Positions 1-35,751 of a stretch of 35,751 nt of DNA are shown here, piece by piece. The translations under genes were made by a program, and so were the position numbers. Source of the DNA: Actinomycetota bacterium (GTDB taxonomy: Bacteria > Actinomycetota > Acidimicrobiia > Acidimicrobiales > CADCTF01). Each line of letters begins with the position of its first letter. Position 1 is the first letter of the stretch. Location of the stretch: contig JAHWJU010000005.1 in NCBI GenBank assembly GCA_019348255.1, forward strand, positions 20,042-55,792, in the 5' to 3' direction. The notes under the pieces are model-generated. The model had not been told where the DNA came from. It saw nothing but the letters and a program-made list of their open reading frames with translations, and made no database searches.

Positions 1-2837
1 TCGTAACGGCGCTGGGCCTTGGTGGCCGCCGCCGGGTCCCCCGAACGCCGGTGGGCCGAGATCAAGAGCCGCCACAGGTCGTCCCGGTAGGCGTCGATGC
101 GCAGGCCCCTGTCGGCTTCCGCTGCCGCCGCCTTGGGCTGGCCGGCGGCCAGCAGCATCGCGGCGCGGGCGTGGGAGGCGTCCGCCGCCTGCAGGCGGCA
201 CCGGTCTCGCTCCGCCAGCACCCACTCGGCGGCGCCCTCGTCGGCGAGAAGCTCCCCCCGGTACAGGTCGAGGGCGCACCCGAGGTGGTTCCCGGCTGCC
301 TCGTCGTCGCCGGCGGAGCGGGCACTGCGGGCGACAGCCAGATGCTCGTCGAAGAGAGCGAGGTCGAGGGTGCCGGGGCCGAGCGCAAGGCGGTACGTGT
401 CGCCTTCGCGAACCACCACCGCAGCCGCGCCCCGCGCCACCCCCGGCTCCAGCAGCTGGCGCAGGGATGAGACTGCCACCTGGAGATTGCGGGTGCCGAC
501 GCGGGCGTCGCCCTCGGCCGGCCACAGGGAGTCGACGAGGTGGTCGCGGTGCACGGGGCGGCCGGCGTGCAGGGCGAGCAGGCGCAGGAGCGACCGCACG
601 CGGGGCTTGATGGACGACAGGTCGACCAGCTCGCCGTCGAGCTGCACCACCGTCGGGCCGAAGCACCACACGGCCAGTCCGTGGGCCCGGGGGGGCCTCC
701 GGGGCCCGCTCCCATCGCGTCTCTCCCCGCCGGTAGCCGGGGCAGCAAAGCACAGACCCAGCTCCGCCAGCCCGCCCCGGGCCCTGGCGGCGGGCTCGCT
801 GCCGGCGCCGTGGTCGACAATGGCCGAGGCCAGCCCTGCCAGCGCCACCGGTCCCGGGACGGCGGCCTGACGGGAGACGGAGGCGGCCCGACCGACCGCG
901 ACCGTCGCGCCGGGGTCACCGGTGCGAACCATGGACAAGCCGGCCCCGGCCCGGGCCCACGCCTCCAGCACCGAGGCGCCCAGCGCCTGGAACCCCTCGG
1001 CCGCCTCGAGCAACTGGTGGCCGACATCTTCGCCCTTGCCCAGCCGACCCAGCCCCACCAGCAGCTGAGCCAGCGGTCGACCCCACTCGTCGTCCTTTCC
1101 CAACGCCGCACCCGCGGCCTGGTGGGCCGAGCCTGCTTCCGCCGCCACGACGGCCTTCACGAGCGCCGCCAGCCAGGGCACATCCGCACGCTCCGCCGCC
1201 TCCATCAGTGCCGGCCCGTCGGCCCCGGCCGGACGCCCCGCCAGGAGGCGGGCCACCAAAGCGGCGACCCGGGCTCCCAGGGCGAGCACTGCCGTGGCGT
1301 CGGCGCGGCTGGCGACCGCCTCCAGGCGCGTGGCTGCCGTCTCCACGTGTCCGGCGAGAAGGATGGCGACGGCCGAGGCGAGGGCGCCGCCGGCACCGGT
1401 CAGCCGACCTGCCTCCCGCTGGGTCAGCCCGGCGGGGTCGCGCACGACCGCCCGGCGCAGGAAGGACGTCCAGTCTCCCGAGGCCGGCCCCGGCTCCTCG
1501 AACCACGCCGCCACCGTCTGGCGTTCACGGCGGGCCATCGCTGCCGGCTGGCCGTGCCCCGACGCCGCCTCGGCCCGGTCGTAGGACTCGATGGCGGCCC
1601 GCCACCGCCCGAGAGCGACGTTGCGCCGTGCCGAGGCCAGGAGCAGCCAGGGGTCCTGGTCGAGCAGCGCGGCCGGCAGCGCCTCGATCCACTCGCCGGG
1701 CTTGTCGATCACCTGCTCGCCCCGGCCACCGAGCAGGCCGGTGGCCGCATCCCAGTCCCCGGCCCGGCAGTAGGCGCGCAGAGCCTCGGGCAGATGGCCG
1801 TGACCCTCGAGCAGCTGCCCGGCGCGGCGGTAGCGGGCACTGGCCTCCAGCTCGCCCACCGTCTCCAGGAGCACCGCCTCCAGGTGCGACCGCAGGACCT
1901 CGTGATAGCGGTAGTCCCCCTCGTCGTCGAGGGCCGCGGTGAAGATCTGCCGCTGCTCGAGCTCGGCCAGCAGGGCCGAGCTGCTGGTGGCTCCGGTGAC
2001 GGCGTCGCAGAGAGCGGGGTTCAGCCGGCCCAGGACGCAGGTCTGCAGGAGGAAGTCCCGCACGTGGAGCGGCAGCTCGTCGAGGACGTTGCGGGCCAGG
2101 TACTCCCGCACCAGGCGCCACCGCATGCCCAGCTCGTTGAGAACCCGGCGCCGCTCGGCCGGGCCCTTGCCCCTCGTGGCCAGGTGGAACAGCTGCAACG
2201 CGGCCGCCCACCCCTCCGTGCGCCTGGCCAGCTCGGCCTGCTCGTCGGGGGCCAGCGGTTCGCCGTAGAAGTCGTGGAACAGCCGCTCCACCTCCCAGGA
2301 GCGGAAGCGGAGCTCGTCGGGCCCCATCTCGATCACCTGGTTCGACACCCGCAGGCGCGACAGGTTGAACCCCGGCGCCCGGCGGGTTCCCGCCACCATG
2401 GCGATGCCCGGCGGCAGGTGCTCCAGGAGGCGCTCCAGGGTGGCTTCGGCCTCGGTGCCCCACACGGCGTGCAGGTCGTCGACCGCTATCAGCCCCCGGT
2501 CGCCCTCCCAGCAGTCGAGCGCCTGGATGACGTCGTCCACATCGGTCCAGCCGCCGGCGAGGCCGAAGCCGGCGACGAGGCCACGCTCGAGGTGGGCTAC
2601 GGCGGCGGCGGCCGATGCGTCCGCCGGCTCCGCTCGGTACCAGGCCACCGGATGACCGGCGCCGGCCGCGAACTGGGCCAGGAGGGTGGTCTTGCCCGAC
2701 CCCGCCGGCGCCACCACGAGAGCCAGCCGGTGTTGCCAGACGGTGTCCAGCAGGTCATGCAAGCGCTCGCGGCGGAAGGCATTGACCCGTGGCGCCCTCA
2801 CCTTCGCGCCCAGAACCGGCTTGCCCGCTGCTCCCAT
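1..2837 (-). CDS. MalT-type ATPase / C-terminal OmpR-like HTH + BTAD (SARP/AfsR-type) transcriptional regulator, partial (C-terminus beyond window start)
   Basis: Reading the minus strand from ATG at 2837 gives one open frame to base 1: MGAAGKPVLGAKVRAPRVNAFRRERLHDLLD...LALVVAPAGSGKTTLLAQFA (Walker A)...LIAVDDLHAV (Walker B-like)...VREYLARNVLDELPLHVRDFLLQTCVL (MalT-like)...VWCFGPTVVQLDGELVDLSSIKPRVRSLLRLLALHAGRPVHRDHLVDSLWP (trans_reg_C)...BTAD TPR-like region. Missing from the ORF track because it has no stop inside the window. Confidence 0.85.
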   Translation of the reverse strand, partial: MGAAGKPVLGAKVRAPRVNAFRRERLHDLLDTVWQHRLALVVAPAGSGKTTLLAQFAAGAGHPVAWYRAEPADASAAAAVAHLERGLVAGFGLAGGWTDVDDVIQALDCWEGDRGLIAVDDLHAVWGTEAEATLERLLEHLPPGIAMVAGTRRAPGFNLSRLRVSNQVIEMGPDELRFRSWEVERLFHDFYGEPLAPDEQAELARRTEGWAAALQLFHLATRGKGPAERRRVLNELGMRWRLVREYLARNVLDELPLHVRDFLLQTCVLGRLNPALCDAVTGATSSSALLAELEQRQIFTAALDDEGDYRYHEVLRSHLEAVLLETVGELEASARYRRAGQLLEGHGHLPEALRAYCRAGDWDAATGLLGGRGEQVIDKPGEWIEALPAALLDQDPWLLLASARRNVALGRWRAAIESYDRAEAASGHGQPAAMARRERQTVAAWFEEPGPASGDWTSFLRRAVVRDPAGLTQREAGRLTGAGGALASAVAILLAGHVETAATRLEAVASRADATAVLALGARVAALVARLLAGRPAGADGPALMEAAERADVPWLAALVKAVVAAEAGSAHQAAGAALGKDDEWGRPLAQLLVGLGRLGKGEDVGHQLLEAAEGFQALGASVLEAWARAGAGLSMVRTGDPGATVAVGRAASVSRQAAVPGPVALAGLASAIVDHGAGSEPAARARGGLAELGLCFAAPATGGERRDGSGPRRPPRAHGLAVWCFGPTVVQLDGELVDLSSIKPRVRSLLRLLALHAGRPVHRDHLVDSLWPAEGDARVGTRNLQVAVSSLRQLLEPGVARGAAAVVVREGDTYRLALGPGTLDLALFDEHLAVARSARSAGDDEAAGNHLGCALDLYRGELLADEGAAEWVLAERDRCRLQAADASHARAAMLLAAGQPKAAAAEADRGLRIDAYRDDLWRLLISAHRRSGDPAAATKAQRRY

Positions 2838-2974
2838 TGACCGCCCGCCGCGTCGCCAAAGAAGATCTTGCCCCAAAGGGTACGCCATGTTGCCCGCCGG
2901 CGCACTGCGCATTCGGGGGACGACCCGGCACGGCAACGGTGCTCGCGCTCCCTCGTCCGGGGTAGCCTCGGCCC

Positions 2975-3124
2975 GTGGGCCGCGGCAGCATCCCTCCCTC
3001 GAGGCGTCGGCCCTGGTGGCAACGGCTCCTGCGGATGGCCACCGTCGGGGTGGGCGTGGTCGCCGTCATTGCCTGGCGCGAGCGCAAGTTTGCCCAGAAC
3101 CAGCAGCGCTACGGCCTGCCTTAG
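2975..3124 (+). CDS. Small basic single-TM hypothetical protein (49 aa)
   Basis: GTG ORF MGRGSIPPSRRRPWWQRLLRMATVGVGVVAVIAWRERKFAQNQQRYGLP; TAGCCT hexamer 6 nt before GTG; sits between the divergent regulator and convergent bcp. Confidence 0.45.
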   Translation: MGRGSIPPSRRRPWWQRLLRMATVGVGVVAVIAWRERKFAQNQQRYGLP

Positions 3125-3155
3125 CTCCCGCGTCCGGTCGTGGGGGTGAGCTCCG

Positions 3156-3626
3156 TCAGCCGGAGCGGCCGAGGGCGTCGAGGAGCAGTGGAGCCGTGTC
3201 CTTGGGTGAGATCTTGTACCGGGCCTCGGCGATCTTGCCGCTGGCGTCGACGAAGAAGGCCGAGCGGATGATCCCCATGTACTTCTTGCCGTACATCGAG
3301 CGCTCCCCCCAGACGTCGTAGGCCTCGGCCACGGAGTGGTCCTCGTCGGCCAGGAGAGGGAAGCCGAGGCCGTACTTCTGGTCGAACTTGGCCTGTTTCG
3401 CCGGCGGGTCGGGGCTGATGCCGACGACCACGGTGCCTCCCAGGTCGGGGGCGATGTCCCGCAAGCCGCAGGCCTGGGCGGTACAGCCTGGAGTGTCGGC
3501 CTTCGGGTAGAAGTAGACCAGGTGTGCGGCCTTGCGCTGCTTCAGCGACTTCGACAGCGAGAAGGGCTCGCCGTTCTGGTCGAGCAGGGTGAAGTCGGGG
3601 GCCTTGTCACCAGCCTTGAGCGACAT
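3156..3626 (-). CDS. bcp: Thioredoxin-dependent thiol peroxidase / peroxiredoxin (BCP-type AhpC/TSA)
   Basis: MSLKAGDKAPDFTLLDQNGEPFSL...VYFYPKADTPGCTAQACGLRD: canonical Prx motif with peroxidatic Cys. Confidence 0.93.
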   Translation of the reverse strand: MSLKAGDKAPDFTLLDQNGEPFSLSKSLKQRKAAHLVYFYPKADTPGCTAQACGLRDIAPDLGGTVVVGISPDPPAKQAKFDQKYGLGFPLLADEDHSVAEAYDVWGERSMYGKKYMGIIRSAFFVDASGKIAEARYKISPKDTAPLLLDALGRSG

Positions 3627-3632
3627 GACCGG

Positions 3633-3638
3633 AACGTA
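3633..3638 (-). promoter_or_regulatory. -10-like TACGTT, leaderless promoter candidate for bcp
   Basis: TACGTT-ccggtc-ATG (bcp start 3626). Confidence 0.5.
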
Positions 3639-3656
3639 GCACCCGCCGCTCGCTTG

Positions 3657-3671
3657 TGCTACAAGTAGCGC
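3657..3671 (+). promoter_or_regulatory. vapBC promoter/operator candidate: TG-N-TACAAG with overlapping inverted repeats
   Basis: CTTGT-GCT-ACAAG (3653-3665) and GCTAC-AA-GTAGC (3658-3669); TACAAG (3660-3665) ends 6 nt before the vapB ATG (3672). Confidence 0.5.
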
Positions 3672-3947
3672 ATGACCCGGGTGGGCGTGCGCGAGTTGCG
3701 GCAGCGTGCCAGTGAACTGCTGCGCCTCGTCGAACAGGGCGAGACGATCGAAGTAACGGATCGCGGGCGGCCGGTAGCCCTCCTCACGCCAGTTCCAGCG
3801 GGCAGCGCGCTCGAGCGCATGCGCGCCGCGGGCGAGATCGAGGCGGCTTCGGGCGACATCAACGACCTTCCACCACCGCTGGTGTTGCCGGCCGGATCCG
3901 AGCTTCCGTCGCAGGTGTTGGCTCGCCTCCGCCGCGACGAGCGCTGA
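3672..3947 (+). CDS. Type II TA antitoxin, Phd/YefM-like VapB
   Basis: MTRVGVRELRQRASELLRLVEQGETIEVTDRGRPVALLTPV is the Phd/YefM N-terminal fold; stop overlaps the toxin start by 1 nt (TGATG). Confidence 0.9.
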   Translation: MTRVGVRELRQRASELLRLVEQGETIEVTDRGRPVALLTPVPAGSALERMRAAGEIEAASGDINDLPPPLVLPAGSELPSQVLARLRRDER

Positions 3948-4339
3948 TGGCCGTCACGTACCTGGATTCTTCGGCGATCGTGAAGCTCGCCGTGGCCGAA
4001 CCGGAGTCGGCGGCCCTCCGCCGCCACCTGCGGCGCAGACGACCACTCGTCTCCAGCGCGCTTGCTCGTGCGGAGGTGCTGCGCGCTCTCCTACCGGCGG
4101 GAACGTCAGCGGTCGCGGTGGGTCGGACTGTCCTGGCCGGCATCGAGCTGGCTCGGATCAACGATCGCGTGCTGACTGATGCCGCAACGCTGGAACCAGC
4201 CGAGCTGCGGACCCTCGATGCGATCCACCTCGCGACGGCGCAGCGCTTGGGCTCGGAGCTCACCCAGCTCGTCACGTACGACGATCGGATGATCGCCGCC
4301 GCCGCTCGGCTCGGCATCCGCACCGCAGCTCCGGCGTAG
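3947..4339 (+). CDS. PIN-domain toxin, VapC-type ribonuclease
   Basis: MAVTYLDSSAIVKLAVAEPES...EVLRALL...LRTLDAIHLATAQRL...LVTYDDRM: PIN acidic residues present; coupled to the upstream antitoxin. Confidence 0.92.
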   Translation: MAVTYLDSSAIVKLAVAEPESAALRRHLRRRRPLVSSALARAEVLRALLPAGTSAVAVGRTVLAGIELARINDRVLTDAATLEPAELRTLDAIHLATAQRLGSELTQLVTYDDRMIAAAARLGIRTAAPA

Positions 4340-4380
4340 GCACCCGGTGAGCGGAACCCGGTGCGATGAAGGGCCGGTGG

Positions 4381-5376
4381 TCAGCGGCTGTCGCGTCGGC
4401 GCCAGAAGAGGAACAGGATCACCAGCAACGCCAGCAGCAGGAGGAGTGCCACCAGCACGGCCACCCGGCCGCCGGTCGTGTCCGTGACGCGGTTGGCCTC
4501 GACCGGTGCAGCCGTGTCGCCAGGCCGATCCGGGAACGTGACGGTGGCGCTGGCTCTTTGTGCCTCCTGACCGGAGCGGAGAGTGACGGTGGCGACCCAC
4601 GGCCCCCGGGGCAACTTGGGATCGAGACGGATCGGGACCTGCCCGCACTGCCCGGGCGCCAGGGTCGGGATGGTCTCGCTCTTGAACGGTCCGGCCGAGA
4701 CGCCGCCGGGACCTTCGCCCAGGGCCAGCTCGCCGGACAGGTCGACGGCCCGGCGGCCGTCGTTGCAGGTGCGGATGTCGATGCCCGGCCGGCCGTCTCG
4801 GTCCAGGGACGGCGTGAACGATTCGAGCTTGAAGCTGGTTGGGGGTTCGTCGCCGCCGCCTACGGCGAGGTAGACGCGAATACCGACCCGGTTGCTCACC
4901 GCGGCCCCGCCGCCCTGAGGTGGCACGCCGGGTAGCTCGGCCCACACGACCCCGTAGTACTCCCCGGCACGGGTGCCCGACGGCACCGCCACCTTCACCT
5001 GGGCCTTCGTCCGGGCCCCGGCCGCCAGGTTGGCGGTGGGCGGCGTGACCGTCATCCACGAGCTCAGGGCGTTCTCACGGCCCCGCTCCTCGGGGATGAA
5101 CGCACCGTCTTGCACCCGGGCGGCGCCGGCGTAGAGGTCGGCCTTGATCGGCCGGCCGGTGCCGTTGGACACCTCGAAGGTGCGGGTGAAGGTGGTGCCG
5201 GGGTGCACGAAGTCGACGATGTAGCTGCGGGCCCTCGGGTCGTCGGATCGGGAGGCCGGTGCCTCGAGCAGGCGGATGCCGAGGCCGGGGTCAGGACGTT
5301 GGGCGGACGCGGCCGTCGCCCCCACCAAGGTGAGGGCGACGGCCAGGACGGAGGGCACGAGGCGCGAGCGGGACAC
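4381..5376 (-). CDS. DUF916-like (WxL-interacting-type) secreted protein with C-terminal TM anchor
   Basis: Signal peptide MSRSRLVPSVLAVALTLVGATAASA; VHPGTTFTRTFEVSNGTGRPIKADLYAGAA...SGTRAGEYYGVVWAELPG resembles DUF916; C-terminal TM and basic tail VAVLVALLLLLALLVILFLFWRRRDSR. Confidence 0.7.
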   Translation of the reverse strand: MSRSRLVPSVLAVALTLVGATAASAQRPDPGLGIRLLEAPASRSDDPRARSYIVDFVHPGTTFTRTFEVSNGTGRPIKADLYAGAARVQDGAFIPEERGRENALSSWMTVTPPTANLAAGARTKAQVKVAVPSGTRAGEYYGVVWAELPGVPPQGGGAAVSNRVGIRVYLAVGGGDEPPTSFKLESFTPSLDRDGRPGIDIRTCNDGRRAVDLSGELALGEGPGGVSAGPFKSETIPTLAPGQCGQVPIRLDPKLPRGPWVATVTLRSGQEAQRASATVTFPDRPGDTAAPVEANRVTDTTGGRVAVLVALLLLLALLVILFLFWRRRDSR

Positions 5377-5393
5377 GCCTCGATTCTTCCTGC

Positions 5394-5936
5394 TCAGAGG
5401 ACGGACTGGGTGATGGTGCCGACGTAGTCGCCGGCGATCACGTTCACGGGGACGACTCCGGTCACGGTGGCCCCATAGGTGTAGGTGCCGCCGCCGGCGC
5501 CGACGAGCGCTGTGGCGACCACGAAGTCGGCACCCATGCTCCCGCCCGCCCCGGCGCCCACACCGGTGAGGCTCCCGTTGGTGGTGGCCACGGTACCGGT
5601 GGCCCAGGCGAAGCCGGCCTTGGGCATGGTGTAGGCAACGGTGCTGGCGGTGGCCGGCTTGACGAAGTCGCTGGAAGAGCCGGTGACGGTCCAGCCGAGG
5701 AGCGAACCGCGGGTGTCGGCGACGGACGTGGTCCCCACGTTGACGGTGACCGTCGAGCCGGGAGCGGCAGAAGCGGAACCCGCGGCCGTGGCCGGGGCGT
5801 CGACGCTCAGGCTGCCCCCCGTGAGGGTGATCGTGGCCGAGGTGGTGTGGTCGCTGGCCGACGCCGGAGCTACGAGAGCCGCACCGGTGATGGCGAGTCC
5901 GCCGAGTGCTGCAGCGATGGTCTTGGTGAGCTTCAT
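5394..5936 (-). CDS. Secreted WxL-domain-like surface protein
   Basis: Signal peptide MKLTKTIAAALGGLAITGAALVAPASA; VADTRGSLLGWTVTGSSSDF and C-terminal PVNVIAGDYVGTITQSVL resemble actinobacterial WxL-like proteins; 17 nt upstream of the DUF916-like gene; SD-like GGAGAAGGGA before ATG. Confidence 0.65.
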   Translation of the reverse strand: MKLTKTIAAALGGLAITGAALVAPASASDHTTSATITLTGGSLSVDAPATAAGSASAAPGSTVTVNVGTTSVADTRGSLLGWTVTGSSSDFVKPATASTVAYTMPKAGFAWATGTVATTNGSLTGVGAGAGGSMGADFVVATALVGAGGGTYTYGATVTGVVPVNVIAGDYVGTITQSVL

Positions 5937-6105
5937 TTCTGTCCCTTCTCCAGGGCCTGTGCCCGTGTTGTTGATCTGTTGTTGCTTTGTGCCTTCCCTT
6001 CGGTCCCCGAAGCTGGCGGGCGCATGGTCCGGGGTCGCTATTTCGGCGGGGAGAATGTGGCTAGTCAGGTGCAGCTATGACAACGGACGGCGGTACCGTG
6101 CCGCC

Positions 6106-7701
6106 GTGAACCCAACGTGGGAGCCGGGCGACCTGGCCATCGGCGCCTTCAGCGACGAGGGGCCGTGGCTGGTCGAGCCCGAAACGCTGACCTGGCGCTC
6201 CGGCCTCGATGGCCTGCGGCTGCGGACGCGGGCCGAGGTACCGACGCTCACCCGCCGGCGCCGGCTACCTCCCGGCGCTCGGGTGGTGCGAACGGCGGCG
6301 GTGCTGGGCCCGGCGCTGGCGGGCTGGTACCTCCGCGACCGGCGGCGGGGCCGCCACGTCTCTCGTGCCGGGCTGTCGCGGCGGCTGCGCGAGGCGTTCG
6401 AGCGCCTCGGGCCCACCTACATCAAGCTGGGCCAGATCCTGTCGTCGGGAGAGGGCATCTTCCCGGACGAGTTGGTCTCGGAGTTCAGGCTGCTGCGGGA
6501 CCGGGTGCCGGCCGAACCCTTCGCCGCCGTGCGCCGGACCGTGGAGGCCGAACTGGGTCGGTCACTGGAAGCCGTCTTCTCCTCCTTCGAGCCGACCCCG
6601 GTGGCCGCCGCCTCCATCGCCCAGGTGCACGCCGCCCGTCTCGTGACCGGCGAGGAGGTGGTGGTGAAGGTCCAGCGCCCGGAGGTCCGCTCCCTGGTCC
6701 GGCGGGACCTCGCGGCGATGAGCTGGATGGCGCCGGTTCTGGTGGGTCGGATCCCGGTCAGCGCGCTCGCCAACCCGCCGGCGCTGGTGGAGCTCTTCGC
6801 GGAGACGATCGTGGAGGAGCTCGACTTCCGCCTGGAGGCCGAGAACATGCTGGACGTGGCCCGGGTGCTGGCCGACACCGGGCAGCGGGCCATGGTCGTG
6901 CCCCGCCCCCACCCCAACCTCGTGACCCGCCGGGTGCTGGTGATGGAGCGCCTCGACGGCTTCTCCTTCGACGACGTGGCCGGCATGCGGGCCGCCGGTA
7001 TCGACACCTCTGCGGTGGTGCGGGCCGGCATGGTGTCGTTCCTCGAGGGCGCCATCCTCTACGGGGTCTTCCACGGCGACCTCCACGGCGGCAACCTCTT
7101 CGTGCGGCCCGACGGCCGCGTGGCGCTGCTCGACTACGGCATCACCGGGCGCCTGGACCAGACCCGCCGCCAAGCCTTCCTCCGCCTGCTCATCGGAGGC
7201 ACGGTCAACGACCTGACGATGCAGCTCGAGGCCATGCGGGACCTGGGCGCCCTGCCGCCGGATGTCGACCTGGGCCGGCTCAGCTCGGACCTGGGCTTCG
7301 ACCGGCCCCCACAGGACCCGACGCAGATGGCGCCCGAGGAGCTCATGCGGGAGATCCGGGACTTCACCAAAGCCCTGCTCGGCTACGGCGCGAGGATGCC
7401 CAAGGAGCTGATGCTGTTCGTGAAGAACATGATCTTCTGCTCGGCGGCCATCTCCACCATGGCGCCGGACGTGGACCTCTTCGGCGAGGTCACCTACATC
7501 GCCACGTACTTCGCGACGCGCCACGGCGACCGCATCGCGAGCGACGTCGGCATCGACCCTCGCACCCAGCAGGTCGACCTGGACGGCCTGCGGGCCTCAC
7601 TCGGTATCGCCGACGACCGTCCCGCCATAACGATGCGCGAGCTGGAGGAGCGCCGTCGCATCATCCGCGAGCGCATGTACGGTCACCGCCGGCGTCGCTG
7701 A
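6106..7701 (+). CDS. ABC1/UbiB (AarF) family atypical kinase
   Basis: GPTYIKLGQILSSGEGIFPDELVSEFRLLRDRVP...AAASIAQVHAARL...VVVKVQRP...GVFHGDLHGGNLFV...LLDYGITGRL: UbiB KxGQ and HGDxHxGN motifs. GTG at 6106 preferred over the ORF-track start at 5641, which would read through the antisense of the WxL-like gene. Confidence 0.92.
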   Translation: MNPTWEPGDLAIGAFSDEGPWLVEPETLTWRSGLDGLRLRTRAEVPTLTRRRRLPPGARVVRTAAVLGPALAGWYLRDRRRGRHVSRAGLSRRLREAFERLGPTYIKLGQILSSGEGIFPDELVSEFRLLRDRVPAEPFAAVRRTVEAELGRSLEAVFSSFEPTPVAAASIAQVHAARLVTGEEVVVKVQRPEVRSLVRRDLAAMSWMAPVLVGRIPVSALANPPALVELFAETIVEELDFRLEAENMLDVARVLADTGQRAMVVPRPHPNLVTRRVLVMERLDGFSFDDVAGMRAAGIDTSAVVRAGMVSFLEGAILYGVFHGDLHGGNLFVRPDGRVALLDYGITGRLDQTRRQAFLRLLIGGTVNDLTMQLEAMRDLGALPPDVDLGRLSSDLGFDRPPQDPTQMAPEELMREIRDFTKALLGYGARMPKELMLFVKNMIFCSAAISTMAPDVDLFGEVTYIATYFATRHGDRIASDVGIDPRTQQVDLDGLRASLGIADDRPAITMRELEERRRIIRERMYGHRRRR

Positions 7702-7723
7702 GACGGCACTCGTGGCGCCACGT

Positions 7724-8347
7724 TCAGCCTGCAAGCTCGGGCATCTCCAGGGCCCGCCAGCAGTACCAGGCGGCGACGCTGCGGTAGGGCCGGAAGGCAT
7801 CGCCCAGCGGCCCCAGCACCTTGGGTGAGGGGGCCTCGGCCAGTCGGTAGGCGCGGGCGTAGCCGTTGCGGACCCCCAGGTCGTCCACCGGCCAGACGTC
7901 CATGCGGCGCAGCTGGAAGATGAGGAACATCTCGGCTGTCCATCGCCCCACCCCCCGCACCACGACCAGACGCTCGATGAGCTCGTCGTCCGACAGTCGC
8001 CCCACATTGTCGAGCGGTACGGCACCGGAGCCCACCTTGTCGGCCAGGTCCACCACCGAGCGCGCCTTGGCCGCGGAGAGCCCCGAGCGCCGTAGTTCCT
8101 CCACCGCCGTCACCAGCACTGCCTCGGGGGTGACCGTGCCGCCCACCGCCTGCTCGAAGCGGCTGTAGATCGTCGCCGCCGCCTTCCCCGACAGCTGCTG
8201 GAAGCAGATGGCCCGGGCCAGGGCCTCGAAGGGGGTGCGCCTCGACGGCGGGATGCGGGGAGGACCGACGCCCGCCAGCAGACCCGCCATCACCGGGTCC
8301 CGGACCGCCAGTTCGGCGGCGGCTCGGGCATGGGTGATCCGGGCCAC
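7724..8347 (-). CDS. DNA-3-methyladenine glycosylase II-like (HhH-GPD superfamily)
   Basis: PFEALARAICFQQLSGKAAATIYSRF...LVVVRGVGRWTAEMFLIFQLRRMDVWPVDDLGVRNG: HhH-GPD/AlkA signature with catalytic Asp. Confidence 0.9.
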   Translation of the reverse strand: MARITHARAAAELAVRDPVMAGLLAGVGPPRIPPSRRTPFEALARAICFQQLSGKAAATIYSRFEQAVGGTVTPEAVLVTAVEELRRSGLSAAKARSVVDLADKVGSGAVPLDNVGRLSDDELIERLVVVRGVGRWTAEMFLIFQLRRMDVWPVDDLGVRNGYARAYRLAEAPSPKVLGPLGDAFRPYRSVAAWYCWRALEMPELAG

Positions 8348-8353
8348 GGCGGC

Positions 8354-8359
8354 AGGCTA
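8354..8359 (-). promoter_or_regulatory. -10-like TAGCCT, leaderless promoter candidate for the alkA-like gene
   Basis: TAGCCT-gccgcc-GTG (start 8347). Confidence 0.5.
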
Positions 8360-8405
8360 CAGAGCGTCCTCCCGGCAACTCCCGGCGATACGGGAAGAAT
8401 GCACC

Positions 8406-9254
8406 GTGGCCGTGCTCCTGGGACTGGCGGTGGCAGGCGCCTATGGCGCCGCCGACTTCCTCGGCGGGCTCAGCTCGAAGCGGGCGCCGGCGACGACGGT
8501 GGTGGTGGTGTCCCAGCTGTGCTGCCTGCCGCTGCTGGCCGTGCTGGTCGGAGCCGGCGGCGGCCACCCCAGCACCCGCGCCATAGGTCTCGGAGCGGCC
8601 GCGGGGTCGGTGGGGGCGGTAGGCCTGTCGTGCCTGTACCGGGGGCTGGCCCGGGGCCGCATGTCGGTGGTGGCGCCCATCACCGCCGTGGGTGCCGCCA
8701 CGGTGCCCGTGGCATGGGGCCTGATCGGTGGCGAGCGGCCCTCGCCCATGGCCCTGGCCGGGGTGCTGCTGGCGATGGTCGCAGTAGCCCTCATCAGCCG
8801 GTTGCCGGCTCCGGCACCAGGGACGGGGCAGGACCAGGCCGGCGACTCCGCCATCGGACTGGCAGTGGTGGCCGGGGCGGCCTTCGGCACCGTGTTCGTG
8901 CTGCTCGATGCCACCGGTCCCGACGCCGGGTTCTGGCCCCTCGTGGCCGGCCGCACCACCTCCATAGTCGCCCTGGTCACGGTGGCCGCCGCCACCGGAC
9001 AGGCGCTGGCTCCGCCGGCGGCGAGGATGCTGCCCACCATCGCCGGCGCCGGCATGCTCGACCTGAGCGCCAACGCGCTGTACCTGCTCGCCACCCGCCG
9101 GGGGCTCCTGTCGGTGGTGGCGGTGTTGAGCTCCCTCTACCCCGCAGGCACGGTGCTTCTGGCCCGCACCGTGCTGGGCGAGCGCATGGCCGGCCACCAG
9201 GTGCTGGGCCTGGTCCTGGCCGCGGCCGGGGTGGCACTCATCGCCGCCGGTTGA
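8406..9254 (+). CDS. EamA/DMT superfamily permease
   Basis: GTG start VAVLLGLAVAGAYGAADFLGGLSSKRAPATTVVVVSQL, multiple TM segments, C-terminal LYPAGTVLLARTVLGERMAGHQVLGLVLAAAGVALIAAG. Confidence 0.85.
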   Translation: MAVLLGLAVAGAYGAADFLGGLSSKRAPATTVVVVSQLCCLPLLAVLVGAGGGHPSTRAIGLGAAAGSVGAVGLSCLYRGLARGRMSVVAPITAVGAATVPVAWGLIGGERPSPMALAGVLLAMVAVALISRLPAPAPGTGQDQAGDSAIGLAVVAGAAFGTVFVLLDATGPDAGFWPLVAGRTTSIVALVTVAAATGQALAPPAARMLPTIAGAGMLDLSANALYLLATRRGLLSVVAVLSSLYPAGTVLLARTVLGERMAGHQVLGLVLAAAGVALIAAG

Positions 9255-9263
9255 GCGAGGGCG

Positions 9264-10049
9264 TCAGAGGGCGTCGAGTGCCGCCCTCAGACCGGCAACC
9301 ACCGCACCCAGCTCCTGGGGGCCGGCGCCGTCGAGGCGCTTGCGCATGAGCGCCGAGGCCACGATCACGCCGTCGGCCTCGGTCGCCACCTCGGCGGCGT
9401 GGGCGGGGGTCGACACCCCGAAGCCGATGATGACCGGCTTGTCCGTGGCCGCCTTCAGCCGCTTGGCCAGGATGGACGTCGATGCGGCCACCCGCTCCCG
9501 TTCGCCGGTCACGCCCATCAGCCCCACGCCGTAGACGAAGCCCCGTGTCCGCTCGACGAGGCGGGCGAGCCGGTCGTCGGGCGTGACGGGCGAGGCCAAC
9601 AGGACCGTCTCCACGCCGCCGTCGGTGGCCGCCCGGTCCCAGTCGTCCAGCTCCTCCAGCGGCAGGTCGGGCACGATGGCGCCGGCCACGCCGTTGTCCC
9701 GCAGCGCGGCCGCGAAACGGCGGTGGCCCGAGCGGAACACGACGTTGTAGTAGGTCATGACCACCAGCGGCACGCCCACGTCGGCGCTCCCCAGCGCCGC
9801 CACCACCCCGGACGGCGTGGCGCCCTGTTCGAGCGCGCGCTGGGACGCGGCCTGAATGGTGGGGCCGTCCATCACCGGGTCGGAGAAGGCGAGGCCCACC
9901 TCGACGGCGTCGGCACCTGCGTCGGCGTAGGCCCTGATCACGTCGAGCCAGTCGGCACCGAGACCCCCGGTGACGTAGGGCACGAGCAGCTTTCGCCCCC
10001 CGTCCCGCCGCTGCCGCAAGGTCGCCTCGAGGGGCACCACCTCGCTCAC
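9264..10049 (-). CDS. trpA: Tryptophan synthase alpha subunit
   Basis: VPYVTGGLG...[29 protein letters not shown]...VPDLPLEE...[15 protein letters not shown] at 10049 overlaps the trpB stop (GTGA). The longer 585-aa ORF is out-of-frame extension over trpB. Confidence 0.96.
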
Positions 10050-11212
10050 CCGAGCAGCTCCATCACCTGCTGGGCGTCCTTGTCCCCCCGCCCCGAGAGC
10101 GTCATGAGCACCGTCGAACCCTCCGGCAGTTCGTCGCTGCCAGCAGCTCGCACGATCCACGCCAGGGCGTGTGCGGGCTCGAGGGCGGGGATGATGCCTT
10201 CGGACCGCGACAGCAGCTGCAGTGCCTCCAGCACCTCGGCGTCGCCGGCGGCCACGTAGCGGGCCCGGCCCAGCGAGGCCAGGTGGGCATGCTCCGGCCC
10301 CACCCCCGGGTAGTCGAGGCCGGCGGAGATGGAGTGGGCCTCCAGCACCTGGCCGTGCTCGTCCTGGAGAAGGAACGATTTCGAGCCGTGCACGACACCG
10401 GGGATGCCCTTGCCGATCGCTGCGCCCCCGGCCGGCTCCACCCCCACGAGACGGGCGTCGGTGTCGACGAAGCCGGCGAAGGTGCCGGCCGCGTTCGAGC
10501 CGCCACCGACACAGGCGACGACGTAGTCGGGGTCGCTCCCCCCCAGCACGGCCCGGGCCTGTTCGCGGGCTTCGTCCCCCACGACCCGCTGGAACTCCCG
10601 CACCATCCACGGGTAGGGGTGCGGGCCCATCACGCTGCCCAGGCAGTAGTGGGTGCTCTCCACCGTCGCCACCCAGTGGCGCATGGCCTCGTTGATGGCG
10701 TCTTTGAGGGTGCGACTGCCCGACGACACCGGGTGGACCTCGGCCCCGAGCAGCTTCATGCGGAACACGTTGAGCGCCTGGCGCTCGACGTCCACCTCGC
10801 CCATGTACACCACGCACTCGAGACCGAACAGCGCACACGCCGTCGCCGTGGCCACGCCGTGCTGGCCGGCGCCGGTCTCGGCCACCACCTGCCGCTTTCC
10901 CATCCGGCGGGTCAAGAGGGCCTGGCCGATGACGTTGTTGATCTTGTGGGAGCCGGTGTGGGTGAGGTCCTCCCGCTTGAGCAGGACGCGCACCCCCAGT
11001 TGCTGGGAGAGGTTGTGACACTCGGTGACCGGAGTGGGTCGCCCGGCGTAGTCGCGCAGGATCGAGTGGTACTCCCCCAAAAAGCCGGGATCGGCCCAGG
11101 CCAGACGGAAGGCCGCCTCCAGCTCCTGGCAGGCGGGCACGAGCGACTCCGGCAGGTACTGCCCGCCGAAGTCCCCGAAGCGTCCGCCGGGGTCGGGCAG
11201 CCGCATGGCCAT
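10046..11212 (-). CDS. trpB: Tryptophan synthase beta subunit
   Basis: [23 protein letters not shown]...[22 protein letters not shown]...[20 protein letters not shown] Lys region HTGSHKINN. Confidence 0.97.
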
Positions 11213-11868
11213 CAGTGATCCTCCTGCCAGTCGTACGGCCCTGTGCCTTCGCCCTCGTAGGCCGGGCGGGCGGCCGCCTTGGCTGCGGCCACGAACGCCC
11301 GCAGCCGCCGGGGGTCCTTCTTGCCGGGGCTGGCTTCGACGCCGCTCACCACGTCGACTCCCCACGGGTTCACCTGGGAGATGGCGTCGGCCACGTTGTC
11401 CGGGGTCAGCCCCCCGGCCAGGAGCAGCCGTTGCCCCGGGGGCACACCTTCGGCCAGGCGCCAGTCGAAGACCTGACCGGTGCCCGGATTGGGGGCATCG
11501 AGCAAGGCCACATCCGCTCCGTAGCTCTTCACGTTGGCCACCTCGGCGTCGCCGGCGACGAACGCCTTGATCACCATCCTCACCCGCCGGCGCACCCACG
11601 CCGCTTCCTCCGGGGTCTCCCGCCCGTGGAGCTGGGCGGCCCGCAAGCCACTGGCCTCCATGATCTCCACGATCCGCTGGGGGGAGTGGTCGCGAAAGAC
11701 TCCCACCGTGACCACCTCGGGAGGGAGGCGCTTGGCGATGTCGGCCGCCACCGCCGGGGCCACCTGGCGGGGCGACGGGGCGAAGATGAAGCCGACGGCG
11801 TCGGCCCCCATGGCCACCGCCAGCAACGCGTCCTCCTCGCTGGTCGTGCCGCAGATCTTCACGAACAC
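11212..11868 (-). CDS. trpF: Phosphoribosylanthranilate isomerase
   Basis: [36 protein letters not shown]...LHGRETPE...[15 protein letters not shown]. Confidence 0.95.
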
Positions 11869-12638
11869 GCGTGCACCAGGGCGGCGAGAGCAGCGGCCGG
11901 ATCTTCGCTCGTCACCAGGTGCTCACCCACCAGCACCGCGTCGAAGCCGGCGTCGGCCAGGGCGCGGGCGTCGTCGGGGCCCCGGATGCCCGACTCGGCC
12001 ACGCTCAGCACACCGGGAGGGATCTCTGCCGCCACCCGCTTGGCCCGCTCCGGATCGACCGCGAAGCTGACCAGGTCGCGTTGGTTCACGCCGATGAGCC
12101 GGGCACCGGCCTGCAGGGCGCGGCTGACCTCGGCCTCGTCGTGGACCTCCACCAGCGCGGCCAGGTGCAGCTCCCCGGCGAGGTCGTGGAAGTCACGCAG
12201 CTCCTGATCGTCGAGGGCGGCCACGATCAACAGCACGGCGTCGGCCCCCATCAGCCGCGCATCGGCCACGTCGGTCGCGCTGACCACGAAGTCCTTGCGC
12301 AACACCGGTAGCTCGACGGCGGCGCGGGCCTGGCCCAGGTCGTCGGCCGAGCCCCCGAAGAACCGCTCGTCGGTGAGCACCGAGAGAGCGGCCGCGCCAC
12401 CTTCGGCGTAGTGCTTGGCCAGCACCGCGGGGACCAGGTACGGCGCCAGAGCCCCCTTGCTCGGCGAGCGTCGCTTGATCTCGGCGATCACCGACAGCCC
12501 GGGCGCGGCGACGGCGGCGGCGAAGGAACGGGGCGCGGGCAAGGCCCGTGTCATCTCGATCAGGTGGCCGAGCAGGCGGGGGTCGTCCGCTGCCCTCGCG
12601 CGGTGAGCAGCCAGGATCTCGGCGAGGTACGTGGCCAC
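11859..12638 (-). CDS. trpC: Indole-3-glycerol phosphate synthase
   Basis: [15 protein letters not shown]...[15 protein letters not shown]...VLRKDFVV...[13 protein letters not shown]...[16 protein letters not shown]. Confidence 0.96.
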
Positions 12639-12721
12639 GGCGGCGCCAGCCTAGGTGGTCGTCCCCGCCTGGCTCCTCCTTTCACACCTGGCCGCGCCGG
12701 GGGTCCCACCCATGGGCATGG

Positions 12722-13708
12722 CTACCGGGGCGCGGTGGTGGTGGTAGCCGGTCTGGAGGTGGTCGAGGTGGTGGCGGGGCGGGCGGTCGTGGTCGTGGCG
12801 GGGCGGGCGGTCGTGGTCGTGGCCGTGGCGGGCCGGGTCGTGGGGCTGGGGGGGCGGGTGGTGGGGGACGACGAGCCGGGGGCCGTCGGCCCCGGAGCCG
12901 CCGGGTCCTCGATGGGCGGCGGAGCGACGCATGCGGGTAGGTCGAGATTGAAGGTGGCCGAACCGGACACCACCACCGCGATGGGCTGGGTGCCGACCCG
13001 CCGGCACTCGAGCAACCACCGGACCCGCCCCGAGCTGTCGGCCGACACCGGGTTCGGCGACTGCAGCCGCCAGTCGCCCGAGCCGGTCAGCTCGGCCGGC
13101 GTCGCCGGCAGCGGCGTGGCCCGGACGATGCCGGAGGCGTCGACGGCTTGGTCCACCAACTGCACCACCAGGCTCGACACCTCACCCACCACCGGCGGGT
13201 CCGGAGCGATGGCGGCCGAGACCGCAAGGCCCTGGTAGCGGCTGACGGTGAGGTCCACGACCCGCCGCTCGCTTCCCTCCAGGAAGAACACCACCGGCTC
13301 CAGGAGCGCCAGGTTGTCGGGCGCCGCCTTCCACCCCCGCACCCGGTACCGCCCCCCCAGGATCTTGGGTACCGAGTAGCGACCGTCGGGCCCCGTCGTC
13401 ACCTCGATGCTGGCCCTCCCCTCGCCGACCAGACGCTCGACGCGCACCACCCCCCCCGACACCGGCCCGTCCGGGCCCGCGAGCGTGCCCGACAGCGAGG
13501 CCCTGCCCGGACCGAGCGCCACCGTGGTCGTGGTCCGGCCGGGGACGCCGGGCAGGCCGACGGCGCTGAAGTCGATCGCCGTCGTCGTGGTGGTCACCGG
13601 CACCTTCTTGGGCGGGGGCAGGGGCTCCACCTCAGCGGTGGTGCACGCTCCGACCGCGGTCACCAGTGCTGTGAGCAGGCACAGGCGCAGGCGCAGCCGC
13701 GGGGTCAC
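12722..13708 (-). CDS. Putative lipoprotein with carboxypeptidase-regulatory-like domain and Thr/Pro-rich C-terminal tail
   Basis: GTG at 13708: VTPRLRLRLCLLTALVTAVGACTTAEVEP (lipobox-like VGAC); ASLSGTLAGPDGPVSGGVVRVERLVGEGRASIEVTTGPDGRYSVPKILGGRYRVRGWK (CarboxypepD_reg-like); tail TTTTARPATTTTARPATTSTTSRPATTTTAPR. GTGA overlap with the ygfZ-like stop. Confidence 0.75.
   Translation of the reverse strand: MTPRLRLRLCLLTALVTAVGACTTAEVEPLPPPKKVPVTTTTTAIDFSAVGLPGVPGRTTTTVALGPGRASLSGTLAGPDGPVSGGVVRVERLVGEGRASIEVTTGPDGRYSVPKILGGRYRVRGWKAAPDNLALLEPVVFFLEGSERRVVDLTVSRYQGLAVSAAIAPDPPVVGEVSSLVVQLVDQAVDASGIVRATPLPATPAELTGSGDWRLQSPNPVSADSSGRVRWLLECRRVGTQPIAVVVSGSATFNLDLPACVAPPPIEDPAAPGPTAPGSSSPTTRPPSPTTRPATATTTTARPATTTTARPATTSTTSRPATTTTAPR
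12773..12820 (+). repeat. Two perfect 24-bp tandem repeats in the lipoprotein tail
   Basis: GGCGGGGCGGGCGGTCGTGGTCGT at 12773-12796 and 12797-12820, followed by a degenerate copy; encodes repeated TTTTARPA on the minus strand. Confidence 0.85.
12842..12867 (+). other. Canonical G-quadruplex motif
   Basis: GGGG-CT-GGGGGGG-C-GGG-TGGT-GGGGG on the plus strand (template strand of the lipoprotein tail). Confidence 0.6.
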
Positions 13709-14571
13709 GTACCAGAGCGTAGGAGCGGTAGAGCCTCGATCCGGGCCACCCGCCCGTGCACGGTGGCCGTCTCCGGTGGCTCCACGTCCCGCTTGACATA
13801 GGCCAGCGCCACCGGCGCTCCGATGCGCCGGGACCATGCCGAGCTGGTGACCTGCCCGACCGATGACTCGCCCACCAGCACGTCCGCATCCGCCGGGGGC
13901 ACCTCCGTCCCCGGTTCGAGCACCACGCCCCGCAGCCGCCTGGGCACCTTCCCCCCGCGGCTGTCGATGCGGGCCACCAGCTCCTGGCCCGTGTAGCAAC
14001 CCTTCGTGAAGCTCACCGACCGCTCGACCACGCCGGCCTCGGCGGGGATGGTGCGCTCGGTCAGCTCCCGGCCCATGGCGGGAACGCCGCACTCGATGCG
14101 AAGAACCTCGTAGTCGACGCCGGACCCCTTGGCCACACCCTCCGGCGGTGCCGGCTCGGGGCCCAGCAGGTCGATCCCCTCCACTCCGGGCCAGGCCGGC
14201 TCCGCGAGCAGGGCGACGCCGTCTCCGGAGCCGCCGCTCGTCGTGCCCCGCAGGACGATGCACCGCCACGGGAGCTGCTCGATGTCGGCCTTGGTGCGCA
14301 GCTTGAACCGCTCCAGGCGCGCCACCACGGCCGAGCCGAATCCGCCGTCGACGTCGAGCACCAGCTCTTTGTCGCCCAGCCGGCTGACCCGGAGCCAGGC
14401 GTCTACCTTTCCCTGAGGCTGGAGCAGGAACGACCAGGCCGAGGCCCCGGGCGCCAGCGCGCCCACGTCCTGGCTCAGCTGGCCTTGCAGGAAGGTGACG
14501 GCATCGGGCCCCGTCACCCGCACGACGTCGCGCGGAACTTCGGCCCAGAAGGGCTCCACCACGGCGCTCAT
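13705..14571 (-). CDS. YgfZ/GcvT-like folate-binding protein
   Basis: [36 protein letters not shown]...ELTERTIPAEAGVVERSVSFTKGCYTGQELVARIDSRG: YgfZ signature KGCYxGQE. ATG overlaps the trpE stop (ATGA). Confidence 0.9.
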   Translation of the reverse strand: MSAVVEPFWAEVPRDVVRVTGPDAVTFLQGQLSQDVGALAPGASAWSFLLQPQGKVDAWLRVSRLGDKELVLDVDGGFGSAVVARLERFKLRTKADIEQLPWRCIVLRGTTSGGSGDGVALLAEPAWPGVEGIDLLGPEPAPPEGVAKGSGVDYEVLRIECGVPAMGRELTERTIPAEAGVVERSVSFTKGCYTGQELVARIDSRGGKVPRRLRGVVLEPGTEVPPADADVLVGESSVGQVTSSAWSRRIGAPVALAYVKRDVEPPETATVHGRVARIEALPLLRSGT

Positions 14572-16094
14572 CGGGGGCGCACGGCGGCCCGGCGGGCGGC
14601 GGTCATCCGGCGGGCGGCGGGCACGGCCGCCAGCAGGGCGGCGGCCTTGTTGCGGCACTCGAGGTCCTCGAGGTCGGGATCGCTGTCGGCCACGATGCCG
14701 GCGCCGGCCTGCACCGAGGCCACGCCGTCCGGACGCACGACCATGGTGCGGATGGCGATGGCGGTGTCCAGGTTGCCGGAGAAGTCGAAGTAGCCGACGA
14801 CGCCGGCGTAGGCGCCCCGCTTGGTGGGCTCGAGGTCGTCGATGATCTCCATGGCCCGCACCTTGGGAGCACCCGAGACGGTGCCGGCCGGCAAGGTGGC
14901 CCGGAGCACGTCGATGGGCCCCAGCCCCTGGCGGAGCCGGCCCGACACCTGCGAGGTGAGGTGCATCACGTGGCTGTAGTACTCCAGCGTCAACAGCTCG
15001 TCCACCCGCTCGGTGCCGAAGTCCACCACCCGGCCGACGTCGTTGCGGGCGAGGTCGACGAGCATCACGTGCTCGGAGAGCTCCTTGGGGTCCTCGGCCA
15101 GCTCCCCTGCCATCCGCCGGTCCTCCTCGTCGGTACGACCCCGGCGGCGGGTCCCGGCGATGGGCCGCGACACCACCCGGCCGTCCAGCAGTTGCACCAT
15201 CGGCTCGGGAGACGATCCCACCACCGTGATCTCGGGGTGGCGCACGAAGTACATGTAGGGGCTGGGGTTCACCTGCCGCAGGGCGCGGTACATGTCGAAG
15301 GGGTCGGCCTCCAGGTCGAGGTCGAAGCGCATCGACAGCACGACCTGGAAGATGTCGCCGGCGAGGATGTGCTCCTTGGCGACGGCCACGGCCCGGGCGA
15401 AGGTGTCGGGGCCCACCGTGCGGCGCACCTTGGGTGCCGGATCGGCGGGGTCGGGCGGCAGCAGCACCGGCTCGTCGAGGGGGCGCGCCCCGTCGGCCGC
15501 CAGCCGGTCCAGCCGTCCTGCGGCCTCGTCGTAGGCGACGTCGAGCTCGGCCGAGTCCCACGCCGGGTCGACCACCACGTTGCTGATCAGGGTGACCCGC
15601 TGGCGCCAGTGGTCGTAGGCGGCCAGGTCGCCGATGACCGACAGCACCGCGTCCGGCACGCCCTGGTCGTCGGGCGGCACCTCGGGGAGCCGCTCGACCT
15701 CGCGCACGACGTCGTAGCCCAGGTACCCCACCAGTCCGCCGTGCAACGGTGGGAGGTCCGGCAGCGAGGGCGACCGGTACCGGCTGAGCAGGCCCTGGAG
15801 AGCGGCCAGGACGCCCCGGTCGAGGGGCACCTCCGGGGGGAGGTGCCCATCGACCACCAGCCGGCCGTCGCGGGCCACCAGGGTGGCCGAGGGCTGTCGT
15901 CCCACGAAGGACCAGCGGCTCCAGCGCTCCCGCTCGACCGACTCGAACAGAAACCCGGCCGCCTCGTCGCCGGCCAGCCGGGCGAAGGCAGCGACAGGGG
16001 TGGTGTAGTCCGCCAGCACCTCCCGCCACACCGGCACCACCGAGTGGTGGCGGGCCAGGGTGTGGAAGTCGCTACGGCTGGGCGCCAGGCTCAC
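14568..16094 (-). CDS. trpE: Anthranilate synthase component I
   Basis: [18 protein letters not shown]...[12 protein letters not shown]...[24 protein letters not shown]...[33 protein letters not shown]. Start probably GTG 16094 (alternative 16148 overlaps hisI more). Confidence 0.94.
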
Positions 16095-16431
16095 CGAAGC
16101 TCCGGAAGAAGCAGGTGAACTCCCCGGTGTGACAGGCGCCGGCGCCATCCTGGTCGACCAGGAACAACAGGGTGTCGCCGTCGCAGTCGTAGCGGGCCTC
16201 CCTGACCCACTGGCGATCGCCGGAGGTGTCGCCCTTGGCCCAGCGCTCCTGGCGGCTCCGGCTCCAGTAGACCATCCGGCCCGTCTCCAACGTCTCCCGC
16301 AGGGTCTCTTCGTTCATGTAGGCCAACATGAGCACCTTGCCCGTTACAAGGTCCTGGGCGATGGCCGGCACGAGCCCGTCGGCGTCGTACCTCACCCCGT
16401 CCATCCCCGCCTGTCGCCCGAGCCCGGTCAC
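16072..16431 (-). CDS. hisI: Phosphoribosyl-AMP cyclohydrolase
   Basis: [52 protein letters not shown]...[28 protein letters not shown]; no fused HisE domain. Confidence 0.96.
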
Positions 16432-16437
16432 GGGCTC

Positions 16438-16443
16438 ACGTTA
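16438..16443 (-). promoter_or_regulatory. -10-like TAACGT, internal leaderless promoter candidate for hisI-trpE
   Basis: TAACGT-gagccc-GTG (hisI start 16431). Confidence 0.5.
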
Positions 16444-16459
16444 GGGCGCCGCAGCCCGC

Positions 16460-17209
16460 CTAGCGGAGCGCCTGGACCATCTCCCGCAACAGCTCCTCGT
16501 CGAAGACGAGGCCCGGCGGCTCGGCCAGCAGGGGCGGGCCGGTGCGCACGACGTCGCCTATCAGCAACGGCTCGTTCTGGCTGGCCTCGCTCACGGCCAG
16601 TGCTATCGCCGTCCGCATCTCCTGATCGGCATCCGACAAGTCGTCGCGCGTGCGCAGCATCGCCGCCTGGGCCGGGCCCGAGGGCTGGCTCTCGCTCACG
16701 AGGGCGACGTGCTCCCATGCCTCGGCGGCCCCGATGTCCTCGCCCGCGGTGCCCACCACGGCCCAGTACTCCCGGATGTAGGGGCGGCCGTCGCTGTGCA
16801 GGGTCGTGGGCAGGGGCCCGCCCTGGGGCAGCGGAAGGCTCACCCAGTCTCCCGGGCTGCTGCTCGAGCCCTGCTGCCACGGGATGAGCGGCGACAGGCG
16901 CACCACCGTCATCGGGCGCACGACGTGCGCCCCCGCCGGCGTCGTCAGGTCGGGGTCGTCGAGCCGGTCCCCCAGCCGGGCCAGGGTGTCCTCCAGCGCC
17001 CGCCAGCCGTGACGCTCGTTCTCGAGGAACTCGAGCAGGTTGGGGGGGCACAGCGCCGACGCGATCTCGCCCGCCCGGCGGGCCGCCATGTGCTCGGCCA
17101 GAGACGCCACGCAGGCGGCGTGGACATCCACCACGTGGCGCCCTCGGAGCAGGCCCAGGCGCGGCACCGGCGGTGCGTCGGAGACGGTGTCGAAGAGGCA
17201 CAGACGCAT
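16460..17209 (-). CDS. Hypothetical protein with FAH-like N-terminus
   Basis: MRLCLFDTVSDAPPVPRLGLLRGRHVVDVHAAC resembles the N-terminal region of fumarylacetoacetate hydrolase family proteins; canonical FAH metal-binding motifs not recognised. Lies between hisF and hisI on the same strand. Confidence 0.65.
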   Translation of the reverse strand: MRLCLFDTVSDAPPVPRLGLLRGRHVVDVHAACVASLAEHMAARRAGEIASALCPPNLLEFLENERHGWRALEDTLARLGDRLDDPDLTTPAGAHVVRPMTVVRLSPLIPWQQGSSSSPGDWVSLPLPQGGPLPTTLHSDGRPYIREYWAVVGTAGEDIGAAEAWEHVALVSESQPSGPAQAAMLRTRDDLSDADQEMRTAIALAVSEASQNEPLLIGDVVRTGPPLLAEPPGLVFDEELLREMVQALR

Positions 17210-17240
17210 GCCCGGGTATCGGCCGCCGCACGACGGTGCT

Positions 17241-18047
17241 TTAAGAAGCCGACCTCTCGGGCCCAACCGGGGGATAGGCGGCAGGCGGCCGCACCGGGAA
17301 GCCGGCGCCGGACAGCCGCTCCTTGGCCTCGGCCACGGTGTGCTCGCCGAAGTGGAAGATCGACGCCGCGAGCACGGCGTCGGCGCCGTGGCGGGCGCCC
17401 TCGACCAGGTGGTCGAGGTTTCCGACGCCGCCGCTGGCCACCACCGGCAGCCGGCAGGCGGAGACCACCGCCCCCGTGAGCTCGAGGTCGTAGCCGTCGC
17501 GGGTGCCGTCCCGATCCATGGACGTGAGGAGGATCTCGCCCGCCCCCAGAGCTTCCACCCGGGCCGCCCACTCGACGGCGTCGACGCCCGAGGCGCGGCG
17601 GCCGCCGTGGGTGTAGACCTCGAACCGCGGCTCCCCGGTCCCCGCCCTACGGCGGGCGTCGATGGCCACGACCACGCACTGCGCGCCGAACTCGCCGGCG
17701 ATCTCGCTCACGAGCTGGGGACGCTGCACGGCGGCGGTGTTCACCCCGACCTTGTCGGCGCCGGCCCGCAGCATGCGCCGGGCGTCATCCACGCCGCGGA
17801 TGCCGCCGCCCACCGTCAGGGGGATGAACACCTGCTCGGCGGTGCGGCGGACGGCATCGACCATGGTGTCGCGCCCGTCCGAGGAGGCGGTGATGTCCAG
17901 GAAGACCACCTCGTCGGCACCCTGGGCGTCGTATTCGGCGGCCAGCACCGCCGGGTCCCCCGCCTCACGCAGCCCCGTGAACCGCACCCCTTTCACCACC
18001 CGGCCGGCGTCGACGTCGAGGCAGGGGATCACCCTCACCGATTGCAT
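17241..18047 (-). CDS. hisF: Imidazole glycerol phosphate synthase cyclase subunit
   Basis: [55 protein letters not shown]...[28 protein letters not shown]...[17 protein letters not shown]. Confidence 0.97.
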
Positions 18048-18736
18048 GCGGCCACCGCCTCCTCCACCGTGAAGGCTCCCTCGTAGATCGCCTTGCCCAC
18101 GATGGCGCCGGCGGCACCGGCATCGGCTAGAGCCCGCAGGTCGTCCAGCGATCCGATTCCTCCGGAGGCGATGACAGGCACGCTCGTCGCCTCCATCACC
18201 CGGGCCAGCCCGATCAGGTCGGGCCCCTGCATCGTGGCGTCGAGCCCGATGTTGGTGACGACGAAGGCGGCGGCACCGGCGAACTCCGGCCATGCGACGG
18301 CTTCGAGCACGCCGATGCCGGAGGCGGCTTCCCACCCCCTCGTGCGAAGCTGGCCGTCGCGGTGGTCGAGGCCGATGGCCACGCCTCCGGGATGGCCGGC
18401 GATCAGCGCCTCCGTCTGCTTGCGGTCGGCGACGGCCAGCGTGCCCAGCACCACCCGCGAGACGCCGGCGTGGAGCAGCGAGGCATCCCGCACCCCCCCA
18501 CCGGTCTGAACGGGGACCGGCACCGCAGCGGTGATGGCCTCTACCACCGACCGGTTGCTGCCCTGTCCCCTGGAGGCGTCGAGGTCGACGACGTGGACCC
18601 ACGGTGCTCCGGCTCCGGCGAATGCCCGCGCCCGGGCCACGGGGTCGGAGTCATAGACGGTCTCGCGGTCGAAGTCACCCTGGTACAGGCGCACGCAGCG
18701 CCCGGCCCGGAGGTCGATGGCCGGGTACAGGTCCAC
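18035..18736 (-). CDS. hisA: Phosphoribosylformimino-5-aminoimidazole carboxamide ribotide isomerase (HisA-type)
   Basis: [68 protein letters not shown]...QTGGGVRD...[16 protein letters not shown]. Confidence 0.94.
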
Positions 18737-19344
18737 TACGCGGGGTAGGCGATCCGGACGAAGTTGGCCAGCAGGGCCAGCCCCACCGGGCCCGACTTCT
18801 CGGGGTGGAACTGGGTGGCCCAGAGCTTCGGGGCGGCCACCACCGCCGCCTGCGGGCCCCCGTAGTCGCAGACGGCAACGAGCCCCGGCGAGGGCGGGGC
18901 GACGTAGGAGTGGACGAAGTAGACCCACGGGTCGGGCCCGAGATCTGCCACCAGCGGGTCGTCGGGTCGGCGCAGCTCCAGGCGGTTCCACTGCATCTGA
19001 GGGCGCTTGACGGTGTCGGGCAACCTCTGGACCCGGCCGGCCAGGATGCCGAGGCCGCTGGCCTCGGGGTCCTCCTCGGAGCCCTCGTAGAGCAGCTGCA
19101 TGCCGACGCAGATGCCGAGGAACGGCGTGCCTGCCTCGACCGCCGCGTACGCGGCCTGGTCGAGGCCGGACCGGCGCAGCGCCGCCATGCACGCGCCGAA
19201 TGCGCCGACGCCGGGCAGCACCACCCCGGCCGCGCCCCTCGCTTCGGCCGCCGTGGTCACCAGCCGGGCGTCGGCGCCCACGCGCTCCAGGGCCTTCTGG
19301 GCCGAGCGGAGGTTGCCGATGCCGTAGTCGAGGACCGCCAGCAC
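18736..19344 (-). CDS. hisH: Imidazole glycerol phosphate synthase glutamine amidotransferase subunit
   Basis: MLAVLDYGIGNLRSAQKALERVGADARLVT...VLPGVGAFGACM...FLGICVGMQLLYEGSEED...ATQFHPEKSGPVGLALLANFV. Confidence 0.97.
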   Translation of the reverse strand: MLAVLDYGIGNLRSAQKALERVGADARLVTTAAEARGAAGVVLPGVGAFGACMAALRRSGLDQAAYAAVEAGTPFLGICVGMQLLYEGSEEDPEASGLGILAGRVQRLPDTVKRPQMQWNRLELRRPDDPLVADLGPDPWVYFVHSYVAPPSPGLVAVCDYGGPQAAVVAAPKLWATQFHPEKSGPVGLALLANFVRIAYPA

Positions 19345-19361
19345 CGCTCAGCGGGCCGGGC

Positions 19362-19961
19362 TCAAAGCGAGCCCTTGGTCGACGGCACGGCCGTACCCTC
19401 GACTGCGATGGCGTCGCGGAGGCAGCGAGCCACGCCCTTGAAGACCGCTTCGAGGATGTGATGGGTGTTGCGGCCACTACGAAGGCGGACGTGCAACGTG
19501 ATGCCGGCCGCGGTGGCGAAGGACTGCCAGAAGTGCTCGCCGAGCTGTGGATCGAACGGGGGTGTCCCCAGGGCGAGCGGCTCGAGCGGCCCCGGGAACA
19601 CGACCTCGTAGACCACGAACGGCCGGCCCGAGAGGTCGAGCGCCACCTCCACCAGAGCCTCGTCGAGGGGCAGGAGGATGGAGGCGAAGCGGCGGACACC
19701 GGCCTTGTCGCCCAGCGCCTCCCGCACCGCCTCGCCCAAGACGATGGCCACGTCCTCCACCGTGTGGTGGGTGTCGACGCACAGGTCGCCCTGGGCCTTG
19801 ACGTCCACGTCGATGCCCCCGTGGCGGCCGAGCTGGGACAACATGTGGTCGAAGAAGGGAAGCCCCGTGGAGACGTCGGCCTTACCGTCGCCGTCGAGGT
19901 CGACGGTGACGTCTATGGCCGTCTCGGCCGTCCGCCGGGACCGGGTGCTGACCCTGGTCAT
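19362..19961 (-). CDS. hisB: Imidazoleglycerol-phosphate dehydratase
   Basis: GLPFFDHMLSQLGRHGGIDVDVKAQGDLCVDTHHTVEDVAIVLGEA...HHILEAVFKGVARCLRDA. Confidence 0.97.
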   Translation of the reverse strand: MTRVSTRSRRTAETAIDVTVDLDGDGKADVSTGLPFFDHMLSQLGRHGGIDVDVKAQGDLCVDTHHTVEDVAIVLGEAVREALGDKAGVRRFASILLPLDEALVEVALDLSGRPFVVYEVVFPGPLEPLALGTPPFDPQLGEHFWQSFATAAGITLHVRLRSGRNTHHILEAVFKGVARCLRDAIAVEGTAVPSTKGSL

Positions 19962-21022
19962 GTCAGCACCTCGGCCAAGGCACCCAGGAACCGCTCGTTC
20001 TCCTCCGCCGTTCCCACCGTCACCCGAAGGCAGTCAGCCAGGCGGGGCCAGCTCCCGCAGTTGCGGACCAGCACCGATCGATCCACCAGGCCCTGCCACA
20101 CCTGGTCCCCGGAGCGCCCGACCGGTCGGAAGAGCACGAAGTTGGCGTCGCTGGGCCAGGCCTCCACGCCGAGACGGGCGAGGCCGGCGACCATCCGCTG
20201 CCGCTGCGCCACGACGGCCGCCACCCGTGACTCCATCTCGCCCTGGTGGCACAGCGCCAGCCGGCCGGCCAACTGCTTGAGGCTGTCCAGGTGGTACGGC
20301 AACGCCCGCTTCTCCACCTCGGACACCACCACCGGCGGGGCGACCATGTAGCCGAGGCGGCAACCGGCCATCGACCAGGTCTTGGAATAGGTGCGGGTCA
20401 CGACGAGCGGGAGCTGCGGGTCTGCCACCAGCAGGTCGAGGGCGTTCCAGGAGGAGAACTCGGCGTAGGCCTCGTCCACCACCACCAGCCCCGGCGCCAG
20501 CCCCAGGACCTCTTCCACCGCCTCGCGGGGCTCCGCCCGCCCCGTCGGGTTGTTGGGCGAGCACACGAAGGTGATCTCCGGCAGCGCGTCGGCCAGTACC
20601 CGCTTTACCTCGGTGAGGTCGAGGAGGAAGTCGGCCGACCGCTCCCCCACCGCCACCCTGGTGGAGGTGAGGCGCCCGATCTGGCCGTGCATGGCGTAGG
20701 TGGGCTCGAACACGGCACAGGAGCGACCGGGCCCGCCGTAGGTGAGCAGGAGCGTCTGGATCACCTCGTTGCTGCCGTTGGCCACGAAGACCTGCTCGGG
20801 AGCGACACCGTGCAGTAGCGCGAGGTCGCGGCGCAACGCGGCCGCCCGGCGGTCCGGGTAGCGGTGGAAGGCGATGGCGGCCACCTCCTCGCGCAGCTCG
20901 CGAACCCACTCAGGTGGCGGCCCCAGCGGCGACTCGTTCGTGTTCAGCCGTACCTCCACCTCCACCTGGGGGGAGTGGTAGCCCTGCAGTCGGCCGAGGT
21001 TGTCGACCGGGTCGGGGATCAC
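19958..21022 (-). CDS. hisC: Histidinol-phosphate aminotransferase
   Basis: VRLNTNESPLGPPPEWV...NGSNEVIQTLLLTYGGPGRSCAVFEPTYAMHG...VCSPNNPTGRAEP...VVDEAYAEFS...TRTYSKTWSMAGCRLGYM. Confidence 0.96.
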   Translation of the reverse strand: MIPDPVDNLGRLQGYHSPQVEVEVRLNTNESPLGPPPEWVRELREEVAAIAFHRYPDRRAAALRRDLALLHGVAPEQVFVANGSNEVIQTLLLTYGGPGRSCAVFEPTYAMHGQIGRLTSTRVAVGERSADFLLDLTEVKRVLADALPEITFVCSPNNPTGRAEPREAVEEVLGLAPGLVVVDEAYAEFSSWNALDLLVADPQLPLVVTRTYSKTWSMAGCRLGYMVAPPVVVSEVEKRALPYHLDSLKQLAGRLALCHQGEMESRVAAVVAQRQRMVAGLARLGVEAWPSDANFVLFRPVGRSGDQVWQGLVDRSVLVRNCGSWPRLADCLRVTVGTAEENERFLGALAEVLT

Positions 21023-22341
21023 GGCGCGGCCGACGCCGCCGTGGGGGCCGGGCGCGCCGCCGGTCCCCGGAGCCGCACCGACTCGGCGTGGGCGGCCAGC
21101 CCCTCGGCCTCGGCGATGGCCGCGATGTGGGGCGACATCCGGGCCAAGGTCCCCTCGTCCACCGACACCACGTGCACGTGCTTCACGAAGTCGTCGACCC
21201 TGAGCGCGCCGGCGAAGCGGGCCGAGCCGTAGGTGGGCAGCACGTGGCTCGGCCCGGCCAGGTAGTCGCCCACGCTGGCGGGCGCGAAGGACCCGGTGAA
21301 CACGGCGCCGGCGTGACGCACGAGCGGCAGGAGCGCCTCAGGGTCGGCAGTCATGATCTCGAGGTGCTCGGGAGCGATCGCGTTGGCCAGGGCGATGGCC
21401 TGCTCCGGTCCGTCGACCAGCGCCGTGTAGGAGTTGCGCTCCAGGTTCGCCACGATCACGTCCCGCCGGGGGGTGGAGGCGACCAGCCGCCCGACCGCGG
21501 CCACGATGCGATCGGCCACCGCTTCGCTCCAGGTGACCAGCCAGGCGAGGCCGTCGGGGCCGTGTTCGACCTGCACGATCAGGTCGATGGCCGCGTAGTC
21601 CGCCGGTGTGGTCTCGTCGGCCACCACCACCACCTCCGACGGCCCCGCGAAGGACGAGGGCACGCCGACCATTCCGCTCACCTCCCGCTTGGCCTGGGAG
21701 ACATAGACGTTGCCCGGGCCCACGATCACGTCGACCGGGCGCATCGACGCGGTGCCGTAGGCCATGGCCCCGATGGCGGCTGGGCCGTTGCAGCCGTACA
21801 CCTCGTCCACGCCGGCGAGAGCGGCGGCAGCCATGATGCCCGGCGCCACCTTTCCGGTGGAACGGTCCGGCGGCGAGCAGAGAACGACCTCCGCGACACC
21901 CGCAACCCGAGCGGGGATGACCGTCATCAGCACCGTCGAGATCAACGGCACCGCGCCACCGGGGACGTACACGCCGGCGCGGTCGACGGGCCGGCGCAGC
22001 TCTCTCACCACCAGCCCCTCACGCTCGTAGCGGGCCTCACCGTGCAACTGCTCGCGGTGGTAAGCGAGCACGTTGGCCTGGGCCGCCTCGAGCGCCTCCC
22101 GCAGTAGCGGGTGCAGCCCCGCCAGCGCCGACTCCAGCTCGGCCGGCGGCACCCGGAGCTGCGCCGGCCGCACCCCGTCGAAGCGCTCCGTCAGGTCCAA
22201 CAGGGCGTCGTCGCCCCGCTCGCGGACCTCGGCCAGCAGCGCCTGCACCTCCGCCACCGGCGGTTCCGTGGCGGCCTGAGGTCTGGGGATGTGGGCCCGC
22301 AGGTCGGTGGTGACGCCCCGGAGGTCGAGTCGGCTGAGCAT
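21019..22341 (-). CDS. hisD: Histidinol dehydrogenase
   Basis: [21 protein letters not shown]...[33 protein letters not shown]...[24 protein letters not shown]...[11 protein letters not shown]...[16 protein letters not shown]. Confidence 0.97.
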
Positions 22342-22387
22342 GGAGGGGTCGATGTTAGGGGCCAAGGTGGGCAATGATCGAGCCGAC

Positions 22388-22573
22388 ATGGATGACCCCC
22401 GCCCGGAGCTCTCCTCCGTCTCCACCGCCCTCGACGAGCTGACCCGGCGCCTGTCGGCGATGGCCGACGCCGCTGCCGGCGGCGACGAGTCGCTGGTCAC
22501 CGAGCTGTTCGAGATCGAGCGCTCGCTCCAGGGCGCCCGGCGGCGGCTGGCCAGGCTCGTCAGCGAGGGCTGA
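22388..22573 (+). CDS. Small predicted helical protein (61 aa)
   Basis: [61 protein letters not shown]; divergent from hisD with a 46-bp intergenic gap. Confidence 0.6.
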
Positions 22574-22600
22574 GACCGAAGGGACTGGCTCCAGGCGCGC

Positions 22601-22628
22601 CTCGACGGCGCCCGAAGGCGCCGTCGAG
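22601..22628. terminator. Strong hairpin in convergent intergenic region (bidirectional terminator candidate)
   Basis: Perfect 12-bp stem CTCGACGGCGCC-CGAA-GGCGCCGTCGAG; on the minus strand the loop is C(UUCG)G. Between the convergent small ORF (ends 22573) and nth (ends 22747); no clear U-tract. Confidence 0.65.
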
Positions 22629-22746
22629 TGGGGCGGACCGGGCGGCGGATCCCGGTGACCGCCCTACGGGAACGAGGTGGCGGGAACCTGTTCTCCGTAG
22701 AGCAACAGGATACTCCGCGTCCGTCGGCTTCGCCTGTCGAGCGGCT

Positions 22747-23400
22747 TCAGGCTTCGAACGCCGAAGGGCAGTAGTCGTTGAGGAGACAATCGCCGCAACG
22801 GGGACGCCGGGCGGTGCAGACGCGACGGCCGTGGAGGATGAGCCGCAGCGAGAACAGGCCCCGCTCTGGCGGCGCCAGCATGGCGTTGAGCTCGTGCTCC
22901 ACCTTCACCGGGTCGTCCAGGACGGTCAGGCCGAGCCGCTTGGACACCCGGCCCACATGGGTGTCCACGGGCAGGCCGGGCAGCCCGAAGGCGACGCTGC
23001 GCACGACGTTGGCGGTCTTGCGCCCCACGCCGGGCAGCGCCACCAGCTCCGCCAGCGCGGTGGGCACCTCACCGCCGTGGTCCTCCACCAGCGCCGTCGC
23101 CATCCCCAGGAGGCTGCGGGACTTGCTGCGGAAGAACCCGGTGGAATGGATCAGGGCCTCCAGCTCGCCCGGCTCGGCCGCGGCCAGAGCCTCCGGCGTC
23201 GGGAAGCGGGCGAACAGCGCGGGGGTCACCTTGTTCACGTTCTCGTCCGTCGACTGGGCGGACAGGATCGTGGCCACGAGCAGTTGGAAGGGGCTGTCGT
23301 GGCGCAGGGCGCACAGCTCCGTCGCGCTGCCGGGGTACTCGACGGCCAGCCGCCGGGCCGTCTCCCGTGCTCGGCCCTGGGGCGAACGGGGCTTGGCCAC
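22747..23400 (-). CDS. nth: Endonuclease III
   Basis: [32 protein letters not shown]...[38 protein letters not shown]...[20 protein letters not shown] (4Fe-4S loop). Confidence 0.96.
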
Positions 23401-23409
23401 GGATGGCGA

Positions 23410-23419
23410 ACGTTAGTCT
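23410..23419. promoter_or_regulatory. Overlapping divergent -10 elements of nth and mshD
   Basis: ACGTTAGTCT: plus strand TAGTCT (23414-23419) 8 nt before mshD GTG; minus strand TAACGT (23415-23410) 9 nt before nth GTG. Confidence 0.55.
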
Positions 23420-23427
23420 CGGCCCCC

Positions 23428-24372
23428 GTGCGCCGGCTCGAGCTGAAGCGGGAGATGCGCGCCGGGGACATCGCCGCCGTCTCCCAGCTGCTGGACGTGG
23501 CCACCGCCGCCGACGGTCACCGGCCCCTCGACGAGCACAAGTGGCTCGATCTCGTGCACGGGGGGCGCCGGGGCTTCGCCGGGCTGGTGGCGTGGGAGGA
23601 GGATCACGACCATCCCGTCGGCTACGCGCAGCTGACCCGGGGTGAGGGCAGCTGGGCGGTCGAGTACGTGGTCGACCCCCACCATCGGGAGACCGAGGGC
23701 CAGGAGATCGCATCGGACCTTCTCAGCTGGGCCATGGACCTCGTACGGTCCGAAGGGGGGGGCCACGTGCACCTGTGGGTGCCGAAGCCGACCGAGATGC
23801 ACGACCGGGTCGCGACGGGCGCCGGCCTCTCCCGGGGGCGGGACCTGTTGCAGATGCGCCGGCCCCTGGCGGTGGGGGAAGCCACCGCCGGTGAGACGCC
23901 ACCACTGGAGGTCCGGCCGTTCGCGGTCGGCCGGGACGAGGATGCGTGGCTCGAGGTCAACAACCGGGCGTTCTCGCGGCACCCGGAGCAGGGAGGCTGG
24001 GACCTCGCCACCCTCAAGGAGCGCCAGGCCGAGAGCTGGTTCGAACCGGCCGGCTTCCTCCTCCACGAGCACGACGGCCGCCTGGCCGGGTTCTGCTGGA
24101 CCAAGGTCCACGAAGATCACGATCCGCCGCTGGGCGAGATCTACGTCATCGCCGTCGATCCTGACTTCGCCGGCCGCGGCCTGGGCAGGCGGCTCGTGCT
24201 GGCCGGACTCGACCACCTGGCGGCCCGGGGCCTGACCACGGCCATGCTCTACGTGGACGCCGAGAACGCGCCGGCCCTCACGCTCTACCGTCACCTCGGC
24301 TTCGAGGTCGACCACATCGACCGGGCCTATACCGGCGACATCCCGCCCCTGGAGGCGAGCCACCGAAGCTGA
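23428..24372 (+). CDS. mshD: Mycothiol synthase (double GNAT)
   Basis: Two GNAT-like halves: [36 protein letters not shown], then [67 protein letters not shown]. Confidence 0.88.
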
Positions 24373-24418
24373 CCTGCGGCGCGGGACCGGGGATGTCGGG
24401 CGCTTCGGGCCCCGGCCG

Positions 24419-25165
24419 TCACGCTGCTGTCGACACTCCGACGAGGTTGCCGATGGCATAGGGGACGCCGGCCGCGAGGGCGGCGATGAGGACCTGGCGC
24501 CCGGAGGAGACGACGGGCGACCGCCCGGTGAAGCGGGCCAGCGCCAGGCCGATCAACACCGCTCCCAGCAGTCCGAGGACCACCGACGCCACCGCCGCCG
24601 GCGTTCCCCGGAGGACGAACCACGGGAGCAGCGGTACCAGTGCGCCGACGGCGAAGGCGCAGAACGAGGCCGCCGAGGCCCGCACCGGCGAACCCAGCTC
24701 GGCCGGGTCGATGCCCAGCTCCTCCCGCGCGTGGGTCTCCAGTGCCAGGTCGGGGTCGGCCATCATCTCGGCGGCGAGTCGATCGGCCACCGGTCGGGCC
24801 ACGCCACGCTTGCGGTAGATGTCGGCCAGCTCCCGTCGCTCGGCCTCCGGCCGCCGGGCGATCTCGCGGCGCTCGATGTCGAGCTCGCGCTCGAGCAGTT
24901 CGGTCTGGGCCTTCATGGAGACGTATTCGCCGGCAGCCATGGAGAAGGCTCCGCCCACGAGCCCCACGAGCCCGGCGAGGCGCACCACCCCGGGGGCGGG
25001 ATTGGCCCCCGCCACTCCCAGGACCAGCGCGATGTTGGAGACGAGGCCGTCGCTCACCCCGAAGACAGCGGCGCGGGCCGCGCCGCCCTGGATGTTGCGA
25101 TGGTCGTGGTCGTGGTCGTGGTCGGGGCCGGGCCGGACGGCGCTGGCGGGTTCCGATCGGGCCAT
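24419..25165 (-). CDS. VIT1/CCC1-family (iron/manganese) transporter with His/Asp-rich N-terminus
   Basis: MARSEPASAVRPGPDHDHDHDHRNIQGGAARAAVFGVSDGLVSNIALVLGVAGANP...GGAFSMAAGEYVSMKAQTELLERELDIERREI. Confidence 0.92.
   Translation of the reverse strand: MARSEPASAVRPGPDHDHDHDHRNIQGGAARAAVFGVSDGLVSNIALVLGVAGANPAPGVVRLAGLVGLVGGAFSMAAGEYVSMKAQTELLERELDIERREIARRPEAERRELADIYRKRGVARPVADRLAAEMMADPDLALETHAREELGIDPAELGSPVRASAASFCAFAVGALVPLLPWFVLRGTPAAVASVVLGLLGAVLIGLALARFTGRSPVVSSGRQVLIAALAAGVPYAIGNLVGVSTAA
25102..25124 (+). repeat. GGTCGT microsatellite encoding the DHDHDHDH tract
   Basis: (GGTCGT)x3 plus GGTCG within the VIT-family N-terminus. Confidence 0.85.
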
Positions 25166-25171
25166 GGGGTC

Positions 25172-25177
25172 AAGGTA
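25172..25177 (-). promoter_or_regulatory. -10-like TACCTT, leaderless promoter candidate for the VIT-family gene
   Basis: TACCTT-gacccc-ATG (start 25165). Confidence 0.5.
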
Positions 25178-25227
25178 ACGACCCCGTTCGAGCTTCGAGA
25201 ACCCCGAGATTCCCTCTTCGGTGCTCC

Positions 25228-25233
25228 TACCCT
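25228..25233 (+). promoter_or_regulatory. -10-like TACCCT, leaderless promoter candidate for rlmN
   Basis: TACCCT-ggagccg-ATG (start 25241). Confidence 0.5.
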
Positions 25234-25240
25234 GGAGCCG

Positions 25241-26293
25241 ATGGCGAGCCGCTACGACCTCACCCGGAGCGACCTGAGCCGGCTCTTGTCCGACGAGCCG
25301 GAGTACCGGGTCGGCCAGGTGTGGGACGGGTTGCACGTCCACGGCCAGGCTCCTGAGCAGCTGACGGTCCTGCCCAAGCGGCTCCGGGCCAGACTGGCCG
25401 CCGAGCCGGCGATGGCGCCCGCTCTCAGCTGCACCGTCGAGTCGGCGAGCGACGAAGGCGACACGCTCAAGTGGCTGTGGGCGCTGCAAGACGGCCGGCG
25501 CATCGAGACCGTCCTCATGCACTACCCGGGCAGATCCACGGTGTGCATCTCCTCCCAGGCCGGCTGCGCCATGGGTTGCGGGTTCTGTGCCACCGGCCAA
25601 GCCGGCTTCGAGCGCCACCTGAGCACCGGCGAGATGGTCGAACAGGTGGTGCGGGCGCGGGCCGCGGCCGCAGCCTCGGGCCGGCGGCTCTCCAACGTGG
25701 TGTTCATGGGGATGGGTGAGCCCCTGGCCAACTACGACGCGGTGTGGGCGGCGGTGGTGCGCCTCCACGACGACCTCGGCCTGTCGGCGCGGCACCTCAC
25801 AATCTCCACCGTGGGAATCGTCCCCGGCATCCGCCGGCTCGGTGGCGAGGACCTCCCGGTCAACCTGGCGGTGTCGCTGCACGCCGCCAACGACGTCCTG
25901 CGCGACGAACTGGTCCCCATCAACCGCCGCTACCCGCTCGGCGTGCTGATCGAGGCGTGCGAGGCGTACCTCGCGGCCAGGAGCCGGCGGCTGTCGTTCG
26001 AGTGGGCGTTGATCGCTGGGGTGAACGACCGAGCCTCCGACGCCGGCGAGCTGTCACGTGTCGCCCGCCACCTGGGCGCCCACGTCAACCTCATCCCGCT
26101 CAACCCCACCCCGGGTTACGCGGCCCGCGGATCGTCGCCGGAGCGGGTGCGTCAGTTCCGGGACCGGCTCCGCGACCTGGGGGTGAACGCGACGGTACGG
26201 CGCAACCGGGGCACGGCCATCGACGCCGCCTGCGGGCAGCTGCGGGCGGCCGCGGCCGAGACGGCGGTAACGATGGGGCGGCTGCCAGACTGA
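25241..26293 (+). CDS. rlmN: 23S rRNA / tRNA adenine C2 methyltransferase (radical SAM)
   Basis: CISSQAGCAMGCGFCATGQAGFERHLSTGEMVEQV...VVFMGMGEPLANYDAV...LHAANDVLRDELVPINRRYPL...NLIPLNPTPGY. Confidence 0.95.
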   Translation: MASRYDLTRSDLSRLLSDEPEYRVGQVWDGLHVHGQAPEQLTVLPKRLRARLAAEPAMAPALSCTVESASDEGDTLKWLWALQDGRRIETVLMHYPGRSTVCISSQAGCAMGCGFCATGQAGFERHLSTGEMVEQVVRARAAAAASGRRLSNVVFMGMGEPLANYDAVWAAVVRLHDDLGLSARHLTISTVGIVPGIRRLGGEDLPVNLAVSLHAANDVLRDELVPINRRYPLGVLIEACEAYLAARSRRLSFEWALIAGVNDRASDAGELSRVARHLGAHVNLIPLNPTPGYAARGSSPERVRQFRDRLRDLGVNATVRRNRGTAIDAACGQLRAAAAETAVTMGRLPD

Positions 26294-26297
26294 GCAC

Positions 26298-26678
26298 ATG
26301 CAATCGACCCGGCGCTGGCTGAACCAGTCGCAGCCCCAGACGCTCGTGATCGCCACGTGGCTGCTCTACGCCAACGCCGCGTTCGCCGTCCTCGACCTCC
26401 TGCGCGCCGGCGTCCTCATCAGCCTGCGACCCCTGGTGTTGCTCTACTTCGCCGTCCGCATCGGCGGAGGCGTGCTCGGCGGTCGGGGGATCGCCAACGA
26501 GCAGAAGTGGGGCTACTACCTCGGCCTGGCCAGCGCCATCGCGCCCTTCGTACTGCGGGCGGTCATCACCGGCAACCCCTTCGCCGCCGACATCATCAGC
26601 CTGGCCTTCGAGATCGCACTGGTCGCGTTGCTGTTGCACCCGATGAGCCGTGACTACCAGCGCATCTGGTTCAAGTAG
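26298..26678 (+). CDS. Small multi-TM hypothetical membrane protein
   Basis: MQSTRRWLNQSQPQTLVIATWLLYANAAFAVLDLLRAGVLISLRPLVLLYFAVRIGGGVLG..., several hydrophobic segments; 4 nt after rlmN. Confidence 0.75.
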   Translation: MQSTRRWLNQSQPQTLVIATWLLYANAAFAVLDLLRAGVLISLRPLVLLYFAVRIGGGVLGGRGIANEQKWGYYLGLASAIAPFVLRAVITGNPFAADIISLAFEIALVALLLHPMSRDYQRIWFK

Positions 26679-26694
26679 CCGGCGCTGATCTCCC

Positions 26695-27897
26695 TCAGCC
26701 CAACAGTGACGTCGTGCTGGTGGTGGACGGCACCGGCGGCGGTGGCGGTGGCGGGGGCGGGGCCGAAGTGGTGGTGGTCGTGGACTCCGGCGGGGGCGGG
26801 GGTGATGTGGTGGTGGCCGACGCCGAGCCGTTCACCAGCGCATCGTCGCGAAGATCGGCGAACAACCGGGGCGCTTCCTGGCCGAGGAAGACGACCGAGG
26901 CCCGGCCGGCGTAGCCGATGCGGCCGGGTACGACCAGGTTGTTGATCTTCTCGGGCGCCAGCCGGCGGGCGAGTGCCGCCAGGCGGGGCAGTTCGTCGGC
27001 GGGCACGTCGAGGCGGCAGTTGCGGCCCAGGATGCCCATCCAGTGGAAGAGCCCGGCGTCGTCCGCGACTTCGGCCCGAAGCTTGCCCAACGTCGCCAGC
27101 AGCAGCGTGCCGTGGTTCTCCGAGCGGCTGAAGTCGCCGTTGGCGACGCTCGTGCGGTCGCGGGTGAAGGCCAGCGCCTCGGCCCCGTCGAAGCGGTGCC
27201 AACCGGGGTCGAACCGGGTTCCGGACAGCCGGTCCTTCATCCGCCTGTCGACCCGGACGTCCACGCCCCCGAGCTCGTCCACCATGCGCGACAAGCCCAC
27301 GAAGCCGGTGAGGACGTAGTAGTGGACCGGCAACCCCGTCAACCGCCGGACGGTCTCGGCGACGAGCTTCGGCCCGCCCCTGGTCAGCGCGTCGTTGATC
27401 TTGCCCCGTCCACCACCGGGGAACTCGACGTAGCTGTCGCGGGGGAAGCCCACGATGGTGCCGGCGCCACTGGACGGGTTGATCGCCAGCAGGTGGATCG
27501 AATCGGCCCGAGCGGCCATCAGGTCCTCGTTCGGACGGGCATCGGAGCCGAGGACGAGGACGTAGACCAGCCGGTCGGGCACGGCGATGTTGCTCGTGAA
27601 CTGGATGGCGGGCCCGTAGGGGCGGCCGTTGGGCGCCTTGAGACCAGCCGCCGGCGGGGGCTCCGGGGCTCCCCCGCCTGGTTGCGGCTCAGCCGGAGGC
27701 TCCGGTTGCGGCACCACCGCCGGCTCGGTCAGGGGCGTCGACGTCGACGGGGCGGTGGAGCCCACGATGACCACCGGGTTGTCGTCGCTCGCGGTGCGGA
27801 CAGCGACCGCTGCGATGGCGCTGAAGAGGATGCCGCAGACGACCACCAGTGCGACCGACGTCTGCCGCACGCTCATCCCGCCCCGGAACTCGAACAT
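26695..27897 (-). CDS. LytR-CpsA-Psr (LCP) family protein with Pro/Thr-rich C-terminal tail
   Basis: N-terminal TM; YVLVLGSDARPNEDLMAARADSIHLLAINPSSGAGTIVGFPRDSYVEFPG...KINDALTRGGPKLVAETVRRLTGLPVHYYVLTGFVGLSRMVDELGGVDV...ALAFTRDRTSVANGDFSRSENHGTLLLATL. ATG 27897 (MFEFRGG) preferred: TAGGGT ends 7 nt upstream. Confidence 0.92.
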   Translation of the reverse strand: MFEFRGGMSVRQTSVALVVVCGILFSAIAAVAVRTASDDNPVVIVGSTAPSTSTPLTEPAVVPQPEPPAEPQPGGGAPEPPPAAGLKAPNGRPYGPAIQFTSNIAVPDRLVYVLVLGSDARPNEDLMAARADSIHLLAINPSSGAGTIVGFPRDSYVEFPGGGRGKINDALTRGGPKLVAETVRRLTGLPVHYYVLTGFVGLSRMVDELGGVDVRVDRRMKDRLSGTRFDPGWHRFDGAEALAFTRDRTSVANGDFSRSENHGTLLLATLGKLRAEVADDAGLFHWMGILGRNCRLDVPADELPRLAALARRLAPEKINNLVVPGRIGYAGRASVVFLGQEAPRLFADLRDDALVNGSASATTTSPPPPPESTTTTTSAPPPPPPPPPVPSTTSTTSLLG

Positions 27898-27962
27898 CTT
27901 CACCACCCTAGGATGCCGTGCCTCGACCCGTCTCGACCGGCAGGGTCACCGGGTATGACGTG

Positions 27963-28160
27963 ATGGACCAGGAGGCCCTGGTACGGGTCGGCCTGGAGTT
28001 GGTCATCGTGATCGCGGTGGGGGGCATGCTCGTCTCCGCGCTCCGACGGCTCCTCAAAGGGCAGGTGACGGTCCACCGGTGCCCGGCCTGCGGACGCCCC
28101 ACCACCCGGGCCAACCCCCGATGCCGGCACTGCGGGGCAGCCGTGGGGCCCGACGCGTAG
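27963..28160 (+). CDS. Small TM protein with C-terminal double-CxxC zinc ribbon
   Basis: MDQEALVRVGLELVIVIAVGGMLVSALRRLLKGQVTVHRCPACGRPTTRANPRCRHCGAAVGPDA. Confidence 0.65.
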   Translation: MDQEALVRVGLELVIVIAVGGMLVSALRRLLKGQVTVHRCPACGRPTTRANPRCRHCGAAVGPDA

Positions 28161-28195
28161 CCCGGGGTGATTCGGACTTCGTGAGCGGACACTCC

Positions 28196-28201
28196 TAGAG
28201 T
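28196..28201 (+). promoter_or_regulatory. -10-like TAGAGT, leaderless promoter candidate for the merR-menG-menF operon
   Basis: TAGAGT followed by 6 nt and GTG at 28208. Confidence 0.5.
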
Positions 28202-28207
28202 GAGCGG

Positions 28208-28951
28208 GTGGACTATCGGGTGGAGCAGCTGGCCGCCCGCGCCGAGGTCTCGGTGGACACCGTGCGCTTCTACCAGGCCCGAGGACTCCTGCAACCTCCA
28301 CGCCGCGAGGGTCGGGTCGCCTGGTACGGCGATCACCACCTCCGGCGCCTCGCCGAGATCCGACGCCTGCAGTCCCGGGGCCTGTCGCTCGCCGCCGTCC
28401 GCCGGCTGCTGACCGGAGAGCTGGATGCCGCGGACGAGGCTCTGGCCACCGCCGTCGCCGCGCCCGATCCCGCGGCCCGCTTCACCATGGAGGAGCTGGC
28501 GGAGCGCAGCGGCATCCCTTTGGAGCTGTTGCAGGCACTGAGCAGGGAGGGGCTCCTGGTCCCCCAGCGGCTGGCCGGCGAGGCTCGCTTCACCGCCGCC
28601 GACGTGGAGGCTGCGGCGGCCGGGCTGCGCCTGCTGCAGGCCGGCCTCCCCCTCCCCGAGATCCTGGAGCTGGCTCGCCGCCACCACGAGGCGATGCGGG
28701 CGGTGGCCGAGCAGGCAGTGGAGCTGTTCGACGAGCACGTCCGCCATCCCCTGCGCGAATCGGGGCTGCCCGACGAGGAGGCGGCTGCTCGGCTCGTGGA
28801 GGCATTTACGGCGTTGCTGCCGGCGACCACCAGGCTCGTGGCCCACCACTTCGAGCGGACCCTGCTGGCCGTGGCCCAGGAGCACATCGACCGCGTCGGC
28901 GGCGAGGCCGAGGTCGCGGCTGTGCAGCGCCAGGTGGGCGCCACCCCGTGA
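28208..28951 (+). CDS. MerR-family regulator with two tandem MerR-like HTH modules
   Basis: YRVEQLAARAEVSVDTVRFYQARGLLQPPRREGRVAWYGDHHLRRLAEIRRLQSRGLSLAAVRRLL, then FTMEELAERSGIPLELLQALSREGLLVPQRLAGEARFTAADVEAAAAGLRLLQAGLPLPEILELA. Confidence 0.88.
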   Translation: MDYRVEQLAARAEVSVDTVRFYQARGLLQPPRREGRVAWYGDHHLRRLAEIRRLQSRGLSLAAVRRLLTGELDAADEALATAVAAPDPAARFTMEELAERSGIPLELLQALSREGLLVPQRLAGEARFTAADVEAAAAGLRLLQAGLPLPEILELARRHHEAMRAVAEQAVELFDEHVRHPLRESGLPDEEAAARLVEAFTALLPATTRLVAHHFERTLLAVAQEHIDRVGGEAEVAAVQRQVGATP

Positions 28952-29640
28952 ACGTGCCGGCGCCGCTGCCCGAGGGCGAGGAGAAGGTTAGGGCGGTGCG
29001 ATCGATGTTCGACTCCATCGCCCCCCGCTACGACCTGGTCAACCGGGTCCTGACGCTGCGCATGGACGTGGGGTGGCGGCGCAGCACGGTGGAGTCCCTG
29101 CACCTTCCCGCCGACTCGGTGGTGGTGGACCTGGCCGCCGGCACCGGGGACCTCTGCCGGGAGCTGCAGCACCGCGGTCACCTGCCCATCGGCATCGACC
29201 TGTCGTGGGGGATGCTGGCCCACGCCCGCACGTCGGCACCGCTCGTGCAGGCCGACGCCCTGCGCCTCCCACTGCCCGACGGCGCCGCCGCCGGCGCCAC
29301 CTGCGGCTTCGCGCTGCGGAACTTCGTCGACCTGGCGGGGTTCTTCGCGGAGCTGGCCAGAGTGGTGCGGCCCGGCGGCCGGGTGGCCCTGTTGGAGGTG
29401 GCGCAACCACGTCACCGCCTCCTGCAGTGGGGTCACGGCATCTACTTCGACAGGCTGGTGCCCAGGATCGGAGGGCTGCTCTCCGACGGTGCCGCCTACC
29501 GCTACCTCCCCCGCTCCGTCGCCTACCTCCCGCCCCTCGGCACCCTGCTCGACAGCCTGGACGCCGCCGGATTCGCGCAGGTCGACCGTCGCCTCCTGTC
29601 CGGCGGCATCGCCCAGCTGATCACGGGGACCCGCCGGTGA
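28948..29640 (+). CDS. menG: Demethylmenaquinone methyltransferase (UbiE/MenG)
   Basis: VRSMFDSIAPRYDLVNRVLTLRMDVGWRRSTVESL...VVDLAAGTGDLC...FALRNFVDLAGFFAELARVVRPGGRVALLEVAQP: UbiE signature; GTGA overlap with upstream merR. Confidence 0.92.
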   Translation: MNVPAPLPEGEEKVRAVRSMFDSIAPRYDLVNRVLTLRMDVGWRRSTVESLHLPADSVVVDLAAGTGDLCRELQHRGHLPIGIDLSWGMLAHARTSAPLVQADALRLPLPDGAAAGATCGFALRNFVDLAGFFAELARVVRPGGRVALLEVAQPRHRLLQWGHGIYFDRLVPRIGGLLSDGAAYRYLPRSVAYLPPLGTLLDSLDAAGFAQVDRRLLSGGIAQLITGTRR

Positions 29641-30911
29641 ACGATCCACGCCCCGCCACCGCCGGGCTGGTGGCGAAGACGGTCGAGCTGGACCCATCGC
29701 TCCCCGTCGACCTGCTGGCGGTGGCCGGACCCTCCGGCTTCCTCTTCGAGCGGGAAGGCCACGGTGTCGCCGGACGGGGCGTCGCGCTGCGGATCGACCT
29801 CACGGGGATGGCTGAGGCCGGCGTGGTCGCCGACGCCCTCGCCGGCATCGCCGCCGACGACGAGGTGGGCCTGCCGGGGACGGGAGCGGTGGCCGTGGGG
29901 GCGCTGCCGTTCGACCCTCAGGCGCCGGCCTCGATGGTGGTTCCGTCGCTGCTGGTCGGCCGCAGCCCCGACGGCCGCCAGTGGGTGACGACCCTGGGCC
30001 CCGCCGCCCCACCCGGTTCCGGGGATGCCGGCGCTCCCCTCCGGTGGGCGGACATCCCCAGAACCCTGGTGGTGGAAGGGCCGCTGCTTCCCGACGGCTT
30101 CACCCTGACCTCGCCCCGGCCGCACGCCGACTGGCAAGCGACGGTGTCCATGGCTGTCGACGCCATCGCCGGCGGCGAGCTGGAGAAGGTGGTCGTGGCC
30201 CGCGAGGTGGTGGTGGAGTGCAACCGGCCCATCGTGGTGCACGACGTGGTCGACCGGCTCCGGACGCTGTACCCGTCGTGCATGGTCTTCTCCGTCGACG
30301 GCTTCGTCGGCGCGAGCCCCGAGCTCCTGGTCGAGCGGCGCAGTGGCGACGTCCGCTGCCACCCCCTCGCCGGCACCTACCCCCGCAGCGGTGACCCCGC
30401 AGTCGATCGACAGCTGGCGGCCGAGCTGCTGGCGTCGGCCAAGGAACGTCGGGAGCACCGCTATGCGGTCGAACAGATCAGCGAGGTGCTGCGTCCGCTG
30501 TGCGACCGGCTCACGGTGCCCGGCGCCCCCAGCGTGCTGCCGCTGCGCAACGTCGTCCACCTGGGCACCGACATCCGGGGGCACCTGGTCGGGCCGGCGC
30601 CGACCGCGTTGGAGCTGGCCGTGCTTCTGCATCCCACCCCCGCCGTGGGGGGGACGCCGACCAAGCTCGCCCTCGACTGGCTGGCCGAGAACGAGCAGCT
30701 CGACCGCGGCCGCTACGCCGGCCCGGTCGGCTGGGTAGACGCCCGGGGGGACGGGTGCTACGCCCTGGGCATCCGATCGGCCGAGGTCTCGGGGGCCAGA
30801 GCGAGGCTCTTCGCCGGCGTGGGCATCGTCTCCGGCTCGGACCCCCGCCGCGAGCTCATCGAGACCCAGCTCAAGCTCCAAGCCCTGCTGGCGGCCCTGG
30901 TCCGTCCCTAG
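29637..30911 (+). CDS. menF: Isochorismate synthase (chorismate-binding family)
   Basis: GTG 29637; MAVDAIAGGELEKVVVAREVVVE...CMVFSVDGFVGASPELLVERRSGDVRCHPLAGTYPR...LLASAKERREHRYAVEQI...LHPTPAVGGTPTKLALDWLAENEQLDRGRYAGPVGWVDARGDG. Confidence 0.93.
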   Translation: MNDPRPATAGLVAKTVELDPSLPVDLLAVAGPSGFLFEREGHGVAGRGVALRIDLTGMAEAGVVADALAGIAADDEVGLPGTGAVAVGALPFDPQAPASMVVPSLLVGRSPDGRQWVTTLGPAAPPGSGDAGAPLRWADIPRTLVVEGPLLPDGFTLTSPRPHADWQATVSMAVDAIAGGELEKVVVAREVVVECNRPIVVHDVVDRLRTLYPSCMVFSVDGFVGASPELLVERRSGDVRCHPLAGTYPRSGDPAVDRQLAAELLASAKERREHRYAVEQISEVLRPLCDRLTVPGAPSVLPLRNVVHLGTDIRGHLVGPAPTALELAVLLHPTPAVGGTPTKLALDWLAENEQLDRGRYAGPVGWVDARGDGCYALGIRSAEVSGARARLFAGVGIVSGSDPRRELIETQLKLQALLAALVRP

Positions 30912-30917
30912 GACCCC

Positions 30918-30923
30918 TATCCT
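30918..30923 (+). promoter_or_regulatory. -10-like TATCCT, leaderless promoter candidate for the DAGK-family gene
   Basis: TATCCT-cgggcc-GTG at 30930. Confidence 0.5.
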
Positions 30924-30929
30924 CGGGCC

Positions 30930-31814
30930 GTGCCCGGGGTCGTGGTCGTCAACCCGGATTCCGGGTCCTGTGAGGCGCCCGAGGCCGATCTGGCCGCCGC
31001 CTTCCCCCGGTGCCGGATCCACCAGGTGGCTGACGGGGCGGTGAGGCCCGAGGTCGAACAGGCCGTCCGCGACGAGCCCGAGTTCGTGGCCGTGGCCGGC
31101 GGGGACGGAACCCTCCGCTGCGCAGCCGGCATCCTGGCCGACACCGACCTGGCGCTGGTTCCGGTGCCCGCCGGCACCCGCAACCACTTCGCCCGCGAGG
31201 TCGGCATCCTCAGCCTGGAAGATGCAGCCCGGGCCCCGTCCGGTCGCCGGCGACGGATCGACCTCGGCGAGGTCAACGGAGAGGTCTTCATCAACAACGC
31301 CGGCATCGGCGTCTACCCCCGCATCGTGCGCCGCCGGAAGGCCGACGAGAGGCGCATGCCGAAGGTTCTGGCCACGCTGGCCGCGGTCTGGGCCGACCTG
31401 CGGAGCTTCCGCCGTTTCACCGTCACCGTCGAGGGTCGGTCGTACAAGGCGTGGATGGTGTTCGTCGGCAACGGCCGCTACGGACGGTCGCTGTTCGACG
31501 TCGGCCAGAGGGGCTCCCTGGACAGCGGCGTGCTGGACGTCCGCATCCTGCGGGCCGACCGGACGCTGGCCCGGCTCCGTACCGTGGCAGCGCTGCTGAT
31601 GGGACAGGTGGAGCAGTCGCCGATGGCCGTGTTCAACGAGGTCAGCGAAATCGAGTTGACCGTCGACCGGCCGGAGGTGGACGTGGCCCTCGACGGAGAG
31701 ATCGTGCGGCTGCGCTCGCCGCTGGTCTTCCGGTGCCGGCGGGGGGCCCTCACCGTCCTCGTACCCGACGACGATGGTGCGCCTGGCGCCCCCGGGGGAG
31801 CCACCGAGGCCTGA
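30930..31814 (+). CDS. Diacylglycerol kinase-family lipid kinase
   Basis: VVVNPDSGS...FVAVAGGDGTLRCAAGIL...LALVPVPAGTRNHFAREVGI...VFINNAGIGVYPRIVRRR...VDVALDGEIVRL: DAGKc GGDGT and GTxNxFA motifs. Confidence 0.92.
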   Translation: MPGVVVVNPDSGSCEAPEADLAAAFPRCRIHQVADGAVRPEVEQAVRDEPEFVAVAGGDGTLRCAAGILADTDLALVPVPAGTRNHFAREVGILSLEDAARAPSGRRRRIDLGEVNGEVFINNAGIGVYPRIVRRRKADERRMPKVLATLAAVWADLRSFRRFTVTVEGRSYKAWMVFVGNGRYGRSLFDVGQRGSLDSGVLDVRILRADRTLARLRTVAALLMGQVEQSPMAVFNEVSEIELTVDRPEVDVALDGEIVRLRSPLVFRCRRGALTVLVPDDDGAPGAPGGATEA

Positions 31815-31826
31815 GGTGGCCGGCGG

Positions 31827-32015
31827 TCACTCCCTGGTCGCCACCTGGTTGGGGATCACGTTGGCCTTGGGCTCATAGGCGGCCACCTTCACCTCCCTGC
31901 CGACCCCGCCGAGGCTTGCCCGCAGCTCGCCCCGGCACCGGTCACAGGGACCGTAGAAGTCGGCCGTTGTCAGGCTCTGGCAGCGCGGGCAGGTGATCTC
32001 TACGGCATCGGCCAT
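31827..32015 (-). CDS. Small zinc-ribbon protein (62 aa)
   Basis: MADAVEITCPRCQSLTTADFYGPCDRCRGELRASLGG: two CxxC pairs. Confidence 0.7.
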   Translation of the reverse strand: MADAVEITCPRCQSLTTADFYGPCDRCRGELRASLGGVGREVKVAAYEPKANVIPNQVATRE

Positions 32016-32069
32016 GGGATCACCATGCCACCACCGGAGCGGGCCGCAGCGGACCCGCTCCGGCGTGGC

Positions 32070-32375
32070 TCACCCCTCGGGTTCAGCCGTCCCCGGGTCG
32101 GCGATCTTGTCGCCTGAGACCACGTCGCCTTCGGGGTCCACGACGTCGGCCACGCCATGCCCCGCCAGGCCTCCGGCGACCCCTCCGACGACGCCGCCGA
32201 TGGCGGCCCCGGCCGGGCCTCCGGCCGCCATGCCGGCGACGGCGCCGGCGGTGGCGCCGGCGCCGGTGCCGGTGGTGGTGCCGATGGGATGGTCGTCACG
32301 GTCCTCGGCGTTCGGGTCGTTCGCCCGGCGGGTGTCGTCCCGCTCGAGCGGCCCGTCGTCGGCGGGTTCGGTCAT
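32070..32375 (-). CDS. Glycine-zipper-like small protein
   Basis: TTTGTGAGATAGAVAGMAAGGPAGAAIGGVVGGVAGGLAGHGVADVV; ATG overlaps the DUF4383 gene stop. Confidence 0.7.
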   Translation of the reverse strand: MTEPADDGPLERDDTRRANDPNAEDRDDHPIGTTTGTGAGATAGAVAGMAAGGPAGAAIGGVVGGVAGGLAGHGVADVVDPEGDVVSGDKIADPGTAEPEG

Positions 32376-32896
32376 GTCGACCTCCGCGCCGCGGCGAGTC
32401 CGACCACTCCGGCCACGATCATCGCCGACCCCAGTCCCAGGTGCAGGAAGTTGTCGGCGTGGTTGACGGGCAAGAGGTTGGCCTCGCTGTCGTGGTCGAC
32501 GATGAGCCCGTAGAGGAGGACCCCCAGGTACCCGACGCCGCCTCCGAGGAGGTAGAGCTTCGACCAGCTGAACCGTGCCGCGGCCAGCAACCCGACGGCG
32601 AAGAGCAGGTGCACGATGTTGTGCAGCACGCTCACCCGGAACAGCCCCAACAGCTCGGCGTTGGAGTCGGTGCCGAACAGGCTCAACTCGTCGTAGTTCG
32701 AGGTGATGCCCGGGATGAAGCCGCCCACGCCGGCCAGCAGGAAGCTCAGGCCGAACACGCCGGCCAGCACCTGCATCAGCGAGCGGCCCTCGCGTGGCTC
32801 CCGGGTGGCGGGGGTGCGACTCTCGTTCTGTGACCGACGCCCCCTCTGGCTCTGCTGCTTCTTGGCAAGGGTCTGGCCCTGGAACTGATAGCTCAA
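32372..32896 (-). CDS. DUF4383-type four-TM membrane protein
   Basis: LMQVLAGVFGLSFLLAGVGGFIPGITSNYDELSLFGTDSNAELLGLFRVSVLHNIVHLLFAVGLLAAARFSWSKLYLLGGGVGYLGVLLYG. TTG start at 32896 preferred: AAGGAG SD 6 nt upstream (AGAAGGAGCCTTCATTG). Confidence 0.82.
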   Translation of the reverse strand: MSYQFQGQTLAKKQQSQRGRRSQNESRTPATREPREGRSLMQVLAGVFGLSFLLAGVGGFIPGITSNYDELSLFGTDSNAELLGLFRVSVLHNIVHLLFAVGLLAAARFSWSKLYLLGGGVGYLGVLLYGLIVDHDSEANLLPVNHADNFLHLGLGSAMIVAGVVGLAAARRST

Positions 32897-32962
32897 TGAA
32901 GGCTCCTTCTGGCGCAACAGACGCTCTGTCGCCCCTACAGCACTACCCCTCCTCAGGGCGCC

Positions 32963-34054
32963 CTAGACGGGGTACACCGAGACGGCCGAGGCCTTGACCG
33001 ACACCCACACCTCGCCCCCGTCGGCCAGCGCCAGCTCGGAAGCGGCCGAGGGGGTGACCTCGGCCACGATCGGCACCGCTGCCGCCAGCCGCACCCGGAC
33101 CCGGTCGCCGTCGCCGTCGGCGGCGCCGTCCAGCTCTTCGACCGTGGCCGGCCAGACGTTGCGCGGAGTGCCTTCCGGAGCGCGCCGGTGCAGCGACACC
33201 GCCCGAGGGTGCACGAGCGCGAAAACCCTGCCGTGGCCGGCGCCCGCCACGACCAGCCGCGAGCCACCGTCCAGGACGACGTGGTCGCCGCCGCCCTCGC
33301 CCTCGAACAGGTTCACCCCGACCAGCTCGGCCACGTAGCGGGACCTGGGCCGGGTACTGATGTCGGTCAGCGTCCCGCTCTGGACCACCCGCCCCTCCTC
33401 CAGCACGACCAGACGGTCGGCCAGCGAGATGGCCTCGACCGGGTCGTGGCTCACGAGCAGGCGGACGCCCGGGAACGCCGCCAGCTGACGGCGGAGCTGC
33501 GTGCGGACCTCGACCCGGGCTTGGCGGTCCAGGGCACTCAACGGCTCGTCCAACAGGAGCAGGCGCGGTTCGAGCGCCAGCGCGCGCGCCAGGGCCACCC
33601 GCTGCGCCTCGCCCCCTGAGAGCTCGTCCGGGCGGGCGTCGGCCCTGGCGGTGAGCCCCATCCGCTCGATCCAGCCACCGGCCAGTTGTCGTGCGGCGGT
33701 GCGGCCCCGGCCGCGGCTGCGCAGGCCGAAGGCCACGTTCTCGAGCGCGCTGAGATGGGGGAAGAGCAGGTAGTCCTGGAACACCACGCCAATGGGCCGC
33801 TTCTCCGGCGCGACCCGCACTCCCGCGGCGGCATCCTCGAGCACCTGTCCGGCCACGACCACCCGCCCGGCCAGCAGTGGCTCCAGCCCCGCCAGTGCCC
33901 TGAGCAGGGTCGTCTTGCCGGCTCCGTTCGGGCCCACCAGAGCGACGACCTCATCCGTGCCGACGGACAGCGAGACGTCGAGGTCCAGCGTTCCCTTCAC
34001 GACGTGGACGTGGGCCTCCAGCCCCGGCGGCTCCGGTGCCCACTCCCCGGTCAA
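32963..34054 (-). CDS. modC: Molybdate/sulfate-type ABC transporter ATP-binding protein with TOBE domain
   Basis: VALVGPNGAGKTTLLRALAGLEPLLAGRVVVAGQV...IGVVFQDYLLFPHLSALENVAFGL...LSGGEAQRVALARALALEPRLLLLDEPLSALD, C-terminal TOBE. Likely TTG start overlapping the modB stop (TTGA). Confidence 0.85.
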   Translation of the reverse strand: MTGEWAPEPPGLEAHVHVVKGTLDLDVSLSVGTDEVVALVGPNGAGKTTLLRALAGLEPLLAGRVVVAGQVLEDAAAGVRVAPEKRPIGVVFQDYLLFPHLSALENVAFGLRSRGRGRTAARQLAGGWIERMGLTARADARPDELSGGEAQRVALARALALEPRLLLLDEPLSALDRQARVEVRTQLRRQLAAFPGVRLLVSHDPVEAISLADRLVVLEEGRVVQSGTLTDISTRPRSRYVAELVGVNLFEGEGGGDHVVLDGGSRLVVAGAGHGRVFALVHPRAVSLHRRAPEGTPRNVWPATVEELDGAADGDGDRVRVRLAAAVPIVAEVTPSAASELALADGGEVWVSVKASAVSVYPV

Positions 34055-34848
34055 GCCGGCGTCCACCAGCGCGACCGCATCCCCACCAGCACCGACAACG
34101 ACACGGCGAGGAGCACCAGGCTCAACGCGATGGCTGCCTGAGGGCGGGTCTCGAGCAGCAGGTAGACCTTCAACGGGATCGTCTGGGTCCGGCCCGGGAA
34201 GTTGCCGGCGAAGGTGACGGTGGCGCCGAACTCTCCGATGGCCCGGGCCCAGCACAGCACGGCACCGGCCACCAACGACGGCGACACCAAGGGCAGCGTC
34301 ACCCGCCGGAACACGACGGAGCGCGACGCCCCCAACGTCCTGGCCGCTTCCTCCAGCCGGCGGTCGGACCTGCGGAAGGCGGCTTCCGCGGTGATGACCA
34401 AGAAGGGCATGGCCACGAACGTCTGAGCCATCACCACCCCGGCGATGGTGAAGGGGAGAGTCAGGCCGAACCACCGCTCCAGCCACTGGCCCACCACCCC
34501 TGTCGGCCCGAAGGCCGCCAGCAGGGCGACACCACCGACCACCGGGGGAAGCACCATGGGCAGCGTCGTCAAGGCCCGCAGGAGGCGCTGGCCGGGGAAC
34601 CGGGCCCGGGCGAGCACCCACGCCAGTGGGATTCCGAGCGCGGCCGACGTGGCGGTGGCGGCGAGGGAGGAGAACAGTGACAGCGCGAGGGCCTGGCGGA
34701 CGTCCTGGCTGTACATCTCCCTTCCCAGGTCCGCCCACCGGACCCTCCAGAGCAGTCCCACCAGCGGGGCGACGAAGAAGACCCCGGCCAGGGCGGCGAG
34801 CACGATCGCAGCCCCAGGCGGCCGCTCGGGCCGGGCCGCCGGTGTCAT
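34051..34848 (-). CDS. modB: Molybdate-type ABC transporter permease
   Basis: ALALSLFSSLAATATSAALGIPLAWVLARARFPGQRLLRALTTLPMVLPPVVGGVALLAAFG...RRLEEAARTLGASRSVVFRRVTLPLVSPSLVAGAVLCWARAIGEFGATVTFAGNFPGRTQTIPLKVYLLLE: ModB EAA loop and FGATVTFAGN motif. Confidence 0.92.
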   Translation of the reverse strand: MTPAARPERPPGAAIVLAALAGVFFVAPLVGLLWRVRWADLGREMYSQDVRQALALSLFSSLAATATSAALGIPLAWVLARARFPGQRLLRALTTLPMVLPPVVGGVALLAAFGPTGVVGQWLERWFGLTLPFTIAGVVMAQTFVAMPFLVITAEAAFRRSDRRLEEAARTLGASRSVVFRRVTLPLVSPSLVAGAVLCWARAIGEFGATVTFAGNFPGRTQTIPLKVYLLLETRPQAAIALSLVLLAVSLSVLVGMRSRWWTPA

Positions 34849-35751
34849 CCTCCGTGAAGCGCGAGCCTGCCGACGGCGTGGCCGATCTCCCGCTGCAGCT
34901 CCTCGTGGAGCACCACGTTGGCGCGGCGGTCGCTCTGCACGTGCACCAGGTGGACCCCGCCGCCGGCCACAGCCTCGTGCACCGCCGGCAGCACCTCGTG
35001 GGCCTTGTCCACTGCCGTCACCCCCAGCCCGTGCACCGCCGCCAGCGCGGCCAGATCGACCTCCTGCGGCGTCCCGAACAGCGTCTCGAACCGCGCCGGC
35101 GGGAGGGATGCCGCCTGGGGCAGGAACGAGAAGATCCCGCCGCCGTTGTTGTCGAGCACGACGAAGGTGCATGTCACGCCCCGGCCGGCAGCCCCCAGCA
35201 GGCCGCCGGCGTCGTGGAGGAAGGCCAGATCGCCCACCAGCGCCACCACCGGCCGTCCGCCCCCGGCGGCCACACCCAGGGCGGTGGAGACGATGCCGTC
35301 GATGCCGTTGGCGCCGCGGTTGGCGAGCACAGGGGCCGGGGAAGTGGGCGCACCGAACCACTCCACGTCCCGGATGGGCATCGAGGACGAGACGAACAGG
35401 ATCACGTCCTCCGACAGCCCACCGGTGAGCGCCCTGGCCACGGCCGGCTCCGTGGGCTCGGGATGGCCCTCCAGCACCCGGTCGACGGCCTGCTGGGCGG
35501 CATCCTCGGCCTCGACCCAAGCCTCCAGCCACCCTTCGGGGGCCGGGGACACGGCCGGGGCCAGCTCCTCGCAGCACCGCTGCGGATCCGCGTGGACCAC
35601 CAGATCGGCCCTGCGCTCCGGGTCGGGCCACTGGTCGTCGGCGTCGACCACCACCTGTTCGGCTGCCTCCAGGCTCGACAGCCATCCACTCAGCACCTTG
35701 GACGCCGGCGGGTCACCCAGGCGCAGCACCGTCTCCACCTGCCGGGCTGGC
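34845..35751 (-). CDS. menD: 2-succinyl-5-enolpyruvyl-6-hydroxy-3-cyclohexene-1-carboxylate synthase, partial (N-terminus beyond window end)
   Basis: VSSSMPIRDVEWFGAPTSPAPVLANRGANGIDGIVSTALGVAAGGGRPVVALVGDLAFLHDAGGLLGAAGRGVTCTFVVLDNNGGGIFSFLPQA: MenD ThDP signature. Confidence 0.95.
   Translation of the reverse strand, partial: PARQVETVLRLGDPPASKVLSGWLSSLEAAEQVVVDADDQWPDPERRADLVVHADPQRCCEELAPAVSPAPEGWLEAWVEAEDAAQQAVDRVLEGHPEPTEPAVARALTGGLSEDVILFVSSSMPIRDVEWFGAPTSPAPVLANRGANGIDGIVSTALGVAAGGGRPVVALVGDLAFLHDAGGLLGAAGRGVTCTFVVLDNNGGGIFSFLPQAASLPPARFETLFGTPQEVDLAALAAVHGLGVTAVDKAHEVLPAVHEAVAGGGVHLVHVQSDRRANVVLHEELQREIGHAVGRLALHGG

Follow-up and report, generated by a model that had tools for sequence, protein, structure and literature searches.

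A two-gene WxL-like and WxLIP-like locus in an actinobacterium

The window, by which we mean the whole 35,751-nt stretch of actinobacterial DNA analyzed here, carries on its minus strand a small gene with an ATG start, followed after 17 nt (5393-5377) by a larger gene with a GTG start (Table 1). An AGGA-type ribosome-binding sequence precedes the start codon of each, and together they form a bicistronic operon. The pair stands alone: the operon contains no large WxL, LPXTG, or adhesin gene, and the whole genome assembly holds one match each for the two proteins. Promoter and terminator scans returned nothing beyond chance expectation. Downstream lies a toxin-antitoxin pair (3672-4339), convergent with the larger gene, and a Bcp/AhpC-TSA family peroxiredoxin gene is present at 3156-3626 on the minus strand. 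Upstream and divergent is a gene for an ABC1/UbiB-like atypical kinase; its listed start at 5641, which overlaps the small gene in antisense, is probably not the true one. Elsewhere in the window (18736-22500, minus strand) are ORFs that, by sequence inspection only, resemble histidine biosynthesis genes in the order hisH, hisB, hisC, hisD.

An initial sequence-only reading had described a secreted 180-aa protein with W-x-V and terminal motifs, followed 17 nt later by a DUF916-like protein with a signal peptide, an Ig-like region, a transmembrane segment, and a basic tail, and had called the two a reduced version of the WxL/anchor pairing known from Firmicutes. Both ORFs and all of these features are present, with the Ig-like region resolving into two beta sandwiches, and the locus is indeed reduced to one WxL-like gene and one anchor gene.

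Table 1. Positions of the gene pair, its parts, and neighboring features
Feature	Position	Strand	Basis
Gene for small secreted WxL-like protein, 180 aa	5394..5936	-	ORF; HHalign to Bacillota WxL; 55 loci with a homologue upstream of an anchor
Signal peptide (residues 1-27) of WxL-like protein, cleavage after A-S-A (...APASA)	5856..5936	-	Sequence inspection; low pLDDT at 1-30 in model
First WxL motif, D74-T-R76-G-S-L-L-G-W82-T-V84	5685..5717	-	Alignment of relatives; Asp at W-8, Arg at W-6
C-terminal strand, Y171-V-G-T-I-T-Q-S-V-L180	5397..5426	-	Register of distal motif Y-x3-[LIV]-T-W-x-L, W to Q
Membrane-anchored WxLIP-like (DUF916-DUF3324-like) gene, 331 aa, GTG	4381..5376	-	ORF; HHalign to WxLIP; PDB fold matches
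Anchor signal peptide, residues 1-25, ...TAASA	5302..5376	-	Sequence inspection
DDPRARSYIVD strand, residues 45-55	5212..5244	-	Aligns with NQIDKxxxYFDLK strand of WxLIP
Ig-like domain 1, residues 32-172, WxLIP PGBD/DUF916 equivalent	4861..5283	-	AlphaFold model; HHalign 2.3e-6, domain 1 to domain 1
Conserved hairpin whose loop is flexible, residues 138-172, candidate WxL-inserting strand	4861..4965	-	pLDDT drop at 151-160; role proposed after PMC10599100
Ig-like domain 2, residues 182-279, WxLIP HBD/DUF3324 equivalent	4540..4833	-	AlphaFold model; HHalign 0.003 (weak), to the matching domain only
C-terminal helix, residues 301-330, transmembrane, Arg-rich end	4387..4476	-	AlphaFold model; predicted TM 305-323, then FWRRRDSR
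Phd/YefM-type antitoxin	3672-3947	+	Downstream of pair, convergent with anchor gene
PIN-domain toxin	3947-4339	+	Overlaps the antitoxin
ABC1/UbiB-like atypical kinase gene	6100-7701	+	PF03109, E 5e-64; upstream, divergent from WxL-like gene
Large secreted FN3 + C-terminal WxL-like proteins directly upstream of distant WxLIP-like anchors	Loci L136, L138, L139, L140 (G329, G353, G020, G221)

The small protein retains the D-x-R-G-x4-W form of the first WxL motif (D74, R76, G77, W82), with Asp at W-8 and Arg at W-6 as in PMC9772566 and the D-x-R-G of PMC1534035, although the third position of its W-T-V (residues 82-84) is Val rather than Leu. The distal motif, Y-x3-[LIV]-T-W-x-L-x3-P (PMC5817068), is kept in register, with Trp replaced by Gln, Leu by Val, and the terminal Pro absent. 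Within the clade of the window protein, the second Trp is replaced by His or Gln; other actinobacterial branches have Leu, Thr, Ile, Val, Phe, or Glu at this position. A regular-expression motif census, which misreads some rows and whose counts are therefore approximate, found no distal Trp among the actinobacterial domains that it could read, and its only two distal W-x-L cases are from Bacillota (L067, L072). In an alignment of 16 WxL-like sequences, D74, Y171, T176, and V179 are among the invariant columns, and W82 and G68 are nearly invariant. These patterns suggest that the second WxL Trp, long treated as defining, is dispensable.

Single-sequence searches of Pfam, NCBIfam, and PDB with the window proteins gave weak results, and it was profiles built from relatives that provided the family assignments; neither protein passes its curated Pfam cut-off by itself. 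The small protein scores 13.8 bits (E 0.057) against Pfam WxL (PF13731), below the gathering cut-off of 25. Five of 16 relatives match that family (best E 1.4e-5). Relatives that exceed the cut-off are L144 (26.5 bits), L145 (26.9), and a Curtobacterium plasmid protein (27.3), which adjoins an anchor gene and carries the RefSeq name 'WxL domain-containing protein'. In HHalign, the WxL-like profile matched Bacillota WxL over its full length at E 2.9e-13 (reversed control, 0.21) and at E 3e-10 after removal of signal peptides, while a set of 80 actinobacterial WxL-like domains reached E 2.2e-16; reversed controls gave 0.2-0.4. The WxL-like profile did not match the WxLIP profile, which served as an off-target control. 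The Bacillota reference profiles were built from genuine WxL genes beside DUF916 genes on plasmids of non-pathogen Bacillota, leaving out L068 (Latilactobacillus), whose WxL gene is frameshifted. The earlier assignment to WxL, made by motif recognition, is thus borne out by the profile comparison and the first motif, but not by the second Trp or the Pfam score.

The AlphaFold2 model of the anchor (pLDDT 86) consists of two beta-sandwich domains and a C-terminal helix. In a Foldseek search of the PDB, its top three matches were Enterococcus faecium WxLIP chains (9i1y/9i25; E ~1e-11), aligned over both domains; 9i1y is EfmWxLIP1 alone, and 9i25, by its entry title, is WxLIP bound to a long WxL protein. 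The anchor sequence profile also ranked EfmWxLIP1 (9i1y/9i25) first among PDB entries (E 0.004), and HHalign aligned it with Bacillota WxLIP across both domains at E 1.7e-8. Each domain matched its own counterpart (Table 1), and cross-domain comparisons were at or near background. Conservation among the actinobacterial anchors is highest in the DDPRARSYIVD strand, which aligns with the signature strand of WxLIP (PMC10599100). Among 13 anchor relatives, seven match PF06030 at E < 1 (best 4.6e-4), with the Arthrobacter relative at 25.3 bits against a cut-off of 27.3; no PF06030 match was reported for the window anchor, and none of the 13 relatives matched PF11797 (DUF3324) in Pfam. In all 13 anchors compared, 3 to 10 Lys/Arg follow a C-terminal hydrophobic segment. 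The anchor is DUF916/DUF3324-like, in line with the first proposal of a DUF916-like protein. The proposed structural similarity of both proteins to these families held for the anchor model but not for that of the small protein, which had no solved WxL chain among its top 50 PDB matches. Two candidate folds for the small protein, a Gram-negative adhesin domain (9ifr, E 9e-4, TM 0.38) and GH123 N-terminal domains, were rejected as generic beta sandwiches, and a viral fold library returned generic Ig-like matches only.

The same fold searches bear on whether the anchor might instead be a chaperone that lends a strand to the small protein, which would then polymerize into a surface fiber or coat as in chaperone-usher pili. 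The fold matches that follow WxLIP include the chaperones CsuC, CfaA, CupB2, EcpB, DraB, and Caf1M, the weak matches of the small protein include Csu, CfaB, and PapG pilin domains, and several loci described below have two or three small WxL-like genes. However, every chaperone scores below WxLIP, and such matches are expected because both anchor domains are generic Ig-like sandwiches. The anchor also has a transmembrane helix, which chaperones lack, and no usher is expected in a one-membrane cell. We consider a chaperone-subunit arrangement improbable, and favor a WxLIP-type partner for the small protein.

We found the pairing to be widely conserved. Among 395 genomes sampled from the class, protein searches identified an anchor relative in 27 and a WxL-like domain in 22; in a phylum-level sample of 397 genomes, the corresponding numbers were 75 and 34. 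In the class sample, a WxL-like gene lies on the same strand no more than 1 kb upstream of ten of the 11 strongest anchor matches; the remaining match is at a contig edge. Conversely, an anchor is near 24 of the 31 WxL-like matches from the class and 47 of the 56 from the phylum. A contig search added anchor relatives from Nonomuraea, Clavibacter, a Frankiales MAG, and others, every named one belonging to Actinomycetota. Where sequence was available, almost every close relative has, immediately upstream of its anchor gene, an ORF for a small secreted protein that aligns end to end with the window protein. In total, we collected 55 non-redundant loci in which a WxL-like ORF lies directly upstream of an anchor, 54 actinobacterial and one from Bacillota, with a range that takes in plasmids of Streptomyces and Arthrobacter as well as Clavibacter and Nonomuraea. 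Order and orientation are the same as in the window, and homologues are 38-48% (anchor) and about 23-44% (small protein) identical to the window proteins. Across the 55 pairs, the median gap between the profile matches of the partners is 93 nt, and the divergences of the two partners are correlated (Spearman 0.69; 0 of 2,000 permutations), a correlation confounded by shared species history. The pairing is far from chance, and both the Firmicutes-like arrangement and its co-conservation among relatives, two points raised by the sequence-only reading, hold across these loci.

These results also address the view that the operon encodes two unrelated surface proteins, an Ala/Gly/Thr-rich secreted beta protein and a NEW3/Ig-like membrane protein, whose WxL motifs are coincidental. 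Single-sequence Pfam searches are weak or point elsewhere, with an NPCBM_assoc match at 2.1e-4 next to the WxL match at 0.057. Against this stand the profile matches with their reversed and off-target controls, the fold match of the anchor to WxLIP, and co-conservation in 55 loci, which contradict this view and leave coincidence very improbable. The window pair belongs to the WxL/WxLIP system of lactobacilli and enterococci, as a divergent branch of it in actinobacteria.

Several loci depart from the simple pair. A second small WxL-like copy is in tandem in G139, G637, G583, and L036, and in L130, L131, and L132 (G080, G084, G213) it is divergent from the pair, ~230-290 nt away, and ends in TVTTSLV or TVTTSIA. 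More distant anchors are paired with large proteins (roughly 450-660 aa) that have a C-terminal WxL-like domain, preceded by FN3 domains in four of the five scanned with Pfam. As both large and small WxL-like forms occur, the small/large division known from Bacillota recurs in Actinomycetota. One locus (L141, G302:C36, ~2632-7558) has four WxL-like ORFs of 199-226 aa near a single anchor; endings such as TVTLSAVP and TVDIATGP keep the classical C-terminal Pro. Pairs are also located on Streptomyces, Arthrobacter, and Curtobacterium plasmids, where genes for MarR-family regulators lie nearby. In one genus, a response-regulator gene adjoins the pair, convergent with the anchor (L133 in G198 and the L006 region in G213).

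In E. faecium, WxL proteins bind a transmembrane partner in vitro, and Enterococcus WxL binds peptidoglycan or the cell surface, both according to work cited in PMC5817068. In AlphaFold models of the E. faecium complexes, the WxL sandwich is completed by a strand of the WxLIP hairpin (PMC10599100). By analogy, we propose that the window encodes a minimal WxL-WxLIP surface pair that tethers the membrane to peptidoglycan, a reading to which we assign a probability of about 0.85. The small protein would be a single WxL-like beta-sandwich domain and the larger one its WxL-interacting partner, both exported by Sec. The C-terminal helix, with its Arg-rich cytoplasmic tail, would hold the anchor in the bacterium's own membrane while the two Ig-like domains extend into the wall. 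The first of these (PGBD/DUF916-like) would capture the WxL-like domain by lending a strand, probably from the hairpin at residues 138-172, and the complex would tether membrane to peptidoglycan and display the WxL domain. For strand insertion, peptidoglycan binding, and tethering, we infer the steps from Bacillota.

Descriptions of WxL/WxLIP systems come almost exclusively from gut-associated and pathogenic members of the Lactobacillales and Bacillales, and the systems have been read as host-adhesion devices in which the second Ig domain binds a host protein and the transmembrane helix enters the host membrane (PMC10599100). The homology of the anchor to WxLIP would allow the same role here. 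However, homologues are found in Streptomyces, Arthrobacter (including a tomato-rhizosphere strain), Curtobacterium, Nonomuraea, and MAGs, and many of these relatives look free-living, making insertion into a host membrane unlikely. The window operon also has no adhesin gene. Because the Lys/Arg residues that follow the transmembrane segment in 13 of 13 anchors constitute a positive-inside stop-transfer signal, placement in the bacterium's own membrane is favored, and with it a membrane-to-wall tether over host-membrane entry. We therefore regard a host-adhesion complex as very improbable. A minimal pair survives in many actinobacteria, which are probably not gut-associated. Relatives come in small and large forms, in some cases on plasmids, and Streptomyces and Arthrobacter are potential simple, non-pathogenic model hosts for studying what the pair does. 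More speculatively, Actinomycetota may harbor a large, old branch of WxL/WxLIP in which a single-Trp WxL domain, completed by a strand from the anchor, forms with it a membrane-to-wall tether or coat that needs no third protein and is unrelated to host adhesion, such that wall tethering rather than virulence would be ancestral; this broader scenario we hold to be rather doubtful.

The locus had been put forward as a little-described surface system. Consistent with this, full-text literature searches found no paper on WxL/WxLIP pairs in Actinomycetota, with an earlier notice possible in the supplementary distribution table of PMC10599100; a 2025 paper (PMC12537917) mentions that DUF916 genes lie close to those of an actinobacterial metalloprotein family. 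On the other hand, part of the family is already recognized by automatic annotation: RefSeq names the anchors 'DUF916 domain-containing', 'peptidase', or 'hypothetical', and the partner 'hypothetical' in all but the Curtobacterium case.

Compared with known systems, the small protein most resembles the small WxL proteins (CscB/WxL1; PF13731), sharing a signal peptide and a single WxL domain, a gene beside a WxLIP gene, the D-x-R-G-x4-W motif, the C-terminal Y-x3-[LIV]-T strand, and a full-length profile match. It differs in that the second Trp is replaced, by His or Gln in this clade, in that the first motif is W-x-V or W-x-A, and in that the window protein lacks a C-terminal Pro and a Pro-rich linker and falls below the Pfam cut-off. 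The anchor resembles WxLIP/CscA (PF06030 + PF11797; 9i1y, 9i25) in its signal peptide, two tandem Ig-like domains, and C-terminal transmembrane helix, and its 331 aa lie within the published WxLIP range of 320-380. Unlike WxLIP/CscA, it has DDPRARSYIVD in place of NQIDKxxxYFDLK, an Arg-rich C-terminal tail, and a DUF3324 domain recognizable only by structure or a weak profile. Like the csc clusters of Lactobacillus plantarum (cscABCD, PMC1534035) and enterococcal WxL loci, the operon has co-directional WxL and DUF916 anchor genes, but it lacks the large WxL (CscC) and LPXTG (CscD) genes. A WxL cluster as defined in PMC10599100 comprises one WxLIP and at least two WxL genes, whereas the window has one WxL-like gene and one anchor gene. 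Two-gene versions also occur in Bacillota, in Lactiplantibacillus pPF and Pontibacillus. Finally, the actinobacterial loci with large WxL-like proteins (L136, L138-L140) share the anchor superfamily and a WxL-like domain encoded directly upstream, but there the domain forms the C-terminus of a 550-660-aa protein, with FN3 domains in the four loci with Pfam detection.
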